The notes below the pieces were generated by a model, which was given only the letters and a program-made list of their open reading frames with translations, was not told where the DNA came from and ran no database searches. From a virus, in IMG/VR virus record IMGVR_UViG_3300042090_002597, positions 41,741 through 105,740 of that record: a stretch of DNA of 64,000 bases. The stretch is one strand, 5' to 3'. The position numbers and the translations under genes are program-made. Below are positions 1 through 64,000 of the stretch, one piece after another (positions within the stretch are counted from its first letter, which is position 1; the number at the start of each line of letters is the position of its first letter).

Positions 1-2
1 TC

Positions 3-212
3 CTGCGTCATGTTAGCCACTCCGGCATGCGTCGCCGGATTGACTTCTACGCCATCAAAAACGGCGAAATGGTATGTCTATCCGGCCACGTCGCCAATGT
101 TCTTGACAGCGTATCCCGTGGCTCCGGTCCACGCTCCGAGGGTCTTATCGTCGATGGTTGCGGGCAGGATATGGGTTATTCCGTTGTCTATGCCCTTGGA
201 TACGCAATGTAG
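3..212 (+). CDS. Small phage protein of unknown function, 5' end outside window
   Basis: The frame is already open at the window edge and reads LRHVSHSGMRRRIDFYA, so the start lies upstream. The 69 visible residues end in a GCGQDMGYSVVYALG stretch. I recall this pattern (ILRHVSxSGM near the start, GCGxDMGxxVVY near the end) from a widespread family of small phage proteins without known function. No membrane segment is seen. An internal ATG at 27 could be mistaken for the start, but the residues before it match the family and argue for continuation upstream. Confidence 0.75.
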   Translation: MRHVSHSGMRRRIDFYAIKNGEMVCLSGHVANVLDSVSRGSGPRSEGLIVDGCGQDMGYSVVYALGYAM

Positions 213-303
213 CCCAAGGGCACACCGGAGCCGCACAGCGTGCGCAACGGCGAGCCCGACTCGGATGGCGGGTACGCTCTCAAACATAAGTGGATATGAA
301 ACA

Positions 304-486
304 ATGGCGCGCATTGTCGAATGCTCGGCCGTCGGACGACTCGTCGTCCGGCACCGCTGCTCCGAACGGTTGACGGATAATGAGGTAATAGAGCGTTTCG
401 GCATATCCGCTCGTTTCACCGTTGTCGCATATCCCGAAGGCCGCCCGGACTTGTCCGAAACAATCCAAACGGAGCGCAGCCCATGA
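304..486 (+). CDS. Hypothetical protein, 60 aa
   Basis: An ATG at 304 opens a 60-residue frame (MARIVECSAVGRL...) whose stop overlaps the next ATG as ATGA. This is the usual junction in this phage and the main support for the gene. No motif is recognised. The frame is open further upstream, but codon 304 is the last good ATG before the conserved-looking part. The 90 bases before it (213-303) hold nothing that I can identify. Confidence 0.5.
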   Translation: MARIVECSAVGRLVVRHRCSERLTDNEVIERFGISARFTVVAYPEGRPDLSETIQTERSP

Positions 487-824
487 CCCCGCATCAAATC
501 ACAAGCGCGCATCGCATGCGGCTCAAGGGCCGCTCCGACTCGGATATCGCCGCACACCTGGGGGTTACGCGGCAGCGCATACACCAGTTGCTGGGCAAGC
601 ATCCACCTCGCCCTGCCAAGGTGAAGCCGCCGCGCGAAACCGTGGCGCCCTCCGACTTCGCCGCTGCTCTGCGTGGCTGGCGCACCGCCCGCGGGCTGTC
701 TCAGTCGCAAGCCGCCCGGTTGCTTTGCGTCACCACGCACACCGTCGCATCGTGGGAGCAGGGTGTGAACGGCTGCAGCCTGGCCGGTGCAATACTCAAA
801 TTGATGGACCTCATACCGGAATAG
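483..824 (+). CDS. Two-domain helix-turn-helix DNA-binding protein
   Basis: This 113-residue protein carries two apparent HTH units. The first, residues 5-35, reads SDSDIAAHLGVTRQRIHQLL, a homeodomain-like or sigma-4-like HTH. The second, residues 60-100, reads ARGLSQSQAARLLCVTTHTVASWEQG, an XRE-type HTH with the usual S/T-Q-x-x-A and W-E-x-G residues. It is probably a transcription regulator that binds a compound site. It starts in an ATGA overlap with the preceding gene. A strong sigma-70-like promoter lies directly behind it (827-855), so it may control the next operon; that is inference from position. Confidence 0.8.
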   Translation: MTPHQITSAHRMRLKGRSDSDIAAHLGVTRQRIHQLLGKHPPRPAKVKPPRETVAPSDFAAALRGWRTARGLSQSQAARLLCVTTHTVASWEQGVNGCSLAGAILKLMDLIPE

Positions 825-826
825 AC

Positions 827-855
827 TTGACAAACTAGGATCATGACACTATACA
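827..855 (+). promoter_or_regulatory. Sigma-70-like promoter
   Basis: A perfect TTGACA box (827-832) is followed after exactly 17 bases by TATACA (850-855). The predicted transcript starts near 862. This places the ATG at 860 at or before the transcription start, so the ATG at 893 is the better start for the next gene. Confidence 0.8.
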
Positions 856-892
856 GTGCATGTCTTTAACCGCTAACAGGAAAGCAAAACAC

Positions 893-1300
893 ATGAGCCA
901 ATTCACCGCCGCTAGCCTCGCCGCCCCGGTCGCCCCCGGCTTGCTGAAGCTGGACCCGCGCGCTTGGGGCGACAAGATCCGCAAGTTCGCCATTCTCGCC
1001 GCCGAAAAGCGCCGTCTCGACGCCGAAGCGCGCGCGGCCGATGGTGTATTCAAGACCGCCCGGGACGAACTGCTGGGCCAGCTGGGCGACGCCCCGGCCG
1101 CGCTCTGCGGAGAGATGGTGCTCACCCGCAAAGCTACCAAGCCCGCACCCGCTTCGCTCACTTTGGCCAGTGGTCAGGTTGTGCCCTGGTCAACCGTCTC
1201 CGGGCTCACCATCGGCAACGCCTATGTGGCGTCAAGCGAGGTGATGAAGATTTACGGCGGGCGCGACGGCTCGGTTTCTGTGGAAATCGCCGGCGCCTGA
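893..1300 (+). CDS. Hypothetical protein, 135 aa
   Basis: The start at 893 is chosen because AGGAAAG (878-884) sits 8 bases before it and the promoter at 827-855 would start the transcript only near 862, which excludes the ATG at 860. The protein has a basic helical part (AILAAEKRRLDAEARAADGVF, about residues 28-48) and a C-terminal beta-rich part. No family is recognised. It is the first gene of a plus-strand operon running to 2359, with overlapping junctions further down, so it is probably expressed early and strongly. Confidence 0.75.
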   Translation: MSQFTAASLAAPVAPGLLKLDPRAWGDKIRKFAILAAEKRRLDAEARAADGVFKTARDELLGQLGDAPAALCGEMVLTRKATKPAPASLTLASGQVVPWSTVSGLTIGNAYVASSEVMKIYGGRDGSVSVEIAGA

Positions 1301-1354
1301 AAACTCAATAGCGGCTCGGGGAAACCCGGCCGCATCCTTTCCGGAGTGCAGACA

Positions 1355-1558
1355 ATGGAAACCGTCGGATTATTCACCATTCGGGATGACGGAATGTATA
1401 GCGATTCATGCCCGCTCACGCTTTACGATCAATCGGGCACCGCTGTCGCCGCTATTCCCGGCCAGACCCCTCAGTGGGACGTCGACGACGATACCGACCC
1501 GCAGACATGGGCGCTCGCGCGACACATCGCCCGCCTGCTTTCGGCCAATCCGCTATGA
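1355..1558 (+). CDS. Hypothetical protein, 67 aa
   Basis: The ATG at 1355 has GGAG (1343-1346) at good distance. A GTG at 1346 in the same frame overlaps that ribosome site and is less likely. The product begins METVGLFTIRDDGMY and is acidic in the middle (WDVDDDTDPQTW). Its stop overlaps the next start (ATGA at 1555). No domain is recognised. Confidence 0.65.
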   Translation: METVGLFTIRDDGMYSDSCPLTLYDQSGTAVAAIPGQTPQWDVDDDTDPQTWALARHIARLLSANPL

Positions 1559-1884
1559 CCCGGCACACCGTCGAAATCACATACTGCGCCGGCACAGTCC
1601 GCTTCACCCCTGCGGAACGTGCCGCCTTGCTCGGGCTGCTGGTCTCCACACTCCGGCAGCCGGATGGGTGTGGCGTCAATCTCGCCCCGCTGCAGTCCGC
1701 GTATGGTCGGATCCTGGGCGGGGACTACATGACCACCGCCGAAAGCATGGAACGCCTGCCCGAAGGCTGGGGCCTGTCGCCGGGTACTGCTCGACCGATC
1801 AACCAAACCGCGTACGATCTCGCAACCCTGGCCGCTCTCCGCGCTCGCGGGAAGGCCGTAACCGGAAAGCACACCGCACCATGA
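1555..1884 (+). CDS. Hypothetical protein, 109 aa
   Basis: The start lies in an ATGA overlap with the preceding stop, and the stop lies in an ATGA overlap with the next start. The N-terminus MTRHTVEITYCAGTVRFTPAERAAL suggests a small alpha/beta fold. No catalytic motif is seen and the family is not recognised. The gene is translationally coupled within the 893-2359 operon. Confidence 0.65.
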   Translation: MTRHTVEITYCAGTVRFTPAERAALLGLLVSTLRQPDGCGVNLAPLQSAYGRILGGDYMTTAESMERLPEGWGLSPGTARPINQTAYDLATLAALRARGKAVTGKHTAP

Positions 1885-2081
1885 AAACCAAGATCACCGC
1901 CGCCGGTCACCGCGTCACCATTACCCGCGCCCCGGATGGCCTGTGGCGTTGGGAAAGCGACAGGCCGCACCGCCTGTGCGCTGGCCTGGCCAGCCTGACG
2001 GACGCAATCGAAGGCGCGCAACGCATGCTCGGCCGGGATGTCACCATCTGTCACTCGCCCGAAGCGGGCGCTGTGCCGTGA
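1881..2081 (+). CDS. Hypothetical protein, 66 aa
   Basis: The 66-residue product MKTKITAAGHRVTITRAPDGLWRW... starts in ATGA overlap and ends in GTGA overlap. The sequence looks like a small beta-sheet followed by a helix (DAIEGAQRMLG). No family is recognised. It is supported by position and spacing in the operon more than by sequence. Confidence 0.6.
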   Translation: MKTKITAAGHRVTITRAPDGLWRWESDRPHRLCAGLASLTDAIEGAQRMLGRDVTICHSPEAGAVP

Positions 2082-2359
2082 AAATAAAACTCTCCCGCAG
2101 CAAGGTCGACCACGCCGCCCTGTACGAGATCGCTATGGATAATGTGCAGGACGCTTGGTCTGCTTTTGCCTTGCTGCGGGAGACACTCGAAACCCTGTGC
2201 CCGGTTGGTGCGATGCGGTCAGGCGAACATGTCGCATGCCACGTCGCACCGACATTTCACGCCGAGGCCATGGAGTTGATCGCCGGAATTCAGGCGCTCG
2301 CCGGCAATGCAAGTGCTCCGGTCTCTACTTCCTCCTCACCTTCATCCGCAAAGGCCTGA
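2078..2359 (+). CDS. Hypothetical protein, 93 aa
   Basis: A GTG start overlaps the preceding TGA as GTGA. The product (MKIKLSRSKVDHAALYEIAMDNVQDAW...) is mostly helical with a Ser-rich tail (PVSTSSSPSSAKA). It is the last gene of the small plus-strand operon. Its last 70 bases overlap the 3' end of the convergent minus-strand gene 2290-2784, an unusually long convergent overlap. Confidence 0.6.
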   Translation: MKIKLSRSKVDHAALYEIAMDNVQDAWSAFALLRETLETLCPVGAMRSGEHVACHVAPTFHAEAMELIAGIQALAGNASAPVSTSSSPSSAKA

Positions 2360-2784
2360 GCCTCCGCCATGTTCCGTACACGCTCCGGCCATTCTCTGTA
2401 CGGAATATTGGCTCGTACAAGCCGATCCATCTCCCCGTACAGTTCCGCTGCTGCTTTCGCTGCATTGATTTCATCGCCTACAGTGGCGCCGATCGTCCCC
2501 GGCGCCTCCGGGTTGATGGTCTCCCCCGTATGCGCCCAGTCCCGCGGCTTGCCCCGCGCCCAGGTCACGATCCGGTCGGCGCATTCAAGCCGCACCGCCA
2601 GCGGCACATCATCCGCGTAAATGCAGCTGTTGACAAATTTCACCGCCTCTTCTTCAAAGCGTTGCGCCGTGAACTGGACCATGTTCACATGCGGCATCGC
2701 ATTGAGGGCCTGAAACTTGACCCGCAGCCGCTCCACCATCTCCTTGGGGGTCAACATGACATCCTTGCTTGACCGCCGTCCCAT
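2290..2784 (-). CDS. Hypothetical protein; possible small terminase subunit
   Basis: The start MGRRSSKDVMLTPKEM is preferred over longer frames because a GAGG-containing ribosome site precedes it. The 164-residue protein is helical, with a basic N-terminus and a very acidic C-terminal part (DEGEEEVE). The middle stretch RLECADRIVTWARGKPRDW resembles the A-x-x-L-L-x-R-G-x-GKP pattern of small terminase-like DNA-binding proteins, but this is a weak resemblance. It is isolated on the minus strand next to the gpV-like gene. An unrelated helical virion or DNA-binding protein remains possible. Confidence 0.55.
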   Translation of the reverse strand: MGRRSSKDVMLTPKEMVERLRVKFQALNAMPHVNMVQFTAQRFEEEAVKFVNSCIYADDVPLAVRLECADRIVTWARGKPRDWAHTGETINPEAPGTIGATVGDEINAAKAAAELYGEMDRLVRANIPYREWPERVRNMAEAQAFADEGEEEVETGALALPASA

Positions 2785-2805
2785 CTCTCTGCCTCGTCTA
2801 CCTAG

Positions 2806-3102
2806 TTGAAAACAAACACACTTGAACTCGCCGCGAAGCTGTTGCAGGACGATCCGTGCCTGAGCGTCAAGCATGCTGCCACATATCTGGACGTGTCTCC
2901 TGTGGCGCTCGACCATTGGCGCAGCCGCGGAATAGGCCCGCCTTACGTGCGCCTGCACACCGGCGGCATCCGCTACCGGCTGTCCGATCTGAATGCTTTC
3001 CTGATCGCTCGCGCTGTCCAGACCACCCGCATCCCCGCGCCTACCGCCGGCGGACCGCTGACCCCGCGCATGAAACGCGATCTTGCCCTGACCCGGGACT
3101 AA
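2806..3102 (+). CDS. HTH_17/excisionase-like DNA-binding protein
   Basis: The 98-residue protein has an N-terminal winged HTH typical of MerR-like excisionases and AlpA-type regulators: LSVKHAATYLDVSPVALDHW followed by a basic wing GGIRYRLSDLNAFL. A stop codon lies directly upstream, so TTG at 2806 is the first possible start in this frame. No clear ribosome site is seen. Such proteins act as small regulators or recombination directionality factors. No integrase is found in the window, so regulation is the safer inference. It converges with the gpV-like gene with 4 bases of overlap. Confidence 0.65.
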   Translation: MKTNTLELAAKLLQDDPCLSVKHAATYLDVSPVALDHWRSRGIGPPYVRLHTGGIRYRLSDLNAFLIARAVQTTRIPAPTAGGPLTPRMKRDLALTRD

Positions 3103-3953
3103 CTCGGCTTGTTCGGGGCCGTGTTGAACGCCGGGTGCCCGTGCGTCTGCAGCCCCACCGCGGACCCGGTTCCGTATTTCGAGATCACATCGCCGGCGAC
3201 ATGCAGATCGCCCGTGCTCGCCCCGGCGCCCGCCGTCAGGTTTCCGGTAATCACCAGGTCCCCCATAACCGTCACCGGATGGCCGCTCGGGGCAATGGTG
3301 ACCGACCCATCCGCATTCAGCGTCAACGAGGCGCCTGACGCCACCTGAATGCTCGCCGACTGTCCAGCTGCCGCGGTCGCCGAAACCGCCCCAGCCGCGT
3401 TCGCTGACAGGCTGGCGCCGTTATTCAGGCTGATCGACACCCCGTAGGCCTTCGCGCTGCCCGTGGGGTTGCGCTGGGCCGCCGTAAAGGGCGTCCTGAC
3501 CCGCGCCCCCTGGGCATTGACCGTATGCCGCGTGGGGGCTGGCATGACCGCCCCTGACGGGGCAACCATGATCGAACTTCCATCGGGCAGCCCGGTTGCC
3601 ATGGTCCCGTCCGGGCCGGTCCAGTGCCAGAGCCCGGCGTACTCCGCCGTATAGCGCGCATTGCCCGAACTCGGAGAGAGTGCCGAACTATCCGGCAGCG
3701 CCGGCGATTGCGCCCCGATCCACCGCCCCGTCCGATCATCCCCCCGGGTGAACGCGACCAGGCCCCTCGTTCCCGGCGTCGGAAGCGGGGGGTAGGTGCC
3801 GCGCACTGCATCTCTCGGCCCGTGGGTCAAAACGTCCACGGGTACGAAGGGAACTTGACCGCCGAAGGCGTCAATCGAGACCCAGACCCGATATCCGTCG
3901 GGGTCCTGCTGCACCACGGTCGCATCGACCAGCGGGGGAAGGTTTCGGCTCAT
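3099..3953 (-). CDS. Baseplate spike / assembly protein V-like (gpV, gp45-like)
   Basis: This 284-residue protein has the layout of contractile-tail spikes. An N-terminal OB-like part comes first (DATVVQQDPDGYRVWVSIDAF). A GD-rich turn follows (GTRGLVAFTRGDDRTGRWIG). The C-terminal half is a repetitive beta-helix (SLTLNADGSVTIAPSGHPVT, VMGDLVITGNLTAGAGASTGDLHVAGDVIS) and ends with THGHPA, where histidines could bind a metal ion at the tip. ATG at 3953 is chosen; a GTG six bases earlier is possible. The gene lies far from the other baseplate genes (49-62 kb), unlike the clustered order of P2-like phages. Confidence 0.85.
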   Translation of the reverse strand: MSRNLPPLVDATVVQQDPDGYRVWVSIDAFGGQVPFVPVDVLTHGPRDAVRGTYPPLPTPGTRGLVAFTRGDDRTGRWIGAQSPALPDSSALSPSSGNARYTAEYAGLWHWTGPDGTMATGLPDGSSIMVAPSGAVMPAPTRHTVNAQGARVRTPFTAAQRNPTGSAKAYGVSISLNNGASLSANAAGAVSATAAAGQSASIQVASGASLTLNADGSVTIAPSGHPVTVMGDLVITGNLTAGAGASTGDLHVAGDVISKYGTGSAVGLQTHGHPAFNTAPNKPS

Positions 3954-4014
3954 GGCCACACCCTAGCCGCTCCGGAGCGAAGCGTGGATGGCGGAAACGG
4001 AGAACTATTATAGT

Positions 4015-4195
4015 ATCTTTATACCTTTTGGTATGATTGATGGTTTGGATAGAAACCCACTCCCTGCCCTATATAATGTCAATGTGTATATGTAATAATT
4101 ACAAATAAATATACATTACATATACACATTGACAGTTTCCCCTTATTGTTTACAGACCAATCCAAGATATCGATCATACCAAAATACATAAAGAT
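4015..4195. repeat. Concentric AT-rich inverted repeats
   Basis: Two nested inverted repeats share one centre near 4105. The inner arms, 4077-4096 and 4115-4134, are 20 bp and match perfectly around an 18-base loop. The outer arms, 4015-4037 and 4173-4195, are 23 bp with 20 matches and include TTTTGGTATGAT against its complement. The region between 3954 and 4257 holds no gene and is much more AT-rich than the surroundings. It could be an origin, a palindromic protein-binding platform or the remains of a small mobile element. Confidence 0.85.
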
Positions 4196-4223
4196 TGACT
4201 AAGATTCTCCGACCTGCTACAGT
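4195..4223 (+). promoter_or_regulatory. Sigma-70-like promoter
   Basis: TTGACT (4195-4200) and TACAGT (4218-4223) are separated by 17 bases. The predicted start near 4230 lies 28 bases before the GTG start at 4258. The TTG that could be read as a start codon at 4195 is part of this -35 box and overlaps the outer right arm of the inverted repeat, so the palindrome-binding factor could control the promoter. Confidence 0.6.
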
Positions 4224-4257
4224 CTTACTTAACGTATTGATTGATAAGGATTTGTCT

Positions 4258-4827
4258 GTGATACTGACAAAAAGCGATCTCCCGCCTCCGGTGTCGAGCA
4301 GGATGAAAGCACTCATGTACCCATTTAAGTACATGAATGTAGGCGACAGCTTTTTTGTTGCTGCGATTACACCGAAATTGCGCCGGCGCGTGTCCACAGC
4401 TGCCGGAATTTACAAAATGAAGCATCCGGGCTGGAACTACACTTGTCGTGTCGATACAGAAAATGGTGAGGAAGGCATCCGCGTATGGTGCTTGTCTCTT
4501 CAGAGAATTCCCGTCGCGTGGCGCATCACCGCTGAGTATGAAGCGGATCCGGCCAATGATTATCCCGGCGGGTGGGACGACTGGAAAAGTGAGGTAACGC
4601 TCAAGAGCCCGGATGAGGTATTGGCTGATTTCAAGACGCTATGTCAGCCGCGACCGAATCGGTTCCGTCTATACATCAGCGATGTCTGTGTGGCTGAAAC
4701 GGATGGCAAGGGTAAAGTGACTGTCTACGCCCCCACCCTCCCATCCAATGCCAAACAACCTGAACAACGTCCGCTTACCATCCTGGCCAAGCCAGCCAGT
4801 CCGTCCAATCAAGGCCGTACGTCATGA
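4258..4827 (+). CDS. Phage protein with YPFxxMxVGDSF motif (DUF7303-like N-terminus)
   Basis: GTG at 4258 is chosen because AAGGA (4246-4250) lies 7 bases before it and the promoter at 4195-4223 excludes the TTG at 4195. The 189-residue protein carries MYPFKYMNVGDSFFV near residue 20, followed by a helix (RRVSTAAGIYKMKHPGWNYTCR). I recall this short conserved block from small phage proteins of unknown role (DUF7303). The C-terminal half contains a second acidic/aromatic part (NDYPGGWDDW) and a Pro/Gln-rich tail. It heads a chain of overlapping genes down to 6211. Its base composition is less GC-rich than that of the operon at 893-2359. Confidence 0.75.
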   Translation: MILTKSDLPPPVSSRMKALMYPFKYMNVGDSFFVAAITPKLRRRVSTAAGIYKMKHPGWNYTCRVDTENGEEGIRVWCLSLQRIPVAWRITAEYEADPANDYPGGWDDWKSEVTLKSPDEVLADFKTLCQPRPNRFRLYISDVCVAETDGKGKVTVYAPTLPSNAKQPEQRPLTILAKPASPSNQGRTS

Positions 4828-5150
4828 GCCGCGCTCCTGTTCCCGTGCCGCCAGCCAGGTTTTACGTGTTCCGTGTACGCACTGCGCGAGAATTAAAGGA
4901 GACGTGGTCCGATCAGTACCCCCCGATTGTGATGCCGCAGGACCGCAATCTGTGGGCTGTCGAAATGCGGACCGAGAAAGGGACCGCGCGTTTCGGCGAA
5001 CCTTCGACACGCGCAACGGCGGGCTGGCATCTCAAATATATCCATCAATGTGCTGGTCTGACCCACTCCATGCCGGATGAATTATTGCAAGATCGTGCAC
5101 GGGAATGGTGGGCGCAACAGCGCGATTACGTTTGCGAGACCGCGCCATGA
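4824..5150 (+). CDS. Hypothetical protein, 108 aa
   Basis: The gene starts and ends in ATGA overlaps. The product MSRAPVPVPPARFYVFRVRTARELK... contains several Trp/Tyr residues (YPPIVMPQDRNLWAVEM, REWWAQQRDYV). No known domain is recognised. It belongs to the coupled chain begun at 4258. Confidence 0.65.
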   Translation: MSRAPVPVPPARFYVFRVRTARELKETWSDQYPPIVMPQDRNLWAVEMRTEKGTARFGEPSTRATAGWHLKYIHQCAGLTHSMPDELLQDRAREWWAQQRDYVCETAP

Positions 5151-5500
5151 GATACCACCAGAATACCGAAGGCGCCGGTCTGTCTGGCCGTTTCACCGCG
5201 CCCAAGCCTGTGACGCGGACTGACGCGCTGGTCGCCACAGCCAATCTTGATCCGCACCGCCGCCCGCGGTCCACCAGGGACTGGCATACCGCCCGCACCC
5301 CCGCGGAGCCCCGCTGCGGTGCCGACCAGTGGCGCACCCGCGACCGCCAAGTCATCGTCTACATGCGCGAGATGACCCCGTCCCACCTGCGCCACTGCAT
5401 CCGCTTCGCCTCGACCAAGCCGCAGCACGCAAGCCGCCTGGCCTCTCTGCTGGATGAACAACTCCGCCGCACCACCAGCCGGCCCGCGGCCCCACCGTGA
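5147..5500 (+). CDS. Hypothetical basic protein, 117 aa
   Basis: The ATG at 5147 overlaps the preceding stop. The product is rich in Arg and Pro, with a possible HTH-like helix pair at the end (HLRHCIRFASTKPQHASRLASLLDEQLRR). That composition fits nucleic-acid binding, but no family is recognised. The stop overlaps the next GTG start. Confidence 0.6.
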   Translation: MRYHQNTEGAGLSGRFTAPKPVTRTDALVATANLDPHRRPRSTRDWHTARTPAEPRCGADQWRTRDRQVIVYMREMTPSHLRHCIRFASTKPQHASRLASLLDEQLRRTTSRPAAPP

Positions 5501-5634
5501 CCCCACGGGCGGCACTGGCTTTCCTGGCCGCTCTCGCCGCCGCCTACACCGCGATCGCCGTGCTTGCCTTCCTTGCGTTCCGCAATGCTCCGAAACACCG
5601 AACTCAAACCTGGAAAAGCAGAAAACCACCATGA
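5497..5634 (+). CDS. Small single-pass membrane protein, 45 aa
   Basis: A GTG in GTGA overlap opens a 45-codon frame, and its stop overlaps the ATG at 5631. The product has one long hydrophobic segment (LAFLAALAAAYTAIAVLAFLAF, about residues 7-28) and a basic tail (KHRTQTWKSRKPP). The expected topology is N-out/C-in by the positive-inside rule. Its role is unknown; small phage membrane proteins of this kind include lysis and exclusion factors. Confidence 0.65.
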   Translation: MTPRAALAFLAALAAAYTAIAVLAFLAFRNAPKHRTQTWKSRKPP

Positions 5635-5921
5635 GCCCGACCCAGAACACCACCTTGCTCGTCTACCGGCTTGCCCCTCAGTCTGCGCTATGGATGTGGA
5701 GCCTCCAGAATCCGGATCACACCGCGGCGGCGCATTCGCTGACCCACGGCGCCAAGCCATGGTTCACCGGCCGCATCGAAGCCCTCGATGATGCGCGCAG
5801 GGTCCGCGAAACGCTTCTCGAAAATCATCATATCGCAGCGCTGACCGTAGCGGCGGCGGTTGAGGTGCTGTTCGGCTACAGCACGGAGATACAGAATTAT
5901 GTGAAGGAAACTGCGGAATGA
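5631..5921 (+). CDS. Hypothetical protein, 96 aa
   Basis: The gene is bounded by ATGA overlaps on both sides. The product MSPTQNTTLLVYRLAPQSALWMW... contains a helix with basic residues (DARRVRETLLENHHIAALTVAAA). No motif is recognised. Confidence 0.6.
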   Translation: MSPTQNTTLLVYRLAPQSALWMWSLQNPDHTAAAHSLTHGAKPWFTGRIEALDDARRVRETLLENHHIAALTVAAAVEVLFGYSTEIQNYVKETAE

Positions 5922-6211
5922 ACTATATAATTGCTAGTTCGCAAACAACACCGATGCCGGTGGATTGTGTCCGTATTCGCTTGCAGACTAATGGTGGAAT
6001 AGAAATACATCTGAAGTCCAAGGGAAGGTGGCACATTGTAGCGGCGGTACCATTAAATGGCATACCGGCAAAGGGTTTGGAGTTTGAAGTGTTCGGCACG
6101 AAAACATACACGGACGAACACGGGATTACCTGGTCGAATGACGGAAACGGATGGGCCAAATGCAAGATTGTTGCGGGTATTACCCGAAAACCTTGGGGGT
6201 TTATAAAATAA
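5918..6211 (+). CDS. Hypothetical beta-rich protein, 97 aa
   Basis: The gene starts in ATGA overlap. The product alternates short beta-like segments (VRIRLQTNGGIEIHLKSKG, RWHIVAAVPL, LEFEVFGTKTY) and ends WAKCKIVAGITRKPWGFIK. Base composition is AT-rich compared with neighbours, which suggests a recently acquired gene. No family is recognised. Confidence 0.6.
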   Translation: MNYIIASSQTTPMPVDCVRIRLQTNGGIEIHLKSKGRWHIVAAVPLNGIPAKGLEFEVFGTKTYTDEHGITWSNDGNGWAKCKIVAGITRKPWGFIK

Positions 6212-6257
6212 GCCAGTTTCTTACTCTTAACAGCGATGAAAAGGAAAATGTAACGCC

Positions 6258-6560
6258 ATGAATGACATCCAGACTATCGATCCAAGCCTTCCATGGAAAG
6301 TTCGCAAAGCATGGGCGAACGATGACGAGTGCGAGATTTATCCAACCTACAAGGGCAAGCGTCCTCAGTTCGGGCGATGGTCCGAAATAGCAGTTGTGAA
6401 AGGCAACAGCGCTAAAGAGGCGCGCAAGCGAGCACGATTGATGGCAGCAGCGCCTGATCTTTTGAACGCACTGAAAGGTGTCTTGCGCGTCGCTGATCGA
6501 CAGACGGTAGAATTTGACGCGGCACGCGCCGCAATCGCCAAAGCGGAGAGCAGCAAATGA
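6258..6560 (+). CDS. Hypothetical protein, 100 aa
   Basis: AAGGAAA upstream supports the ATG at 6258. Residues 10-60 hold WKVRKAWANDDECEIYPTYKG and a helix rich in Ala/Arg (NSAKEARKRARLMAAAPDLLNALKGVL). The second half resembles the conserved AAAPDLLxAL segment that I recall from many small phage proteins of unknown function. The stop overlaps the next start as ATGA. Confidence 0.7.
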   Translation: MNDIQTIDPSLPWKVRKAWANDDECEIYPTYKGKRPQFGRWSEIAVVKGNSAKEARKRARLMAAAPDLLNALKGVLRVADRQTVEFDAARAAIAKAESSK

Positions 6561-7369
6561 GCGACACTTCTACTCTCAATCCGATCTCCCGGCTCACCCG
6601 CGATCTCGCTTCGGCTGCGGCAACGCTGTCCGATGATGAGGCGCGCTTTCTAGTTTCCGCCTATTACATGATGCAGGAAGATCGGAAGCGCGCGTATAAT
6701 CAGGAAAGAGCCCTGGAGACCGCGGAGAAACCGCACGCCATTGTCTCGTGGCTGGCGGAGCAGTCCGAGACGCTGGAGAACCAGATCAAGCGAGCACTGG
6801 ACAAGTACACCGACTCGCATCCGATGGGTGCGTGGATGCGCGCGACGGTCGGCATCGGTCCGGTGATCTTCGCCGGTCTGCTAGCACACATAGATATATC
6901 CAAATGCCCCACGGTCGGGCATATCTGGTCCTTCGCCGGCATTGCCGGCACCGGGCAGAAGAAGTGGGTGAAGGGAGAGAAGCGGCCGTTCAACGCCAGT
7001 TTGAAGACGCTGTGCTGGAAGGCCGGTCAGAGTTTCATGAAGTTCTCAGGCAATGAGAATTGCTACTATGGCCAGGTCTACCGCAAGCGCAAGGAACTGG
7101 AGGTGGAGCGCAACGAAGCGGGCTTGTTCGCAGAGCAGGCCGCAGCTGGCACAGCAAGGGTGAGCAAGAGCACCGAGGCGTACAAGCACTACGCTGCTGG
7201 CAAGCTACCTCCTGGTCATATTGATGCGCGGGCGCGGAGGTATGCGGTTAAATTATTTCTTGCGCACATGCACGGACACTGGCATCAATTGCACTTCGGA
7301 ACACCGGCGCCGCTGCCGTATCCGGTGGCCCACATGGGCCATGTTCATGTTATTCCGCCACCGCATTAG
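6557..7369 (+). CDS. Phage protein related to the C-terminal (Tnp) domain of IS110-family transposases
   Basis: The 270-residue protein lacks the N-terminal RuvC-like DEDD domain of IS110 transposases. From about residue 93 it follows the pattern of their C-terminal domain. A helix-hairpin-helix reads VGIGPVIFAGLLAHI with a following FAGIAG. Next comes a basic stretch KRPFNASLKTLCWKAGQSF, then a long charged region (YRKRKELEVERNEAG) and a terminal helix DARARRYAVKLFLAHMHGHWH. Residues 1-90 are helical. Proteins of this kind are often annotated as transposase, but no mobile-element ends are seen, so it is probably a resident phage protein. It starts in ATGA overlap. Its stop lies 11 bases before the 18-bp repeat array, which may be functionally linked. 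Confidence 0.7.
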   Translation: MSDTSTLNPISRLTRDLASAAATLSDDEARFLVSAYYMMQEDRKRAYNQERALETAEKPHAIVSWLAEQSETLENQIKRALDKYTDSHPMGAWMRATVGIGPVIFAGLLAHIDISKCPTVGHIWSFAGIAGTGQKKWVKGEKRPFNASLKTLCWKAGQSFMKFSGNENCYYGQVYRKRKELEVERNEAGLFAEQAAAGTARVSKSTEAYKHYAAGKLPPGHIDARARRYAVKLFLAHMHGHWHQLHFGTPAPLPYPVAHMGHVHVIPPPH

Positions 7370-7380
7370 CCAAGCCACTT

Positions 7381-7938
7381 GAGAGAGTCATAAAGGTCGA
7401 GCGAGTCTTGTTGGCAGACAGTTCCATGCGGCTAGAGCGAGTCAGTTGAATAGAGAGCACCATTAGCGGCGAACGAGTCAGACTGCGCGACAGAACCACA
7501 AGCTACGAACGAGCCTAGAGTCACGAGAGGTCCATGCGACTAGAGCGAGTCATTCCTATCGACAGTGCCATGAGAAGTGAGCGAATCATGAGGCCTGAGA
7601 GCACCAGATTAGCTGAATGAACCAAACGTCTTGAGCGCACCAGACTGGCTGAATGAGTCATGGCTTCCGATAGCATCAAAGTGGTTGAACGAATCAAAAG
7701 GTGAGACAGCGCCAACCGTCCAGAATGAGTCACAATCAAAGATAGCATCATCCGGCTGGAGCGAATCAACACAAATGAGAGTACCATTTATCCGGAATGA
7801 GCCACCACGTCTGACAGAACCAAAGTTTCGTAGCGAGCCATATGCCACGAGAGAACCAATCCTGCAGTGCGAGCCATATGCCAGGAAAGAACCAAAGTAC
7901 GAGAACGAGCCAAATACCAAGAGAGAACCAAATGTCGT
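7381..7938. repeat. Array of 31 degenerate 18-bp repeats in exact register
   Basis: Thirty-one consecutive units start every 18 bases from 7381 to 7921 with no insertion or deletion. Each unit has a 10-base core and 8 variable bases. Nearly invariant core positions are G1, A2, G5, C9 and A10 (consensus GANNGNNYCA). Two core types mostly alternate, GARYGARTCA and GAYAGNACCA, giving a 36-bp super-period. Core type one contains GANTC sites. The array fills the gap between convergent genes (7370-7953). No single frame is open through it on either strand. A faded core may occur at 7939. Confidence 0.95.
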
Positions 7939-7953
7939 GAGTGCCGTCCGCGC

Positions 7954-8424
7954 CTAGGCTGCTTGCTTCGTCAGTTGCTGTCGATCGCGTCGGATAAACC
8001 CAACAGCATGGTGTTCGGGGCAATAGACCGAGCCATCCGCCCGGATAGCACCACAGAACCGGAACGCCGGAGTTCCGGGCTCGCCGATGGGCCAGCAGCA
8101 GGACACCCAGCCACTGCCCGTCGCATCCGCCGCAAGCAATCGCGACTCTGATGACAGCGGCATTTCCACCGGCGGCAACGACACAGCTGGTTCCGGATCA
8201 ATCGCCACATCAACCGCAAGCACTTCCGGCTTTAACCGCCGCGGCGGGATCGGTGACGGGCGCCCGGGCAGTTTCAGTTGTTTGCGCTTGCTGTTGATCG
8301 AGTTCTTTGACCGGTTCATCCGCCGGCCGATATCCAGTTCGGAAAGCACAGGCGAAGTCTGGTCCCACAGCATGCGCAGTAACTCGGCTTCGTCCTTGCT
8401 CCAGCGGTGTTCGTTGAAATTCAT
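7954..8424 (-). CDS. gcrA-like: GcrA-family cell-cycle regulator homologue
   Basis: The 156-residue protein has the two GcrA hallmarks. The N-terminal HTH, residues 6-50, reads WSKDEAELLRMLWDQ..LSELDIGRRMNRSKNSINSK and then LPGRPSPI, like the W-T-x-E-x-V-E-L-L / GRxSPI pattern. The C-terminal sigma-factor-binding part, about residues 108-145, has CCWPIGEPGTPAFRFCG and YCPEHH. In Caulobacter GcrA binds RNA polymerase sigma-70 region 2 and stimulates promoters with CcrM-methylated GANTC sites. A phage copy could redirect host transcription. It starts in ATGA overlap with the methyltransferase gene, and its 3' end faces the GANTC-containing repeat array. Confidence 0.85.
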   Translation of the reverse strand: MNFNEHRWSKDEAELLRMLWDQTSPVLSELDIGRRMNRSKNSINSKRKQLKLPGRPSPIPPRRLKPEVLAVDVAIDPEPAVSLPPVEMPLSSESRLLAADATGSGWVSCCWPIGEPGTPAFRFCGAIRADGSVYCPEHHAVGFIRRDRQQLTKQAA

Positions 8425-9566
8425 TTGGCCAGATGCCCCATCCAGGCTGTGATCACCGCAGCCGCGGCTTCCACATTGATAGCATTTCCGAAGGCGCGCA
8501 GTTTCTGTACGTCTCCCGGAACCCTTAATTTCAGCGGCGAGAGCATCATTTTTTCCTGGTTGCTCGGCCAGACCGCTTCGGTGCCAACATATCCCAGATC
8601 GGCGGATAGCCCTGGAGCCAACTCGAAAAGCGGGGATTCAGTAGGCCTTTGCCGCCCGTCGCTGCAGGCGATCCATTCAAGCTCGCGCCATGGGGGCCTT
8701 GGCCCGGCTTGTTGTTCAGCTGCTCGCCTTTCTTGCCACCACCGCGCTCCTCGTAGGTGCGATGTGTCGGAGTGCGGTAATCCCTCGCCGCTGGAGAGGC
8801 CCAGCCGCCCAGATATATCGCCAGCAGCGACTGCGAGTGCAGATTGTCCGGTATCTTCCCCGCCGCCAAGCGCGCCGCCGAGAAGCCGGTGCTCTGCGCG
8901 TCCTCCGCTTTCGGCGTCGACCAGCCCGCTGTCTGTGCCGCCACTTGCAAAGAGGTGATGGATGTGCGGTTGCTGAACGAGCCGTCCCGCTCGCCCATGC
9001 GTTTCTTCATCGCCAAGTGCGCCTCGACGGTCTTGTTGTCGTCCTGCGCCACCGGAGACGGCCAACCGGTCTGCGCACCACCAGATCCGATGCCGGATGT
9101 TCGGCGCACCGACGCCCGCAGAAGGAAAAACAATCGCCCCGCAGGCGTAGCCTGCATTTTCCAGGTCAGAGCATACAAGGTCGAGCCAGACGAGCCCGTC
9201 TCGGCTGCTAACCTGCTCCCCAATGAGTCGGTCAGGCTGGCACTGGTTGATGTGCCAGAAGACGGCGGGCCAAAGGTGCCGCTCGTCAGCAAACCCTTCT
9301 CTCTTGCCACTCTGGGAGAATGGCTGGCAAGGACAACTGACTGTCCAGACTGGTCTGTCATCGACCCACCCCGCTCGCCGGAGCGCCGCCGGCCATCCGC
9401 CTAGCCCCGCGCATAGATGCACCTGATCGTAACCCATGAGGTCCAGTGGCTCGACATCCCACAAATCACGGTCATCAATTCTCCCAGCCGGTATTTCCCC
9501 GGCGTCCATCAGATTGCTCAGCCAGTCGCAACAATAGCGTTCTATTTCGTTGTAGTAGGCTACCAT
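8421..9566 (-). CDS. C5-cytosine DNA methyltransferase (Dcm-type)
   Basis: Motifs appear in the canonical order: I (LCAGLGG, residues 51-57), IV with catalytic Cys80 (SCPCQPFSQSG), a variant VI (GEQV), VIII (IRHRIWW) and X (AFGNAINVEAAAAVI near the C-terminus). The 381-residue length fits the family. A long low-homology target recognition region lies between VIII and X. ATG at 9566 is chosen because it couples to the stop of the small gene at 9560-9730. The enzyme probably protects phage DNA from host restriction. A second frame nested inside it (8546-9361) also reads as a protein. Confidence 0.85.
   Translation of the reverse strand: MVAYYNEIERYCCDWLSNLMDAGEIPAGRIDDRDLWDVEPLDLMGYDQVHLCAGLGGWPAALRRAGWVDDRPVWTVSCPCQPFSQSGKREGFADERHLWPAVFWHINQCQPDRLIGEQVSSRDGLVWLDLVCSDLENAGYACGAIVFPSAGVGAPNIRHRIWWCADRLAVSGGAGRQQDRRGALGDEETHGRAGRLVQQPHIHHLFASGGTDSGLVDAESGGRAEHRLLGGALGGGEDTGQSALAVAAGDISGRLGLSSGEGLPHSDTSHLRGARWWQERRAAEQQAGPRPPWRELEWIACSDGRQRPTESPLFELAPGLSADLGYVGTEAVWPSNQEKMMLSPLKLRVPGDVQKLRAFGNAINVEAAAAVITAWMGHLAK
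8546..9361 (-). CDS. Nested reading frame inside the methyltransferase gene (WPSP/LNPxFSxWLxGYP protein)
   Basis: A 271-codon frame on the same strand, in a different phase, lies wholly inside the C5 methyltransferase gene. Its product does not look random. It has LTWKMQATPAGRLFFLLRASVRRTS, GWPSPVAQDD, GWSTPKAEDA and GWASPAARDY repeats, and an end LNPRFSSWLQGYPPIWD. I recall proteins with GWPTPxxxD repeats and LNPxFxxWLMGxPxxW ends as common hypothetical or methyltransferase-associated proteins of phages and bacteria. Both frames therefore seem to encode family-like proteins. Whether this one is translated cannot be decided here; its ATG at 9361 has only a GGGGTGGG-type upstream purine stretch. 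Confidence 0.55.
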   Translation of the reverse strand: MTDQSGQSVVLASHSPRVAREKGLLTSGTFGPPSSGTSTSASLTDSLGSRLAAETGSSGSTLYALTWKMQATPAGRLFFLLRASVRRTSGIGSGGAQTGWPSPVAQDDNKTVEAHLAMKKRMGERDGSFSNRTSITSLQVAAQTAGWSTPKAEDAQSTGFSAARLAAGKIPDNLHSQSLLAIYLGGWASPAARDYRTPTHRTYEERGGGKKGEQLNNKPGQGPHGASLNGSPAATGGKGLLNPRFSSWLQGYPPIWDMLAPKRSGRATRKK

Positions 9567-9730
9567 CCAAAAAACACTTTCGCCAACAGACCAGCACAGG
9601 CGGCCAGGCACAACCACGCCAGAATGCCGCCGATGACCCCGTTCCGAATTCCTCTGGGGGACAGCACATAGTCGCCTTCGTCATCGTACAGGTCGAACGG
9701 AGGCGGCGGGATGTCAAGTTCTCCTGGCAC
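9560..9730 (-). CDS. Small single-pass membrane protein, 56 aa
   Basis: A GTG start with AAGGAG at good distance opens a 56-codon frame on the minus strand. The product starts MPGELDIPPPPFDLYDDEGD and ends with one hydrophobic segment (GVIGGILAWLCLAACAGLLAKVFFGW). The stop TAG overlaps the methyltransferase start region (ATGGTAG). The N-terminus would be acidic and soluble, and the C-terminus anchored in the membrane. Role unknown. Confidence 0.7.
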   Translation of the reverse strand: MPGELDIPPPPFDLYDDEGDYVLSPRGIRNGVIGGILAWLCLAACAGLLAKVFFGW

Positions 9731-9911
9731 GGCTGAACTCCTTCATCGCTACCTCTATTTTCCGTACGACATGCATGGTCGGCGAGCGTCCCGCCCGCAG
9801 CTGCCGGACCAGATTGCAGTCCCCAATAGCGCGTACGCCGAAGGCGCTGGCGGATTCACCAGTCTTTAACAGGTACGCTTCTATCATAGCCAGCAATTCG
9901 GTTTCGTTCAT
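9714..9911 (-). CDS. CI/Cro-like HTH repressor, probably leaderless
   Basis: The 65-residue protein is a compact HTH: MNETELLAMIEAYLLKTGESASAFGVRAIGDCNLVRQLRAGRSPTMHVV. The AFGxxAxGDxNLVRxLRxGRSP pattern is one that I recall from small alphaproteobacterial phage repressors. The ATG at 9911 has no ribosome site. A promoter-like pair (TTGCTG-N17-TATATG on the minus strand) would start the transcript next to this ATG, as for lambda cI. A 14-bp perfect palindrome sits in the promoter spacer. Autoregulation and control of the divergent gene at 10003 are likely. Confidence 0.75.
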   Translation of the reverse strand: MNETELLAMIEAYLLKTGESASAFGVRAIGDCNLVRQLRAGRSPTMHVVRKIEVAMKEFSRARRT

Positions 9912-9918
9912 GCGGCAA

Positions 9919-9947
9919 CATATAAAAGGAAATTTCCTTGACAGCAA
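9919..9947 (-). promoter_or_regulatory. Repressor promoter with palindromic operator in the spacer
   Basis: On the minus strand TTGCTG (9942-9947) and TATATG (9919-9924) are separated by 17 bases. The spacer contains the perfect palindrome AAGGAAATTTCCTT (9926-9939). A TTGACA on the plus strand (9938-9943) overlaps its edge but has no good -10. The arrangement fits a repressor operator in a divergent control region. Confidence 0.6.
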
Positions 9948-10002
9948 GAAAAATAAAGCGCAGTTTGCACACAGACAGAAACATCCAACAGGAGAGCAGA
10001 TC

Positions 10003-10338
10003 ATGCACTATCTTGATGCCCACCCTCGCAGTTCCAGCCCCGCAGCGAACATCGTTCATTTGCGGCAGGACCATGAGCGGCACATCATTCCGCGTGAAGA
10101 GAAGATCGAACAGCAGCACCTTTGGGCTACTGTCGACGGCGCGCTTTACCTCGCCAATCAGGTGACACTTGAGCAGCACATGCTTCTGTTGCGGCGTATG
10201 ATTGCGGATCGGAAGCCTCGGCCGCGCACGGGCGATCCGCTGCTGCAGGCGATCACGCTTACCGCAGCAGCGCCCGCGTGGTCGGATCTCCGACAGCAAT
10301 GCCGGATTATCCGGGCGATTCGGAGTGTGCTGCGGTGA
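10003..10338 (+). CDS. Hypothetical protein, 111 aa
   Basis: AGGAGA (9990-9995) supports the ATG at 10003, and upstream in-frame codons run through the regulatory region, so a longer form is unlikely. The product has a long helical part (RDHERHIIPREEKIEQQHLWATVDGALYL) and a basic C-terminus. It is the first gene divergent from the repressor gene, the position of a Cro or early gene, but no HTH is evident. The stop overlaps the next GTG. Confidence 0.65.
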   Translation: MHYLDAHPRSSSPAANIVHLRQDHERHIIPREEKIEQQHLWATVDGALYLANQVTLEQHMLLLRRMIADRKPRPRTGDPLLQAITLTAAAPAWSDLRQQCRIIRAIRSVLR

Positions 10339-10514
10339 GCGACGGAAAACTGACTGAGGCGCAGAAGCGTGCGCGCGATTGGCTGCCGGCGGACGGCTCC
10401 TGGCGCACCGATCCGGGTCGCCTGACAGCGGCGCTGAGCAGTCTTTCGATTGCATGGCCTCGCTGCGTTGAGCGCGGTGTGGAAGTGAAAGCGATGGCGG
10501 CGAATGCCCGCTGA
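10335..10514 (+). CDS. Small phage protein (LTEAQKRALxWLPADGSW type), 59 aa
   Basis: A GTG in GTGA overlap opens MSDGKLTEAQKRARDWLPADGSWRTDPGRLTAALSSL. I recall this T-x-A-Q-x-R-A-L-x-W-L-P-x-D-G-x-W pattern from small conserved phage proteins that resemble a minimal winged helix. No function is known to me. The end overlaps the next start by 11 bases. Confidence 0.65.
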   Translation: MSDGKLTEAQKRARDWLPADGSWRTDPGRLTAALSSLSIAWPRCVERGVEVKAMAANAR

Positions 10515-11016
10515 ACCAGCGCCGAAGCCAGTGATGCCCGGCAAATGGTTTCACGCCAGTTCATTGGCGTCTCCGGTATGCCAAATGTTTGGCAGGAGCA
10601 GCGACCATCTGCGTCCGCTCGGTGCCGGCGAACGTCTGCTCGGGGCGTTTATTTTGCCGCCGTTCCAGCGGCCACCAGTTTGGACTCGCGCGCAGCAAAT
10701 CCGACTGATCGAGAGCATGTGGGCGGGTCTGCCGATCGGCAGTTATGTCTACAATCAGACGCGGACCTACCAGCATCCGTGTGATTTCTGGCTGATTGAT
10801 GGGCAGCAGCGCGTGACCGCTATTCTGGCGTACGTGGCGGACAAGTTCCCGGTGCACGGGTATTTATGGAGCCAGATCACCAGACCCGAGCAACTTGGAT
10901 TTGAGTTGTCCCCCGTCCCAGCTTTTCAGATGGCGAGCGAAAGTGAGCAGGAGTGCCGGGACATTTACGAACGTCTTGCTTATGGCGGGACTGCGCATGT
11001 CAGGAGACAAAAATGA
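10504..11016 (+). CDS. DUF262 (ParB/Srx-fold) protein
   Basis: The 170-residue protein matches the N-terminal DUF262 domain of GmrS-like and ParB-related nucleases. It has LPPFQRPPVWTRAQQIRLIESMWAGLPIGS followed by the signature DFWLIDGQQRVTAILAYV at about residues 97-115. In larger proteins this fold hydrolyses NTP and nicks DNA as part of modification-dependent restriction. Here the domain stands alone, so it may act as an NTPase/nuclease or a decoy. It overlaps the preceding gene by 11 bases and the next by ATGA. Confidence 0.75.
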   Translation: MPAEPAPKPVMPGKWFHASSLASPVCQMFGRSSDHLRPLGAGERLLGAFILPPFQRPPVWTRAQQIRLIESMWAGLPIGSYVYNQTRTYQHPCDFWLIDGQQRVTAILAYVADKFPVHGYLWSQITRPEQLGFELSPVPAFQMASESEQECRDIYERLAYGGTAHVRRQK

Positions 11017-11207
11017 GCGAAATTCTCATCAAACACTACGCATGGAGCCGGTATGTCGAGGAGCGGTCGAAGATCGGCGGGGATCCGGAGTATCTGTATT
11101 CGGTGGAAACCATTCTGCTGACCGATACCGGACTGCCGCTGCGTGCCATCCGCAACAAGGCCGACCTTGCCATTGATGTGCGGCAGGCTATACTGGAAAC
11201 CATCTGA
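11013..11207 (+). CDS. Hypothetical protein, 64 aa
   Basis: The gene starts in ATGA overlap with the DUF262 gene. The product MSEILIKHYAWSRYVEERSKIGGDPEYLY... is small and mixed alpha/beta. No family is recognised. The 176 bases after it (11208-11383) contain no gene and no clear terminator or promoter. Confidence 0.6.
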   Translation: MSEILIKHYAWSRYVEERSKIGGDPEYLYSVETILLTDTGLPLRAIRNKADLAIDVRQAILETI

Positions 11208-11383
11208 CGGATTGGGGTGTCGGGCTATTCACCATGATGCGGCGGCCGCACGCAGCCACATGCGCTATCTCTCTACCATCGGGTGCGCCCCTCGCCACAC
11301 ATGCGTCTGATGGATGGGCAAACCCTGACCCGACCGCAAGAACTGCCGGGTAAGATAGCGCGCGGCCAACACTGGAGAATGAG

Positions 11384-11629
11384 ATGAAGTATTTCGCGAT
11401 CGGTGTCGTAATGGGTTTTCTCGGTGCTGCCAGTTTCGCAACAGCGCAAAGCGTGTACAAAAACGGTGTTGGCTGGAGCATGTTGGCGGTGCACACCAAG
11501 GGCGGTGATATCGCTATGACCTCGCATCTCACATCGGCGGAATGCGGCTACTGGGCGGAACGCCTGACTCCGCACCCGAAATCCAACATCGAGAACTACA
11601 CCATTGTTTCGGGCGAATGCTTTCAGTGA
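11384..11629 (+). CDS. Small secreted protein with signal peptide, 81 aa
   Basis: GGAG precedes the ATG. The N-terminus MKYFAIGVVMGFLGAASFATAQ is a Sec signal peptide with an ATA-Q cleavage site near residue 21. The mature part has two cysteines (ECGYW, GECFQ) that could form a disulfide in the periplasm. Phage genes of this kind may alter the cell surface during infection. The stop overlaps the next GTG start. Confidence 0.65.
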   Translation: MKYFAIGVVMGFLGAASFATAQSVYKNGVGWSMLAVHTKGGDIAMTSHLTSAECGYWAERLTPHPKSNIENYTIVSGECFQ

Positions 11630-12021
11630 AGCGGAAAGTCTATCCGCGGATGCGCTTCGGGCGGTTGGTCACGATCGACCTGAGCGGCGGGTTCCGGGAT
11701 GGCCGCAAGCGCTGGCTTTGCCAGTGTGATTGTGGAAAAACCACAGTCGCGCACGGCTACCATTTACTTTCCGGTCTGGTCAAGTCCTGTGGCTGCCGCA
11801 TGCGCTCCGCAGCGATGGAGAATGCGCTGCGGCTGAATTCCGAGATCAAGGCCATGGATCCGGAGGAACGCCAGCGCTACTATGCACACATCAAACGGAA
11901 GATACGGCAGACCCGGAAAGGTCAGGCGGTCGCCAGCAAGGCCAGCGCTTCGGTCCTGCAATCCTCTGCCCGTCTGTCCCAGCCTTTCAGGAAGAACCTG
12001 GCCGACGGGATCGAGGCATAG
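11626..12021 (+). CDS. Zinc-binding DNA-binding-like phage protein (CxCDCG...CGC)
   Basis: A GTG in GTGA overlap starts MKRKVYPRMRFGRLVTID. Residues 25-58 carry RWLCQCDCGKTTVAHGYHLLSGLVKSCGC, a cysteine set (CxC-C, CGC) that I recall at the N-terminus of AP2/HNH homing endonucleases and in stand-alone phage DNA-binding proteins. The C-terminal half is basic and helical (YYAHIKRKIRQTRKGQ) without HNH residues. It is probably a nucleic-acid-binding protein. Its last 100 bases overlap the convergent endolysin gene. Confidence 0.65.
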   Translation: MKRKVYPRMRFGRLVTIDLSGGFRDGRKRWLCQCDCGKTTVAHGYHLLSGLVKSCGCRMRSAAMENALRLNSEIKAMDPEERQRYYAHIKRKIRQTRKGQAVASKASASVLQSSARLSQPFRKNLADGIEA

Positions 12022-12452
12022 AAGGTCTCCTCGCTGGCGGTGAAAGAGCGGATCAGCGAGTCCGAGGACATTTTCGCGGCCGCGGCCAGGGTGCGCGGAC
12101 CGACCTGCCCATCCACCACTGCACCGACAGTGGACTGCAACACCCGGGCGGCGCGCCCAGGTCCGCCTACCATGGCCAGGTTGAACACAGCCATGTCCAC
12201 TCCGACAGCAAGCCGATCGCAACCGGCTGCGTTCCAGAAGTTGGTTTTCAGGACCAGTGCGAGATCGTCCTGGCTGGCTTCGGCGAGCGGAACATCCGCA
12301 ACCAGGCCGTGCTCGACAGCTGCGGCCCAGGTGGTGTGCGTGACGCCCATGCTGGTGGCACCGCCGTAGTCATTGGTGTCTGTGTGCAAGGCTTGCCCGT
12401 CGTTTTCCGGGCGCCACACGAATATCAGGGAGAAAGGCCAGGAACTGTTCAC
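11922..12452 (-). CDS. Endolysin, GH108-like N-acetylmuramidase
   Basis: The 176-residue protein follows the GH108 (secretion activator/lysozyme) layout. The candidate catalytic Glu is in WRPENDGQALHTDTNDYGGATSMGVT (about residues 13-38). A C-terminal peptidoglycan-binding-like helix set follows, DMAVFNLAMVGGPGRAARVLQS and VGAVVDGQVGPRTLAA. The usual E-G-G is replaced by E-N-D-G. No signal peptide is seen, so release depends on a holin; the candidate is at 16050-16388. A GTG start with GGAG upstream is used. The C-terminal end overlaps the convergent gene 11626-12021. Confidence 0.8.
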   Translation of the reverse strand: MNSSWPFSLIFVWRPENDGQALHTDTNDYGGATSMGVTHTTWAAAVEHGLVADVPLAEASQDDLALVLKTNFWNAAGCDRLAVGVDMAVFNLAMVGGPGRAARVLQSTVGAVVDGQVGPRTLAAAAKMSSDSLIRSFTASEETFYASIPSARFFLKGWDRRAEDCRTEALALLATA

Positions 12453-12473
12453 CTCATTTGCTCCATGGTGGTT

Positions 12474-13469
12474 TTAGTCATGACAGGTGCTCCTGATAAC
12501 TGCCCTGTAGGTATCCGCCACAAGGGCGTCGATGAATTCTTGATCTGGCACAGCCGGAAGGCACGATGTCGCCTGAGCGGCTTCTACGGCTTCGAGTAGG
12601 CCTTCGATTTCGTCTGCCACTTTGGCATACGGCACGGTGCCCTGTTTGATCGCCAGGATGTGCTCCGCGTTCGGGAGCGGGAAAGTGATCCATGCAGTGG
12701 ACATGAATTCGAGCGCCTCGCTGCCGACGCGCACGGCATGCGAAAGCGCCTTCCAGTCCGCGCCCTCGTTGCGCTCGGCCTGAAGCGAGCGGTCGCCATA
12801 TTCGGCTAGCAGTCGCGCATAGATGGCACGAGCATCCTTTAGACTGTTGAAGAACGGCGTTTTCCGATTGCAGCATTCGAGGTGAGCGACCGGCTTGCTT
12901 TGGTTTGGGTGCTGGATATCTATGATTTGGGTGTGGTCAAGCTGTCGCGCCTTGATGAATTCCGGCAGCCCGTCAGCGGCCTCGAACATCTTGGCAAGGT
13001 GCCCGCGCTCTGCAATGGCGGCGTCGAACCATTCGACGATGTTGCGCACCGCATGAACGCGGGAACCTCGGATACCGTATTTGTTGGCCTGCGTTCTACA
13101 GTAGCCAACGAACGCTGCGGCTTTGCTGCTGACCAGATGTCGGCGGTTTTCCACGATGGTGCGCCAGAGCGGCGCGGGCGGTTCGACCATCGCCCAGTCA
13201 GGGGCAAACAGCATGTCGAGTGCGACAGTCTGCCCCTCGGCCAAGAGACTGAGATAGCGGTGCAGCGCAAAAGCCTCCCGGTCCACATCGCCCGGCTTGT
13301 TCTTTTCGCCGGCCGATTTTTCTTTATGGTTCTGGATCGTTGGCTTGATCCGCTGCAACAGGATGTCGCGCGCCTGGGGGAGAAACACGCTTTTGTAATC
13401 CAGATCCGACCCAGGAGTGGACGTGCCGTACAGGTGCGATCCGAATTTGATTGTGCAGATGGAATTCAC
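12474..13469 (-). CDS. Predicted nucleotidyltransferase (RlaP, DNA polymerase beta superfamily)
   Basis: The 331-residue protein begins with the polymerase-beta-like active site FGSHLYGTSTPGSDLDYKSVF (about residues 9-29), with G-S-x(n)-G-S-D-x-D for metal and nucleotide binding. Length and the downstream helical part (KPTIQNHKEKSAGEKNKPGD, HAVRNIVEWFDAAI) fit the RlaP-like family, which is frequent in phages and often near RNA ligases. No ligase is found here. Substrate unknown. The start is a GTG in GTGA overlap with the preceding gene. Confidence 0.8.
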   Translation of the reverse strand: MNSICTIKFGSHLYGTSTPGSDLDYKSVFLPQARDILLQRIKPTIQNHKEKSAGEKNKPGDVDREAFALHRYLSLLAEGQTVALDMLFAPDWAMVEPPAPLWRTIVENRRHLVSSKAAAFVGYCRTQANKYGIRGSRVHAVRNIVEWFDAAIAERGHLAKMFEAADGLPEFIKARQLDHTQIIDIQHPNQSKPVAHLECCNRKTPFFNSLKDARAIYARLLAEYGDRSLQAERNEGADWKALSHAVRVGSEALEFMSTAWITFPLPNAEHILAIKQGTVPYAKVADEIEGLLEAVEAAQATSCLPAVPDQEFIDALVADTYRAVIRSTCHD

Positions 13470-13771
13470 AGGAACACCGCAGCGCGCTGGGTGCGATCAA
13501 CCGCCCGCTCCCATGTGAAGGAGCCGGCAGCAAGCATCACCGCAATCTCGTCACCGCGTTTGTCTGCATCGAGTTTGGTGACGATGTGATCGCCGTCGCA
13601 CGAAAGCAGAACGTGCGTGCGGCCATTCCGATCCTCTAGTGTCATGGCGGTGGTCGGTGTTTGCACGCGCGTCCAGCGACAAAAGCCCTTGTCGTCGCCG
13701 CCTTTGCAATAATCTTCCGATTTGGCTCCGCAGTAATAGCACGGGCTCAGGGTGGTTTCAGTTTTCGTCAT
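13466..13771 (-). CDS. Hypothetical zinc-ribbon-containing protein, 101 aa
   Basis: The N-terminus CYYCGAKSEDYCKGGDDKGFC carries four cysteines suited to one zinc ion. The remainder is beta-rich (GRTHVLLSCDGDHIVTKLDADKRG). No family is recognised. It couples to the nucleotidyltransferase gene by GTGA, so the two may act together. Confidence 0.6.
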   Translation of the reverse strand: MTKTETTLSPCYYCGAKSEDYCKGGDDKGFCRWTRVQTPTTAMTLEDRNGRTHVLLSCDGDHIVTKLDADKRGDEIAVMLAAGSFTWERAVDRTQRAAVFL

Positions 13772-14015
13772 TGGTGACAGTCTCCGTCATTTTCACCGAA
13801 CCGCTTTTGATGAGGTCCCCGCACCGAATACAAAGTTCGCCGTCGCCGGGACCGCCCATGCCGTCGATAATTAATCCGCATAGCGCACACGACCAAACCG
13901 CCGCCGTCGAGATGCGAAACTCCCCAGGGCTGGGGGGAAGTATCTTCCGGCGCACCAACTCATAAAACTCAGTGGCTGGCGCGGTGGTCACGGGATGCTC
14001 AGGTGCTTTTGACAT
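13758..14015 (-). CDS. Hypothetical zinc-ribbon protein, 85 aa
   Basis: Residues 43-68 contain CALCGLIIDGMGGPGDGELCIRCG, a CxxC-CxxC zinc ribbon. The rest is low in recognisable motifs. The gene overlaps its neighbours on both sides (14 and 17 bases), consistent with a coupled minus-strand operon 14208 to 12474. Two consecutive zinc-ribbon genes are notable. Confidence 0.65.
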   Translation of the reverse strand: MSKAPEHPVTTAPATEFYELVRRKILPPSPGEFRISTAAVWSCALCGLIIDGMGGPGDGELCIRCGDLIKSGSVKMTETVTNDEN

Positions 14016-14208
14016 TAGCGGCCTCCATTAACCGTTTGATCGCCTCGTATGGCCCATCATCGTCAAGGTCGAATTCTTTCTCCGCCTGATACCAAGAATG
14101 CGCGACGGATTGCATGGCGCCGCAGATCGCGTCGCAACCACGTTCCCGTTGCCGTAGGCGCTTTAGCTCGGCGGCGTCCGATTTAGTCAGCCAGTTACGA
14201 AAACTCAT
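13999..14208 (-). CDS. Hypothetical helical protein, 69 aa
   Basis: GGAGG precedes the ATG at 14208. The product MSFRNWLTKSDAAELKRLRQRERGCDAICG... is helical and charged. It is the first gene of the minus-strand operon leading to the nucleotidyltransferase and endolysin genes. The 115 bases upstream (14209-14323) probably hold its promoter, but I see no convincing boxes. Confidence 0.6.
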   Translation of the reverse strand: MSFRNWLTKSDAAELKRLRQRERGCDAICGAMQSVAHSWYQAEKEFDLDDDGPYEAIKRLMEAANVKST

Positions 14209-14323
14209 GGTGCCTGCCTCCATGGCGGAATCGGATATTCGAGCAACGGGACAATGGCGATCCGGGTCGCGTTGGACTGCGATTACACGCCCCGCGCCAC
14301 CTGACACTCAAAACCCCGGCAGA

Positions 14324-15091
14324 CTAAATGGTTAGCGAAGCGATATCCGTTTCAAGAGCGTCCCAGTCTAAACCAGATGGTGCCAACCCGGTTGAACGCA
14401 TCCATTGACGCGACAATGTGACGTCCACCGCCAACACATAGCGCGACCACCACTCGGGGTGCACGACAATGTCGATACCCCAGGTGCGGACAGTGAAAAT
14501 GTCACCGTCGTACTTGCCGGACATGACCTGATGTCCGCCACCAGAACCCGGCTCCCAACCCGCCCCAGTGCCCGGAGCGACGGACCAAGTGGACAGATCC
14601 TCCCATGTGGCCGGCATCGTCAAAGTGACCTGCACCGGACCTGTGTGGCCGATCGCGAGCTTGGTTTCGACCAGATTGAGATGGTCAACGCCAGCCCACA
14701 GGATGACGTCCATGGTGGCGGGATTGGCGGGATCCCGAAGCAGTCCGGTCCGGGCCCAGGCCGCCAAAGCGTCGTCGGTATTGGTACCAATATCCGGTTT
14801 GCCAGTCACCGGATCATAGCCGGTGAGTTCGGAATAGCGGGCGATGACCTGGTCCTTTACCGGCTTCCAGAAATCATTGCCGATCGTGTTGGCCCAGCGC
14901 ATTTCCATGGCGCGGAACTCAGCTGCGGGTACGCACACCCCGAGTCTGTCATTGCCGAGCGGATCGCCATCTGCTGGTGCTGCCTTGTGCCAGTCCACCG
15001 CCGGAAGCGGTTCATGCGCCGACAACCGCGCCCGGGCGGCCAGCATGGCGATCTGCTTCGGGCGCGGCCGTGGAATGGCACCGAGACGCAT
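14324..15091 (-). CDS. Phage protein with LGNDxLGxCVP motif, papain-like fold suspected
   Basis: The 255-residue protein has VDWHKAAPADGDPLGNDRLGVCVPAAEF near residue 32. This LGNDxxGDC-type segment is followed by conserved TGYDPVTGKPDIGTNTDDALAAW and later HPEWW. I recall such proteins as common in phage lysis/tail regions; the arrangement of Cys followed by a later His (YDGDIFTVRTWG, VVHPEWW) resembles papain-like enzymes, but the fold is a guess. It lies downstream of the holin-like and lipoprotein-like genes. Confidence 0.6.
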   Translation of the reverse strand: MRLGAIPRPRPKQIAMLAARARLSAHEPLPAVDWHKAAPADGDPLGNDRLGVCVPAAEFRAMEMRWANTIGNDFWKPVKDQVIARYSELTGYDPVTGKPDIGTNTDDALAAWARTGLLRDPANPATMDVILWAGVDHLNLVETKLAIGHTGPVQVTLTMPATWEDLSTWSVAPGTGAGWEPGSGGGHQVMSGKYDGDIFTVRTWGIDIVVHPEWWSRYVLAVDVTLSRQWMRSTGLAPSGLDWDALETDIASLTI

Positions 15092-15095
15092 CGGC

Positions 15096-15632
15096 TTACT
15101 TTACGGTCGGAATGCCGAGAACCTTGCGGGCAACCACCGGATCCATACCTCCGGCAGCAGATGCTTTGGCCATATGCACCGCGGATGCTGCGGGGACGTA
15201 GGTGTTCACGAAGGCCTCGATCACCGGCAGCAGCGCGTTCACGGCGGCGATGATCGGCAGGGCGGCGGCAAGCGGCGGGTAGGCGGCTGCCACGGCCGGT
15301 GTGATCGCGGTCAGGCCGGCGAGCGCCTGATTGATGAAACCTTCGACCTGCGCCAGCGTACTGGCTCCTGCGGCTGCGGGAGTGGCGGAGGACAGCGCAA
15401 GGACCAAGGTCCTGGCGCTGGTGAGGTAGCCGATCACTTGCCCGGCGAGAGCGGGGGTGACGACAGCGGGTGCGGTGGCGGCAAGCAGTGGCACTTCGGA
15501 TAGCAGGGAGTTTACGATGCCGGTGGCGTCAGCGAGCACCTGCGCGTCGGTGGTGGCGCCACCGGCGCAGGCGTCGAGCAGCGCGGCGGTTGAAAAAGAA
15601 GTGGCACAGACAAGCAGATGACGACGGCGCAT
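15096..15632 (-). CDS. Putative exported lipoprotein, 178 aa
   Basis: The N-terminus MRRRHLLVCATSFSTAALLDACAGG is a basic-hydrophobic signal ending in a lipobox-like LLDAC, so the protein may be lipidated at Cys23. The mature part is Ala-rich and helical with hydrophobic stretches (LAGLTAITPAVAAAYPPLAAAL, IIAAVNALLPVIEAFV). The longer in-frame extension has no start evidence. Its position beside the holin-like gene suggests a role at the envelope, perhaps lysis or superinfection exclusion. Confidence 0.6.
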   Translation of the reverse strand: MRRRHLLVCATSFSTAALLDACAGGATTDAQVLADATGIVNSLLSEVPLLAATAPAVVTPALAGQVIGYLTSARTLVLALSSATPAAAGASTLAQVEGFINQALAGLTAITPAVAAAYPPLAAALPIIAAVNALLPVIEAFVNTYVPAASAVHMAKASAAGGMDPVVARKVLGIPTVK

Positions 15633-15687
15633 GAAAACCTCCAGAAATGAAAAAGCGGACCGGTTGACCGCCGATCCGCTTTTGGGA

Positions 15688-15987
15688 TCAGGCGGGAGTG
15701 GAAGTGCCGCCCGAAGTGACGGTGCTGCCGCCGGACGAAACCACCGGCGAACTCTCTGCCGCCACTGCCGCTGCCAGAGCAGTGGCATTGGCGGTGATGG
15801 TGCTGGACAGGCTGGCCAGACTGGCCAGTTGCGCCGGGGTGGCACCAGCCGCAGTCGCCGCTGCGACCGCGGCTTCAAGCTGAGCGGAGAAGCCGTTGAT
15901 CAGGGTGAGCGCCGAGGTGTTGGCGGTGGTCTCGGCCGCCACGGCGGCGGTGAGGCTGGCGATTTCGGCGGAAACGGAGTCGGACAT
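15688..15987 (-). CDS. Hypothetical helical Ala/Ser-rich protein, 99 aa
   Basis: ATG at 15987 has AGAAGGGA upstream, at slightly long spacing. A TTG at 16053 would overlap the preceding stop and add an amphipathic helix (MNEHVLDRIYELLLELRRDF), so the true start is open. The product MSDSVSAEIASLTAAVAAETT... is a long helix with periodic hydrophobic residues and a Ser/Thr/Gly tail. It resembles short coiled-coil phage proteins of unknown function next to holins. Confidence 0.6.
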   Translation of the reverse strand: MSDSVSAEIASLTAAVAAETTANTSALTLINGFSAQLEAAVAAATAAGATPAQLASLASLSSTITANATALAAAVAAESSPVVSSGGSTVTSGGTSTPA

Positions 15988-16049
15988 GATTTTGAAATCC
16001 CTTCTGAGTTCGAGGAGCAGTTCGTAGATTCGGTCAAGTACGTGTTCGT

Positions 16050-16388
16050 TCAAGGGGCGGGTGCCACTGTCGGAGCAGGTGCCGGAATTGGAGCAACCGG
16101 GGTTGGTACTGTCGGCGCGGCCACGACAATCGGAGCGGCGGAAGGCAGAGCAGCCGATTTGTCAGCAGATCCCTTGCTGCTGCCAAGCCAGTAACCGAGC
16201 GCGATCATCACGCCTTGTTTCGGCAGTTCCGAAAGAGAACTGTACAGACTGTCCAGTTTGAGCAGGTAGGCGATTGCCACCCATGCGAAATAAGCGGCGA
16301 AAATCAAGAGCGTGACCGTCATCGCGCCCCATGTGGTGGCGGCCGGTGGCGTCGGCGCTGCTGTCGGTGTCGGAGTGGAACCGCTCAT
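16050..16388 (-). CDS. Holin-like membrane protein, 112 aa
   Basis: The 112-residue protein has a hydrophobic segment at about residues 24-43 (VTLLIFAAYFAWVAIAYLL) and a second shorter one (GVMIALGYWLGSS) followed by a charged SKGSADKS. The GYxxGSSxGSxxK ending of the second segment is one that I recall from small phage holin-like proteins. Both ends are Pro/Thr/Ala-rich linkers. Holin function is inferred from topology and from the envelope-protein neighbours; the endolysin gene is 4 kb away. Confidence 0.6.
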   Translation of the reverse strand: MSGSTPTPTAAPTPPAATTWGAMTVTLLIFAAYFAWVAIAYLLKLDSLYSSLSELPKQGVMIALGYWLGSSKGSADKSAALPSAAPIVVAAPTVPTPVAPIPAPAPTVAPAP

Positions 16389-16411
16389 GTGCCTACCTCA
16401 AAGTGCGGGGA

Positions 16412-16672
16412 TCAGGGGGCTTTTGCTGTGGCAGGTGTTTCGGCGGTTTTTGCAGGCGGCACAGCGGCCGCTGCTTGTAGCGAAGCGACCTGGCTCTGCA
16501 GAACAAAAACCTGGGCCCGCAACTGGAGAATGGTCTGAAGCTGATTCATCACCTCTTGCCCGAGCGCCTGCTTATCCGCATCCGCTGGCGCAGTCTGGGC
16601 GGGGGCGGTTTGTGCGAGAACGGCAGGCGCGGACAGCAAAGCGATTGCCGCCACGAGAGGGAAAAGACGCAT
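16412..16672 (-). CDS. Secreted coiled-coil protein, 86 aa
   Basis: MRLFPLVAAIALLSAPAVLAQ is a clear Sec signal peptide. The mature part has a short coiled coil (ALGQEVMNQLQTILQLRAQVFVLQSQVASL) and a Pro/Ala-rich tail. This could be a spanin-like periplasmic protein, but it lacks a transmembrane anchor or lipobox, so that is only a suggestion. Confidence 0.6.
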   Translation of the reverse strand: MRLFPLVAAIALLSAPAVLAQTAPAQTAPADADKQALGQEVMNQLQTILQLRAQVFVLQSQVASLQAAAAVPPAKTAETPATAKAP

Positions 16673-16735
16673 ATTACATACCTCAATTTGAACGGGTGCC
16701 GGTAATATTACTCTCTCCTGAATGATTTCGTCAAG

Positions 16736-18304
16736 TCACATGCATTCATAGGCCCACGAAGTGGAGGCGAGCACCGAGCCCGCCAGGGTGAAGCCGCTGG
16801 CGGATTTTGTGGACAGATAAGGCAGTGTGGTTCCGATCGCCGCGGCGGTGCTGTTCGCAGGGAAAAAGACACAGGCTTTCGGCGCGGAATTCCAGGAAGC
16901 CGCGAAGGACACCGCGCACGAAGTGGTACTGGCCGAACTGATATTGATGACACCCGCCATGTCGTTGGACCCGGCGGCTATCGACCCGTTCGTGCCGGTG
17001 CCACAGGCTCCGCTGGCGATCGTGGGCGCAGCAGTCGAGCCAAGCGTGATATGGCCAGTGGTATCCGCCGAAAGAGAGACCGCGCCTGCGGGTGCCAACT
17101 CCCAACCTGCGCCTCCGGACACATATCCCATCCAGGACGAACCGAGCGCAACACCGTTAGGCAGATAATTGGGGTCCGTATTGGTGGAGGCGCCATAGAT
17201 GCGCTGCCCGGCTGCCATGGCGATAGCGCCGTTATTGGACCCGAAATTGGCAGTGGAGAAATCAAGGCCGACTTTGGAATTGCCGAACCCGCTGAAAAAT
17301 GCGTCTATCGGTGCGGTCGAGCCCGACGCCTGGATACGAACACCCGCCCAGAACTGACCAAGCGCAGCGGCACCATTTGTGCGCGTAAAATTGAACACGG
17401 CGCCAACGGCTGCGGTGTCGTATCCATTGTCCGCGAAATTATATTCCAATGCCTGAAGATATGTTCCCGTTTGATATGAATTTACATCGCCATTATTGGC
17501 GATGCAGGCAGGACCAGCCAGAAAATTTGTGGCGTTGACGTTGGTGGAGTTACAGAACAATTCTGCGTTATAGCCCACTACGTCGCCTTGTCCTTTGTTG
17601 CGGGCGTAGGTTTTGAAAACGGCCACGCCGGTGCGTCCGCTATTAGTCGAATTGGACGCATTGTAGCCGGAGGTATTGGTGAAAAGAGTTACGAAAGGCG
17701 ATGCTTCTGGCGTCCACAAATAGCCCGACGACGGCTGGCCCAACGAAGCGGCGCCACTGATCGTGGTCTCGGTGCCGGTGACGATGCGAGATATGTCGTC
17801 GTTCCAGATCGCCCCGTAGGGACCGCCACTGCCGACACTGGTTGTTGGTGCTGTAATGGTCAACACCGCGCGCGGCGCGTATTTGACTCCGGTGCCGTCA
17901 ATAAGTTGGCCCGGTCCGGTGACTTTGTAAGCGGACGGAAAAGTAACAACCAGACAGGTTCCGGTGGCGACAGGTCCGCCTCCGGCAGTTTCGAACGAAC
18001 CGAAAGGCACGCTGTCGTCGGTGCTGCCATTGCATGCGGCACCATAGTCTTTCAGGTTGAGCACATCGGTGAAATGAGAATTGACCGAACGCGGTGTCGG
18101 CAATCCGGAGCCAGTGACCAGTGTGCCGGTCATGGAGCCGCCGGACAGAACACCGCCAACAGTATCGACTTTTGCCGCGAAAAAGGAATTCCACTGCGCG
18201 GCGCTCAGCACCTGGCCTGTCTGCACACCGGGACTCGACTGCGCCAGTACCGCACCGGCAGCAAAAAGCGTGTACGCAAAAGCGATCAGCAAGCGCGCTT
18301 TCAT
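16736..18304 (-). CDS. Tailspike/fibre-like protein with N-terminal signal peptide
   Basis: The 522-residue protein begins MKARLLIAFAYTLFAAGAVLAQ, a typical Sec signal with A-x-A cleavage. A segment FTDVLNLKDYGAACNGSTDD (about residues 77-96) follows, resembling the VxxFGAxGDGxTDD start of pectate-lyase-like tailspikes. The rest is Gly/Ser/Thr/Asn-rich beta structure and ends ASGFTLAGSVLASTSWAYECM, like fibre C-terminal beta domains. GGAG precedes the ATG. A signal peptide is unexpected for a virion part assembled in the cytoplasm. Confidence 0.75.
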   Translation of the reverse strand: MKARLLIAFAYTLFAAGAVLAQSSPGVQTGQVLSAAQWNSFFAAKVDTVGGVLSGGSMTGTLVTGSGLPTPRSVNSHFTDVLNLKDYGAACNGSTDDSVPFGSFETAGGGPVATGTCLVVTFPSAYKVTGPGQLIDGTGVKYAPRAVLTITAPTTSVGSGGPYGAIWNDDISRIVTGTETTISGAASLGQPSSGYLWTPEASPFVTLFTNTSGYNASNSTNSGRTGVAVFKTYARNKGQGDVVGYNAELFCNSTNVNATNFLAGPACIANNGDVNSYQTGTYLQALEYNFADNGYDTAAVGAVFNFTRTNGAAALGQFWAGVRIQASGSTAPIDAFFSGFGNSKVGLDFSTANFGSNNGAIAMAAGQRIYGASTNTDPNYLPNGVALGSSWMGYVSGGAGWELAPAGAVSLSADTTGHITLGSTAAPTIASGACGTGTNGSIAAGSNDMAGVINISSASTTSCAVSFAASWNSAPKACVFFPANSTAAAIGTTLPYLSTKSASGFTLAGSVLASTSWAYECM

Positions 18305-18348
18305 GGGGCGACTCCGGTCAGAACGGCGGCATTCTATCGGCCCTGGGC

Positions 18349-21015
18349 CTAGTTCACGATGCGGAGGTCCGGGCGGACACGCTCAATACGCCATTTCGTA
18401 ACATGCGTATCGCCTCCGCCGCTCTTGGTGCCGCCATCCTTGACGAACCGAAGGCCGCCGGTGATCCGCCCGGAGTGTCGTCCAAGCCAGTTGCTGAGCC
18501 GCTGGGGGTCGACAATTCCGCGGTAGCCGGCGGCCCGGAGCATGATGTCGAGCAATTCACCGCGCTCGACCACGCTCTCTGCTGGCCCCCCGACAACCTG
18601 GAGGCTATGTGCCGGCACGCCGAAACCTGCCTGCATAGCGGTGTCGGCGGCTTCCTTGGCGGTGTACGCCTTGTCGGAACCAAGACGACTGTTCCACGCC
18701 ACCAGCATGTCCCGCAGGTTTTTCAGGTCTGGATCGTCCGCCCGGGCCCGGTCCATGGCCAGCACCGGATCCGGCCAGCCGAGCCAGATCAGGGCACCCC
18801 GGACATGGCGGGACCACGCCTCGTACGAGCCGAGCGGCCGCAAATTCTTGGACCCCGGAAAACCGGCTGCCGCGTGCGCCCGGAGAATGTCCAGTACTGC
18901 TGCCACATACGACCCCCGGTCGTTCTCTACCATTTTGAGCGGATCGAAGCGGAATGTACGGGTTTCCGGCTGTTCCACCCCGGCGTCCAGCCGGATCGGC
19001 AGGTTCCTTCGTACCATGTCTCCAGATACCTGCAGCCCGTTGCCGTTTGCGGTGAAAGTGGCGCAGCTCTCTACCTCGATGATGCTGCTGGCTCCGAGCA
19101 ACCGGATCCGGATGCGCTCGCGCTCGACTGCCTGGTTCAGCACATCCGATCGCAGGACGCCGTTCACATTGTCCAGAGAGATCATCGGATAGCCAGCGGC
19201 GATCAGGCCATGCAACCGCTTGTCCAGTTCCTGGGGATTGTCGCTCGCGCTTGCCACAGGACACCTTTGCCCGGTTGCTATAAGTGAAGCCAGATCAATG
19301 AGATGGCTTTTGCCTGTCCCGGCGTCGGTGGCGGATACGGAGAACATGGGTGCCAGCGAAACGGCGCTGCGACAGACTGCGGTGAAGATCAGCGCGAGAG
19401 CGACGGAGCGGTCAACCTCGTCGACAAAGGGAAATCCCTCCAGCAGAGCGTTCACATGTCCTAGCCCCGTCGCGGCGTCCGACATAACGGCGTGCCGTGT
19501 GCCCCAGTTTTCGGGCATGCGGAGGTACGGATCGATTACCCGATGCACGCGCAAATCGGGGTCGTAGCCGACTCCGGTCGACAACCTCCCGTCTGGAAGC
19601 AAACCGGGTACGGCGACAACTCCGGCGATCTCGGGAAACGGGCGCGCGGTCGCTCTTTCGAGCAGGACCATCACCACATCGTTCGGAGGGTCGATAGTGA
19701 CCAGTTTCTGCGCGCGGCCGTCGTAGCGCACCCAGGTGGCGACCTTGGACAGCACGTCACGCAGCCCGGCCAGGGTGAAGGTGTGCAGGCCCACAGTGGT
19801 GGTGGTCAGGCCTTGGCTGCGCACCGTACGGGAGACCGGTGTGACCAACTGGCCGCCCCGTACATAGATCGCTTGCTGGGTGGCCAGGAGCGCCTGTTCC
19901 GCCTCGTCCGCGGCGCCGGAGAGGTTGCCGGGGTGCACCTGGATGGTGGGCCGCTGGACGGCTTGGACGATCTGCTGGGCTGGATTTGTTCTGTCCGGTA
20001 TGACGATCGGCGTAAAACCAGATTCTCGAATTTTCCACTGTTGCCACGCTGTTCCGCCTTTCCAGGTCCGGCCGGCTGCGGCTTCGTGGCGCTGGGCTTC
20101 CCGGTGCAGCGAGGCGTAGCCGGAGTTCCGGGTTGGGGGCGAGACCCGCATCCGGTCCCATTCTTCTTCGCAGGTGACCGATTCGCCGTACGCCGGGCTG
20201 CGGCGAGACCATTCGTCCCAGGCGGCGAAACCCTCGTCGGAGCCATCGGTGGCGGCAAAAATTGCCATGCCGATGGTTTCTTTCCAGTAGGTCCAGTTAC
20301 TGTCCGGGTTCGGTATCAGGGAGAGGGCTTCCCGGATGACGTCCACCGGCGCCTGTACGGGCGGTGTGTCCGGGTTCAGCGGCGCGGCCGGTTTCAGGCT
20401 GGCGGAAGCACGGGCGGCCAAGCGGTTGGCGGCTTCTCCGATCGGGGATAACTGGTCCGGTGTGCCCGAGAGGCGGTCGAAGGTAATGGTGACGTAGTTT
20501 GAGCCGAGGTAGATTTCGCCTTTGGCTGGCGCGCCGTTGGCGGTGAAGGAGTACGGGGTCTTTGTTGATTTTCCGGCCCATCCATCTGCCAGTCCGATGA
20601 TCCGAATGCCGGTGAGGGACGGCGATATCTCGGTGTACGAGTTGCAGTCCGCGATCACCTCTTGCGCCCACGGTGCTATCGCTCCGGTGTCTTTGTCCCG
20701 GCAGTCGTCCAGATCCAGGAAGAGAAATCCGTCGTCTGGCCGAGGTGCAAATCCGGCACCGCGTAGAGGGTTCTGTGTTTGCGCCGAGGCAAAAAGTGCA
20801 GCGGCCGCTGTTGCATAGTCGCAGAGATCGTTGTCGTCATCTGTGTGCGCCGCGCGCCCGTCGGCGGTGAGCGGCGGCTTGTCCCAGGACGATTTCTTGT
20901 TGGGGTCCCGGAGGTTTCCCTTGCGGTCGTATTTCTGCACGTAGCGCCAGACCACCCAGCGCTTCATTTCGGCCAGAGGCAGAAGGGCTTGCGGAAATTG
21001 GCGGGGCTCGGTCAC
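18349..21015 (-). CDS. Primase-helicase fusion (PriCT_2 and P-loop ATPase domains)
   Basis: The 888-residue protein combines three parts. The N-terminal primase-polymerase-like part has a DDGFLFLDLDDCRD acidic motif near residue 93 and a GxRIIGLADG motif. A PriCT_2-type helical domain follows (WTYWKETIGMAIFAATDGSDEGFAAWDEWSRRS, about residues 245-280). The C-terminal ATPase has a Walker A DAGTGKSHL near residue 565 and a Walker B-like MISLDNVNG. It should unwind and prime phage DNA, working with the family A polymerase (42257) and DUF2815 protein (39366). Its GTG start overlaps the methyltransferase stop. Confidence 0.85.
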   Translation of the reverse strand: MTEPRQFPQALLPLAEMKRWVVWRYVQKYDRKGNLRDPNKKSSWDKPPLTADGRAAHTDDDNDLCDYATAAAALFASAQTQNPLRGAGFAPRPDDGFLFLDLDDCRDKDTGAIAPWAQEVIADCNSYTEISPSLTGIRIIGLADGWAGKSTKTPYSFTANGAPAKGEIYLGSNYVTITFDRLSGTPDQLSPIGEAANRLAARASASLKPAAPLNPDTPPVQAPVDVIREALSLIPNPDSNWTYWKETIGMAIFAATDGSDEGFAAWDEWSRRSPAYGESVTCEEEWDRMRVSPPTRNSGYASLHREAQRHEAAAGRTWKGGTAWQQWKIRESGFTPIVIPDRTNPAQQIVQAVQRPTIQVHPGNLSGAADEAEQALLATQQAIYVRGGQLVTPVSRTVRSQGLTTTTVGLHTFTLAGLRDVLSKVATWVRYDGRAQKLVTIDPPNDVVMVLLERATARPFPEIAGVVAVPGLLPDGRLSTGVGYDPDLRVHRVIDPYLRMPENWGTRHAVMSDAATGLGHVNALLEGFPFVDEVDRSVALALIFTAVCRSAVSLAPMFSVSATDAGTGKSHLIDLASLIATGQRCPVASASDNPQELDKRLHGLIAAGYPMISLDNVNGVLRSDVLNQAVERERIRIRLLGASSIIEVESCATFTANGNGLQVSGDMVRRNLPIRLDAGVEQPETRTFRFDPLKMVENDRGSYVAAVLDILRAHAAAGFPGSKNLRPLGSYEAWSRHVRGALIWLGWPDPVLAMDRARADDPDLKNLRDMLVAWNSRLGSDKAYTAKEAADTAMQAGFGVPAHSLQVVGGPAESVVERGELLDIMLRAAGYRGIVDPQRLSNWLGRHSGRITGGLRFVKDGGTKSGGGDTHVTKWRIERVRPDLRIVN

Positions 21016-22502
21016 GACTTGACCCGCTTGGCGCGATCTTCCTGGATTCGTTTCAGACCCATTTTGGCGTAATCAGGATTGAGTTCAATACCGATCGAGT
21101 TGCGGCCCAGGCGGTCGGCGACCATCAATGTGGTGCAGGCACCGGCAAACGGATCAAGGACGGTGCACGGCACTGGATCGGGTGGAGGAAAGCAGGTGCA
21201 GGTGAATTTCCAGCCTGTGGTTTTGTCGGCTTTTGGTGTCCAAACTGTCTCGTCACCGCGTTCGCCGAAATGCGTTCGTTCAAGACGTTTGAAACCGTTC
21301 CCCGCGCTTCTGCCAGCGGCGGGGACTTTCTCGGATATGCGCTCAATCTGCGACCCGCATTGCGGGCAACAACCTTTTTCACTGGTGGCGGCGAGGATCA
21401 GCGGTTCGACGTTCAAGCATGAGCAGCACGGCTCCCACCGCAGAGTTTCTATCCCGATGGGTTCTTTGTAGCTCGCGCCCTGACTGCCTCGCGAATGCCG
21501 AGCGTCTTGTTTATCGCCAAACCAATTTTCGTGAACTTTGTATTTCGTTTCTGCAATTCGCCGCCACGGTGTCCCGCAATTCGCGCAGCAGCCTTTCTCG
21601 CTTGTCGCCGCCGTAATAAGCGGCTCAACTAGTTTCACTGGAAATGTTGCGAAGTGGGCACCCTTGAACGGGTATGGGTTCACGTCCAGTGCCAGCGGTT
21701 GGCCGTCCAGGTCAGTGATGAGGTTGTGCGGTTTTTCGAGTGAGGTGAAGAACAGGTCGGTGTTGCGGAAGTTTCGCGTTGCGCAAGAAGTCATTCCAGA
21801 TGCTTGCCTGTGGGGCGCATAGCCTGCAGATTTTGGACCGCGCCCGTCTGTAAATCTGTTTTGCGGCTTCATCGTACCGGGCTGTTGCACCGCAACATGA
21901 TCGTAGAAATAGTCGGTGCTTTTGGTGAACATGTAGACGTATTCGATGGCGCTGGTCGGGCGGTCCTTCACGCTCTCTGGCATGCATGAGCGTTTGATCC
22001 ACGGAATCTGGGATCGAAGAATCCAGCCGTCCGCCTGCATAGCCAGGGCGAGCCGGGCGGGAACCATCATCGGGTCTTTTTCTTGCAGACCGTCAGGTAT
22101 GCAGCAATTGGCGGCTTTTCCGCCACCACGTTCAATTATGTAGTTTTGTTTTCCAGAATCGCCGGGTTTGTGTTGGCCTTTTCCTGGCGGCCGCGAGTAC
22201 CCGTCTCCGATGTTCAGCCAGAAGATGCCATCGTCCCGCAGCACTCGCCGCAGTTCACGAAATACGGAGACCATGTCGTTCAGGTACGCCTGAAGCGTTT
22301 TTTCCTGACCTATCTCGCCACTTTCCGCGCCGATTCCGTACGATCGGAGCCCGAAATACGGAGGCGACGTCACAACGCAGTGCACTGATTTCTCTGGAAT
22401 TTCCCGGAGCACCCGTCGGACATCGCCAACAAAAATCGCGCCGTTCTCCCAGCATAGCACCTCGGCGGGAGCGTCTGTACGCGAAATTTCATCAAGCGGC
22501 AT
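21012..22502 (-). CDS. N6-adenine or N4-cytosine DNA methyltransferase with duplicated zinc module
   Basis: Motif IV TSPPYFGLRSYG lies near residue 45, and motif I/X DPFAGACTTL..ADRLGRNSIGIELNPDY near residue 450, the permuted order of beta-class amino-methyltransferases. Between them the protein repeats a module. EPLITAATSEKGCCANCG (about 295-310) and EPLILAATSEKGCCPQCG (about 370-385) are near-identical, each with CxxC pairs, and a CCSC sits between. Such Cys modules occur in phage methyltransferases, but the duplication is unusual. ATG at 22502 with GGAG is used instead of a longer frame. The target sequence is unknown. Confidence 0.85.
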   Translation of the reverse strand: MPLDEISRTDAPAEVLCWENGAIFVGDVRRVLREIPEKSVHCVVTSPPYFGLRSYGIGAESGEIGQEKTLQAYLNDMVSVFRELRRVLRDDGIFWLNIGDGYSRPPGKGQHKPGDSGKQNYIIERGGGKAANCCIPDGLQEKDPMMVPARLALAMQADGWILRSQIPWIKRSCMPESVKDRPTSAIEYVYMFTKSTDYFYDHVAVQQPGTMKPQNRFTDGRGPKSAGYAPHRQASGMTSCATRNFRNTDLFFTSLEKPHNLITDLDGQPLALDVNPYPFKGAHFATFPVKLVEPLITAATSEKGCCANCGTPWRRIAETKYKVHENWFGDKQDARHSRGSQGASYKEPIGIETLRWEPCCSCLNVEPLILAATSEKGCCPQCGSQIERISEKVPAAGRSAGNGFKRLERTHFGERGDETVWTPKADKTTGWKFTCTCFPPPDPVPCTVLDPFAGACTTLMVADRLGRNSIGIELNPDYAKMGLKRIQEDRAKRVKS

Positions 22503-22524
22503 AGATGGCGGTCTCCGGCGACTA

Positions 22525-22553
22525 TTGACGTCATCCGGCGCACGCGCTATGTC
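22525..22553 (+). promoter_or_regulatory. Putative promoter of a small RNA
   Basis: TTGACG (22525-22530) and TATGTC (22548-22553) are 17 bases apart on the plus strand in the 288-base gap between divergent genes. Transcription would start near 22560, about 50 bases before a perfect terminator hairpin. Confidence 0.45.
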
Positions 22554-22559
22554 TGGGTT

Positions 22560-22647
22560 CGGGCGCCACACCCTCCTACCCAAGACATCGCAGGTCCGCC
22601 TGTGATCCGGAGCCTCCCAGTTCGCCGCTGGGAGGCTTCGTCGTTTT
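22560..22647 (+). ncRNA. Candidate small RNA of about 85 nt
   Basis: The stretch between the promoter-like boxes at 22525-22553 and the intrinsic terminator at 22612-22647 has no ribosome site and no open frame of useful length. It could be an independent small RNA, or the 5' leader of the 22791 gene with attenuation. No known RNA family is recognised. Support is limited to the promoter-terminator geometry. Confidence 0.4.
22612..22647 (+). terminator. Intrinsic terminator
   Basis: A perfect 9-bp stem GCCTCCCAG / CTGGGAGGC (22612-22620, 22628-22636) with a 7-base loop is followed by TTCGTCGTTTT. The T-rich tail is on the plus strand only. No plus-strand protein gene ends here, which is why a small RNA or attenuated leader is suspected. 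Confidence 0.7.
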
Positions 22648-22729
22648 CGAGGGACCGATACTGCATCTAGTGGCGGTGCCGGTCAAGCCATACCGGTAGG
22701 GGGTCTGAGTAGAAATACTCATGGATTTA

Positions 22730-22757
22730 GCTGTTGTGTTATTACGCCAACAGTGAT
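22730..22757 (+). promoter_or_regulatory. Conserved 28-bp upstream motif, copy 1
   Basis: GCTGTTGTGTTATTACGC and the following 10 bases match 24 of 28 positions with 40892-40919. Both copies lie in short gaps in front of plus-strand genes. The core ATTAC-N7-GTRAT forms a small inverted repeat. It is probably a phage-specific promoter or activator site. Confidence 0.55.
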
Positions 22758-22790
22758 ATTTCAAGGCTCCGATTCTTACAGGAGCAGCAG

Positions 22791-23189
22791 ATGGCGAGAA
22801 AAGCAGTGGCGGTCGCACCGAAGCGGAAGCGGGCGCCGAAGAAGGCACCCCAGGCGGCGGTTCCGCGCCCGGCGGTAACCGGGATCGTGCTGAAACTGGA
22901 GACCAAGTTGGTGGACGACATCAACGCGGTTCTGGAGCAGCGTGGCACGAACATCGAAACGTACATCCGCCTGCAGTTGCGCGCGTTCCGGCACGCCGGG
23001 AAAATTCTCGGGCTCAACGACCGGCTGAATTTCGGCAAGTTCTCGGGCGAGTTGGTCGAGGATGTATGTCGCGCCGAGCCGGGCTATGTGGAGTGGCTGA
23101 TCGCCAACAGCACTTCGGCACGCTTCCACCAGGATGTGCTGAGCCTGCTGGAGGAATTGCGCGAAAAAGCAGAAGAGATACCGCTCTGA
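22791..23189 (+). CDS. Hypothetical protein with ribbon-helix-helix-like and exonuclease-X C-terminal-like parts
   Basis: AGGAG supports the ATG at 22791. The basic N-terminus (KRKRAPKKAP) precedes a helix pair (VLKLETKLVDDINAVLEQRGTNIETYIRLQL) that resembles RHH antitoxin-like DNA-binding units. The C-terminal part, from about residue 80, reads FGKFSGELVEDVCRAEPGYVEWLI, like the FGKYKGxxxxEVxxxxPxYLxWL segment that I know from exonuclease-X C-terminal/DUF3820 domains. It is coupled to the helicase gene by a CTGA overlap and is probably part of DNA replication or repair. Confidence 0.65.
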   Translation: MARKAVAVAPKRKRAPKKAPQAAVPRPAVTGIVLKLETKLVDDINAVLEQRGTNIETYIRLQLRAFRHAGKILGLNDRLNFGKFSGELVEDVCRAEPGYVEWLIANSTSARFHQDVLSLLEELREKAEEIPL

Positions 23190-24259
23190 GCTACTCTCCC
23201 GACCAAGCCGAAGCGATAGATCGGATCAGCCAGTTTCTGGCTGCCCGGCGTACCGAACGAAACTATTTTTCGCTCCAGGGTCTTGCCGGCACCGGAAAGT
23301 CCAAAGTACTGGCCGATCTCGCGCGCCGGTATGAGGCACTACTGGTGGCGCCGACGGGCAAGGCAGCATCGGTGCTCGCCCGTCGCACTGGCCTGAAGGC
23401 CACAACCATCCATTCGGCGATCTACCAGTTTCGCGGTGAATACGTGGACGAGGAGACCGGCGAGCGAAACTTGACTTTTAAGTCAAGAATCCGGGATGAT
23501 TCATGGAAGGGCCGGATCGCTTTTGTTGACGAAGCCTCGATGGTCGACGCCACGCTAGCGATGGATTTGCTGGCGACAGGCTGTAAAATCGTGGCTGCCG
23601 GTGATCCTGGTCAGTTACAGCCCGTCCGCGGCACTCGTTTTTTCGAACATGCTGACGCCACGCTCACCACCATTCACCGGCAAGCGTTGGAGTCAGCCAT
23701 TGTGCGCCAAGCGCACAATGTGCGGCACAACGGAAGTTACGCTGCTGATGGGCCGGATTTCCGGGTGCAACGTTTTGTCGAGCGCGAAGACATTCTCGCG
23801 GCCGACATTTTCCTGTGCTGGCGCAATGCCACCAGGCACGCACTGAACTCCCTGGTGCGGGCGCACCGAGGCCTGGAGGGCTATCCTCTGGCCGGGGAAC
23901 CCGTGATGTGCCTGCGCAATGACCATGATGTGGGGATTCTCAACGGTGCTGTCTATCGTCTGATCCGGGATTACGACCCGAACATGCGCTTGGCGAGAAT
24001 TGTCAACGAACGCATGGAGACGATAACCGTAGAAGACTGCCGGATCGAGCAATTGGACGCCCCAGGCGACCCTATGCTTGCGTCGGAGGAGCATCCGTTT
24101 GCTTTCGCCTATGCGGCGACTGTTCACAAATTTCAGGGCTCTGAGACCGATACGGGAATCCTGGTGGACGAATACGATCGCCAGGACCAGCGGCGCGAGT
24201 TTCTGTATACCGGCTTCACTCGTTTTGCAAAAAGAATGATTGTGCAGCGCAACTGGTAG
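23186..24259 (+). CDS. RecD/Dda-like SF1 DNA helicase, CTG start
   Basis: Superfamily 1 motifs are complete: I (GLAGTGKS, about residues 31-38), Ia (VAPTGKAA), II (VDEASMVD), III (GDPGQLQPV) and V/VI (VHKFQGSE, YTGFTRF). The 357-residue length fits Dda-type 5'-3' helicases. No ATG, GTG or TTG lies in frame near the natural N-terminus. CTG at 23186 overlaps the preceding TGA as CTGA and has AGAAGAG before it. An ATG at 23066 would add about 40 unrelated residues. The helicase probably acts in replication or recombination. Confidence 0.85.
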   Translation: MSYSPDQAEAIDRISQFLAARRTERNYFSLQGLAGTGKSKVLADLARRYEALLVAPTGKAASVLARRTGLKATTIHSAIYQFRGEYVDEETGERNLTFKSRIRDDSWKGRIAFVDEASMVDATLAMDLLATGCKIVAAGDPGQLQPVRGTRFFEHADATLTTIHRQALESAIVRQAHNVRHNGSYAADGPDFRVQRFVEREDILAADIFLCWRNATRHALNSLVRAHRGLEGYPLAGEPVMCLRNDHDVGILNGAVYRLIRDYDPNMRLARIVNERMETITVEDCRIEQLDAPGDPMLASEEHPFAFAYAATVHKFQGSETDTGILVDEYDRQDQRREFLYTGFTRFAKRMIVQRNW

Positions 24260-24262
24260 CGG

Positions 24263-24661
24263 TCAGCCTGGGTCCGACGGACTGGCACGGGTGTGGGTGT
24301 CGAGACCGTTCAGCGTCGGCGGTACAGTCGGTCCGGTTGGCAGCATGAACGGCATGGGCTCCACTTCGTTTCGCCTTTCCTGGCCAACGCCGTTTCTCGC
24401 GCGATCGGCACCCTGAATACCGGCTACGTTTATCGCGATGTGCTGCAGTGTTACAGAGATATCCTTCAGTTCCGTTTTCAGCGAGGTAAGCTCGGCCTGC
24501 GCTTCCGCAAGTTTGACGTCGTGCTCGGTCAGCTTGGCCTGCACCGTGAGGGCCATGGTCAACCCCCAGCCGACCATTGACACGATGGTCAGGAGATGGC
24601 CGATATTGAATGTCCAGAAGTTTTTCATGGCATCCTTGGGTGGATTGAAACTTATAGACAT
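24263..24661 (-). CDS. Membrane-anchored coiled-coil protein, 132 aa
   Basis: AAGGAG lies at good distance from the ATG at 24661. One transmembrane segment (HLLTIVSMVGWGLTMALTV, about residues 22-40) is followed by a coiled coil (KLTEHDVKLAEAQAELTSLKTELKDISVTLQHI) and a Pro-rich tail. The topology resembles i-spanin (Rz) proteins, but nested spanin partners are not seen. It converges with the helicase gene. Confidence 0.6.
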   Translation of the reverse strand: MSISFNPPKDAMKNFWTFNIGHLLTIVSMVGWGLTMALTVQAKLTEHDVKLAEAQAELTSLKTELKDISVTLQHIAINVAGIQGADRARNGVGQERRNEVEPMPFMLPTGPTVPPTLNGLDTHTRASPSDPG

Positions 24662-24772
24662 TTTACTTCACTCCTTTCTGGTCGTGTCGGCCCGGCGAAA
24701 AGAGTGACTCGCTGGATCACGTACGTGTGTATTCTAGCCTGAGCCAAGCGTACACGTAGCGTGAAAAAAGCG

Positions 24773-25045
24773 TCAATTGGTCACAGGCGGATTGCTTTTC
24801 TGAGTTTGACGGATTTGCGAGAAAATTGCTTCGAGTTTCGCCTGCTCATCTCGACAATTGGGCGACGTCGCAGACATTCGGCAGTAGAAGTTGCGGTTTT
24901 CAAATACGCGACGCGCCTGATGCCAGAGCGCGGCCTCCGCAGGCGTCGGTTGCGCGCTCTCTTTTGGCGCGTTTGGGTCTTCCGAGACAGCCGGAACGGC
25001 CATCGCGGAAGTCGTGAGCAAGAGCAGAGCGGCGATGGCTTTCAT
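24773..25045 (-). CDS. Small secreted protein, 90 aa
   Basis: The start MKAIAALLLLTTSAMAVPAV gives a clear signal peptide. GTG at 25057 or ATG at 25063 are possible slightly longer starts that overlap the preceding stop. The mature part has two cysteines (FYCRMSATSPNC) and a helix (DEQAKLEAIFSQIRQTQ). It is the last gene of the fibre operon. The role is unknown. Confidence 0.6.
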   Translation of the reverse strand: MKAIAALLLLTTSAMAVPAVSEDPNAPKESAQPTPAEAALWHQARRVFENRNFYCRMSATSPNCRDEQAKLEAIFSQIRQTQKSNPPVTN

Positions 25046-25053
25046 GGTGGTTC

Positions 25054-27210
25054 TCACGGACATTGCGCCAGCGCCGGGCACGCGCCCTGCGTGGTTGATT
25101 GCGCGGTTGCTTGTGCGTCCCACGAAACGGTGAAGGACGTTCCGGCGCCGATCAGCGGGCTTCCGGTGTTGGGCGCGAAGTTTCCCGATCCGGGGTTGAT
25201 TAGGCTCGGGTTCACTGCGCACTGGTTCATCGTGCACGCCCAATAACCGCCTTGCATCGGCGTGGCGCTCGACACGGTCTGCGAATCGTTGATGTTGTAG
25301 GTGCCGTTGCTTCCGGAGCCGGTGCCAAGGCTGACGATCTTCGTGCCGACGATCGGCGGCGTAGGCGACCCTGTTCCGTAAATGATGGCGCCGACAGATA
25401 GGTTTGAACTGGACACACTGGAGGCCGTCAGCACCGGGCCGGCGATCGTGCCTGAAAAGGTCGCTCCTGCATCGTTGTCGAACATCTGGTAAGCGCCCTG
25501 TGCGGCGATCGAATAAACATCATTCGTCAGCCAAGTGATGTTTATGTCTGACCCTGCGCCGTTTCCACCTACTGCGCCGAAACTGTTGTTGCCGCCTGAG
25601 CTGTATCCACCGCCGGCATTGGTCGTCGCCAGACCCACGTTGTTCTGCCAGGTATTATTCGAACCGCCTTGTTGCGAAAGTTCTCCAAGAGCAAATCCAT
25701 GCAGTGTCGCATCTCGATTGTTGTTATAGGCGGTATTACTCACGAACGTTGCGGTGGAACACCCGAAGGCGTGGAAGCCTCGCGCGCCACCATTGTAGCT
25801 CAGCGTAAAGCCTACGAGCATCGGCTGCGTGTATGAAAAATTGGTGCAGGTATCCAAGATAAGGTTGTTGCCGTCCGAGATCGAGCCACCGAACGTCAAC
25901 GTGTTGTCATGCAGGATGTTCCACGTCAGCACATAATGATAAGGAGAATAGATGGTATCAAATGTAGTCGGGGTGTAGCCCGTTAAGGCGCGTGGTTGAA
26001 CGATGTTCAGACCCGATCCTTGATTTACATTCGTGTTCGAATTGGAGTAGATCAGATCGTTCATGGCCCATTGATAGTCGGACCCCGATAGCGTCACTCC
26101 GGCTGCACCGCAGTTGTGGGCGGAGACATTGATAACCATGAAATGATCGATGCCGCCGGCCGCTTGCGGGTAATTGCCGAGGCAGTTTGTGCCAACCGTG
26201 TTGCTGTTTCCGTCGAACTCGATACCGTCAACGACCACATAGGCGTTAAGTATGCCCAAGCTGTCACCATTTGATGACGTGATGTTTTGGCTGGTTGTGA
26301 CCGTCGTCCCTGAGATCGTAACGGTTGTTCCATAGGGTATCGCAGAGTTGGTCGTGTAATCGACGATGCGCTGACCGTTCGTTATGCCAGTTGCCGATGA
26401 CACCGTGATAGTGTTGCCGCCAGTGACCGATCCCGATTGCGTCGGCTGCGCTGTCTCGTAGGTGGCCACCAAATCGCCTAGGCTCGTGCTGGTCGTGAAC
26501 TTGCAGCCGCCGGGAACTGTTGGCGCGGTCGGCCCCGACGCGCAGCGAATAGCCAGATATCCCGTCGTGGAAGACGCGTTACCGCCGGCCGTGATGTATT
26601 GCGTGCCCGTAAATGAATAGGTGCCCGTGGCCACCTGAATGCACCATCCCGGCGCAGGCGAAGGGAGAAGTGTCTGCGCCTTGTTCAGCGAGAACACAGG
26701 GCTTCCCGACGTGCCGCTGTTGCTGTCGTTGCCGGTCGGAGACATGAAGACACTGCCGCCCGCGCACGCCGTCGAGTAGGGCGGCGACGCGGAGACGGCG
26801 GCGCTCAAACCAGGTACTTCATTGCCGGTGATGGTGAACGATTGATAGTAGCTCGAAGCGCCCTGCGTGGCGTTCAAGCAGATCGTGTAGGAGCCATTCT
26901 GCTGCGCGCCGCTGATCGAAAGCACGTTGCCGCTGACCGAGAAACTGGCGTTGTTAGTGCTCGCGCAGCCCGAGTGTGTGGCCAGAGAAATTACGCCGAT
27001 AAACGATCCGCCTATTGCCGTGACAGTCGGCGTGCCAAGCTGGTAGTTGGAATAATTCGAAACAAAGTAACTTTGCGGCAATGAAATGCCGGTAATCGTA
27101 ATCGGACCTGTGCTGTTCGAACCCGCGCCGCGCTTCACCAGCGCATCAGCGGGCAGCGTGAACAGCCACAGCGCAACGAATAGAAGTCGGATCATCGTCT
27201 TCACCAGCAT
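25054..27210 (-). CDS. Parallel beta-helix tailspike-like protein with signal peptide
   Basis: The 718-residue protein begins MLVKTMIRLLFVALWLFTLPADA, a signal peptide. An Ig-like stretch follows, then a beta-helix start typical of pectate-lyase-fold proteins: VFMSPTGNDSNSGTSGSPVFSLNKAQTLL and CIQVATGTYSF (about residues 153-200). Many short NxGT/GGN turns continue over the central 350 residues, with N-N-T-W-Q-N-N-V-G-L. A depolymerase or adhesin role on the virion is inferred from the fold. The gene overlaps its upstream neighbour by 10 bases. Confidence 0.75.
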   Translation of the reverse strand: MLVKTMIRLLFVALWLFTLPADALVKRGAGSNSTGPITITGISLPQSYFVSNYSNYQLGTPTVTAIGGSFIGVISLATHSGCASTNNASFSVSGNVLSISGAQQNGSYTICLNATQGASSYYQSFTITGNEVPGLSAAVSASPPYSTACAGGSVFMSPTGNDSNSGTSGSPVFSLNKAQTLLPSPAPGWCIQVATGTYSFTGTQYITAGGNASSTTGYLAIRCASGPTAPTVPGGCKFTTSTSLGDLVATYETAQPTQSGSVTGGNTITVSSATGITNGQRIVDYTTNSAIPYGTTVTISGTTVTTSQNITSSNGDSLGILNAYVVVDGIEFDGNSNTVGTNCLGNYPQAAGGIDHFMVINVSAHNCGAAGVTLSGSDYQWAMNDLIYSNSNTNVNQGSGLNIVQPRALTGYTPTTFDTIYSPYHYVLTWNILHDNTLTFGGSISDGNNLILDTCTNFSYTQPMLVGFTLSYNGGARGFHAFGCSTATFVSNTAYNNNRDATLHGFALGELSQQGGSNNTWQNNVGLATTNAGGGYSSGGNNSFGAVGGNGAGSDINITWLTNDVYSIAAQGAYQMFDNDAGATFSGTIAGPVLTASSVSSSNLSVGAIIYGTGSPTPPIVGTKIVSLGTGSGSNGTYNINDSQTVSSATPMQGGYWACTMNQCAVNPSLINPGSGNFAPNTGSPLIGAGTSFTVSWDAQATAQSTTQGACPALAQCP

Positions 27211-27893
27211 GACGAAAACCCTGTTGGGAGGCCGCCAGAGTAAGCCGAACTGCCGGTATTAACCGTGGCTGCGTCGCCGGAGCTGAACCCGACCTGCGCG
27301 ATGATGTAGAGCGAGGTCGAGATGCCGCTCAGCGCAATACCTCCGTTCTGCGATCCGACGTTGGGGCTATAGCTCGCGTTTCCGTTCCAGTTCGAAGAAG
27401 GCGACGCGCGCGCCCATATCTGCGGCGGACTCAGCGTAAAGTCGATGGCGAAGCCGACGACGGCGCCAGCCGACCACGTTCCAGGGCTGCCTTGCGGACC
27501 GTTGTTGTAGTAGATTGATCCGCCGGAAGCGTAATACAGCGAGTGAACATCGGCACCAATGTTTCCGCTGGCCGTCGGATAAGATGAGTCCGCCAGTCCG
27601 ATGGCCGGAACGGTCGTGCTCGGCGTGATCTCGAAGTAGCAGCGCGTCCCTGAGTTGACGGCGGTGTTTCGAGCTGCGGCGCCCCCCGTTTGGAACGTCG
27701 TCCACGTCGCCGTCAGGTTGACGTTGCTGTAGGTAATGTAGGACGTGTTGAGCGTCGTGTCCCAGGTCGAGTGCGCGACGGATGGCAGCCCCGGCACGCC
27801 CAGGCGTGCCGTCACCCCCGGCGTCGGCCCGAACGGTCCAGCTGCGGCCGCGCAAGACCACAGGAGCGCGCAGAGAAGCGCGAGGCGACGCAT
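27201..27893 (-). CDS. SPRY/concanavalin-like surface protein with signal peptide
   Basis: The protein starts MRRLALLCALLWSCAAAAGPFGP, a signal peptide. The 200-residue mature part follows the SPRY pattern: CYFEITPSTTVPAIGLAD, then YYNNGPQGSPGTWSAGAVVGFAIDF, QIWARASPSSNWNG and a final GGLPTGFSSCW. SPRY-like domains occur in phage structural and receptor-binding proteins. It couples by TGATG to the large fibre gene upstream. Exported or virion location is uncertain. Confidence 0.7.
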   Translation of the reverse strand: MRRLALLCALLWSCAAAAGPFGPTPGVTARLGVPGLPSVAHSTWDTTLNTSYITYSNVNLTATWTTFQTGGAAARNTAVNSGTRCYFEITPSTTVPAIGLADSSYPTASGNIGADVHSLYYASGGSIYYNNGPQGSPGTWSAGAVVGFAIDFTLSPPQIWARASPSSNWNGNASYSPNVGSQNGGIALSGISTSLYIIAQVGFSSGDAATVNTGSSAYSGGLPTGFSSCW

Positions 27894-30800
27894 CAGCGCA
27901 TCTCCTCCGCCGTGACCGTCAGCGAGGTCAACGCGGTTGTCGACACCGTGCCGACGCTCTTGGCCGCGAGGTCGATCCAGTAGGCCGTTCCCGGTGTCAG
28001 GCCGGCGGCGTGTCCGACCGCGCAGAACGGACGCGCCACGTTTGCTGCCGTCACGGTCGTTTCGGCTTTCGATGTCACTGGGTTTCCGGTCTGCGTGCCT
28101 GTTAGCGCAGCCGCATTCGTGGGTGCGGTGCTGGTGCCGTAAGAGACTTGCACCGTGATGCCGTCGCCGGAAGTGGTAGAGGTCTGAGTGACGACGCCGC
28201 AGATCTCGATCCGCACGTTGCCGCTGGTCTGCGGCGTGATCGTACCGGCGAGCCCCTGCATGAAGTACGTTGAGGTGTTTGCCGGGGCGATCGGGTTGCC
28301 CGGGGTTGACAGTGTGAACGCACTGCTGACCGGCGCATAGCACTGCATCGCGCCGTTCGTCACCATCACCGAGCAATCAATGTTCGTGACCGCGCTGTTG
28401 CCGGGGTTGAGACTGACGATCAGCGCCGCGCCGCTCGGGTTGAGGAAGTTGCTGCCGTAGGCGAGCGAGTAGGGCGCGCCCGAAGCAGGCTGCGTGATCT
28501 GATAGTGCAGCGATTGCCCGGCGACGGTGTTGGTGGGATTGCCCAGCGTGTGCCCGCTTGCCGTCAACGTCACCGTGAAGCTGTTCGACAGTGCGCCATT
28601 TGACGCGATGGTCGAAGCGTCCGTAAGAGCGACGGGCGTGGTCAGCGCGCCCTCGGCGATCGCCACCTGCGAGCCGTTGTCGGTGATCGCCGTCGTCGCC
28701 AGGGGAGACGTCCCGTTACCCTTATAGACGGTGTTCGCGACCAACGTTGCGAGGCCGGTGCCGCCGCGGGGAACATTGATTATTGGCGCTTCGTTGAGCG
28801 AAGCATATAGGCTCGTGCCATCACCCTGGAAGCAAATCGTTTCGCCAGGGTATTGCGAAGCGAAGGCAGGATACATCGTGGCGCCGGAGGAATTCGTCAG
28901 CGTGTTGGTGCCAGACGCGGTGATATTGACCAAGCATGCGGATTGCCCGGCACCGAATATGGTTGAGCCAAAATTGGTTGACGAAATGGTTATTGTTCCA
29001 CCACCGCTTATGTTTAGCGGAATGGTGTTTCCCATATCGACAGTGCCGAAAGTAAATCCTGCAGTTTTTGCGGATTCTACCGGGAAGTTCGTATTCAACG
29101 TGCTGGATGCCACTACGAGACCGTTGCCCAGCGTATCGCCAAGAATAGTTGATCCGCTATTCCACAAAGCTATCTGACCACTGACAGGACTGCCAGAACT
29201 GGAAACATTTCCACCGCCACTAGTGGCACTTAACGTTCCGCCAGACAGAGACAGCCCAGATCCGACCGTGACATCCTGACCGACACCTGCGGTACCGCTG
29301 CCGCCATAAAGCTGGGAGGTCGTTGCGGAAGGAAGCACAGCCAGCACGCCGGTGGTGTCCGGCAGTGTCAGCGTCACCGACCCGAGCGCGCCTGTCGGCG
29401 GAGTAATCGTGATCGAGCCGCTGTTGGCGTTGTAGTAGACATCCGTGCCTGCGTTGGTTCCGGACAGACCATGCCATACCGGACCTTCAAATAGCGATAT
29501 GGCCAGACCGCCAAGCGTGTGGATAGCGTAGGACGTAGATGTGCCCGCGGTGTGGTTATCCGCAATGCGAAGACCTGCGTAATTGGCTATGCCACCGGAG
29601 CCCGCGAGTTGTTCGACATCGAATGCGTCAAACTGGGTGACCGTTTGGCCCGCCGACCCCGAATTTCCGCCTGCGCGAAAAATATCCATCTGCGCAACAG
29701 TGTTGCCGCTGGTAGCTCCGGCATAAGCAGTTGACAGCACACCGACGGGAGACACGATGCCGCTATATACATCTATAGCCGCGTTCACTGCGGTTATGGG
29801 TGCGTACAGTATATTGCCGTTGCTGTTTCCTACGGACGCGCCTGTCAGCGTCGTTACGGTTATACCGTCTCCGGAGTTAAGCTGGCCGCTTCCATTATCC
29901 GCAAGAGCTACCGATATTCCTTCCATCGCATTTATGTTGTAGGCGTTTCCGCTTGGCAGAGTTGACTGCACATTCAAACCCCACGACTGCGCGAGCGATC
30001 CTGCACCGGTGCTCGCGGTCAGAGGAAGTGTCTGGACTATGGCCAGACCGTTGAAATCCGGAAGACGCGATGAACCTCCCGGGAATGTACTGTTTATTAT
30101 CATCGTGGACGGATACGCAGTCTGCGTATTCGAACTGGAGCCAACTTGCAGGAAATTTGTTACACTTTCATTTCCGACAACTCGCTCACCGCTAGACAGA
30201 TCAACAACCTGCGAGGGATAGCTTTGTGCGCCTGTGTTGCTCTGACCTTGGTCCGCCACGACAGAACCGCAGGACGTATTTCCGAGAAAGCGGAGAACGC
30301 CGGATGCGATCTGGCTTGCGTTTCCGCCGTATATGTCGCACGATGTTGATCCGGTGATGCTTGGTGTTGTTACGTTTATGTAGTTTGTCGAGTTAAGCGT
30401 GGCATTTCCGGAAGTTATGGTTCCCGTGTTTCCGGTTATGCTCTGCCCAAGCGCATTGAGCGCGTTTACCCGGTAAAAATATGATGTGCTGCCTGCTGTC
30501 CCAACCGTGGCGAGTGTCGGCGCGGACGGTTGTGTCAGCGGTGTGGCAAAATACAAAAAACTGGAACTGGCACCAAACACGCCTGCGTTGTTAAATTGGA
30601 TCTGCGTGTTCGACCCGGAAGGTAACGCATTGATCGTATTGCTGTTGGCAATCGACACATTCGAGCCGCCAACTAAAGACAGGATACCGGAATTGCTGAC
30701 GGTGCCGCTGCTCACCGTCAAGCCGCTGCCGACGACCATACCGCCAAGAGCGGAAGTAGTAGCCGCGGTCACGCTCAAAGTGCCGCCGGATGCGGACAGC

Positions 30801-32503
30801 GCGGTTCCCGCTGCGATGGTGCCGGTCAAGCCGCCGAGTTGCAGAACACCGGAATTCGAGAGAGTGCCGCCGGACCAAGCCAGACCGCTCAGAGTGGTGG
30901 CTTCAAGCGAGGTGCCGTTCGTGCTTACCACCCCGGCGGCGGGAGAGATCAGGTTCAACGTGCCGGTGCTGGTGATGGTGCCCCCGGGCGTCGACCCGAC
31001 TTCCAGGTTCGCCCCTGCCGTGACTGCACTCACGCCACCCGGCGGCGACGCCCAGGTGCCGTCGCCGCGCCAGAAAGTGCTGCTCGACGCGCCGGTACCT
31101 CCGGCGAGATTGGATGTCGGTAGATTACCGGTGATGTCCGAAGCCAAATTCACTGCGCCGAATGATGGCGCTCCGGAAGCATTGCCGTGCAGGACAGTGG
31201 TAGTGGTTCCGAGCGAACCAAGCACGATCGGAACGGCACCAGCACCGCCGCCGAGCACGATCGCGTTCTGCGTCAACGCGGCAGACGAGGTGATGGTCCC
31301 GGCTGCGGTGAAGGCGAGGATGCCGCCGCTGGCGCCGCTGGTCAGACCCGTGCCGCCCAGATTGACTGCGACCGGCGAGGTCAGCGAAAAAGTCGAACTG
31401 TTCAGGGTCAAACCGGTTCCCGCAGCGTAGAGACCGCCGCCGGAAGCCGAAAGCGTGCCGCCTGCGCTCAGAGTCAGGTTCGCTCCGATGGTCGCGGGCG
31501 ACAGAGTGGTTCCGTTGCTGTAGACGATGCCGGTGGATGGCGCGGCTAGGCCGATCGTGCCCGCAGTGGTGATGGTGCCGCCGGTGAGCAGTCCCGCTGC
31601 GACGATTGTGGTTACCGTGCCGGTGCCGGGGGGAGTAGCCCATGTACCGTCACCGCGCCAGAAAGTGCTGCTTGATGCGCCGGTGCCGCCCCCGAGATTG
31701 GAAGTGGACAGATTGCCGGTCACATCGGAAGCCAGATTCACCGCACCGAATGTCGGAGCGCCGGAGGCGTTGCCGTGCAGGACAGTGGTAGTAGTGCCGA
31801 GAGTGCCGAGAGGCGCTGGCGTAGCGCCTACCCCGCCGCCGAGCACGATCGCGTTCAGGGTTAGCACACCGGACGAAGTGGCGACGCCACTGCCGGTGAA
31901 ACCGAGAATGCCGCCGCTGGTGCCGCTGGTCAGACCCGTGCCGCCTAGCGAGACGGCGAGTGGCGAATTGATGGACAGCACACCGCTGCCATTTACTTGC
32001 AGCCCAGATCCTGGACTGACGCCGCCGATGGAGAGAGTTGTGGCGGGCGACAAGGATAGCGTACCGCCGGAATAGGCCAGACCTGTCCCAGCGGTGCCGG
32101 TCTGCAGGATAGTGCCGTTGCTGACGACAAAACCCGCGCTTGGCGCACCATTGAATGAAAGCGTGCCGCTGTTGTTAGTCAACCCGGAGCCGATGGAAGA
32201 GATCGTGCCTGCCTGCCACAGCGCGCTCAGGGTGGTTCCGTTGACGACCAGGCCGCTGCTGATTGTGGCGTCGACGAGCGTGGTGCCGGTGCTTGCGATG
32301 ATGCCCGGACTGACATAGGGCAGCGTGATCGTGCCAGCGTTAATGATCGGGTTGGACGGCGATGCCTGCAAAAACCCACCGACAGTGAGCGGTGCGCGGG
32401 ATCCGCTGCCCCCGCCGGACGGAGGCTGGGGGCCATAGGGCTGCGCGAGCGCGGTGGACGCGAGCAGCAGTGAAGCCAGCCCGAAAGCACCGGAGTATTT
32501 CAT
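27893..32503 (-). CDS. Large repetitive tail-fibre protein with signal peptide, 1536 aa
   Basis: AAGGA precedes the ATG. MKYSGAFGLASLLLASTALAQPYGP is a signal peptide. About 900 residues of Gly/Ser/Thr-rich fibre repeats follow: TVTTIVAAGLLTGGTITTAG, GTTTTVLHGNASGAPTFG and SSSTFWRGDGTWATPP, a motif frequent in phage fibres. The middle has FFYRVNALNALGQ-like and trimeric-autotransporter-like sections. The C-terminal part contains typical fibre tip strands (YFMQGLAGTITPQTSGNVRIEICG). Two copies of a 588-bp unit lie within. It is the largest gene in the window. Confidence 0.8.
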   Translation of the reverse strand: MKYSGAFGLASLLLASTALAQPYGPQPPSGGGSGSRAPLTVGGFLQASPSNPIINAGTITLPYVSPGIIASTGTTLVDATISSGLVVNGTTLSALWQAGTISSIGSGLTNNSGTLSFNGAPSAGFVVSNGTILQTGTAGTGLAYSGGTLSLSPATTLSIGGVSPGSGLQVNGSGVLSINSPLAVSLGGTGLTSGTSGGILGFTGSGVATSSGVLTLNAIVLGGGVGATPAPLGTLGTTTTVLHGNASGAPTFGAVNLASDVTGNLSTSNLGGGTGASSSTFWRGDGTWATPPGTGTVTTIVAAGLLTGGTITTAGTIGLAAPSTGIVYSNGTTLSPATIGANLTLSAGGTLSASGGGLYAAGTGLTLNSSTFSLTSPVAVNLGGTGLTSGASGGILAFTAAGTITSSAALTQNAIVLGGGAGAVPIVLGSLGTTTTVLHGNASGAPSFGAVNLASDITGNLPTSNLAGGTGASSSTFWRGDGTWASPPGGVSAVTAGANLEVGSTPGGTITSTGTLNLISPAAGVVSTNGTSLEATTLSGLAWSGGTLSNSGVLQLGGLTGTIAAGTALSASGGTLSVTAATTSALGGMVVGSGLTVSSGTVSNSGILSLVGGSNVSIANSNTINALPSGSNTQIQFNNAGVFGASSSFLYFATPLTQPSAPTLATVGTAGSTSYFYRVNALNALGQSITGNTGTITSGNATLNSTNYINVTTPSITGSTSCDIYGGNASQIASGVLRFLGNTSCGSVVADQGQSNTGAQSYPSQVVDLSSGERVVGNESVTNFLQVGSSSNTQTAYPSTMIINSTFPGGSSRLPDFNGLAIVQTLPLTASTGAGSLAQSWGLNVQSTLPSGNAYNINAMEGISVALADNGSGQLNSGDGITVTTLTGASVGNSNGNILYAPITAVNAAIDVYSGIVSPVGVLSTAYAGATSGNTVAQMDIFRAGGNSGSAGQTVTQFDAFDVEQLAGSGGIANYAGLRIADNHTAGTSTSYAIHTLGGLAISLFEGPVWHGLSGTNAGTDVYYNANSGSITITPPTGALGSVTLTLPDTTGVLAVLPSATTSQLYGGSGTAGVGQDVTVGSGLSLSGGTLSATSGGGNVSSSGSPVSGQIALWNSGSTILGDTLGNGLVVASSTLNTNFPVESAKTAGFTFGTVDMGNTIPLNISGGGTITISSTNFGSTIFGAGQSACLVNITASGTNTLTNSSGATMYPAFASQYPGETICFQGDGTSLYASLNEAPIINVPRGGTGLATLVANTVYKGNGTSPLATTAITDNGSQVAIAEGALTTPVALTDASTIASNGALSNSFTVTLTASGHTLGNPTNTVAGQSLHYQITQPASGAPYSLAYGSNFLNPSGAALIVSLNPGNSAVTNIDCSVMVTNGAMQCYAPVSSAFTLSTPGNPIAPANTSTYFMQGLAGTITPQTSGNVRIEICGVVTQTSTTSGDGITVQVSYGTSTAPTNAAALTGTQTGNPVTSKAETTVTAANVARPFCAVGHAAGLTPGTAYWIDLAAKSVGTVSTTALTSLTVTAEEMR
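31021..31978. repeat. Tandem imperfect repeat of 588 bp inside the fibre gene
   Basis: Matching landmarks recur at an offset of exactly 588 bases (196 codons). CAGAAAGTGCTGCT occurs at 31071 and 31659, and GTCAGACCCGTGCCGCC at 31341 and 31929. At protein level both copies read FWRGDGTWA(T/S)PP and GGTGLTSG(T/A)SGGIL. Period and frame are preserved, so the fibre lengthened by in-frame duplication and then diverged. Confidence 0.8.
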
Positions 32504-32515
32504 GGTGCGAATTCC

Positions 32516-32881
32516 TTAAAACCGGCTGGCGGAGAAAATGTGTCCCGTGGTCGCAGCTGTGACCGTGATCGCATTGGCTGCGTGCGGAAGGTAGAAAGAC
32601 TGTCCGGCCGTGAGCGCGTAGACTCCGCCGCCCTCGGTGGTGGTGCAGGTTCCGCCGGCCGGACAGACGTAGAGATTTTCACCGGCCGTGGTCGGATTGG
32701 TGATCCAGGCACCGGTATTGATCGAATTGGCCGCGAACAAAATTTGAGACACGCCGCCGGTGGTGATGGTGTAGTTGGACGGCGTGACGATGGTGACCGA
32801 CGGACCGTTCTGTGCCGCGGCGGCCGCTGCTGCCATAAGCAGCGACAACGCGAACAACAGGCGGGGCATGGCGCGTCTCAT
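32516..32881 (-). CDS. Small secreted structural-like protein, 121 aa
   Basis: The start MRRAMPRLLFALSLLMAAAAAAAQ is a signal peptide. The mature part is a short beta domain (SVTIVTPSNYTITTGGVSQILFAANS, YVCPAGGTCTTTEGGGVYALTAGQSFYL) ending TGHIFSASRF, like a small fibre-associated or tip protein. It overlaps its upstream neighbour by ATGA and precedes the large fibre gene by 12 bases. Confidence 0.65.
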   Translation of the reverse strand: MRRAMPRLLFALSLLMAAAAAAAQNGPSVTIVTPSNYTITTGGVSQILFAANSINTGAWITNPTTAGENLYVCPAGGTCTTTEGGGVYALTAGQSFYLPHAANAITVTAATTGHIFSASRF

Positions 32882-33381
32882 TGGGCGAGACCCCGGATGA
32901 AGCCAACTGAGATCGGCGCGAAAGTGCCGCAGGCGGAAGCGCTGATGCCAGCGCTGATGCCAGCGCTGAAAAACTCCATCGGACCGGGGATGAGCTTGAC
33001 GGAGCCAACCCCGCTGGCGGCGATGGCGACACAGTCCTGCATCTGCCCAGAGGCGGTACCGCCGACGATCGTGCCGCTTGCGGGAACCGTAGGCGAGTTG
33101 AACACCTGCAGCCAACAGGTCTGGGTGCAGGTAGCGTACACGTCGTACAGATTGCCCGGAGCGGCTTTCAAGACCATCCCGGATACGGCACCTCCAGATG
33201 CCGTTGGCAGGATCGCCGCGCCCGAGAAAGGGGTAGGCGCCATGACATGCGCCGGTGCAAACGGCCCGAACGAGGAAGGGAAAGACAGTTGCGACGGTCC
33301 CTGCGCGTGTGCTTTCGGCACAGGGACGGATACCTCGGCAATGGGCATGGCGACAAGGAGAGCGACGCAAAGGCGCTTCAT
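32878..33381 (-). CDS. Secreted structural-like protein, 167 aa
   Basis: ATG at 33381 has AAGGA upstream; an in-frame ATG at 33390 overlaps that site. The N-terminus MKRLCVALLVAMPIAEVSVPVPKAHAQ is a signal peptide. The mature part has GNLYDVYATCTQTCWLQVFNSPTVPASGTI and ends SACGTFAPISVGFIRGLAQ, a pattern of small beta-rich virion proteins that I recall from phages with extracellular fibres. It is the first gene of the signal-peptide-bearing fibre operon (33381 to 24773). Confidence 0.65.
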   Translation of the reverse strand: MKRLCVALLVAMPIAEVSVPVPKAHAQGPSQLSFPSSFGPFAPAHVMAPTPFSGAAILPTASGGAVSGMVLKAAPGNLYDVYATCTQTCWLQVFNSPTVPASGTIVGGTASGQMQDCVAIAASGVGSVKLIPGPMEFFSAGISAGISASACGTFAPISVGFIRGLAQ

Positions 33382-33465
33382 GGCGGGCATCCTTGGTGAA
33401 AATCTGCGCTAGAGTGCCTCGCCAGGGTGTTTTTGCCCATGCCGGGATTGCCTGTTGTGTTGTTG

Positions 33466-33476
33466 CACGGAACGTG
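33466..33476. promoter_or_regulatory. Palindrome in divergent control region
   Basis: CACGgaaCGTG sits in the 109-base gap between the divergent fibre operon (start 33381) and the Cro-like gene (start 33491). A GTTAAT about 10 bases before the ATG could be a -10 box, which would make the mRNA leaderless. An operator for the neighbouring Cro-like protein is inferred. Confidence 0.45.
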
Positions 33477-33490
33477 TTAATTGACGCCGC

Positions 33491-33745
33491 ATGACGCTGG
33501 ATGAATGGATCAGGAGCCGCGAACCGCGTATGACCGACGCCGAATTCGGGCGCATTGTCGGCGAACGCGCGCGAGGTCAGGCCCTGACGCAGCAAGCGGT
33601 GGGAATGTGGCGGCGCGGTGAACGGATGCCGGACCCGCAATATATCCCGGTGATCGAAAATGTCACCGAACGATCAGTTATGGAAATTGACCTGCTTACG
33701 GCTTGGCGAAATAACCGAGCCAAACACAGCAACGGAGTTGCGTGA
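33491..33745 (+). CDS. Cro/CI-like HTH regulator, 84 aa
   Basis: Residues 15-50 form an XRE-like HTH: DAEFGRIVGERARGQALTQQAVGMWRRGERMPDPQYIPVIENVT. The VxMWRRGxRMPxP segment is typical of Cro-like repressors. No ribosome site precedes the ATG. It opens the plus-strand replication block and diverges from the fibre operon, so it may act as the switch between early and structural transcription. Confidence 0.75.
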   Translation: MTLDEWIRSREPRMTDAEFGRIVGERARGQALTQQAVGMWRRGERMPDPQYIPVIENVTERSVMEIDLLTAWRNNRAKHSNGVA

Positions 33746-33942
33746 CTATGTGGATTGCGGTGACCGAAGATATTACGGGTAAACACGTTCTCATAAACAC
33801 CATGTCCCCGATGAGAATTACAGCGGGAGAAAAAGAAAATACGTGTGATCTGTCGCAAAGTGAATATGGCCTGCTGTTGAAAATAAAGAGTGATTTCGGC
33901 ACTCTTGTGCTCAGTCTTCAAGCGCTGGACCTTCGCCAGTGA
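33742..33942 (+). CDS. Hypothetical protein, 66 aa
   Basis: GTG at 33742 overlaps the preceding stop; an ATG two codons later is an alternative, and GGAG (33733-33736) could serve either. The product is acidic and lacks known motifs. The stop overlaps the resolvase start. Base composition is AT-rich compared with neighbours. Confidence 0.6.
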   Translation: MTMWIAVTEDITGKHVLINTMSPMRITAGEKENTCDLSQSEYGLLLKIKSDFGTLVLSLQALDLRQ

Positions 33943-34496
33943 ATGTCTCGCTTATCATAGGCGTTGATCCCGGAGCGTCCGGTGCGATTTCTTTTTTGCA
34001 GCCGAACGGCGCGCTTTTCGGCATCGAGGACATTCCGGTCGACCGGATCCAGGTGGGTAAGCATTCCCGTTCCCGCGTGAACATTCCGCGTCTGTGGGGA
34101 CTGCTTCAGGGTCTCGGCAACGGAACAGCCGTTTTCATCGAAAAGCCGAACTATCGTCCGATGATGAAACGCAATCCGAAAACCGGTGTTCCGGAGCCGA
34201 TGCAAATGGGCGTCGCCGGGGCGGGTGCTTTCGGAGAAACGTACGGTTCGCTGTTGGCCGCGCTGGTGATCGCCGGAGCCCAGATCCATGAAGTGGCTCC
34301 GGGTGTCTGGGGCCGGGCGATCGGCTTGAAAGGCGGCAAGGACGATGCGATTCGGCTGGCCGGAAATCTGTTCCCTGCCAGCGCAAAACTGTTCGCGCGA
34401 AAAATGGACCATAACCGCGCCGAGGCAGCTTTGATAGGCTACTATGGCGCGCAGAAATTACGCGGAGAAGGACATGCTGTCGGCACCTCAGTTTGA
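33939..34496 (+). CDS. RuvC-like Holliday junction resolvase
   Basis: The RNase H fold is shown by the N-terminal IIGVDPGASGAISF (catalytic Asp about residue 9), FIEKP with a conserved Glu near residue 68, and the C-terminal KMDHNRAEAALIGYYG with the D-H-x-x-A-E/D set. The 185-residue length fits phage RuvC-like endonucleases. It should resolve branched DNA before packaging or during recombination. GTG start in GTGA overlap. Confidence 0.85.
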   Translation: MNVSLIIGVDPGASGAISFLQPNGALFGIEDIPVDRIQVGKHSRSRVNIPRLWGLLQGLGNGTAVFIEKPNYRPMMKRNPKTGVPEPMQMGVAGAGAFGETYGSLLAALVIAGAQIHEVAPGVWGRAIGLKGGKDDAIRLAGNLFPASAKLFARKMDHNRAEAALIGYYGAQKLRGEGHAVGTSV

Positions 34497-34719
34497 CCCG
34501 CGCTATCTCCAGGCACGGCCGATGACGAACTATAAACTGGGTCATGTTCAGATGGACGGTTCGCGTCCTATTCGCGTAGGAGACGCAACGGTGGGCTGGT
34601 TGTGGGGCGACGGCGAAGGGAAATTCCGCGCGGGGCCCCGTGTTGGCTGTGCTCGCTATGAGCAGGCGCACGACCAGAGCGCTGCGGTGATGATGTATCT
34701 GGACTGGAGACTGCCGTGA
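34474..34719 (+). CDS. Hypothetical protein, 81 aa
   Basis: ATG at 34474 with GGAGAAGG before it is preferred to ATG at 34444, which would overlap the resolvase by 53 bases. The product has GDATVGWLWGDGEGKFRAGPRVGCARYEQAHD. No family is recognised. Its stop overlaps the next GTG. Confidence 0.55.
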   Translation: MLSAPQFDPRYLQARPMTNYKLGHVQMDGSRPIRVGDATVGWLWGDGEGKFRAGPRVGCARYEQAHDQSAAVMMYLDWRLP

Positions 34720-34910
34720 TTTCGCCGGAACGATTGAAGCGCCTGAAAGAATTGATGCGCGATGCCGAAATGTGCCCGCGGCTGAACAAGTACGAGGAAG
34801 ATTTCTGCGCCAGCATGCGCGAGCGCGTAGAGCAGCGCGGAGAAAGCATGAATCTTTCGGATGCGCAGGAGCGGGTTTTGACGAGCATCGAAGCGAAAGT
34901 CTATGCCTGA
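34716..34910 (+). CDS. Small helical protein, 64 aa
   Basis: GTG in GTGA overlap. The product MISPERLKRLKELMRDAEMCPRLNKYEEDFCASMRERVEQRGESMNLSDAQERVLTSIEAKV is helical and charged. I recall similar short proteins (xxYExxFxxSMRxRxExxGxxxxLSxxQxxxLxxIxxKV) next to phage helicase genes. It may be a helicase accessory factor. Confidence 0.65.
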   Translation: MISPERLKRLKELMRDAEMCPRLNKYEEDFCASMRERVEQRGESMNLSDAQERVLTSIEAKVYA

Positions 34911-36257
34911 GTGGCGCTGACTGACTATAGCCACCAACAAACCGGGTCTGCTTTTCTCGCGGAACGTCGTTTCGCGCTGTTGGCGGACGATATGGGTTTG
35001 GGCAAAACCAGACAGGTTGTCTTGGCTTGTGACCGGGTCAGCGCCCGGAAAATTCTGGTAGTCTGTCCCGGCGCCGTGCGCGAACACTGGGCGCTCGAAT
35101 TCGAGCAATGGTCTGACCAGGAACGGCCGGTTCATGTTGTCGAAGGTTTCCTGAAAGAACCGCCAGGACCTGGCATAACTATCGTCTCTCATGCGGTGCT
35201 GAGCGACGCGACTCCATCTGCGAAACGACCGAACCGCGGTCAGTCGCTCCGACATTTGTTTTCCGGCCCGCCGTTTGACGTGATCGTGGTGGACGAGGCC
35301 CATGAGTTTCGCCAGTATCAAGCCGCTCGGACCCGTACTCTTTTTGCACCCGACGGTCTGGTCTCTCGCGCGAGTCAAATGTGGTGCCTGTCCGGAACGC
35401 CGATTGTGAACTCGGCGGCCGATTTCTACCCGATGCTTTACGGCGGCCTGGGATCGCAGGTGACATGGCAGGAATTCTGCGATCACTACTGCACAATGGT
35501 GCCCGACGCATACCAGGAGACGAAACCGGTCGGGATCAAAAATACCGAAGAGTTGGCCTTCATCCTGAAACCGTACGTAATTCGCCGCACCGCGGAATCA
35601 CTCGACATAAAAATGCCGAACCTTACGGTGACGCGCGTGCCCGTCAAGATAGACGACAACGCCTTGCAGCACATCATGGCCGGACTGGAAGGATGGACGC
35701 CCGCTCGATTGCAAGAGGCACTTGCGGAACAGGACGATCTGCGTGACTCCGCACTGGCTCGCGTGCGCCGAGCGCTTGGGCTGGCCAAGCTTGACACAGC
35801 TGCGGCACATATCCATTCCATAGTGGTCGCGGGTGAAGGCCCGGTGGTGGCGTTCTTCCAGCATACTGATGTACGCAAAGGTGTGTTTGACCGGTTGAAA
35901 GCCCGGGGACATCAACTTTCCTGGATTGACGGGACGGTCAGCCGCGCACAATTGCGCGCTGCAAAAGAATGGCTGCAGGGTGGGTGGCTGAACGATCTTC
36001 TCGTGCAGACGCAAGCTGGCGGGATGGGGCTGACGCTCACCCGGTCGCACCGGGTGGTGGTGATCGAACTTCCATGGACCGCAACTGCACTGCAACAGGC
36101 GATAAAAAGAATCCACCGAATTGGTCAGACCGCGGACTGCACTGCTGAAATTCTTTCGGCAGCCGGCTGCTGGCTGGACGAGGCCATGGCCGGAGTGGTA
36201 GGCGTGAAAGAGCGGGCATCAAACGATCTCCTCTCCCGGCTCACAACTAACATTTAA
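34911..36257 (+). CDS. SNF2-like DNA helicase (SF2)
   Basis: Motif I DDMGLGKT lies at residues 26-33, motif II VDEAHEF near 128, motif III LSGTPI near 170, motif V QAGGMGLTLT and motif VI RIHRIGQT near 400. The 448-residue length matches the compact SMARCAL1/HARP-like helicases of phages. A GTG follows the preceding stop directly. It is probably used for replication-fork remodelling or to remove bound proteins. Confidence 0.85.
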   Translation: MALTDYSHQQTGSAFLAERRFALLADDMGLGKTRQVVLACDRVSARKILVVCPGAVREHWALEFEQWSDQERPVHVVEGFLKEPPGPGITIVSHAVLSDATPSAKRPNRGQSLRHLFSGPPFDVIVVDEAHEFRQYQAARTRTLFAPDGLVSRASQMWCLSGTPIVNSAADFYPMLYGGLGSQVTWQEFCDHYCTMVPDAYQETKPVGIKNTEELAFILKPYVIRRTAESLDIKMPNLTVTRVPVKIDDNALQHIMAGLEGWTPARLQEALAEQDDLRDSALARVRRALGLAKLDTAAAHIHSIVVAGEGPVVAFFQHTDVRKGVFDRLKARGHQLSWIDGTVSRAQLRAAKEWLQGGWLNDLLVQTQAGGMGLTLTRSHRVVVIELPWTATALQQAIKRIHRIGQTADCTAEILSAAGCWLDEAMAGVVGVKERASNDLLSRLTTNI

Positions 36258-36307
36258 GTGTAAGATTACGTATTGCGCTGGAATGCGCGAAGTGATATCG
36301 AATTTTC

Positions 36308-36790
36308 ATGCAACCCGCCATCCGGCTTCCAGAACGCATTGCTACGTTCAAAAGCCCCTACCATTTTCTGTCGAATTTCTGGGTGTGCCCCGCGGGCATC
36401 ATCTGGGAAAACGACATTTTTCCGACCGTCGAGCATGCCTACCAGTGGACCAAGATGTCCGATCCGGCCGGGCGCGCAGCGATAATGACGCAAGAAAATC
36501 CGGGAGACGCTAAGAATGCAGCCAAACAATACCCGACGCGCGAAGACTGGCCTTTCATAAAACTGGACGTAATGCACGAACTTCTGCGGCTGAAGTTTCA
36601 GGACCGCTATCTCGGAGATTGGCTGCTCGCTACCGGCAGCGCTGAACTGGTGGAAGGAAACACCTGGGGTGACGTTTTCTGGGGTGTGTGCAATGGCGTA
36701 GGCGAAAACCAGCTTGGCAAGTTGCTCATGCAGGTTCGAACTGAGCTTCGGATCGCAAAAATATGTCCACGTAACAGGAGAATACGGTGA
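36308..36790 (+). CDS. NADAR-family protein (YbiA-like)
   Basis: The 160-residue protein carries the NADAR signature over nearly its full length: FKSPYHFLSNFWVCP, FPTVEHAYQWTKM, NPGDAKNAAKQ, DVMHELLRLKFQDR, LLATGSAELVEGNTWGDVFWGVC and GENQLGKLLMQVR. NADAR proteins act on ADP-ribose-linked substrates. Some remove ADP-ribose from guanine in DNA, and phage copies may counter ADP-ribosylating defences such as DarTG; that role here is inference. The stop overlaps the next GTG. Confidence 0.85.
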   Translation: MQPAIRLPERIATFKSPYHFLSNFWVCPAGIIWENDIFPTVEHAYQWTKMSDPAGRAAIMTQENPGDAKNAAKQYPTREDWPFIKLDVMHELLRLKFQDRYLGDWLLATGSAELVEGNTWGDVFWGVCNGVGENQLGKLLMQVRTELRIAKICPRNRRIR

Positions 36791-37650
36791 AGATTATTTT
36801 TGAAGTCACACCCAAGGACGGAGTCGACCCGTTGATTTTCGGGCAGGCAATCGCGTGGCTACAGCAGATCGACGCGGGTGCTGTAGTTACGCGAACGGTT
36901 GCGGTTGGTGAAGTGTCAGCGGCCACAAAAGGCCCCGCTTCAGTTGTCGCGCCCGATCTGTCCGCGTCCGGCCACATCAACGATGGCGTGGAAAATCTCG
37001 CGGAAGAAGGCGAGGAAGTCGAGGAAGCCGCAGCCAACGCCGCTGTGACGGCGAACCTCGCCACTGCCGCCGCGGCGGTCGGACCGAAGAAGCGCGGCCG
37101 CAAGCCGAAGGGCCAGACTGCCGAAGCGCAGGTAGCCGCGCTCACGGGTGCTCTGCCCCCCGGCGCTATGCCGCCTGGGGTCACTCAGCCTGCGTTCACT
37201 CCGCCGCCGGTGGGTGTCGCTGCCATGTCGACGCAGCAGGCGGAACAGGGCGGAGGTTTTGCCATTCCGCCTGGTGCCGTCGGCGGCAACGGTTTTGCGC
37301 CGCAAGGTATGTCCACACCAATGGCGCCTCCCGCGGGAACAAACGGCGGGCCTGGGTCCGTACCAGTTGCGCCGCCCCCGGCTCCCGCAGCGGCCATGCC
37401 GTCCGCTGCACCTCCGTCGCCTGCACCGAATGGTGTGGTATCGCTGGAGGACTACAAGGCGCAGGTCCTGCAACTGCAGAATGCGGCACAGGCGGCGAGC
37501 AAGACGAACGCCTATCCGTTCAACATCATTCGCGCCGACACTTGGCCCGACGGAACGCCGAAGCCGTTCAAGACTATGATGCACGACTCGGTGCCGCCGG
37601 AGCACCGGCAACTGGTGCTGGATTGGAGCGCGCATCTTCTGAACTCCTGA
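36787..37650 (+). CDS. Hypothetical disordered protein with AT-hook-like motif
   Basis: The 287-residue protein begins with a short ordered part (MKIIFEVTPKDGVDPLIFGQAIAWLQQID). It continues acidic/Ala-rich, then KKRGRKPKG, an AT-hook-like basic motif near residue 100, and a long Pro/Gly/Ala-rich linker. It ends with an ordered domain from about residue 218 (EDYKAQVLQLQNAAQAASKTNAYPF..DSVPPEHRQLVLDWSAHLLN). It lies in the replication block before the DUF2800 nuclease and may bind DNA or partner proteins. Confidence 0.65.
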   Translation: MKIIFEVTPKDGVDPLIFGQAIAWLQQIDAGAVVTRTVAVGEVSAATKGPASVVAPDLSASGHINDGVENLAEEGEEVEEAAANAAVTANLATAAAAVGPKKRGRKPKGQTAEAQVAALTGALPPGAMPPGVTQPAFTPPPVGVAAMSTQQAEQGGGFAIPPGAVGGNGFAPQGMSTPMAPPAGTNGGPGSVPVAPPPAPAAAMPSAAPPSPAPNGVVSLEDYKAQVLQLQNAAQAASKTNAYPFNIIRADTWPDGTPKPFKTMMHDSVPPEHRQLVLDWSAHLLNS

Positions 37651-37682
37651 TACGGGGTATTGTTGCAGGATATGCGCCGGAC

Positions 37683-37716
37683 AAAGCGGGCGCCATAAAG
37701 ATTGGTGCCTGCTTTT
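37683..37716 (+). terminator. Intrinsic terminator
   Basis: AAAGCGGGCGCCA pairs with TGGTGCCTGCTTT (two G-U pairs in RNA) around a short loop and is followed by T residues. It closes the transcript of the 33491-37650 genes, in a 98-base gap before 37749. Confidence 0.6.
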
Positions 37717-37748
37717 GAAATGTAACTAACAGTAGGAGTCATGTAGAA

Positions 37749-37964
37749 ATGAAACTGTATAAAGTGGTCGACACCAAGAATGGCGCCAAGCCTTACTATA
37801 CTGGCAGCGAGGGCGAGGCCAAAACCTACCGTCACGAAGTGACAGGCGGCAGCATCAACAAGAAGAAAGATTTCGAGATCGTTCCTGTGGAACTGTCCAC
37901 GGACAAGAAAGGCATCATCGCCTTTTTGAACGCGCAGCCGGCGCCGGTCCTGGCAGCGTCATGA
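37749..37964 (+). CDS. Hypothetical protein, 71 aa
   Basis: The product MKLYKVVDTKNGAKPYYTGSEGEAKTYRHEVTGG...DFEIVPVELSTDKKGIIAFLN is a small alpha/beta protein. AGGAG lies upstream at long spacing. The stop overlaps the DUF2800 gene start as ATGA. No family is recognised. Confidence 0.65.
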   Translation: MKLYKVVDTKNGAKPYYTGSEGEAKTYRHEVTGGSINKKKDFEIVPVELSTDKKGIIAFLNAQPAPVLAAS

Positions 37965-39334
37965 CACCAGAAAAACTCGCGCTGCTTAACGAATTGGTCG
38001 CAGCGGCGGGCGGAGACGCAGTTTTCCGCCCGTCCTCTGCCGATCGCTTGCTCGGCTGTCCGGGGAGCATTGTTCTTTCCGCCCGGGTGCCGCGAGGCGA
38101 AGAAAAGTCTTCCGGCTTCGCTGCCGAAGGCACTGCTGCCCATGCGGTGGTGGAAGACGCCCTTCGTGGCGTTCGATCACCGGAAGAGTGGGCCGATCAG
38201 TTCATCGAGCCGCGTCCCGGCATCCGCCAGTTGGTGGACGAAGAAATGGTCGAAGTGGCCAACGAGTATGTGGAGATCGTTGAATCGTTCGAAGGTCCCG
38301 GCACCAAGCGATTGGTGGAGCATCGGCTGTCCCTGGCGCCACTTGATCCTTCCGATCCGTTGTTCGGCCAGAACCGCGGCACGGCGGATACGGTGGTGGT
38401 TGACCCTATCCGCCGCAAGCTGACTATCGTTGACCTGAAGTACGGCAAGGGCGTGATCGTTGCCCGAGATACACCGCAGCTGAAAGACTATGCGCTGATG
38501 GCGCTTGTCACTTTCGCGGTGCCGGAAGGCTGGGACACGGTTGAGATCAAGGTCGTGCAGCCGCGCACTCCTCATTGGGAGGAAGCGCGCAATGAGCCTC
38601 CCGTGACATTCACGCCGGACTATCTCTACAACGAATTTCTCCCCCAGTTGGTCGGAGCCATGGAAGAGGCTTTGGATCCCAAGGCCCGGCTTGTGCCAAA
38701 TCCAAAATGGTGTCGCTGGTGCCCGGCGGCTGGACCGGACGAACGCGGCCAGCCCATCTGCCCCGCTCTGGCGGACAGAGCGATGCACATCGCCCGCGAC
38801 GCATTCGCATCAGCGCCGCTGTTCAACGCTTCCTCGATTGCGGTCCTGCCTCCGAAAGAGATCATGATCGACGCCAAGCCGCCCGCAGGCATGCCGCCGG
38901 GAAGTGTGGTGGTGCTTCCGTCTCCGCTGTCGCTGGACCCGGCCGATATCGCCACCATCCTGGACCGGCGCGAATTCTACGAGACCTTCATCACCGGAGT
39001 GGAAAAGCGCGCAGCGGCCCTTCTCATGGCGGGCGTCAATGTGCCAGGCTACGCGATGAAGCCGCGATCCGGGCACCGGCGGTTCAAGGATCCCGAAAAA
39101 GCGCCGGATGCGTTGCGGGCGATGGGTCTGCAAACCTCGGCGCTGTACACGGACCCGAAACTGAAGTCGCCGGCGCAAATCGAAAAACTTCTTCCGGCCG
39201 ACAAGAAAAAACTGCTTGAAACGCTGGTGGAAAAGCCCGAAGGTGAGCCGACACTTGTGCGTGCTTCATCGACAGGTTCAAGTGTGCCGATCGGCCTCGG
39301 ACCAATTTCCGCGACCGCGCTACCACCGAACTGA
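37961..39334 (+). CDS. DUF2800 protein, Cas4/PD-(D/E)XK-like nuclease
   Basis: The 457-residue protein matches the DUF2800 pattern: FRPSSADRLLGCPGSIVLSARVP near residue 24, AAEGTAAHAVVE with a conserved His, IVDLKYGKGVIV (the D-x-K active site, about residue 160) and a C-terminal cysteine group CRWCPAAGPDERGQPICPAL. Cys positions fit a 4Fe-4S cluster as in Cas4/AddB. It should be a replication or recombination exonuclease. With the DUF2815 protein and family A polymerase it forms a module that I recall from many phages. Confidence 0.85.
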   Translation: MTPEKLALLNELVAAAGGDAVFRPSSADRLLGCPGSIVLSARVPRGEEKSSGFAAEGTAAHAVVEDALRGVRSPEEWADQFIEPRPGIRQLVDEEMVEVANEYVEIVESFEGPGTKRLVEHRLSLAPLDPSDPLFGQNRGTADTVVVDPIRRKLTIVDLKYGKGVIVARDTPQLKDYALMALVTFAVPEGWDTVEIKVVQPRTPHWEEARNEPPVTFTPDYLYNEFLPQLVGAMEEALDPKARLVPNPKWCRWCPAAGPDERGQPICPALADRAMHIARDAFASAPLFNASSIAVLPPKEIMIDAKPPAGMPPGSVVVLPSPLSLDPADIATILDRREFYETFITGVEKRAAALLMAGVNVPGYAMKPRSGHRRFKDPEKAPDALRAMGLQTSALYTDPKLKSPAQIEKLLPADKKKLLETLVEKPEGEPTLVRASSTGSSVPIGLGPISATALPPN

Positions 39335-39365
39335 AACCGAACAGACACCGAAAAGGACTCCTAAT

Positions 39366-40310
39366 ATGTCTCAGACACAGCCGATCTCCGACCATTTTCT
39401 CGCCTCCGAGGGGGCCAAGGTTCCCGCGCAGCAGGGACCTCTTGTGGTCAGCGCCGACTACGGCAATATCCGCATGATCACTCCGGTCGCCCGGGCGTCC
39501 TACGCAACGCTCGACACGCCCCGTGTGGTCCCGGGCTCGAACGACCCGATCCGGCGCTATTCGGTCACTTTGCTGCTCAATCCGGCGGCGTGCACCGAAT
39601 TATACCAGGCCATCTGCATGGTCGCCAACGCACGCTGGCCGGCGGAGAAAAAACCCAATCCGCAGAACCCGAACGAAATCATCGAGGTTTCCGGCTCGCA
39701 GCTGCTGTTCTGGCCGAAGGAAGCCGGCGGCCTGCACTATCCGTTGCGTGACGGCAACCAGATGTACATGCGGGACCCCAAGAAGTACGAGGCTTTCCGC
39801 GGGCTGTTCACGCTGAACGCATCGCTGGCGGAGAAGACCCGCAAGGGCGTGGACCAGCGGCCGGTGTTCGTCAATGAGCAGGCGCAGCCGGAGGAGCCGA
39901 AACGGTTCTATTCGGGCTGCTACGTTCGGGCCCAGATTACCTTTGGCGCCTTTCCGCAACCGGGCCAGCAGATCCCGAACCGCGGTATCTCGGTCACGTT
40001 GAACTCGGTGCAGTTCGTCTCCGATGGTCCGCGCCTGACCGGTTTCGACGGTGGCGCCGCCGCCTCCAGTGCTTTCGCCGCTGCGGGTGCGGTGGGCACG
40101 TCCGGCTACAACCCGGGTCCGGGTTTCGGGCCGAACCACGCCACTCCGAGTTCGGTGCCGCCGGGCGCCGCTCCAGGCTCGCCAGCGTACGGGTTTGCAG
40201 CACCTCCGCAGCAGCCCGCGCCTGGAGGTGTTCCGGTCGGTGCACCGAACCCGATGGCCCAACCGCAAGCTGGTTTCGGTGCTGGGGGCGCTCGCCCTCC
40301 CGGGGTCTGA
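39366..40310 (+). CDS. DUF2815 single-strand DNA-binding-like protein
   Basis: ATG at 39366 has AGGA before it. Residues 30-230 follow the DUF2815 pattern (ASYATLDTPRVVPGSNDPIRRYSVTLLLNP, CYVRAQITFGAFPQPGQQIPNRGISVTLNSVQFV). The C-terminal 80 residues are a Gly/Pro/Ala-rich tail, as in many SSB proteins. It is probably the phage SSB working with the primase-helicase and polymerase. The stop TGA overlaps a CTG that starts the next gene. Confidence 0.85.
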   Translation: MSQTQPISDHFLASEGAKVPAQQGPLVVSADYGNIRMITPVARASYATLDTPRVVPGSNDPIRRYSVTLLLNPAACTELYQAICMVANARWPAEKKPNPQNPNEIIEVSGSQLLFWPKEAGGLHYPLRDGNQMYMRDPKKYEAFRGLFTLNASLAEKTRKGVDQRPVFVNEQAQPEEPKRFYSGCYVRAQITFGAFPQPGQQIPNRGISVTLNSVQFVSDGPRLTGFDGGAAASSAFAAAGAVGTSGYNPGPGFGPNHATPSSVPPGAAPGSPAYGFAAPPQQPAPGGVPVGAPNPMAQPQAGFGAGGARPPGV

Positions 40311-40786
40311 TCCTCGCCGCCACAGGACACAGACCTCATAAACTTGGAGGATATGACAGCGGCACGCTAGGTCGCCTAATTGATCTGGCGTGCCGTTTTG
40401 TTGTTGAGACCAAACCTCGGCGGATGATATCCGGCATGGCACTTGGCTGGGATACCGCATGGGCCATCGCCGCTATCCGGAACAAAGTGCCGCTTACTGT
40501 AGCGATACCGTTTCTTGGGCAAGAACAGCATTGGCCTCCTGCGGCGCAAGAACAATATCGCGTCATTCTGGACGCGGCGGATATTGTTGAATTGGTTGGC
40601 AGCACGGATTACTCGCCGCAAGTCATGCACGCAAGAAATCGCTGGATGGTTGACCGGTGCGAGGCTGTCGTGTCACTCTGGGACGGCAGCCCGGGCGGCA
40701 CTGAAAATTGCGTGCGATACGCTGGTCTAGTCGGCCGTCCGGTGTTTAATCTTTGGCCAGAATGGACCGGTAGCTCAGATGGTTAG
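40307..40786 (+). CDS. SLOG-domain (DUF1273/YspA-like) protein, CTG start
   Basis: The 159-residue protein reads MILAATGHRPHKLGGY from a CTG at 40307 and continues RMISGMALGWDTAWAIAAI, LTVAIPFLGQEQHW and SLWDGSPGGTENCVRYA. These match SLOG-family nucleotide-binding proteins. The GHRPxKLGGY motif lies upstream of the first ATG (40424), so the ATG cannot be the start. CTG overlaps the preceding TGA as CTGA. The 3' end runs 23 bases into the tRNA gene. SLOG proteins bind nucleotide-derived signals; the role in this phage is unknown. Confidence 0.8.
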   Translation: MILAATGHRPHKLGGYDSGTLGRLIDLACRFVVETKPRRMISGMALGWDTAWAIAAIRNKVPLTVAIPFLGQEQHWPPAAQEQYRVILDAADIVELVGSTDYSPQVMHARNRWMVDRCEAVVSLWDGSPGGTENCVRYAGLVGRPVFNLWPEWTGSSDG

Positions 40787-40840
40787 AGCGGGCCGCTCAT
40801 AACGGTCGGGCCGCAGGTTCAAATCCTGCTCGGTCCACCA
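40764..40840 (+). tRNA. tRNA with CAU anticodon (elongator Met or Ile2)
   Basis: A complete cloverleaf folds: acceptor GGACCGG/TCGGTCC, D-arm GCTC/GAGC, anticodon stem GGCCG/CGGTC with loop CTCATAA, T-arm GCAGG/CCTGC with loop TTCAAAT, and an encoded CCA. The anticodon is CAU. The G1-C72 pair excludes an initiator tRNA. An Ile2 tRNA (lysidine-modified) and elongator Met cannot be told apart safely. The 5' 23 bases overlap the coding sequence of the SLOG gene. Confidence 0.95.
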
Positions 40841-40845
40841 AAGCG

Positions 40846-40880
40846 AAACCCGGCGGAGAAATCTGCCGGGTTTTCTTTTT
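40846..40880 (+). terminator. Intrinsic terminator after the tRNA
   Basis: AAACCCGGC and GCCGGGTTT form a GC-rich stem around GGAGAAATCT, followed by TTTCTTTTT. It ends the 37749-40840 transcript just after the tRNA 3' end. Confidence 0.85.
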
Positions 40881-40886
40881 CAGCGG

Positions 40887-40919
40887 TTGACGCTGCTGTG
40901 TTATTACGCTAAGAGTAAT
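40887..40919 (+). promoter_or_regulatory. Conserved 28-bp upstream motif, copy 2, with TTGACG
   Basis: TTGACG (40887-40892) runs into the 28-bp motif (40892-40919) shared with 22730-22757. The core ATTACGCTAAGAGTAAT is an inverted repeat. The position directly after a terminator and before a new gene block is that expected of a promoter. Confidence 0.55.
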
Positions 40920-40926
40920 TTATGCC

Positions 40927-41148
40927 TTGCTGCGGATTGTTTCTGCGCTTCGACGCTTCGTGCGTCGGGTCAAGTGCGGAGATGACGGTTTCAGCACAGG
41001 AGCAGGAGAAGGGAAAACCGAGACGGTGTGCATTCTCAGTGAAGACTGGCGTTTGAAAAACGTGGCCGAGCCGGATGAAACAGAGCCGGCGGTGATCAGA
41101 GGGACACACGCCCGAGGGCATCTTCTCCGTTTTTGGAGGGCGAAATGA
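40927..41148 (+). CDS. Doubtful small protein, 73 aa
   Basis: A TTG-started frame ends in an ATGA overlap with the DUF3310 gene, and residues 16-73 (VKCGDDGFSTGAGEGKTETVCILSEDWRLKN...) read plausibly. The N-terminal part is Arg/Phe-rich and looks less natural. No family or ribosome site supports it. A 44-codon frame from ATG at 40922 is an alternative. Confidence 0.35.
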   Translation: MLRIVSALRRFVRRVKCGDDGFSTGAGEGKTETVCILSEDWRLKNVAEPDETEPAVIRGTHARGHLLRFWRAK

Positions 41149-41363
41149 GCGATCCGGTAAATCACCCTGCGCACTACGGCGGCGAAGATAATCCTTACGA
41201 AGCCATAAAAGTTATCGAAGCGTGGGACCTGGGGTTTTGTCTCGGCAACACTGTAAAATACATTTCGCGCGCGGGTAAGAAATCAGCGGATGCGATCGAA
41301 GACCTGAAGAAGGCGCGCTGGTATCTGGATCGCGAGATCAGCCGCAGGGAGAAAACGACATGA
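41145..41363 (+). CDS. DUF3310 protein
   Basis: GGAGGG precedes the ATG at 41145. The 72-residue product has the full DUF3310 signature: NHPAHYGGEDNPYEAIKVIEAW, GFCLGNTVKYISRAGKK and DLKKARWYLDREI. DUF3310 (SaV-like) proteins are small and found near phage nucleotide-metabolism genes, as here next to ThyX. Some members are described as nucleotide kinases. Confidence 0.9.
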   Translation: MSDPVNHPAHYGGEDNPYEAIKVIEAWDLGFCLGNTVKYISRAGKKSADAIEDLKKARWYLDREISRREKTT

Positions 41364-42256
41364 CCACAATCACCGCCAATATTATCGCCGACAGCATCAG
41401 TCCGGAAGGCATCCGGCTCACCACGATGCAACTTCGGTATCCGAAATGGATACACGGCGAGTTCATGACGCACCGTGTGTTTTCCCGGAATGCATCGTCA
41501 TCTCGCGCCATTCCGGTGCCGCGGTTGATTCAGGATGTGTTGGACGATCCGGCGTTTCCTGTGCGGTGGACATCAAACAGGTCGGGTATGCAGGGCGGAG
41601 AGGAACTTGCAGACCCTGACTTATTTCACGCTAAAAATTTCATGAAAATTGCACTTGAGGATGCAGTTCAGTGCGCTCGACAACTCCACAAACTGAACGC
41701 ATCCAAACAACTCATCAATCGTGTACTCGAACCGTTCTGCCACATCAACGTTGTGGTAACGGCGACGGACTGGGACAATTTCTTCGCGCTGCGTTGCCAT
41801 CCTATGGCGGAACCGCACATGGAGATGCTGGCGAACGCTATGCGCGATGCGAGGAATGAATCTACGCCCGTACCGTTGAAACCGGGTGAGTGGCACCTTC
41901 CTTACGTAAGCCCGATCAAGGAACTGAACCTGCTTCCGAGCAAGCCGGAAGGCGGGTTCGACGACAAGTGGGCGTACGAACTCATGGTCAAACTGTCGGT
42001 CGCCCGGTGCGCCAGAGTGAGCTACCTCACGCATGAGGGTAAGACGCCGGACATCGCCGCTGATCTCGCGCTCTACGATCGTCTTGTTGGCTCGGTGCCG
42101 CTGCATGCGTCGCCCGCCGAGCACCAAGCAACTCCGGGTATGTTCTTGCATCATTTGCGACACGACAAACACTGGGCCGACAGTCATCTTCACGGCAATT
42201 TTCGCGGGTGGGTACAGTTCCGGAAAACTCTTCCGAACGAAAACATTGCCGCATAG
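41360..42256 (+). CDS. thyX: Flavin-dependent thymidylate synthase
   Basis: The 298-residue protein has the phage-type ThyX signature THRVFSRNASSSRAIP (residues 37-52, corresponding to RHRxxSxxxxSxR), a helical middle (KNFMKIALEDAVQCARQLHKLNASKQLINRVLEPFCH) and the C-terminal AEHQATP. It makes dTMP from dUMP with FAD and folate, supplying thymidine for phage replication. It starts in ATGA overlap with the DUF3310 gene and ends directly before the polymerase. Confidence 0.9.
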   Translation: MTTITANIIADSISPEGIRLTTMQLRYPKWIHGEFMTHRVFSRNASSSRAIPVPRLIQDVLDDPAFPVRWTSNRSGMQGGEELADPDLFHAKNFMKIALEDAVQCARQLHKLNASKQLINRVLEPFCHINVVVTATDWDNFFALRCHPMAEPHMEMLANAMRDARNESTPVPLKPGEWHLPYVSPIKELNLLPSKPEGGFDDKWAYELMVKLSVARCARVSYLTHEGKTPDIAADLALYDRLVGSVPLHASPAEHQATPGMFLHHLRHDKHWADSHLHGNFRGWVQFRKTLPNENIAA

Positions 42257-44467
42257 ATGCCGCCCGTCTTCGGTTTTGACGCTGAGACGTCTTCGCCAGT
42301 AGACCTGCGTTTGCATGGTGCGGACGCCTACACGCGCCATCCCGAAACCCGTTGCCTGATGTTCGTGGTGAAGCCTATTGGCGCGCCTGTAGCGCCAATA
42401 TTGTGGCGCGAAGGCGATCCGGTACCACTGTCGTTGGCGGAACATGTGGCTGCTGGAGGCTTGCTGTCCGGCTGGAATGTTCTGTTTTTCGACCGGCTCG
42501 TCTATGAGCGCATTCTTGTCGCGCGCCACGGGTTTCCGCCAGTAGACGCCGACGCATGGAAAGATTCCATGCATTTAGCGGCAGCAGCAAATTTGCCGCG
42601 TAGCCTGGATGGTTGCGCAAAAGCGGTGGGTGTTGAGTTTCAGGGCGACCTGAAAGATTCCAACCGCATTCGCCGCATCACCGACGCCAAGCGTACGTCC
42701 ATTCCGGCGCCCGTGGCGGAGATATTGAATAGTCCTGGTCGGTTCGACAAAAAACTGGTTGACGATCTTCAGTGGCTGGCGGACAGATGTGTGCAGGACG
42801 TGGCGATGGAGGAGAACGTATTCGTTCGACTACCGCAGTGGCCAAGCATCCGTCCGTGGGCCTTCATGCCTGCGATAGACCGCCGCATCAATGACCGCGG
42901 CGTGATGATCGACGTGCCGCTGGTGGAAGGTCTTGCCCGCGCAGCTGCGCTGGAGACATTGCGCATCAACGAAGAGATGCGTCGGATAACTGGCGGCGCG
43001 GTGTCGAAGGTCTCCAATATCGAGTCGCTGAAGCAGTGGTTGATGGGGAGGGGCGTTGAACTTCCACGGGCGAACACGCAAGAGGACGAAGACGACGAGG
43101 CGGACAAAGAAGACGAACCCGAATCTGCTGCCTCGCGAAAATCGCCCTGGCGCCTGCGCAAGAACGATATCGCCGATCTCATGGGCCGATTGGACGTGCC
43201 GGAAGATTGCCGGTTGGCGCTCGGTTATCGAGCAGAGGCGGCGAAGGCATCCACCGCCAAACTGAAGGCAATGTTGACTTCGGCGGATCCGAACACCAGT
43301 CGGCTGTACCAACATCTGACGCTCGGGGGCGCGCAGCAAACCATGCGGTGGTCAGGCAGCCGCTGGCAGGCGCATAATCTGGTGCGCGATGTGTTCGCCA
43401 ATTTTGACGAGATCGCCGACACCAACGGGCTTGACGCCAAGAAAAATACTGTTGAAGTAAAACGACTGTCCGATGTTGCTTTGCGCACCGCCATTGAAGT
43501 CGGCCGCACCGGCGATCCCGATTTGATGCGGTCGCTCTACCAGACCATCCGCCGTGATGCACAAAAACGTGATTTTCTTTCGGGTGTCATCCACTGGATA
43601 TCTCGTATGCTGCGGCGCACGATATGCGCTCGATACGGACGTTTGCTGGTAAACGGAGATTACGCTCAGATCGAGGCGCGCATCACCGTTTGGCTCTCGC
43701 AGCAACTGGACATGCTGCACGCTTACGCAACTGGCCAAGACGTTTATCGCGTGGCGGCTTCTGGTATTTTTGGAAAACCGCCGGAGCTTCTGACAAAATT
43801 TGAACGCCAAGCCGGGAAGGTTACCATTCTCGCCTGTGGATTTGGTGGAGCCGAAGGCGCGCTTGTAGCCATGGGCGTGAATTACGGTTTGCTGATGAGC
43901 AAGGAAGAAGGCAAGCCGATCGTGCACGCATGGCGCGCGGCCAACCAGGCAACCGTGAAATACTGGTACGCCACCGATGACGCCGCCGCCGCGGCGGTGA
44001 TGTACCCCGGCCGGGAGTTCCATGTGCCGCCACTCGGGCTGGTGTCTTATTTCTGCGAAGGCGACTGCCTGTGTGCGCGTCTTCCGACCGGCCGCATATT
44101 GCGCTACTGGCAGCCGCGGTTGCGTCAGGAATACTGGGCGGACGGCAAGCCGAAAAACCGGCTGAGCCTGAGCGGCCTGACCGTCAAAGGCAAAGCGGTG
44201 TTTCGCCGCTCGCTTTATCACACGATTTTGGTAGAGAATCAGGTGCAGGCGATCGGCGCCGACCTGCTTGCCACCGCGCTTGAAAACGCAGATAGTAACG
44301 GTCTGCCGGTTGTCCTGCATGTGCATGATTCGGTTGCGGGCGAAGCGGACGAAGACAAAGCCGAGAGCACGCTGCCTTTGCTGGAACACTGCATGACCGA
44401 CATGCCTGCCTGGACCAAAGGTTTACCTATCAATGTCGACGCCGACGCATCAGCGAGGTTTGGATGA
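42257..44467 (+). CDS. Family A DNA polymerase with 3'-5' exonuclease
   Basis: The 736-residue protein begins with an exonuclease motif FGFDAETSSPVDL (residues 5-17), with a later acidic-histidine part. The polymerase motifs are A (VNGDYAQIEARI, about residue 468), B-like (RQAGKVTILACGFGG, about 516) and C (LHVHDSVAGE, about 687). A very acidic insertion (EDEDDEADKEDEPES) sits near residue 275. It is the replicative polymerase. The ATG follows the ThyX stop directly. Confidence 0.9.
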   Translation: MPPVFGFDAETSSPVDLRLHGADAYTRHPETRCLMFVVKPIGAPVAPILWREGDPVPLSLAEHVAAGGLLSGWNVLFFDRLVYERILVARHGFPPVDADAWKDSMHLAAAANLPRSLDGCAKAVGVEFQGDLKDSNRIRRITDAKRTSIPAPVAEILNSPGRFDKKLVDDLQWLADRCVQDVAMEENVFVRLPQWPSIRPWAFMPAIDRRINDRGVMIDVPLVEGLARAAALETLRINEEMRRITGGAVSKVSNIESLKQWLMGRGVELPRANTQEDEDDEADKEDEPESAASRKSPWRLRKNDIADLMGRLDVPEDCRLALGYRAEAAKASTAKLKAMLTSADPNTSRLYQHLTLGGAQQTMRWSGSRWQAHNLVRDVFANFDEIADTNGLDAKKNTVEVKRLSDVALRTAIEVGRTGDPDLMRSLYQTIRRDAQKRDFLSGVIHWISRMLRRTICARYGRLLVNGDYAQIEARITVWLSQQLDMLHAYATGQDVYRVAASGIFGKPPELLTKFERQAGKVTILACGFGGAEGALVAMGVNYGLLMSKEEGKPIVHAWRAANQATVKYWYATDDAAAAAVMYPGREFHVPPLGLVSYFCEGDCLCARLPTGRILRYWQPRLRQEYWADGKPKNRLSLSGLTVKGKAVFRRSLYHTILVENQVQAIGADLLATALENADSNGLPVVLHVHDSVAGEADEDKAESTLPLLEHCMTDMPAWTKGLPINVDADASARFG

Positions 44468-44796
44468 CCGAACATTTTTGGTTCCGGTATGAAGACGTTC
44501 GATATGCTGCTCCGGTTGATGAGTGGGGCGATTCATACGGGATCGGTCACCTGGAAGTGAAACTTAGAAAGTTTCCTGTCCTGAAGCACACGCCGAAAGG
44601 CGCATGGATAAACGGCTGGCGAGGCAGGCGATTTGTTCTCCGAGACGCAAGAAAAAGATACGCTTGTCCGACGTTGGAAGAAGCGAAAGAATCTTTTATC
44701 GCCCGCAAAAAACGGCAAGCTGGTATTTACCGAGCGCGGCTCAGAGACGCTGAAGAAGCGATCAAACTGATTGAAAGACAAGGTGTGCTGGCATGA
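44464..44796 (+). CDS. Hypothetical protein, 110 aa
   Basis: ATGA overlaps join it to the polymerase and glycosyltransferase genes. The product MTEHFWFRYEDVRYAAPVDEWGDSYGIG... is rich in aromatic residues in the N-terminal half and helical and basic in the C-terminal half (EAKESFIARKKRQAGIYRARLRDAEEAIKLI). No family is recognised. Confidence 0.65.
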   Translation: MTEHFWFRYEDVRYAAPVDEWGDSYGIGHLEVKLRKFPVLKHTPKGAWINGWRGRRFVLRDARKRYACPTLEEAKESFIARKKRQAGIYRARLRDAEEAIKLIERQGVLA

Positions 44797-45656
44797 GAAT
44801 TTTGGTTCGGCGCTCCGGCGCTCTTGGCGATGTCGTTTTGACCACACCGGTTATCCGCCGGCTCCGACGGGAAAATCCGGACGCCGAAATCGGTGTGCAG
44901 ACCGCTTTCACTGGCATATTCAACAATTCACCGCATCGGCTTTTGGTAACCAACCAGAACCCGATGCCGTATCCGTGGTCGCCGGAGGGCGGTCTTGATC
45001 GTTTGATTGATCTTGATCTGGCCTACGAAAAACGCCCGACCATGCACATTGTGCAGGCGTATATGCAGGAAGCCTTTGGTGACACGGGGGCGCCGGAGGA
45101 CCTGCATCAGGAAATGTTCTTCAAGCCTGTCGAACCCTGGGGCGGCTCCAAGCGGGTGGTGGCGGTGCACGCCGCGAAAGCTGGCTGGCGCAACCGGACA
45201 CTGCCGGAGGCCACCTGGTTGAAGGTGGTGAAGTTGCTGCAGGACGAGGGCTGTTTCCCGATTCTGGTGGGTTCGATGAAAGACGCGCTGCCGGCAGCGA
45301 AATGCGCTTCGTTTCACAGCGGCGACATCATGCAGCAAGCCGCGATGATCGCCCGGTGCCGTTGCTTCATCGGCTCCGACTCGGGGTTGCTGCATGTGGC
45401 GGGAGCGACTCAGACCCCGATCGTCGGTGTGTTTACCTCAGTGATGCCAGCCTATCGCCTTCCGTGGCGGCACGGTACGCAGGGCTGGAACTGTGCCTCG
45501 GTAATGCCAAACCTGGACTGTGTTGGGTGCGTCGCCCGCCAGCCAATCCCGACCAATGTCGAGACCTGCGAGCGCGGTGACATTGCTTGCACCGGAATGG
45601 TGAGCGCGGAAACGATCGTTGACATGGCGGTGCATCTGATTGAGGAAGTCGGGTGA
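44793..45656 (+). CDS. Glycosyltransferase family 9 (heptosyltransferase-like)
   Basis: The N-terminus MRILVRRSGALGDVVLTTPVIRRLR is the GT9 start pattern (R-x-x-x-L-G-D-x-x-x-x-P). The donor-site motif GSDSGLLHVAGATQTPIVGVFTS is near residue 195. Length (287) is shorter than LPS heptosyltransferases. It probably modifies LPS, the virion or DNA with a sugar; the substrate is unknown. The methyltransferase genes at 46598-47910 may belong to the same modification pathway. Confidence 0.8.
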   Translation: MRILVRRSGALGDVVLTTPVIRRLRRENPDAEIGVQTAFTGIFNNSPHRLLVTNQNPMPYPWSPEGGLDRLIDLDLAYEKRPTMHIVQAYMQEAFGDTGAPEDLHQEMFFKPVEPWGGSKRVVAVHAAKAGWRNRTLPEATWLKVVKLLQDEGCFPILVGSMKDALPAAKCASFHSGDIMQQAAMIARCRCFIGSDSGLLHVAGATQTPIVGVFTSVMPAYRLPWRHGTQGWNCASVMPNLDCVGCVARQPIPTNVETCERGDIACTGMVSAETIVDMAVHLIEEVG

Positions 45657-45871
45657 TGCCATTAGAGATCGTAAAAGTTCAGGTGCCTCTTTCCGGCGGT
45701 GTGTCGCACTGTCTTGTCTATGACAAAGCGCGGAAGCATGTGAACCAGCAACCGTTGTTGCGCGATGTGAAGAAAGCCTTGAACGGTGACGTGAAGGGCT
45801 ATTTCAAGGCGGCGTGGTCAAGCGTCGTCGGCTGGGGTATCAGCGAACGTGTGCCGGATCAGGATTGGTGA
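45656..45871 (+). CDS. Hypothetical protein, 71 aa
   Basis: ATG lies in TGATG overlap with the glycosyltransferase stop. The product MPLEIVKVQVPLSGGVSHCLVYDKARKHVNQQPL..DVKGYFKAAWSSVVGWGI is a small alpha/beta protein. I recall similar proteins directly before the next gene's family in other phages. Function unknown. Confidence 0.65.
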   Translation: MPLEIVKVQVPLSGGVSHCLVYDKARKHVNQQPLLRDVKKALNGDVKGYFKAAWSSVVGWGISERVPDQDW

Positions 45872-46402
45872 TATGGCGACTTTCCCACCGAGCTGATCCG
45901 CGCGCCCGGGACATCGCCGACAGGCACTACAACCGGCAGAAAATAGGCACACCGCAATTCGTGCCGCCAGGCCGGTGCATCGTGCTGTACGCCGACACAC
46001 ACGGGTAAAGCACTCTGGGTGACGTCCTGGCCGTTCGCCGAATACGTCAAGCATGCGTGGGGCGGTGCCTGGATATGTTCGGCTTTTCGTAACGAGAATT
46101 GTGGGATTGCAAGTAATCTGATCTACGACGCGGTGGCGGCGACTCGCTTTTTCATGGGTGAACCGCCTGCGCTCGGAATGGTCACTTTCATAGACCGCCG
46201 CAAGGTGAAGCCGACTATGCGCCGTGGCGTCAAAACATGGGGCTACACTTACACTATGGCCGGGTTCGAACCGTGTGGTGAAACCAAAGCCGGGCTGCTC
46301 GCGTTCCGATTGGCTCCCGAGCAGACGCCGCCTGCAAGAATGCCACTCATTGAATTTGAAAACGCGGAACTGGCCGCTCGGACGATCGCACGGCACCGAT
46401 AA
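45868..46402 (+). pseudogene. Conserved phage protein interrupted by a one-base frameshift
   Basis: A GTG frame (45868) reads IWRLSHRADPRARDIADRHYNRQKIGTPQFVPPGRCIVLYADTHG and stops at 46008. The next frame continues KALWVTSWPFAEYVKHAWGGAWICSAFRNE to 46402. The two parts form one protein of a family that I recall (HYxRQxxGxxxFVPPGRCxVL ... ALWVTSWPFAEYVxHAWxGAW). One extra base in CACGGGTAAAG near 46000-46008 explains the break. It may be a real mutation, a sequencing error, or an unusual frameshift. Confidence 0.8.
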
Positions 46403-46406
46403 AAGA

Positions 46407-46440
46407 AAACGCTCCGAAGGGGCTTTCGGAGCGTTTCCTG
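46407..46440. terminator. Bidirectional intrinsic terminator
   Basis: AAACGCTCCGAA and TTCGGAGCGTTT pair perfectly (12 bp). T-rich flanks occur in both directions (GTTTCC on plus, TTTTCTTTT on minus). It separates the plus-strand block ending at 46402 from the minus-strand genes ending at 46465. Confidence 0.85.
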
Positions 46441-46464
46441 TCTGGTCCCGTCTGAAGTTGTTGA

Positions 46465-46527
46465 CTACTTCTTTTTCCCACCCTTGGGGGCAGGCTTCGG
46501 AGCGGGTTTCGGTGCAGGTTTCGCCAT
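46465..46527 (-). CDS. Pro/Lys-repeat micropeptide, 20 aa
   Basis: A 20-codon frame reads MAKPAPKPAPKPAPKGGKKK, with AGAAGGA eight bases before the ATG and the terminator 25 bases after the stop. The good ribosome site and low-complexity cationic repeat support a real short peptide, for example a DNA- or membrane-binding one. No other gene fits in 46403-46597. Confidence 0.5.
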   Translation of the reverse strand: MAKPAPKPAPKPAPKGGKKK

Positions 46528-46597
46528 CCGTGAAATCCTTCTCTTGTTCAGTTCCCGTCGAACTGCAAATATACTGCTACACGTAACAACAGCTAAG

Positions 46598-47335
46598 TCA
46601 AGCAGTTTCTTTCGGGCAACACAGCCAGTCGTCGCCGACTTCCTGCTTCACATAGTATCCATGCGTTTCCAGCGCACGAATGAGCGTACCGGGGTCGTTG
46701 TCGATCCACTCCATGAACAGTACCGGCTTGCACCGGGCCAAAGTCTGGCGAGCGCCTTCCAGCAGTGGTATCTCCATGCGCTGTACATCAATTTTGAACA
46801 CATCCAGCCGCGGCATATTGTAGCTATCCAGCGTCCGCAGGGTGATTTGCTCAACCCGGTCCGGATCGTGTCCGCGTTGCTGGTCCAGCGGCTCGATCTG
46901 CTCCGGGCCGAATTCGATGCTGCCGAAATTGCAGCGGGCACCATAATCGTACTGGGGGAGTTCGACGAAACCGCACTTGTCACCAAGAGCCACATTGTGC
47001 ACCCGCACATTCTGTCGCTGAGTGAGAGCCATGCTGCCGGCCAGCATGTTGCAGATGACCGGCTGCGGCTCGAAACAGTGCACCCAGCCGGTGGGATCGA
47101 CATGCTTGACCAGCGGCACTGCGAAGGCACCGATATTGGCGCCCGCATCCACATAGACTTTTCCTGGCGCGACCTGGTCGAGCAGTTCGGCCAACATGAG
47201 CATCCGTCCGTGGTGCACTCCCTTGCGCTCCGCTACCAGCGCACCGGTCTGGTTGATGTCGAAAGCCGGAACAATCATCCGGCCGTATTCCGTTTCGATA
47301 AGTCCAGCAATATCGGTCAACGCTCGACACTCCAT
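46598..47335 (-). CDS. FkbM-family methyltransferase
   Basis: The SAM-binding motif VYVDAGANIGAFAVPL lies near residue 60. FEPQP and a following NMLAGSM helix come next, and the FkbM-type DVFKIDVQRMEIPLLEGAR is near residue 178. The 245-residue length fits. FkbM proteins O-methylate sugars or other small groups. With the GT9 and the upstream methyltransferase it suggests a modified glycan. It overlaps the upstream gene by 19 bases. Confidence 0.8.
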   Translation of the reverse strand: MECRALTDIAGLIETEYGRMIVPAFDINQTGALVAERKGVHHGRMLMLAELLDQVAPGKVYVDAGANIGAFAVPLVKHVDPTGWVHCFEPQPVICNMLAGSMALTQRQNVRVHNVALGDKCGFVELPQYDYGARCNFGSIEFGPEQIEPLDQQRGHDPDRVEQITLRTLDSYNMPRLDVFKIDVQRMEIPLLEGARQTLARCKPVLFMEWIDNDPGTLIRALETHGYYVKQEVGDDWLCCPKETA

Positions 47336-47910
47336 GAAGGGGGTTGGATACGCTCCAGCACAAGCGAAATTTCCAGCTCTCCGATCGGATGCTGATCCGA
47401 GGAAAGTCCATAATCGTACCCAGTATCCTCATCCGCCAGGTGCTTCACACGATAGCTGTTCGGCAGAAGTGATGATTCCACCAGTGCCAGCAGCGAGGCG
47501 GGGGTAAAAGAACAAAGGTGTTCGGGCGACCATTTGGACGGCGGCACAGTCAACCGGCGCTCATAGAGATAAGCGTGAGGAACAAAGATAATCATTGTCC
47601 CGCCGATCCGCAGCACCCGGTGCCATTCCCGTAAATATGCAGGACGGTCATTCAGATGTTCAAGCACATGACTTGAGTGCACGCAATCGACTTTGCCGTC
47701 CTCGAAAGGAAGATGCAGCCCGTCGTAGCCGGGCGAGTGCTGTTCGATCCCGTAGGCCCCATCGACGATCGGCAGCGCGTCCGCGAGACCGCCGCGGAAC
47801 CCGACGTCAACCACTGTCGGCCCCGCCAGATACTTGTCCCAGAAGCCGTTTATACAGCGCCTTGCGTACGATTTCCGGCTTTCGTACCCCACCGGCCTGT
47901 TCAGATCCAT
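47317..47910 (-). CDS. Class I SAM-dependent methyltransferase
   Basis: Residues 28-50 hold PTVVDVGFRGGLADALPIV, the SAM motif I. DGLHLPFEDGKVDCVHSSHVLEHL (about residues 65-88) is motif II/III of Methyltransf_11 proteins, followed by REWHRVLRIGGTMIIFVPH. ATG at 47910 with AGAGGG is preferred to an in-frame start at 47946. It is probably a sugar or small-molecule methyltransferase working with the FkbM protein. Confidence 0.75.
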   Translation of the reverse strand: MDLNRPVGYESRKSYARRCINGFWDKYLAGPTVVDVGFRGGLADALPIVDGAYGIEQHSPGYDGLHLPFEDGKVDCVHSSHVLEHLNDRPAYLREWHRVLRIGGTMIIFVPHAYLYERRLTVPPSKWSPEHLCSFTPASLLALVESSLLPNSYRVKHLADEDTGYDYGLSSDQHPIGELEISLVLERIQPPSWSVER

Positions 47911-47950
47911 GAAGAAAAACCCTCTGTCTACGGTCACCGTAAACATACCG

Positions 47951-47981
47951 TTGACAGGAGCATTACGCTAGTCCATATAAT
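47951..47981 (+). promoter_or_regulatory. Promoter with consensus boxes and 19-bp spacer
   Basis: TTGACA (47951-47956) and TATAAT (47976-47981) are both perfect but 19 bases apart. A 19-bp spacer is typical of promoters activated by MerR-type DNA distortion. ATTACGCTA within the spacer is shared with the motif at 40892-40919. It drives the MarR-like gene. Confidence 0.6.
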
Positions 47982-48005
47982 ACGAACGACGTTTCCTCCC
48001 TAGAC

Positions 48006-48040
48006 TGAGGGAGGGTTCTCGGACCCTCCCTCACTTTTTT
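48006..48040 (+). terminator. Terminator/attenuator in the leader of the MarR-like gene
   Basis: TGAGGGAGGGT and ACCCTCCCTCA form a perfect 11-bp stem around TCTCGG, followed by CTTTTTT. It lies about 20 bases downstream of the predicted start and just before the ribosome site, so it can act as an attenuator, or end a short leader RNA. Confidence 0.8.
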
Positions 48041-48053
48041 CTCAAAGGTGCTC

Positions 48054-48344
48054 ATGTCGTCTTATCAGACCGTTGTGTCTAAGCTGGTTCAGGAAGGCAG
48101 CGATCTGTCGTTCCGCCAGGTCTTCGTGCTTGACCAGGTGTTCGACAAGGGCGAGCAGACCATCAAGGCGCTGCACGAAAGCGGCGGCGAGAAATTCAAC
48201 AAGCCCGGCGTCACCCGGGCGGTGGACCGGCTGGTCGAGCTTGGTTTCGCCGTGCGCAAGGATGACCCGAAGGACCGACGCTCGGTGCTGATTTCGCTGA
48301 CCAAAAACGGCAAAAAGTTTGTCGAGGCGATTCGGAAAATCTAG
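48054..48344 (+). CDS. MarR-like winged-helix regulator, 96 aa
   Basis: The product MSSYQTVVSKLVQEGSDLSFRQVFVLDQVF...FNKPGVTRAVDRLVELGFAVRKDDPKDRRSVLISLTKNGKKFVEAI has the MarR recognition helix (KPGVTRAVDRL) and wing with D-x-R-D/RRS (DPKDRRSVLISLT). It is shorter than most MarR proteins, lacking the N-terminal dimerisation helix. AAAGG precedes the ATG. A hairpin terminator in its leader suggests conditional expression. Confidence 0.85.
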   Translation: MSSYQTVVSKLVQEGSDLSFRQVFVLDQVFDKGEQTIKALHESGGEKFNKPGVTRAVDRLVELGFAVRKDDPKDRRSVLISLTKNGKKFVEAIRKI

Positions 48345-48985
48345 CCGGTCATGTAGCTCACGACAGTGCCGTTGTCGGTCCGGGATATCGCCCACACCGG
48401 ACCATCCGGCACGAAAGTGGTGTTCCCCGGCGGCCATGTTCCGAACGGACCAAGCACCGCCGTCGGTGCCGCTCCGGATGCCGGCTGAACAGCGTCCCCC
48501 ACGCGCAGGCTGACCGTATCGCTCTGGGACATGTTTTGCAGTGACAGCACATTGTAGGCGCCGCTGCCGACCACTTGGGTGTAGTACTCCGATACCACAC
48601 CCACCGCGCCGGTGACAGTCGGTCCGGAAGCATTGCGCGATACGAATGCACCTGGACCGGCCGCGAATTGCGAGCCGATCACCAGCGAGATATTCCCCGG
48701 CGGCACTACCACCAGTTGTCCGTTGACCGGTGTGAAAGGTTGCTGGAGCGTCCCCGGTGCCACCACTGCATTGCCGGAGGCGTCGGTGACCCCAAAACAG
48801 GTCAGCGTGCCCCACGCGCCCGAGACCGGTCCGAAGACACAGTTCTGGCTGCTGATCTGAATGCCGCCGGTGACGGCGCTGAACGTGATCGGCTGCCCGG
48901 CATAATTCGTGCCCGACGGCGGAGTGACCACCGTCGTGCCGGATATCGCCGTGCCGAGTTGCAGATAGCCGGTTGTGGCGGACAC
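48341..48985 (-). CDS. Putative virion structural protein, 214 aa
   Basis: The protein is Gly/Ser/Thr/Val-rich with many short beta strands (TGYLQLGTAISGTTVVTPPSGTNYAGQPITFSAV). It starts ATTGYLQLGTA, like small tail or head decoration proteins. No transmembrane or catalytic motif is seen. It converges with the MarR-like gene and lies in tandem with 49003-49476. Confidence 0.6.
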   Translation of the reverse strand: MSATTGYLQLGTAISGTTVVTPPSGTNYAGQPITFSAVTGGIQISSQNCVFGPVSGAWGTLTCFGVTDASGNAVVAPGTLQQPFTPVNGQLVVVPPGNISLVIGSQFAAGPGAFVSRNASGPTVTGAVGVVSEYYTQVVGSGAYNVLSLQNMSQSDTVSLRVGDAVQPASGAAPTAVLGPFGTWPPGNTTFVPDGPVWAISRTDNGTVVSYMTG

Positions 48986-49002
48986 TGAGCGTCCTTACGG
49001 AG

Positions 49003-49476
49003 TTACGGCGAGTGCCCGAACTGATTGCCGCCGAACCAGGAATAGAGCACCGTGGTGCCGGTGGCCTGCAGATAGGCAACGCCGGACACGGCGGAGCCGC
49101 TGCCGGTCAAGCTGCCGGAGACGTTCGGCGGATAGACGCTGAGCCCGCTGACGCCGAAATTGCCGATGGCGATCTGATCAGGCCAGGGCGGCGGCGGCAG
49201 CGTGCAGCCGGTGCCGGATGCCACGGTGGTGAAATACGCACTTTGTGTGGTGATCGGAAACGCGTTGGCGATGGTGGTGCCGCTGGCGGTCAAACCGGAG
49301 GCATACGAGCCGCCGGCAACAATGCCTGTGACACCGTTCTGGAACCCGTAGGTCGCCACAGCCTGGGCAAAATTGATGTTCTGCCCGACGTTGGGACCAC
49401 CGGTGTTGCCGAGATTCATGAAGAACTCGCCCGGGTTCAGCAGACCGAGCGGATTGGACGGTGACGGACCCGGCAT
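49003..49476 (-). CDS. Putative virion structural protein, 157 aa
   Basis: AGGAG precedes the ATG at 49476. The product MPGPSPSNPLGLLNPGEFFMNLGNTGGPNVGQNINFAQAVATYG is Gly/Ser/Thr-rich and beta-like, with a Pro-rich turn. It is divergent from the baseplate block and precedes 48341-48985. The function is unknown. Confidence 0.6.
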   Translation of the reverse strand: MPGPSPSNPLGLLNPGEFFMNLGNTGGPNVGQNINFAQAVATYGFQNGVTGIVAGGSYASGLTASGTTIANAFPITTQSAYFTTVASGTGCTLPPPPWPDQIAIGNFGVSGLSVYPPNVSGSLTGSGSAVSGVAYLQATGTTVLYSWFGGNQFGHSP

Positions 49477-49550
49477 GATGGCAAGCTCCTTTTGCTCCGC
49501 CGATGCTATCCGCCGTAGCCCGGCCGCCCGATGCCGCTTAGTCTTTCGAC

Positions 49551-51323
49551 ATGACAATTCCGGCTTGGTTCTGGCCTCCCTCCGGAGCGGGCGACCGTCC
49601 GGCCGCCCGTGCCATCGCGCTTGCATCTTTTGGTGCGGGCATGGCGGTGGCGGACTGGGTATCGCCGGTAATCTGGCCGTTCTCCGGAGGTGCGTTTCAG
49701 TCCGGAATCACTCTGCCCGGCCTGTCATATGGCTTCGCCGGAGCGGTATCCGACGGCGCAAGCGGGTTGTGGGCAGTCACCTGGGACAGCAATTTCAGGC
49801 GCATAACTTCCGGCGGTGTTGTTTCGTACACTGCCGGCATCGTCTCGCCTTATACCGTCTCCGTGGGCGCTGCCTGGTGCAGCGGCAGCGGATTTGCGCT
49901 GGCGGCATCCGGCACCGTCTATATCTCCGGCGCCACATCCCTGGCCTCGTTTCCGCTTCCCGGCCGCCCCCTGGTGTCCAGCGGCACCACGCTCGCGACG
50001 ATCATGGGCGCATCCGGTGTAGGTCTTATGAACGCCAATACCGGTGCCACCGGTTTCATCGCCTTCCCGGCGGCTCTGACGTCCCCTACCTGCATTGCGG
50101 TGGCTTCCGGCACGCCACTGGTCCTGGCCGGCTGGAGCAATGCGCCGTTGCTGTCCGGCATGGTCGCCGCGGCTATGGATCCGCAGGACTCGACAAGAAT
50201 GCTCGCGGTCGGATCGGGACATGTGATCGAGTGGTTATCCCCGTCCGGATATTCCGACACATGGTCGCAGCTGCAATTGGTCACCGGTACCGCCTCGCTC
50301 ACCGCGATGGCGTGGCGTCCGGACGGCACCCAGGCCCTGGCATGCAGCCCGGCCTCCGGAGCCGTACAGGTCTTCACGTACACGGTCGGTACGATATCGC
50401 TGGCACAGACTTTATCGTCCATTTCCGGCGCCTGCTCGGTGGCGGTCGCCGGTACGTCCGTGAATGCGCTAGTGGCGCAGTCCGGCCAGTCCCAGGTCAC
50501 TCCGCTGACGTACGCCGGCAGCACATGGTCGACCGGGGCGGCCGTGGGCGGTCTGGCGGGTATCGTGGCGGTGGCGGCGTACGGTTCCTCCGGCGCGGTG
50601 GCAGCCACTTCATCTGGCCTGCAATACCTCAATCTGGTCGGCGGGACGTGGGCTACCGGCACCACGGTATCGCTGGGGTTCACGCCTTCCGTGCTGACCG
50701 TGGACAATTATGGCCAGGTCTACGCGGCTGCCAGCGGGGCGGTGGCGATGGCTTCCGGAGGTACATTGCTGGCCAGCGGCACATGGTCCGGTGGCGCTCC
50801 GTCCGCTATCGCGGTGCAGCAAGGGCAGATCGCCCTGGCAATACCGACCGACGGGCTGATCCGCATGTTCGGGCTTTCGTCTTCCGGTGCGCTTACCCAG
50901 CAATCGACGACCAGCATATCCAGCAACAGCACCGGCCTGGGACTGTCGAACACCACGCTTTTCGTGATGCAGTCGAGCGGCACCGCGCTCTACGGTTTCT
51001 CGGGCGCGCCCTACTATCTGACCCCCGTGAAATCCGGGGCGGTGTCATTCTGGAACGGATCCGCCTGGACCACGGCCTCCCAAATGGGAGTGGGCCATGT
51101 TCCCTCCGCGATCGGTCTGGACGCTTCCGGCGGCGTGTGGGCAGCCACTTTGCAGAATACGCTCTGGCACGTCTCGTCCGGCGGTGCCACGCTTTCCTCC
51201 GGTGCCCTGACCACCTACAGTGGCCAGACACAGAGCGTGCCGCTCTGCCCGTCGGCAATTCTCGTGTCCGGAGGCACTTATGTTGCGACATCGATCCCCG
51301 GCGTGCTGATTCAGGCTGCATGA
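49551..51323 (+). CDS. Large beta-repeat structural protein, 590 aa
   Basis: The protein consists of many repeats of short strands with W/Y and Gly turns (GLWAVTWDSNF, TVLAGWSN, VLTVDNYGQVYAAASG, SAIGLDASGGVWAATLQNTLWHVSSGG), a pattern of beta-propellers. No signal peptide is seen. It opens the plus-strand baseplate operon, so it is probably a baseplate or fibre-base component. A long opposite-phase frame (49373-51328) is a shadow. Confidence 0.7.
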   Translation: MTIPAWFWPPSGAGDRPAARAIALASFGAGMAVADWVSPVIWPFSGGAFQSGITLPGLSYGFAGAVSDGASGLWAVTWDSNFRRITSGGVVSYTAGIVSPYTVSVGAAWCSGSGFALAASGTVYISGATSLASFPLPGRPLVSSGTTLATIMGASGVGLMNANTGATGFIAFPAALTSPTCIAVASGTPLVLAGWSNAPLLSGMVAAAMDPQDSTRMLAVGSGHVIEWLSPSGYSDTWSQLQLVTGTASLTAMAWRPDGTQALACSPASGAVQVFTYTVGTISLAQTLSSISGACSVAVAGTSVNALVAQSGQSQVTPLTYAGSTWSTGAAVGGLAGIVAVAAYGSSGAVAATSSGLQYLNLVGGTWATGTTVSLGFTPSVLTVDNYGQVYAAASGAVAMASGGTLLASGTWSGGAPSAIAVQQGQIALAIPTDGLIRMFGLSSSGALTQQSTTSISSNSTGLGLSNTTLFVMQSSGTALYGFSGAPYYLTPVKSGAVSFWNGSAWTTASQMGVGHVPSAIGLDASGGVWAATLQNTLWHVSSGGATLSSGALTTYSGQTQSVPLCPSAILVSGGTYVATSIPGVLIQAA

Positions 51324-51324
51324 T

Positions 51325-51987
51325 ATGAGCGGGCAGCAATACCGGACGCAACCTGTCGGACTCGGCATTCTGCCGGCTCTGTATCAACTATCCATACGAG
51401 TGCCCGGCCAGTTCTTTTCAGAGCTGTCGACATATACCTTTCCGCTGACGCCGAGCCAGTTGCGCGCGGACCGATCGGCGCTTTCAACTTTCTCCGACAC
51501 CCAAGGCCCGGCGTCCAGTCAGGGCGTCACACGCGTAGTGGACTCATATGGCCTGTCGCCACCGGTCTTCACCATCGAAGGGACCACCGGCTATGACCGG
51601 CATCAATCGGATGGGTATGTCCTGACCGGGCTGCAATCCATGCTGCTGTTGCAGCAATTTCTGGCGCAGTACGCCACGCTGAACCAGAACCAGCGGGCCG
51701 CTGGAAATCCGCAACTCTATACTCTGGAATTTTATGATTATTACGGAAATCAATTCTGGCAGGTCGAACCGGTCGGACCACAGACGATACGACAGGCGAA
51801 CGATCGCCCGACACTTATCTACTACCGTTTTCGCTGGGCTGCCGTGAAACCTGCCGGCGTGCCAATTCTCGGGGAAGTAGACGCACTCGCCAATCTGTTG
51901 GCGACCCCGGCTCAGCAGGCTGTGGTGAACGCCGCGCTGACCCTCGGTGCCCTCGTGACTGCATACAGCCCGACTGGACCACTTTGA
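51325..51987 (+). CDS. Putative tail/baseplate protein, 220 aa
   Basis: The protein has FSELSTYTFPLTPSQLRADRSALST and later TLEFYDYYGNQFWQVEPVG. These segments resemble small tail-assembly or LysM-preceding proteins of myovirus baseplates, although I cannot name a family. It couples to the gp25-like gene by ATGA and follows the propeller-like gene with one base spacing. Confidence 0.65.
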   Translation: MSGQQYRTQPVGLGILPALYQLSIRVPGQFFSELSTYTFPLTPSQLRADRSALSTFSDTQGPASSQGVTRVVDSYGLSPPVFTIEGTTGYDRHQSDGYVLTGLQSMLLLQQFLAQYATLNQNQRAAGNPQLYTLEFYDYYGNQFWQVEPVGPQTIRQANDRPTLIYYRFRWAAVKPAGVPILGEVDALANLLATPAQQAVVNAALTLGALVTAYSPTGPL

Positions 51988-53438
51988 TGAGCGGCGTCAG
52001 CGGAAGTTACAATTTCCCATATGTGTCGTATCCCGGATCTGTCTTCGCGACCTGCTACCAAGCAGCCGCGTGGCTGAACAATGTGCTGGCCAGCGGTTCT
52101 ACGCCCGCGCGCAGTGTGGTGGCTCCCGCACTGGCTGTGTTCAACACGCTCCAGAACGGCGCCGACGCGGTCGCGGCGTGGCAGGCTGCCAATGCGATGG
52201 CGCTGGAAGTGCAGAACATGGCCGCGATCCAGGCGCTGCCGCTGACGCTCAGTTCCGGAACGCTCGCCTATTTCAACGCCCGCAGCAGCGCCATCTCGGC
52301 GGCGGCGAGCGGGCTACTAAAAATAGCACCGACGGCAAACCCTTTCACGGCCTCGCCGCTGCTCGCCGCCGGTCAGCCGGCCATCGCGTATCCGGGTTTT
52401 CTCGAATGGTGCATGGCTTTCAATGCGGAGGCGCCGCCCGCGGGTCTGGCGGCGTCCAATCTCGTCACCTACGCTTCCGGCGAGGCGACCGCCTGGAACA
52501 CCATAGCCATGGCCATCCAGGTGGTCCAAGGAACTGCCTTGACGCCAGCGTACGACACCGCAGCGCGACAGTACCGGATATCTTCCAGCGTCTCCGGCAT
52601 GCTCGCCGCTGTCACGGGTGCGACCGGACCATTCACTCAAACCGCGGTAACAGGCATATGGAACGGCACCGTGGCGATGCCGTCTCTGCTGCTCGACGCC
52701 GCCACTCTGGTGTCTGCACCTTCACAATTGCAGAACCAGCAAGGTGCCGCAATACGGTTCACCTTGCGCCAGCTTTCGATCGAAATAGCCCAATTGCTTC
52801 TGTCGCTCCGGTCAGTGCAAACCAACCAAGTGCTCACTGCCGAGCTTCGGCGGAGCGAGACCTTGATGGACCTTGCCGCACGGGCCGGCGGCGGTTTTGA
52901 GAACTGGTCGACCATCGCCGCGCTGAACAATATCCAGCCGCCTTGGCCTGGGCCGACCAATCAATCCGTGGCGGCGTCCGGCACTCCATTGCTGATGCCG
53001 GGAAGCTCTCTCCCCGCGTCCGGTGTGCCGTATCCGACCTACGAGGCGAATGTGTTGGGTATTGATTACGATTTCGGTCCGATCAACGGCACGCAGCCCG
53101 CGTGGATCGGGGATTTTCCGCTGATCGTCGGATACTCCAATTTCGCCCGGGCGCTCGGGCGGCGTATCCAGACACCGCTCGGTGCGTTGATCTATCATAC
53201 CGGGTACGGCAGCAGAATTCCCGGCGAAGTGGGTGCGATCCAGAGCAGCGACGAAGCCGCCCGGCTATCAGCGTTCGGAAACGCGGCGCTGGCGGCAGAT
53301 CCTCGCACTGCGTATGTGGTATCCTCCAGCGCTTCGGTGCAGTCGGGCTTCCTCGGTACCTTTAGCGGCACTGTGATGCCTGTGGGCCCCGGAGCCACGG
53401 CTACTTCCGTTAACGAAACAATCAATCCTCTGCCGTAG
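51984..53438 (+). CDS. Baseplate wedge protein with gp25-like C-terminal domain
   Basis: Residues 1-270 are helical. A LysM-like stretch SETLMDLAARAGGGFENWSTIAALNNIQPPW follows (about 293-325). The C-terminal 130 residues match gp25-like wedge proteins: FPLIVGYSNFARALGRRIQTPLGALIYHTGYGSRIPG, then AALAADPRTAYVVSSSASV. Gp25 domains are conserved in contractile tails and connect the baseplate to the sheath. The gene is in order with gpJ and gpI. Confidence 0.8.
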   Translation: MMSGVSGSYNFPYVSYPGSVFATCYQAAAWLNNVLASGSTPARSVVAPALAVFNTLQNGADAVAAWQAANAMALEVQNMAAIQALPLTLSSGTLAYFNARSSAISAAASGLLKIAPTANPFTASPLLAAGQPAIAYPGFLEWCMAFNAEAPPAGLAASNLVTYASGEATAWNTIAMAIQVVQGTALTPAYDTAARQYRISSSVSGMLAAVTGATGPFTQTAVTGIWNGTVAMPSLLLDAATLVSAPSQLQNQQGAAIRFTLRQLSIEIAQLLLSLRSVQTNQVLTAELRRSETLMDLAARAGGGFENWSTIAALNNIQPPWPGPTNQSVAASGTPLLMPGSSLPASGVPYPTYEANVLGIDYDFGPINGTQPAWIGDFPLIVGYSNFARALGRRIQTPLGALIYHTGYGSRIPGEVGAIQSSDEAARLSAFGNAALAADPRTAYVVSSSASVQSGFLGTFSGTVMPVGPGATATSVNETINPLP

Positions 53439-53446
53439 GATATCGC

Positions 53447-55714
53447 ATGTCCGGTTCGCTCACACCCACCGTCGCCGCCGCGCCGAGCACCGTTCAGGTT
53501 GCCGCCGAAGCGATTGCGCTGATCGCGGCACAGACGAATGTTCCGACCGATTACAATGTGGGCTCGAATGTCCGCACCATGCTGGAGGCGCAGGGATCCG
53601 TCGTCGAACTGCAGGCTCTGTCGGATCAGGCCATGGCGTTCCAGGCACTGGTTTACGGTGCGATGTCACTGTTCGGCGTTACGCAGAGTTCGGGAAATGT
53701 GGCAACCGGTGTCGTGACTTTCGCCACGTCGTTTCCTGTGAGTTCGGCCGCGAATGTGTCCCAGGCCGTTCTGATCCCCAGTGGCACGCTGGTGCAGACG
53801 GCGGGCGGCATCCAATTCACCACATATTCGAATATAACGCTCGCGTCCGGCACCAATTCCATCACCGCTGGTGTTTTCGCGGTGCAGCCGGGTATTGCCG
53901 GAAATGTGGTTGCTTCTGCAATTACCGGGACACCGCTGACCTCGATCGGCTATCCGCTCTACGTAACAAACGCCAATGCCACCGCTGGCGGGGCGAATGC
54001 CGGTTCACAGAGCACGGCGCTGGCCCTTTTTACTGCCAAGGCAGCGTCGCTGGGACTGTGCACGCCGGTCTCGATCGCCAATGCAGTGGTCGGCGTGGTG
54101 GCGACCGGCACCGGCGAGACGGTGCAATTTGGTGCCTGCTACGACGATAAGACCGAAATCTTGACCGCAAACGGCTGGTACAAGTTCAGTGAACTTCCGT
54201 ACGGTATCCACGTAGCGACGCTTAACCCTGACACGCATGAACTTGAATACCAGATGCCTAGTGCGTATCAAGCATTTCCATATTCCGGAGAGATGGTACG
54301 GATAAACGGTCGGTTCCTGGACATGTGCGTGACGCCGGATCACAGAATGTACGTCAAGGCCAGAGGCGGCAATAAGTGGGGCTTCACAAAAGCTGATTCG
54401 CTTGCGAAAAACAGCATGTTCATGCGCAACTGCAAGAACAGCGAAACGGACGTTGATTTTTTCCAGATCGGAAAACATCGTATCGCCGCAGACCTTTGGC
54501 TCGAATTTCTTGGGTACTACGTGTCAGAAGGATGCGTAGGCCGCTATGAGTCAATCCGTAAAAATAGCCGTGAAAAGCGAAGGGCAGGAACCAAGTGCGT
54601 GGCGTACTCGCTTCAGATACGACAACACGATCCGAAGGCGCGGGCAAAAATAAAGAAATGCTTGGAGAGACTGCCACTGACAGTACACGAATGGGGTACC
54701 GGTCTAAGCGCTCACAGCAAAGACCTGTTCGAACATTTAATTGCACTAGGAAAAGCATGCGATAAACGTTTGCCAGTTTACGCAAAAAACCTATCAGCTA
54801 GGCAGTCCAAAATACTTCTGGATGCTTTGATTGAAGGTGATGGGTTCGACGGGCGGGTGAACACTAAAAATCACCATACTGAGGTTATGTATTTTACTGC
54901 GTCAAAACAACTTGCGGACGACGTACAAGAAATTGCTATGCGCGCAGGCTTGGCTGCGTCCATAAAAGAAGACAATCGCATAGGTCGTGAAGTAAATATA
55001 AAAGGACGTGGCGTAACTGGTCACACAAGTTGCACGCAGTATCGCGTAACGATTCACCAACAACTTTTCACGCACACAGTCGGCGAAAACATGAGCCGCG
55101 AACACTACGAGGGGAGAGTTTACTGTGTTACGGTTCCGAATCATATAATTTACGTAAGACGTAACGGAAAAGTGTGCTGGAACGGCCAATGTTATGAGCC
55201 CTGGATCGCAGCTGGTTCTGGCGCTGGTTCCGGTACCGCCGGTTACACGGTCTATATCGATAACGGCACGGGCGGCGCCAGCGCGGCACTGATCGCGGCA
55301 ACACAGGCATGGCTTTCCGGATCGCAGATTGCGAATCAAAGCGGTTTCCGCCCTGCAGGCGTGCCCTATACTGTCTCCGGAGTGACGCCGGTCTATGCAA
55401 CCGTGGTTGTGAGCGGAACCCTTTTCCCTGGCCTGTTCGGGTCCGGCAGCGTTGCCGCAGCGGCGGTAAGCGGCATCACCGCCTATTTCAACACGCTCGG
55501 AATTTGCGCGCCGAATTCTTCCGGTGTGCCGCTGAACTATGCTTTGCAGCCGCAGGTAGCAGCCGCCGCAGCTGACGCCGGACTTGGCTCGTTCTCCTCG
55601 CTGACGGTCAATCTCTACTACACCGCAAGCTCCGGGTCCGCTGTCTCTTTGGTCAGCGGCGGGGTTGGCACCCGTGTGATTCTGTCATCTCTGTCCGTGA
55701 ACATCACACCATGA
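53447..55714 (+). CDS. Baseplate J-like protein containing an intein
   Basis: The host part (404 residues) follows gpJ proteins: TDYNVGSNVRTMLEAQGSVVELQALSDQAM near residue 35, TGETVQFGA, then YEPWIAAGSGAGSGTAGYTVYIDNGTGG. Residues 231-581 are an in-frame intein (separate feature) ending before a second Cys (C582). Splicing would join FGA to CYEPW. Baseplate J forms the wedge arm next to gp25 and gpI. AGGA supports the ATG. Confidence 0.85.
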   Translation: MSGSLTPTVAAAPSTVQVAAEAIALIAAQTNVPTDYNVGSNVRTMLEAQGSVVELQALSDQAMAFQALVYGAMSLFGVTQSSGNVATGVVTFATSFPVSSAANVSQAVLIPSGTLVQTAGGIQFTTYSNITLASGTNSITAGVFAVQPGIAGNVVASAITGTPLTSIGYPLYVTNANATAGGANAGSQSTALALFTAKAASLGLCTPVSIANAVVGVVATGTGETVQFGACYDDKTEILTANGWYKFSELPYGIHVATLNPDTHELEYQMPSAYQAFPYSGEMVRINGRFLDMCVTPDHRMYVKARGGNKWGFTKADSLAKNSMFMRNCKNSETDVDFFQIGKHRIAADLWLEFLGYYVSEGCVGRYESIRKNSREKRRAGTKCVAYSLQIRQHDPKARAKIKKCLERLPLTVHEWGTGLSAHSKDLFEHLIALGKACDKRLPVYAKNLSARQSKILLDALIEGDGFDGRVNTKNHHTEVMYFTASKQLADDVQEIAMRAGLAASIKEDNRIGREVNIKGRGVTGHTSCTQYRVTIHQQLFTHTVGENMSREHYEGRVYCVTVPNHIIYVRRNGKVCWNGQCYEPWIAAGSGAGSGTAGYTVYIDNGTGGASAALIAATQAWLSGSQIANQSGFRPAGVPYTVSGVTPVYATVVVSGTLFPGLFGSGSVAAAAVSGITAYFNTLGICAPNSSGVPLNYALQPQVAAAAADAGLGSFSSLTVNLYYTASSGSAVSLVSGGVGTRVILSSLSVNITP
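54137..55189 (+). other. Intein with LAGLIDADG endonuclease domain inside gpJ
   Basis: The 351-residue insert starts CYDDKTEILTANGWYKFSEL (block A, nucleophile Cys), has a block B-like CVTPDHRMYV (TxxH), two LAGLIDADG helices (LEFLGYYVSEGC and LLDALIEGDGFDG) and ends VYCVTVPNHIIYVRRNGKVCWNGQ before Cys+1. The terminal Gln and missing penultimate His are unusual compared with the common HN-Cys end. Base composition is more AT-rich than the flanks, fitting later insertion. Confidence 0.9.
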
Positions 55715-56418
55715 ACTACGCTGCGGTCCGGGCCCAGATCAATGACCTACCGGCGACTTTCACGCCGACGGGAAATCCATACGCGCAAGTGGCCGCCGCG
55801 CGTGCCGCTGCGCTGGCGGTTTTCACCAACGGCTCGGACGCAACGGAGCAACAGGTCCAGCAGTTCAGCAACGCGATCGACGGCTGGATAGACGTCTGGG
55901 GTCTGCTTTTTGGAATTCCCCGGAATACCAATGAAGGTAACGTACCGTACGCCATCCGGATTGTTGAAACCGTGCTGGCCTGGGTCGGAACACTGCCTGC
56001 CTTGCAGGCATGGACCACGCTTTTTGCCCCGGGCGGCTCCGTTGCGGAGAATGGGTCCGGTCTCGGCTATACCATCACCCTGCCGGGTGCCATGACCGCT
56101 ACTCAGGCGGCTGCTTTTGTGGCGTCGCTCGGGCGCATCCGACCGGCGGGCGTGCCGTTCGTGGTCGTCGGTGGCGGACTGGGCCTGTACTTGGACGCAG
56201 AAGCCTTCCTGGGAAAAGGAGTCGTGTTTGGCTCCTATCTCACCGGCTACACCACACCTGGCACATTCAATCTGAATGCCACCACCAACAGTTCACAGCC
56301 GCTGATACCGACTTTATTTCTGTCGGATCCAAACCTGAATCCCGGCACATCACAGTGGCCGAACTTCTCCGTGAATTCCCCCTACATCCCGGGCACTGTC
56401 GTGTCAGGCGTGGCGTAA
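55711..56418 (+). CDS. Baseplate protein I-like (tail protein), 235 aa
   Basis: The protein follows gpJ by ATGA overlap, the usual gpI position. The N-terminal half is helical (NAIDGWIDVWGLLFGIPRNTNEGNVPYAIRIVETVLAW). It then has LGYTITLPGAMTATQAAAFVASLGRIRPAGVPF, a pattern known from phage tail protein I/DUF2612-type proteins that link wedge to fibres. Length fits. Confidence 0.75.
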   Translation: MNYAAVRAQINDLPATFTPTGNPYAQVAAARAAALAVFTNGSDATEQQVQQFSNAIDGWIDVWGLLFGIPRNTNEGNVPYAIRIVETVLAWVGTLPALQAWTTLFAPGGSVAENGSGLGYTITLPGAMTATQAAAFVASLGRIRPAGVPFVVVGGGLGLYLDAEAFLGKGVVFGSYLTGYTTPGTFNLNATTNSSQPLIPTLFLSDPNLNPGTSQWPNFSVNSPYIPGTVVSGVA

Positions 56419-56430
56419 GGAAAATTTCGA

Positions 56431-57615
56431 ATGGTCAAGTATCCGAACTTTACCGATCCGCAGTTCCTGGACGCCGCTGCCCCTGGCGGGTTGAACCCGG
56501 CAATGTCGTTGATCGCTGCATCATTCGGCGCGATCGGCTCGGGTGTGTGGGCTGCTCCGGGACTTCTGGCTCCGGATGCGATGGTGGTCACTTTCAGCGG
56601 CATGACCGCGAATGTCAGCCTGCCGTCGCCGTGGGGTGTGGTGACCTCGGGCGGCATCCGCGTGCACGCGCACGGGACGCAGACAGGCCAGGACACACAG
56701 GCGTATACAGTCAATTTCACTTCGCTCATTCCGAGCACGGGATCGCTCACCGCGTATCTTGCGGCGACCATCACCACCATCAACCAGACGGCTTTTCCAG
56801 TTCCAGGACCGCCGCCGGGACAGCCTGCCTATGACCCGCTCTATGTGCCGTCCGTAGGTTATGCTTCGAACACCTACACGGTTGCGCTCAGCGCGGTGAC
56901 TGGCGGCATCGACAATATCAGCACGTTCGAATTGTTCCGCACCACGCTGTCCGCGTCCCAGACCGGTCTTGTGTCGGTCAGTCCGGTTGGACAGATGCGC
57001 GCTCCGGATCGCAGAGCGTGGCCTCCGTCGTACCAGACCAGCGGCGGCGCATTGGTCGCTTCGCAGGCGCAGCAGGTGATCTTCCCGCTGTATCCCAGTC
57101 TGACGTTCACGCTTCCGCTGGCCAGCGGCGCTGGGGGTCTGGCGTTCGGGTTTTCCAATCCGACAACAGGCACCTGCACTATTGCGGCCGCCGGTAGCGA
57201 CGGACTCTACGCTCTTGGCCGGTCGTCCGTCAGTTCGCTGACCATCCCTGCGGGTGGCTCCGTGGTAATGTGGGGCGACGCTTCGACCAATGCTTGGCGC
57301 TCGATCGGCGGTGATGTCGATTTTAGCCCGCAGAGTTTGAGCAGTATCGGATATAGATTTTTTCCGAACGGCATGGTACTGATGTGGGCAGCAACAGGTC
57401 TGACAACGCCAGGCGTAGGTAATTACTCGTTCACGGTTACGCTTCCTACTCCGTTTCCGAATGCACCTTTCTGGGCGATGGCCAACTGGGGCGGTTCTGC
57501 GCCTCCACTATCCGGTTCGGTCGCCGCTACTGCGTCCGGTACAACTGTTGTCGTTACAATAGCGTCGCCAGCGGCGGCTGTTTACGGAATTACATGGGCG
57601 GCATTAGGCTATTAG
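56431..57615 (+). CDS. Tail fibre protein with gp53-like C-terminal domain
   Basis: AAGGA precedes the ATG. The N-terminus NFTDPQFLDAAAPGGLNPAMSLI is probably the attachment part. The C-terminal 100 residues (RFFPNGMVLMWAATG, TVTLPTPFPNAPFWAMANWGG, AVYGITWAALGY) follow the gp53-like receptor-binding tip pattern that ends in xWxAIGY. It lies after gpI, the usual fibre position, and has no signal peptide, unlike the fibres at 16.7 and 25-33 kb. Confidence 0.75.
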   Translation: MVKYPNFTDPQFLDAAAPGGLNPAMSLIAASFGAIGSGVWAAPGLLAPDAMVVTFSGMTANVSLPSPWGVVTSGGIRVHAHGTQTGQDTQAYTVNFTSLIPSTGSLTAYLAATITTINQTAFPVPGPPPGQPAYDPLYVPSVGYASNTYTVALSAVTGGIDNISTFELFRTTLSASQTGLVSVSPVGQMRAPDRRAWPPSYQTSGGALVASQAQQVIFPLYPSLTFTLPLASGAGGLAFGFSNPTTGTCTIAAAGSDGLYALGRSSVSSLTIPAGGSVVMWGDASTNAWRSIGGDVDFSPQSLSSIGYRFFPNGMVLMWAATGLTTPGVGNYSFTVTLPTPFPNAPFWAMANWGGSAPPLSGSVAATASGTTVVVTIASPAAAVYGITWAALGY

Positions 57616-59327
57616 GACGATGGCCATTGCGGAGTGGCAAAACCATTCCACATCTGGCTAGCCAGATTAGCTGAGTTTTCCTGTGTGGAGAACACCTGCA
57701 GGCCTTGGCCTGTGCCTTGCGGCAAGCCGATCTGGTATATGCCGGAAGATCCTGGCGTATACTGGCGGCGCGCATTTCCGGTGTAGATGGATTGCAGCAA
57801 GCCGCCTGCGGAAGTATCGTTGTAAACATTCGCGGGCAAACCGCGGGTGAGCGTCAGCGTGGTCGACGATTGACCTCCGAACACGAAATGATGCGATACG
57901 CCCTCCACATAAAACTCCCAAAGCGTTCCGTCTTTGAACGGGGCATAGCGATAGCGCGTGCCGATATAGATACTCGGAGACAGCGGAATAGCGACCTGAC
58001 CTCTGAGCATCAACGGCAACGGGTGCCACCAGCTCGCCAGCGCCGCCGTCAGCGTAGCGACAGTTTGTTGGATGTCTATACCGCTGCCAGTTTGTGCCGC
58101 CTGTTGTGACGCCGTTCCAAGATAATCATAGAACCACCTGAGTGTGGCATTTACTGGCTGGTAACCGTAGCGGTGCACCGACGCCGGATCAGCGGCAGCC
58201 AAGTACACAAACGGAAACGGAACGACATTCGCACCGTTATCGCCGTACATGGTCGGGTAGGCGGTCGGATTGAGCATGTAAAAATTTCGCACCTCTTCCG
58301 AGGTGAATTCCACTCTGGACTCATAGAACCCGTAGCCGCTCGCCACTGTCAGGGGAAGCGCGGTCCACCGGCTGGTGTCCATACTGCTCGGGACATAGAT
58401 TCCGGTCGAGTTCAGTTTGGTGAAATTGAATTTCGGAATGGGCGTGACCCGCGCCACGAGTTGCGGACCAGCGGGCAGCGCAGCGGGGAAGTCTCGCATG
58501 GAGAACGTGGTACCAGACACGGCCACATTCGCATTTGCGTTGCTCTGCGAGATGAATTTGTAGACCCCGGACGGAGCAGTCGTGACAAAGAACTCGTACC
58601 AAGGCCATGGAAAGATATCCATGAATTTCGCCATCCACGATTCCAGTCCGAGGAATTGTTCCGTGAGTGGGATGTATACGTTCGGATACTGCTCCATATT
58701 TTGCGAAATGAGAGTGCTGAACGGTTTTCGCGTATCGCCGCCCTGATAGGGCACGAAAGTTCCGTTGAGCATGCCGGACGGGCCGGTCATGATATTGAAC
58801 CACGCCTGGCCCACCTTTACAGGTGTGCCGTCGCCGCGCAGTCCTTGTGACATCGCTTCGACAAGACTTGCGGGCACGTAGGCAAGTTGGCCTTCCAAAC
58901 CGGTGCCGCCGACAAGGCCGTACATGGCCAGCGAGTACCAGTTCTGCGTGTTGAAGAACCACGCGAAATCCGATCCGGTGATAGTCGGTCGACGCATGGC
59001 CGAAGATCCCTGGTCCCGCGTCGACCACATCTGATCTTCGGCGGTAACCGTGGCGACGCCGTCCAGCACAATCGCGGAATCAGATCCTCGGCTCATGCCG
59101 ATCAGGACATGACTGCATGGGGTAATGATTTCGGTCCAGTCCGGCGATGACTCCGGACCGTTCGGACCACCGGGTGCGAGTTCTATGGAGAAATTTCCAT
59201 TGCCGCCGCCGCGCAATGTTTTCGACACGGTGACGGATTTTATCTGGCCACCCTGAATGTAGACCGGCCCTCCTTCGTAGGGGTAGGCCTCGATCGCGCA
59301 GCCGACTGTTGCAAACGGTTCAGCCAT
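57612..59327 (-). CDS. Baseplate hub / gpD-like protein, 571 aa
   Basis: The protein begins FATVGCAIEAYPYEGGPVYIQGGQIKSVTVSKTLRGGGNGNFSIEL, a strand pattern like the gp27/gpD hub domain with LxxxLxxxL and SIxL. It ends with helical/beta parts (FVFGGQSSTTLTLTRGLPANVY). It directly follows the tape measure gene, the usual place for the hub. It converges with the fibre gene with 4 bases of overlap. Confidence 0.75.
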   Translation of the reverse strand: MAEPFATVGCAIEAYPYEGGPVYIQGGQIKSVTVSKTLRGGGNGNFSIELAPGGPNGPESSPDWTEIITPCSHVLIGMSRGSDSAIVLDGVATVTAEDQMWSTRDQGSSAMRRPTITGSDFAWFFNTQNWYSLAMYGLVGGTGLEGQLAYVPASLVEAMSQGLRGDGTPVKVGQAWFNIMTGPSGMLNGTFVPYQGGDTRKPFSTLISQNMEQYPNVYIPLTEQFLGLESWMAKFMDIFPWPWYEFFVTTAPSGVYKFISQSNANANVAVSGTTFSMRDFPAALPAGPQLVARVTPIPKFNFTKLNSTGIYVPSSMDTSRWTALPLTVASGYGFYESRVEFTSEEVRNFYMLNPTAYPTMYGDNGANVVPFPFVYLAAADPASVHRYGYQPVNATLRWFYDYLGTASQQAAQTGSGIDIQQTVATLTAALASWWHPLPLMLRGQVAIPLSPSIYIGTRYRYAPFKDGTLWEFYVEGVSHHFVFGGQSSTTLTLTRGLPANVYNDTSAGGLLQSIYTGNARRQYTPGSSGIYQIGLPQGTGQGLQVFSTQENSANLASQMWNGFATPQWPSS

Positions 59328-61793
59328 TTACTGCGGCGGTGCTGACGGTTGCGCGAAGGAAGGCCTGTTCTGCCACACGCCCATGTTAACAAGCAGTGTA
59401 ATAAGTTTACCTAGGCCGGACGCAGCATCGCGCGCACTTTCGCCTACCGCATGCAGGTTTTCCGCCGCCTTCGGAATAAAATCGTTCATCTGATTGAACG
59501 ACGCCTCGGCGCCTTTCATAGCCCCCGCAAGAGCGGCTGCTTCGCCAGCAAGTCCGGCGGAAGGCAAATTTCCTGTGATACCGTTCGCCCTGTCCGCGTG
59601 CACAGACAGACTGTCTGGAAGCGCCATACCGGGGATCAGCGTGTTGGGGAGCATGGACAGTCCGGACAGTGTTCCGGCGGACATCGCATCCGTCGCCATA
59701 CCAGTCAGTAGCCCGTTCGGCGCGCCGCCGTAGTTGCTACCGAGCGCCGCTCTGGAGTAGCTTCTCCGCTTGTCGAGAAGTCCAGGAACAATCTTCGGCA
59801 CTTCGTAGCCGCGCGTGAATGCGTCTGACTTTTCGTCAACTCCAGCACCGGACATCAAAGTTCCAAGCACACCGCTGTACGGACCTTGAAGCTCGGACCA
59901 CATAAAATCAAACTGTTCCGAATCCGGTCCTTGTCCCGGCGCATGACCGTACTTGGCGATGAACCGGCTGAGACGTTCTTTATTCCACTGAGCCAAACCC
60001 ATTGAAATAGAGCCGTCCGCCTCTTGCGTCGGGTTGCGCGGGTTGAATCCGCTCTCCGCCCGCACATTTCCGAGAATGGCGGCAATGCCCGACTCGGGCA
60101 CCCCTTTCTTAGCGAAATAATCGTGCATTGCTTTAGCACGCGCAGCTTGATTACCTGCTATGAAAGTCCCGGCGTCCTGGCCTGTATTTCCGACATCCAT
60201 GCCCTGCATGTAGCCCGGCAACTGCCGGGTGAACATGTTGTTGTTCATGATCGAGCGCATAGCGTCTGGATTACCGCCTGCCAGACCGCCTTCTCCACCA
60301 CCTGCCAGAATCTGACTTAGCCAGTAACCCGCTACATTCGTATTGCCTGCTGCTTGTGCCGCAAAATATTTATCTAGCATCTCGCTTCCAACAGGGTTGG
60401 CCTTGAAACTTTCATAGTATCCGGGCTGAAATTTATTTAGAAATGATTTTAACTGACCTTCGGTTTTCATCCCGGCAGCCGCTTGCATCATGATCTGCGT
60501 GCGCTGGGCATTTTTGTTATAGGAGCCGACCGTGGCGTCCTTCAATTGAGCAATGGCGCTGAGACCGGCCTCTCCGGTTCGTCCGCCGGGAAGATCGGAG
60601 TAACCCATCATGAAACCGGCTGTAGCGCCAACGCTGCCGCCGATGCCGCCACCGCGGGCGACCGAACTGATCGCGGCGTCGATAGACCGCAGCACGGATG
60701 CCCGGTCCATGCCCATCTCAACCGCGGTGGCCAGAATAGGCGCCAATTGCTGGGTGTAGGACGCCACTCCCCCCGCATTGCCGCCGATCATGCCGTAGCG
60801 CGCGGCGCCAGCCATCGAGCCTTCGACATTCAATCCACTGAATGCACTCGTGAACCGGGTGCCGCCGATGCTCTGGATCAGCGCCGCCGCCGATTCCGGA
60901 CTGTTCTGGACGATGCCGAAACTGTTCAGCATGCCCATCGCTTCGCCCGGTCCGAGGCCAAGCCTGCTCATCATCGCAGGCGGCACCAAGCCGCCATACA
61001 GCTTGTTCATTAAGCCTTGGCCGGAGAACCCACCTGCGCGTCCCTGCGCGAAGGCACCGTACTGGAAATTCCGATAGGCCGAAGCGTTACCGAGCGACGA
61101 ACTTTCGAGCCCGCCAAGAGTCTGCGGAAAGAAAAATGCCTCTTCAAGCGCCAGCCCGGCTGCCGCCGGGGTGAACCCGCCGGTCAAAAATTTTGATGCG
61201 GCGCCGACCCCGAGTGTGGACGCGAAGGGAATGTGCATACCCCCGCCACCTCCGCCACCGCCCCAGCCTCCGCCACCGCCACCAGGGCCTCTGCCTGTCC
61301 AGCGGCCAATGCCTGCTCTGCCTCCCCCACCGCCTCCACCGCCACCGCCGCCCGGGAAACCCCCGCCGCCTCCACCACCGCCTCCACCATAAAATCCGCC
61401 GCCGTAGATAGCCGACAGCCCAGGACCGCCCCCTCCTCCGCTCCGGCTGCTCGCCATGCTGGCGATCAGGTTGTCCGCCGACAGCACGCCTCGCAGATAA
61501 TAGGATACCGACCCGAATTGCGATCCGCCCGGCGGGCTCATGGCCATGCCGCGGGCGACCTCGGCAGCTATGTTCGCTGAGAAACCGCCGCTGGAAAATC
61601 CACCGCCACCGCGGGAAGAACTTGCGGCCGCGTGCTGCGCCATCCATTGCTGCTGGTGCGCCGAGGCGCCGTTGCTGGCCGAGACCGCACCGAACTGAGC
61701 CGCCTGCGCCTGCGCGAGAGTCATGTTTTCGACGCCCAGCCCGCCTGGCTGGCCATGCGCGGGCATGCCGGTAAGACGGATCTCAGGCATCAT
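59328..61793 (-). CDS. Tape measure protein with tail-lysozyme domain
   Basis: The 821-residue protein starts with a long Gly-rich region (runs of Gly near residues 130-190) and Ala-rich helical parts. It contains a phage tail-lysozyme domain near residues 550-680: FAKKGVPESGIAAILGNVRAESGFNP with a catalytic-candidate Glu about 579, SMGLAQWNKERLS and FDFMWSELQG. It should set tail length and degrade peptidoglycan on entry. It overlaps the upstream chaperone frame by 11 bases. Confidence 0.85.
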   Translation of the reverse strand: MMPEIRLTGMPAHGQPGGLGVENMTLAQAQAAQFGAVSASNGASAHQQQWMAQHAAASSSRGGGGFSSGGFSANIAAEVARGMAMSPPGGSQFGSVSYYLRGVLSADNLIASMASSRSGGGGGPGLSAIYGGGFYGGGGGGGGGGFPGGGGGGGGGGGRAGIGRWTGRGPGGGGGGWGGGGGGGGMHIPFASTLGVGAASKFLTGGFTPAAAGLALEEAFFFPQTLGGLESSSLGNASAYRNFQYGAFAQGRAGGFSGQGLMNKLYGGLVPPAMMSRLGLGPGEAMGMLNSFGIVQNSPESAAALIQSIGGTRFTSAFSGLNVEGSMAGAARYGMIGGNAGGVASYTQQLAPILATAVEMGMDRASVLRSIDAAISSVARGGGIGGSVGATAGFMMGYSDLPGGRTGEAGLSAIAQLKDATVGSYNKNAQRTQIMMQAAAGMKTEGQLKSFLNKFQPGYYESFKANPVGSEMLDKYFAAQAAGNTNVAGYWLSQILAGGGEGGLAGGNPDAMRSIMNNNMFTRQLPGYMQGMDVGNTGQDAGTFIAGNQAARAKAMHDYFAKKGVPESGIAAILGNVRAESGFNPRNPTQEADGSISMGLAQWNKERLSRFIAKYGHAPGQGPDSEQFDFMWSELQGPYSGVLGTLMSGAGVDEKSDAFTRGYEVPKIVPGLLDKRRSYSRAALGSNYGGAPNGLLTGMATDAMSAGTLSGLSMLPNTLIPGMALPDSLSVHADRANGITGNLPSAGLAGEAAALAGAMKGAEASFNQMNDFIPKAAENLHAVGESARDAASGLGKLITLLVNMGVWQNRPSFAQPSAPPQ

Positions 61794-62113
61794 TCACCGC
61801 CTTCCCGCCGCGGGTGATGCCCGGTTTCATGCCGCCGGACAGGCCGCCCTGCTTCGCCTTGTAGGCTTTCAGCCGGCGCTGGGCCTCCGCCAGACCGTCG
61901 GCCTCCATGCGCTCCTGGAGCGCCTTGCCTGAGACGGCGTTGAACCACGCCGCGCGCTTCTCGCTTTCCGCCTGCCGCGCGGATTTGCCGCCCCGGAGAA
62001 AGGTGTAGCGATCGGGCTCGTCGGCTGCGCCCATCTCCAGAATGAAGTCTATCTCCGCCGGCGTGTGCTCCGGCAGCGGCTTGCCGAACGGACCCCCGCT
62101 GCTATGCGCCCCC
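61783..62113 (-). CDS. T-like extension of tail-assembly chaperone (frameshift product)
   Basis: This frame is open without its own ribosome site and continues the upstream G-like gene after a shift at 62106-62113. It encodes about 110 residues ending GLSGGMKPGITRGGKAVNDA. The helical, Lys/Glu-rich content (PAEIDFILEMGAADEPDR, EAQRRLKAYKAKQ) fits gpT-type segments that bind the tape measure. The full product would run from 62548 to 61783. Confidence 0.75.
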
Positions 62114-62548
62114 AGGATTCGGCTGGCCAGCCACAGCTTCCGTGCCACCGGGTGCGTCGTCGGGATTCCGTCTCGTTCGAAATCGGGCCACCGCCGTGTC
62201 GAATTCATTCGACAGCCTACGGACGGTATCCTCCCGGTCCGCCGGGAATTTATCGAAATCGACAGACGGCTTGCCATCCGGGCCCGGACTGTACGGCCAC
62301 TGCTCGCTGGCGCGCACCAGATAAAGCTCCATGATGGCGCACGCCCGGGCGAAGTTGACCGCATCGTAGTCCAATCCGAAATCGCCCGGGAGCACGCCAC
62401 CCTGGGCCGGAAAAGCCCGCCGCCGGACGTCCGCGCAGCGATATCCGAGTTCGATGGAGAAGCGGATCCCCGGCTTGCGGAAGGTGTAGGTTTCACCATC
62501 CAGGGTGATATCGAATGTTGGCGACAGGGGGTCTGTCGTACCTGACAT
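62102..62548 (-). CDS. Tail-assembly chaperone, G-like
   Basis: The 148-residue protein MSGTTDPLSPTFDITLDGETYTFRKPGIRFSIELGYRCADVRRR has the beta-hairpin followed by helical layout typical of tail chaperones. It lies between tube and tape measure genes, the conserved place. Its last codons include a GGGGGCG run just before TAG, allowing translation to shift into the downstream frame. Confidence 0.75.
   Translation of the reverse strand: MSGTTDPLSPTFDITLDGETYTFRKPGIRFSIELGYRCADVRRRAFPAQGGVLPGDFGLDYDAVNFARACAIMELYLVRASEQWPYSPGPDGKPSVDFDKFPADREDTVRRLSNEFDTAVARFRTRRNPDDAPGGTEAVAGQPNPGGA
62106..62113 (-). promoter_or_regulatory. Putative programmed -2 (or +1) frameshift site
   Basis: GGGGGCGC on the minus strand directly precedes the TAG of the G-like frame. 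The downstream frame is reached by a -2 or +1 shift. Mu uses GGGGGCGA for a -2 shift in its tail chaperones, so the near-identical site here supports the same mechanism. Confidence 0.65.
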
Positions 62549-62606
62549 GCAGCGCCTCGCTTCAATACTGATGGAAGCGCAAACATTACACGTCAGGTGT
62601 TAATCG

Positions 62607-63137
62607 TCAACCGGTAATGCCAAGGCTCCCTGCTGCCAGCGTGGTCGACGCCACAGCGGTGGCGATGCTGAGCGCGTTCTCGCCGGTGTTCAGGATCGAG
62701 TTGCCCTGCGCGTTCAGCACATCCATGGCCAGGAAGCTGTAGGTGTCGCGCATGGGCGCATTGGTCGGGATGGACTGCGCGAAATTTTGGCACTTGCAAC
62801 CAACGTAGGTGAATTTGATCGTGTTGGTCAGCCCGTCATAGACGTGGAAGTCGAACACGTTGCCGGCCAGGATGTAGTTCAGGTCCGTACCGCCCTGGAG
62901 CGCGTTCACACCCTGCGTGGTCAGTGCGAAACTGTCCAGGCTGATCTGCGGCGAGACACGCAATTGCTGTATTTCCTGCGGCAGGGCCGAGCCGATACCG
63001 TAGAGCTGCTCGGTGCCGAACGGATACTGATGCCCGACCGTCTGGGCAAAATACATGATCTGGTCACCCAGCATCACGGCGACTTGGTTACCATTACTAA
63101 CATTGTTCGCTACCGACTGAGGCTGAAAACCGGGCAT
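62607..63137 (-). CDS. Tail tube protein (position- and fold-based)
   Basis: The 176-residue protein MPGFQPQSVANNVSNGNQVAVMLGDQIMYFAQTVGHQYPFGTEQLYGIG is beta-rich with no signal, and lies directly before the chaperone gene, as tubes do. GAGGTG precedes the ATG at 63137; GTG at 63143 is a weaker start. Later parts (FDFHVYDGLTNTIKFTYVGCKCQNFAQSIPTNAPMRDTYSFLAMDV) look like tube strands. Identity as tube rests mainly on order. Confidence 0.7.
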   Translation of the reverse strand: MPGFQPQSVANNVSNGNQVAVMLGDQIMYFAQTVGHQYPFGTEQLYGIGSALPQEIQQLRVSPQISLDSFALTTQGVNALQGGTDLNYILAGNVFDFHVYDGLTNTIKFTYVGCKCQNFAQSIPTNAPMRDTYSFLAMDVLNAQGNSILNTGENALSIATAVASTTLAAGSLGITG

Positions 63138-63209
63138 GGACACACCTCTGATGCACGTCTCATGCAGAATACAGGCTTGCTCTAGTCGGCCCTATGGGGT
63201 ACAAAGTTC

Positions 63210-63243
63210 GGGCCGTAGCAGCGTTGGCGCGCTGCCACGGCCC
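63210..63243. terminator. Long hairpin between the homing endonuclease and the tail tube gene
   Basis: GGGCCGTAGCAGCG pairs with CGCTGCCACGGCCC over 13 of 14 positions with a small loop. No T-run follows on either strand, so it may be a processing or regulatory hairpin rather than an intrinsic terminator. It lies in the 135-base gap between the endonuclease and tube genes. Confidence 0.5.
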
Positions 63244-63272
63244 TGTCCACGGAACCTGTACAGAGGCTCGAC

Positions 63273-63827
63273 ATGGCTTACCGAAAACTACTTCCTTCGC
63301 AGGCGTATCTGCAAGAGTGTTTCGCGTATGATCCCGCGACAGGTGAAGTGCGATGGAAAGTCCGCCCTCGGCACCACTTCAAAACCGGTCAGTCGCAGGC
63401 CAGAGCGAACACGCTGTTTGCTGGCACAGTAGCGGGTTGCGTGCACAAAGTGCGCAGTAGCCGGTTAGTGCGCGAAGTAGGCGTGGACGGAAAATTCTAT
63501 TATCTTTCAAGAATAATAGTGAAACTTATGACTGGCGTAGACGCCGACGAAGTGGACCACATAGACGGTAATCCACTAAACAATGTCTGGTCCAATCTCA
63601 GACCGTGCGCACAAATAAAAAACGCCAAAAATAGAAAATTAAACGTAACAAATACATCTGGATATAAAGGTGTAACTTTTAACAGAAAATTAGGCAGACA
63701 CGTTGCTCGCATTCAACACGACGGAAAGCGCTTGTTTCTTGGAGTCTTCGACACTCCTGAAGAGGCCAGCGCAGCCTATCAAGAGGCCGCGTTCGCCCTT
63801 CACGGTGAGTTCAGTCGAGGCAGCTAG
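63273..63827 (+). CDS. Freestanding HNH/AP2 homing endonuclease
   Basis: Residues 90-115 carry DEVDHIDGNPLNNVWSNLRPCAQIKNAKN (HNH_3-type motif). The C-terminal AP2 domain has SGYKGVTFNRKLGRHVARIQHDGKRLFLGVFDTPEEASAAYQEAA. The 184-residue length fits phage HNH-AP2 endonucleases. The second half is strikingly AT-rich. It is inserted antisense between the tube gene and the minus-strand gene at 63834, the usual intergenic home of mobile endonucleases. Confidence 0.9.
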   Translation: MAYRKLLPSQAYLQECFAYDPATGEVRWKVRPRHHFKTGQSQARANTLFAGTVAGCVHKVRSSRLVREVGVDGKFYYLSRIIVKLMTGVDADEVDHIDGNPLNNVWSNLRPCAQIKNAKNRKLNVTNTSGYKGVTFNRKLGRHVARIQHDGKRLFLGVFDTPEEASAAYQEAAFALHGEFSRGS

Positions 63828-63833
63828 GCTACG

Positions 63834-64000
63834 TTATGTCGCCGAAGTGTTAACAATTACGAACGACAACGGCTCGACCGTTGCGAAGCAGGTGATGTAT
63901 TTATTCTGCCCGACCAGCACCACGTTCACGGTGATCGAGGCCAGTTGCAGAGTGCCGGTATAGGTCAGCACCAGGGAGCCGGGCTCCCACGAAGCGAGGA
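63834..64000 (-). CDS. 3' end of a structural gene, probably tail sheath
   Basis: A minus-strand frame is open from the window edge to TAA at 63834. The 55 residues (LASWEPGSLVLTYTGTLQLASITVNVVLVGQNKYITCFATVEPLSFVIVNTSAT) are beta-rich. Its place upstream of tube, chaperones and tape measure is that of the sheath in contractile-tail phages. Only the C-terminus is visible, so this is an inference from order. Confidence 0.5.
   Translation of the reverse strand, partial: LASWEPGSLVLTYTGTLQLASITVNVVLVGQNKYITCFATVEPLSFVIVNTSAT

What the first reader, a model, noticed from the sequence alone, without database searches (positions are those of the whole stretch)
7381..7938. 31-unit 18-bp array kept in perfect register with two alternating core types
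Every unit from 7381 to 7921 begins exactly 18 bases after the last, over 558 bases without one indel, although 8 of 18 positions per unit vary freely. Core positions G1, A2, G5, C9, A10 are nearly invariant. Two core types alternate for most of the length, so the true period is about 36 bp. It is not coding. In the one frame open over the right half, third codon positions are the fixed ones (YCA) and the left 13 units contain five stops. It lies between two convergent gene 3' ends, so it is not a simple promoter region. It could be a multi-site binding platform (partition, packaging, replication) or an RNA scaffold.
Basis: partly seen in the sequence, partly recalled or inferred. Interest (0 to 1): 0.93.

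Follow-up and report, generated by a model that had tools for sequence, protein, structure and literature searches.

The report
TIGR guide-RNA array of phage TasA
The repeat array is a phage-encoded bank of 16 short guide RNAs for the RNA-guided DNA-binding protein TasA encoded immediately before it (a TIGR-Tas system, a kind described in 2025); comparison with over 100 relatives shows how such arrays change, and in one related lysogen points to a natural target, a competing integrated element.

Summary
In detail: 31 units in strict 18-bp register with alternating cores and a true period of 36 bp. The array is neither a DNA-binding platform nor a plain RNA scaffold. It is a TIGR (Tandem Interspaced Guide RNA) array. 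The gene ending 11 nt before unit 1 (6557-7369) encodes a 270-aa nuclease-less Tas protein, TasA. Its only solved relatives by sequence and fold are TasR, TasH and, more weakly, IS110-family transposases. Even units are edge repeats and odd units are loop repeats, separated by 8-nt spacers. Truncated edges at both ends give 16 tigRNAs of 36 nt. Of 116 related loci, 110 carry such arrays on the tas sense strand, with box C covarying between edge and loop (103 of 106). Two points go beyond the published work held in the library. Arrays change in whole 36-nt tigRNA steps anywhere along their length (188 of 193 length differences). In one related lysogen, one tigRNA matches exactly, and a second with two mismatches, a 9-kb integrase/capsid element elsewhere in the same chromosome. 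The window's own targets were not found.

The parts
6557..7369 (+). tasA: 270-aa Nop-domain Tas protein without a nuclease domain
   Evidence: PDB sequence hits TasR 9mty E=1.1e-12 and TasH 21kl E=1e-11; profile 3.2e-27 to TasR; AlphaFold2 model pLDDT 89.6, pTM 0.85; the 11 Foldseek hits with E<=0.001 are all chains of TasH/TasR complexes; no HNH or RuvC in Pfam
7368..7943 (+). TIGR array: 16 tigRNA units of 36 nt (edge - spacer A - loop - spacer B)
7368..7372 (+). 5'-truncated edge repeat (AGCCA), overlapping the tasA stop codon
   Evidence: truncated edges at array ends are typical (PMC12045711)
7381..7390 (+). first loop repeat; loops at odd units (7381, 7417, ... 7921), consensus GANAGNNYCA
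7399..7408 (+). first full edge repeat; edges at even units (7399, 7435, ... 7903), consensus GARYGARYCA
7373..7380 (+). first spacer A; 16 A spacers (8 nt) follow edge repeats and 16 B spacers follow loop repeats
   Evidence: list
7939..7943 (+). 3'-truncated edge repeat (GAGTG) ending the array; no intrinsic terminator found after it
7954..8424 (-). convergent GcrA-like regulator gene, flanking, not part of the system
   Evidence: Pfam PF07750 E=1.3e-13

Best explanation
This is a phage TIGR-TasA locus. tasA and the array are probably co-transcribed, and the transcript is cut within each edge repeat into 36-nt tigRNAs (edge half, spacer A, loop, spacer B, edge half). A TasA dimer would bind each tigRNA through its box-D-like 'GA' and box-C-like 'YCA' ends, one protomer on the edge and one on the loop repeat. 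The RNP would bind double-stranded DNA in which spacer A pairs with one strand and spacer B with the adjacent stretch of the other strand (target = A followed by the reverse complement of B). Having no nuclease, TasA would bend and block its target rather than cut it. The most likely use is to silence or block competing mobile elements in the same host. Shown here: protein family and fold, array anatomy, conservation, edge-loop covariation, 36-nt evolutionary unit. Inferred from characterised relatives: transcription, processing, DNA binding. Inferred with weak direct support: targets are competing integrated elements. The confidence given is for the TIGR-TasA identification and its guide-RNA mode of action; the rival-element role alone is about 0.45.
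For: Protein: sequence hits to TasR and TasH only, IS621 marginal; profile E=3.2e-27; fold search, the 11 hits with E<=0.001 are all TIGR-Tas complexes. Array: two alternating 10-nt repeats, 8-nt spacers, truncated edges at both ends, first full unit 12 nt past the tas stop as in most relatives. Family: 33 relatives in the first viral scan, 457 in the profile scan and 13 in bacterial and archaeal genomes; 110 of 116 loci examined carry arrays on the tas sense strand. The last base of box C agrees between edge and loop in 103 of 106 loci, including 7 G/G and 3 C/C. Unit: A-to-B adjacency is broken in 20 of 423 shared spacers and B-to-A in 227 of 467; length differences are even in 188 of 193, same direction in all 7 independent clusters. 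Target hint: KBS 96 lysogen. Mechanism of relatives: PMC12045711.
Against: No RNA or binding data for this locus. No promoter or intrinsic terminator was recognised around the array. The window's repeats are more degenerate than the family median (mean pairwise identity 0.76/0.76 against 0.85/0.81), so part of the array could be decaying. No target for the window's tigRNAs was found in its own genome or among relatives, and two scans of IMG/VR gave 15 and 16 scattered hits, judged chance level. The KBS 96 target is in a relative (58% protein identity), was found by trying six guides, and is small-number evidence.
Confidence: 0.95

Rival explanations
1. The array is a multi-site DNA-binding platform (partition, packaging or replication iterons) for a phage or host protein.
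For: Regular register, conserved cores, intergenic position between convergent genes.
Against: 18/36-bp spacing does not match whole helical turns; 8-nt spacers differ between close relatives while cores stay; the array always lies on one strand relative to tas and keeps edge/loop phase; changes come in 36-nt steps with A-B pairs kept together, which a simple binding platform does not require.
Confidence: 0.02
2. It is a decayed TIGR array that no longer makes working guides.
For: Edge and loop repeats are less uniform than in most relatives (0.76/0.76 against medians 0.85/0.81), chiefly at positions 3, 6, 7 and 8.
Against: tasA is intact; register is perfect over 576 nt; G5 and C9 are invariant, and substitutions between homologous units of relatives also avoid A2, G5 and C9 of both repeats; several relatives have equally loose or looser repeats.
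Confidence: 0.08
3. The locus is an IS110-family transposase remnant with unrelated repeats.
For: Weak Pfam hit to Transposase_20 (E=0.079, below cut-off), PHROG named 'transposase'.
Against: No DEDD catalytic domain; the TasR/TasH match is about ten orders of magnitude stronger than IS621; arrays accompany the gene in 110 of 116 relatives.
Confidence: 0.01

Closest known systems
TIGR-TasA systems (Faure et al. 2025, PMC12045711), dual-repeat type
   Same: Solo Nop-domain protein beside a dual-repeat array; two alternating 10-nt repeats; short spacers; truncated edges at ends; edge/loop box C covariation; phage-borne.
   Different: 8-nt spacers rather than the usual 9; 16 units, at the long end of the usual 5-15 (relatives reach 87 repeats); repeats unusually degenerate; box D reads GA rather than the UG of TasR arrays; no recognisable terminator.
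TasH of Salicola phage CGphi29 (21kl and related entries)
   Same: 16 nt of spacer per guide (two spacers of 8 nt), homologous Nop domain.
   Different: TasH has an N-terminal HNH nuclease; the window protein has none.
TasR (9mty)
   Same: Closest solved relative by sequence.
   Different: TasR has an N-terminal RuvC nuclease; absent here.
IS110/IS621 bridge-RNA transposases
   Same: Related RNA-binding domain.
   Different: No DEDD domain, no single bridge RNA, an array of guides instead.

Membership tests
TIGR-Tas (dual-repeat) | Adjacent Tas protein with Nop domain | tested here: met
TIGR-Tas (dual-repeat) | Two distinct alternating 8-12-nt repeats, edge and loop | tested here: met
   Positions 4-6: YGA in 15/15 even units, AG in 15/16 odd units
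TIGR-Tas (dual-repeat) | Two short spacers per unit (usually 9 nt, 8 in SpTIGR) | tested here: met
   8-nt spacers, each column at most 0.24 bit
TIGR-Tas (dual-repeat) | Truncated edge repeats at both array ends | tested here: met
   7368-7372 and 7939-7943
TIGR-Tas (dual-repeat) | Box C/D motifs covary between edge and loop across loci | tested here: met
   Last base of box C agrees in 103 of 106 loci
TIGR-Tas (dual-repeat) | Array followed by a rho-independent terminator (typical) | tested here: not met
   None found after 7943; described as typical, not as a requirement
TIGR-Tas (dual-repeat) | Processing into 36-nt tigRNAs bound by Tas | not testable with these tools
   Indirect: relatives differ in whole 36-nt units, 188 of 193
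TIGR-Tas (dual-repeat) | Tandem-spacer DNA targeting (A plus rc(B)) | tested here: inconclusive
   No target for the window; in KBS 96 one exact and one 2-mismatch site in one element
TasA subtype | No nuclease domain in the Tas protein | tested here: met
   270 aa; no HNH/RuvC hit; alignment to TasR begins at TasR residue 117
IS110 transposase | N-terminal DEDD catalytic domain | tested here: not met
   No N-terminal domain; Pfam E=0.079, below cut-off, covering only residues 98-161

The most novel reading that the evidence does not exclude
TIGR-TasA is a weapon between mobile elements. Each phage carries a shuffling deck of whole 36-nt dual guides that is edited internally, not at a leader end, and that directs a nuclease-less protein to block control or replication genes of rival integrated elements. 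The Acidobacteriaceae KBS 96 lysogen gives a first natural target: tigRNA 2 matches exactly, with no gap and in the published orientation, the start of an excisionase-like gene of a 9-kb integrase/capsid element, and tigRNA 5 matches a second site about 0.9 kb away with two mismatches.
Probability: 0.45. Interest if true: 0.88.

Novelty: new member of a known kind. Interest (0 to 1): 0.55.

Why it matters
TIGR-Tas was described in 2025, and its authors left open what the guides target, what nuclease-less TasA does and how arrays grow (PMC12045711). This locus belongs to a branch that is common in phage contigs (457 loci in one scan), with many close relatives whose arrays differ. That makes array turnover readable from sequence: whole tigRNA units are gained and lost along the entire array. 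It also makes target hunting in lysogens practical, and one such hunt gave a plausible target in a rival element.

Tried and rejected
Coding repeat: rejected, stops in all six frames. DNA-binding iterons or centromere: rejected, see rivals. IS110 remnant: rejected. Self-targeting: no A+rc(B) match with at most 1 mismatch for 455 guides in their own records. Targeting of related phages: over 1583 distinct guides and 2.9 Mb, counts did not differ from rotated pairings, other orientations or other gaps; an earlier slight excess (60 against about 45) did not hold. IMG/VR scans with the two guides at 7831 and 7867: 15 and 16 scattered hits, no similarity to the window and few homologous sites. Two Halomonas NO4 guides against that genome: none. 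End-biased spacer acquisition as in CRISPR: not seen, conservation is roughly flat from both ends. Plasmids: no relative of TasA in PLSDB. A first version of the array finder ran chains on past the array ends and was replaced.

Full report
What is in the sequence. Between 7381 and 7938 there are 31 units of exactly 18 bases. Information per column is 0.68 bit at period 18 and 0.76 at period 36, against at most 0.13 in 2000 shuffles, and no other part of the window approaches it. G5 and C9 are invariant, G1, A2 and A10 nearly so, and positions 11-18 are close to random. Even units read GARYGARYCA and odd units GANAGNNYCA. All six frames contain stops. The array really begins with a truncated even-type repeat, AGCCA at 7368-7372, which overlaps the stop codon of the upstream gene, and ends with a truncated even-type repeat, GAGTG at 7939-7943. 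That gives 16 units of 36 nt.

The protein next to it. The gene 6557-7369 runs into the array. By sequence its only clear solved relatives are TasR (9mty, E=1.1e-12) and TasH (21kl, E=1e-11), with IS621 marginal at 0.033; a family profile raises TasR to 3.2e-27. The AlphaFold2 model is confident (pLDDT 89.6), and all 11 Foldseek hits in the PDB with E<=0.001 are TasH or TasR complexes. It has no HNH or RuvC domain. It is therefore a TasA, and the array is a TIGR array as defined by Faure et al. [quoted passage not shown]

Family. 33 close relatives were found in IMG/VR, 457 with a profile, and 13 in bacterial and archaeal genomes; four INPHARED phage records match more distantly, including Salicola phage CGphi29, the source of TasH. 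Of 116 loci examined, 110 have such arrays, always on the tas sense strand, most often starting 12-13 nt after the tas stop when downstream (window 12). The last base of box C agrees between edge and loop in 103 of 106 loci, changing together to G/G in 7 and C/C in 3. This matches the published expectation of a symmetric protein dimer holding both repeats.

How arrays change. Related phages share some spacers and differ in others. When a spacer is shared, its partner within the same tigRNA is shared or slightly mutated in 403 of 423 cases, while the next tigRNA is different in 227 of 467. All seven independent clusters show this direction. Length differences between matched blocks are multiples of 36 nt in 188 of 193 cases. 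Gains and losses occur throughout the array, and no end is favoured. Exact duplicate spacers within arrays are far above expectation (18 against 0.2), so duplication of units plays a part. Homologous units also accumulate point changes, and these spare A2, G5 and C9 of the repeats. The repeat unit defined biochemically is thus also the unit of evolution. The held papers do not report this (the discovery paper calls array expansion an enigma), but the library is not complete. The comparison pools related pairs, so counts are not independent events.

Targets. No guide of the 34 records examined, the window's included, matches its own record at one mismatch or less, and 1583 guides show no excess in 2.9 Mb of related phage DNA. 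One test had more power: the array in the Acidobacteriaceae KBS 96 prophage was searched against its 6.7-Mb genome. Of six guides, one has an exact, gapless match in the published orientation (the other five); about 0.06 such matches are expected for all six with gaps 0-2. The site lies in the first codons of an HTH_17 (excisionase-like) gene beside a phage integrase, in an element of about 9 kb with capsid and prohead protease genes. A second guide has a gapless match with two mismatches, both at the 5' edge of spacer A, about 0.9 kb away. Only 2 of 1577 guides from other loci reach two mismatches without a gap in this element. The 40 kb around the prophage itself has no match with two or fewer mismatches. 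Two Halomonas NO4 guides gave nothing. I take this as a good lead, not proof. The orientation A + rc(B) was derived by me from the published cut positions and 8-nt 3' overhangs.

Mechanism. By homology, the transcript is processed in the edge repeats, a TasA dimer holds each 36-nt tigRNA, and the complex opens 16 bp of DNA with A and B on opposite strands. Without a nuclease the effect must come from binding and bending; blocking expression or excision of rival elements fits the one target found. Steps shown here are family membership, anatomy and the evolutionary unit; processing and binding are inferred from relatives; the biological role is inferred with limited evidence.

Verdict. The feature is a new member of a known, recently described kind, in a large tailed phage (primase, DNA polymerase, baseplate and tape-measure genes).

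Noticed in passing
L260:1501-1516 (KB906767.1, 6,329,962-6,329,977); guides in L040:5780-6000: Exact gapless tandem-spacer target of a TIGR-TasA guide in a 9-kb integrase/capsid element of the same chromosome, with a second 2-mismatch site at 6,329,052.
   Followed up: yes
window 7831-7884, and B spacers at 7427-7434 and 7535-7542: Near-duplicate spacers (TATGCCAC/TATGCCAG; TGCGGCTA/TGCGACTA), suggesting unit duplication followed by drift.
   Followed up: partly
L025, L029, L044, L046, L048, L050: Tas relatives in which no dual-repeat array was detected within the fetched flanks; some may carry stem-loop arrays or be cut by contig ends.
   Followed up: no
window 7363-7800 versus 7813-7938: Repeats in the 5' part of the array look more degenerate than those at the 3' end.
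   Followed up: no
L115 and L148: Two phages whose tas genes are only about 60% identical share eight spacers, hinting at horizontal exchange of array units.
   Followed up: no
window 7954-9617: GcrA-like regulator followed by a C5 cytosine methyltransferase, converging on the array; GcrA suggests an alphaproteobacterial host (from general knowledge).
   Followed up: no

Follow-up and report, generated by a model that had tools for sequence, protein, structure and literature searches.

A putative LAGLIDADG homing intein ending in glutamine in the baseplate J gene of an uncultured tailed phage

The baseplate gene J of this virus record is interrupted by a long insert that bears intein motifs and ends in an unusual residue, raising the questions of what kind of element it is, whether it could still excise itself from the J protein, and how exceptional its host gene is. 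We analyzed a window of 64,000 nucleotides, corresponding to bases 41741-105740 of the 105,740-base record. The open reading frame of gene J (53447-55714) is open throughout its 755 codons and contains an in-frame insert of 351 codons (54137-55189), running from Cys1 to Gln351. The insert starts with a TGC codon (Cys) at 54137 and ends with a CAA codon (Gln) at 55187-55189, directly followed by the TGT codon of the +1 Cys that opens the sequence CYEPW. These boundaries agree to the base with the first-pass annotation, which had placed a 351-residue insert between FGA and CYEPW. Its removal would join exteins of 230 and 174 amino acids into a predicted spliced J of 404 amino acids. The features of the locus are as follows.

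53447..54136, plus strand: N-extein of baseplate J, 230 amino acids, ending in ..VQFGA (Pfam Baseplate_J and phrog_6; 67% identity to the intein-free J of locus L084)
54137..55189, plus strand: intein with LAGLIDADG homing endonuclease, 351 amino acids (78 IMG/VR relatives; AlphaFold2 pLDDT 94.3; PDB inteins with Z up to 26.8)
54137..54166, plus strand: block A CYDDKTEILT with the nucleophile Cys1 (Cys1 and Thr6 invariant in 56 rows)
54332..54343, plus strand: block B TxxH, Thr66-His69 (Thr in 51/56 and His in 55/56 rows)
54500..54532, plus strand: first LAGLIDADG motif LEFLGYYVSEG, acidic Glu131 (E in 48/56 and D in 7/56 rows)
54815..54844, plus strand: second LAGLIDADG motif LLDALIEGDG, acidic Asp235 (D in 52/56 rows; Pfam LAGLIDADG_3)
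55115..55156, plus strand: block F RVYCVTVPNHIIYV, with Cys330 (Cys in 50/56 rows)
55169..55189, plus strand: block G KVCWNGQ, ending in Gly350-Gln351 (family: GN in 103/112, Q in 4/112 copies)
55190..55714, plus strand: C-extein of baseplate J, 174 amino acids plus stop, beginning with the +1 Cys of CYEPW (67% identity to L084 J; Glu-Pro at +3/+4 invariant in the J alignment)

The identity of the host gene is given by the N-extein, which matches Pfam Baseplate_J (PF04865, 2e-14) and carries the match of the J precursor to phrog_6, baseplate wedge subunit (4.9e-16); in intein-free J homologues, phrog_6 matches extend over both halves, as in L084 J (residues 2-350). The surrounding genes are tail genes, encoding a tail tube initiator-like protein, a baseplate protein, a tail-fibre-like protein, a tail protein matching a lysin-type family, and a tape measure protein with a lysozyme domain. 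The insert differs from both exteins in its GC content (0.48 versus 0.616 and 0.613) and in its third-position GC (0.51 versus 0.65-0.70). It matches Pfam LAGLIDADG_3 (4.3e-07) as well as PHROGs named thymidylate synthase, RNR (ribonucleotide reductase), and terminase, presumably via intein-carrying members of those profiles. This copy of the intein is known from a single metagenomic record; given that CAA is two substitutions away from either Asn codon, a single sequencing error is an unlikely source of the terminal Gln. The structure predicted for J (pLDDT 59.7) was too poor for locating the insertion site in the J fold.

To classify the insert, we compared it with the hallmarks of class 1 inteins. 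The insert is in frame and missing from six homologous J genes; it has Cys at position 1, where class 1 inteins carry Cys or Ser, and at +1, where they carry Cys, Ser, or Thr; its block B contains TxxH; and Gln351 aligns on the terminal-Asn column, at the place of the cyclizing residue (Asn or, more rarely, Gln or Asp). Its predicted structure has a Hint fold, matching PDB inteins with Z scores of 15-27. Class 3 inteins have no nucleophile at position 1 and rely on a Trp-Cys-Thr triplet. Given that Cys1 is present and this triplet is absent, with a block B (TPDHRMY) devoid of Trp and with Asn rather than Thr before the Gly-Gln of block G, the insert is a class 1 and not a class 3 intein. The two LAGLIDADG motifs with their acidic residues Glu131 and Asp235 are those of a homing endonuclease, and in a 56-row alignment the window copy keeps Cys1, TxxH, the block F Cys, the +1 Cys, and both acidic residues.

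AlphaFold2, run with 56 family rows, gave a confident model (pLDDT 94.3, pTM 0.92). Its best VIA-align matches were PI-PkoII (2cw7; Z 26.8, rmsd 4.3 over 310 residues) and TliVMA (7qsu; Z 26.4, rmsd 4.0 over 304 residues), and Foldseek retrieved the same set of full-length LAGLIDADG inteins with E values down to 5.6e-18; with both programs, Hint-only mini-inteins ranked after the full-length ones. TliVMA, PhoVMA (7qst), PI-PkoII, and PI-SceI (1vde) share with the J intein a Hint domain with an inserted LAGLIDADG endonuclease (Z 20-27 over ∼290-310 residues) but have only 14-19% identity to it and reside in archaeal or yeast hosts. The best matches among viral models were an intein-bearing minor capsid protein, an RNA polymerase, and the products of other genes. 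A fold match says nothing on activity. The first-pass call of an intein with LAGLIDADG motifs in J is thus borne out by the Pfam match, the motifs, the intein fold, and the empty sites in relatives.

The J intein belongs to a large known family of phage inteins, from which it stands out only by host gene and terminal residue. Relatives are encoded by 78 IMG/VR loci, nearly all matched over their full length, and a wider scan found at least 591 (out of 599 pattern matches). The family is recognizable by CYDDKTEILT at its N terminus and, at its C terminus, by VRRNGK..W(C/S)GN followed by S, T, or C. The phage class 1 inteins of loci L002-L079 and L101-L179 have this ending and share full-length similarity (the nearest rows at ∼35-42% identity), blocks A, B, and F, and the endonuclease type with the J intein, which differs in its baseplate J host, its terminal Gln, and the Asn at its third-last position. 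Across 112 distinct copies, including that of the window, 103 end in GN, 2 in GQ, and 2 in SQ, and the remaining 5 have another residue ahead of the final Asn; the +1 position is occupied by S in 60 copies, by T in 40, and by C in 12.

These counts bear on the C-terminal junction, which the first-pass annotation had read as unusual (WNGQ/C in place of HN/C). HN/C is indeed the typical C-terminal junction of inteins in general. Given that a penultimate Gly is the norm in this family (GN in 103/112), however, HN/C is the wrong yardstick for the J intein, in which the Gly is the rule and not a defect; what remains unusual is Gln351, since a terminal Gln occurs in only 4/112 copies, at three insertion sites. 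One of the two copies that end in GQ is that of the window, which is also alone among the 112 in having Asn at the third-last position (Asn349), so that its block G departs from the family at two positions. On the tree, the Gln label needs three changes, which could alternatively be one gain plus losses. The window copy clusters with the Gln-ending inteins L025/L165 and with inteins of a site following the sequence NSWG only on a fork that the tree program marked as open. L025/L165 and L047 share family and terminal Gln with the J intein, and L025/L165 lie in the same weakly resolved cluster; they differ in having other insertion sites and Thr or Ser at +1, and L025/L165 in their penultimate Ser.

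Gln-ending class 1 inteins are reported to follow the same route as the others, with cyclization of Gln (PMC4031507). Among those reported to splice, the PolII inteins of Pyrococcus abyssi and M. marisnigri are slow with Gln and improved by Asn, whereas for the RNR intein of Chilo iridescent virus (CIV), Gln supports splicing better than Asn does (PMC4031507). The first-pass suggestion that splicing may be slow is therefore possible, as in P. abyssi PolII, but this is not the sole precedent. The CIV RNR (efficient) and P. abyssi PolII (slow) inteins, which we likened to the J intein from their published descriptions, share its C-terminal Gln and differ in host gene. For the penultimate Gly, the class 1 intein of mycobacteriophage Bethlehem gp51 (RDF), likewise compared by its published description, has the same residue in another host gene and splices better with it than does its Gly-to-His mutant (PMC5050341). 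The precedents for Gln cyclization, together with the Gly of the Bethlehem intein, lead us to expect, by analogy, that the J intein would splice. The RNR (NrdA) intein of Caulobacter phage phiCbK (L180:15085-16005) was considered as a Gly-Gln precedent and rejected: its C terminus is called Gly-Gln in PMC3556154, which yet names N584, and the deposited sequence ends in Gly-Asn.

Taken together, we consider it very probable that the insert is a selfish mobile class 1 homing intein with a two-motif LAGLIDADG endonuclease, located in J of an uncultured tailed phage and splicing by Gln cyclization to a 404-residue J. In the splicing steps that its residues suggest, Cys1 would attack the Ala230-Cys1 peptide bond, assisted by Thr66 and His69, and the chain would then be handed to the +1 Cys. 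Gln351 would cyclize to a glutarimide, replacing the usual Asn succinimide, to release the intein, and a closing S-N shift would join the exteins. The freed intein would cut intein-free J alleles of coinfecting phages, whose repair would copy the intein in. The broader view of an ordinary homing intein with an uncommon host and a rare but precedented last residue is well supported. Combining a terminal Gln with a penultimate Gly, and belonging to a large phage intein family with intein-free J alleles known, it makes the chemistry of Gln and Asn comparable within one family.

The rarity of Gln in the family, the two deviating positions of block G, and the slow PolII inteins would also fit an element that is partly or wholly splicing defective, in which Gln351 and Asn349 block or slow step 3, so that precursor or N-cleaved J accumulates and is tolerated, or the element is being lost. 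We regard this as unlikely, given that J is a core baseplate gene with both exteins open and conserved, that the other catalytic residues of the intein are all kept, that Gln is found at three insertion sites with three tree changes, as expected if it is tolerated, and that the CIV RNR intein works better with Gln. One could also imagine, from the rare Gln and the host gene, that slow Gln-dependent splicing serves as a timer, with unspliced J barred from the wedge and baseplate assembly awaiting condition-dependent splicing; to this idea we assign little probability.

For the position of the splice junction, intein-free J genes were informative. When the joined exteins alone served as the query, neither viral nor genome contigs yielded a J relative; J relatives were instead reached via the tail gene at 57612-59327, followed by two-sequence J alignment (the same tail gene retrieved nothing in genome contigs). 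In six homologues (L084, L093, L086, L087, L088, and L089; ∼45-67% identity), J is contiguous across the site: in L084, for example, the N-extein match stops at base 17082, and that of the C-extein begins at 17081. Their +1 residues are A, C, A, C, L, and C, respectively, so that Cys occurs in three of the six (L093, L087, and L089), and the Glu-Pro after +1/+2 is invariant, placing the insertion site at a conserved (C/A)-(Y/F)-Glu-Pro motif. The intein thus lies before a native Cys codon, one shared by some intein-free relatives. A profile search of nine relative records, which may be fragments, detected no member of the intein family, whereas the window copy was recovered with that profile at 8.6e-107 as a positive control.

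Asn349, two residues upstream of Gln351, is itself cyclizable, and a junction elsewhere, e.g., after Asn349 (WN/GQC), would leave Gly-Gln in J. This is very improbable, as it would make +1 a Gly, unable to act as nucleophile; moreover, Gln351 aligns on the family terminal Asn and the following Cys on the +1 C/S/T of all 112 copies, and in intein-free J genes the site carries no additional Gly-Gln. That the insert, in frame and without stops, is a native J domain rather than an intein can be dismissed, since six homologues lack it with their flanks joined exactly (three of them with Cys at +1), its fold and motifs are those of inteins, and its base composition differs from that of the exteins; the comparison with intein-free relatives proposed in the first-pass annotation thus refutes a native origin.

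Returning to the homing intein and its host gene, baseplate wedge protein J joins the hosts of phage inteins, which have been located in terminases and metabolic genes (PMC3706429, PMC7886860, PMC3322345). Among 59 relatives scanned, the recognized hosts were portal proteins (∼9), terminases, glycosyltransferases, epimerases, RNA polymerase, MCM, DNA polymerases, RNR, ThyX, and head morphogenesis proteins. Baseplate J was absent from the families listed for these 59 relatives (top 25 of each library), and in 50 of the records, Baseplate_J matches never fell at intein loci. The open-access literature searched, a part of all literature, contained no description of a baseplate J intein, and the passages of PMC7409376 consulted report none in J specifically. 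Within this sample, our data support the earlier description of the baseplate wedge as an uncommon host; given that portal and head morphogenesis proteins are frequent hosts of the family, a virion protein is not a strange host in itself.

Further inteins were sought in the 105,740-base record. A profile search found no second intein of this family elsewhere in it, and long gaps in its methyltransferase and DNA polymerase matches showed no intein block by eye. The Pfam Intein_splicing model had no match in the record either, which says little, since it also misses the J intein itself. In a jumbo phage record (G004), a 1,391-residue baseplate J-like protein (L094, G004:172000-179000) has almost 1,000 extra residues between the halves of its Baseplate_J match; we rejected it as a second J intein, as no intein motif was seen by eye. 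The window also holds a 1,536-codon open reading frame with no PHROG or Pfam match (27893-32503) and a gene of glycosyltransferase family 9 (heptosyltransferase-like; 44793-45656) near the DNA polymerase A gene of this phage.

Among the relatives, many near ones (L002, L003, L006, L101, L104-L106, and L108-L111) are inserted right after NSWG, a site shared by several records. We take NSWG to resemble the motif around the active-site Asn in peptidases of the papain type; a PHROG peptidase is matched by L006. Finally, some single open frames appear to hold two inteins each (L002:1985-5170, L005:3461-6895, L024, L031, L043, and L073), the host in L005 being a nucleotide-sugar epimerase.
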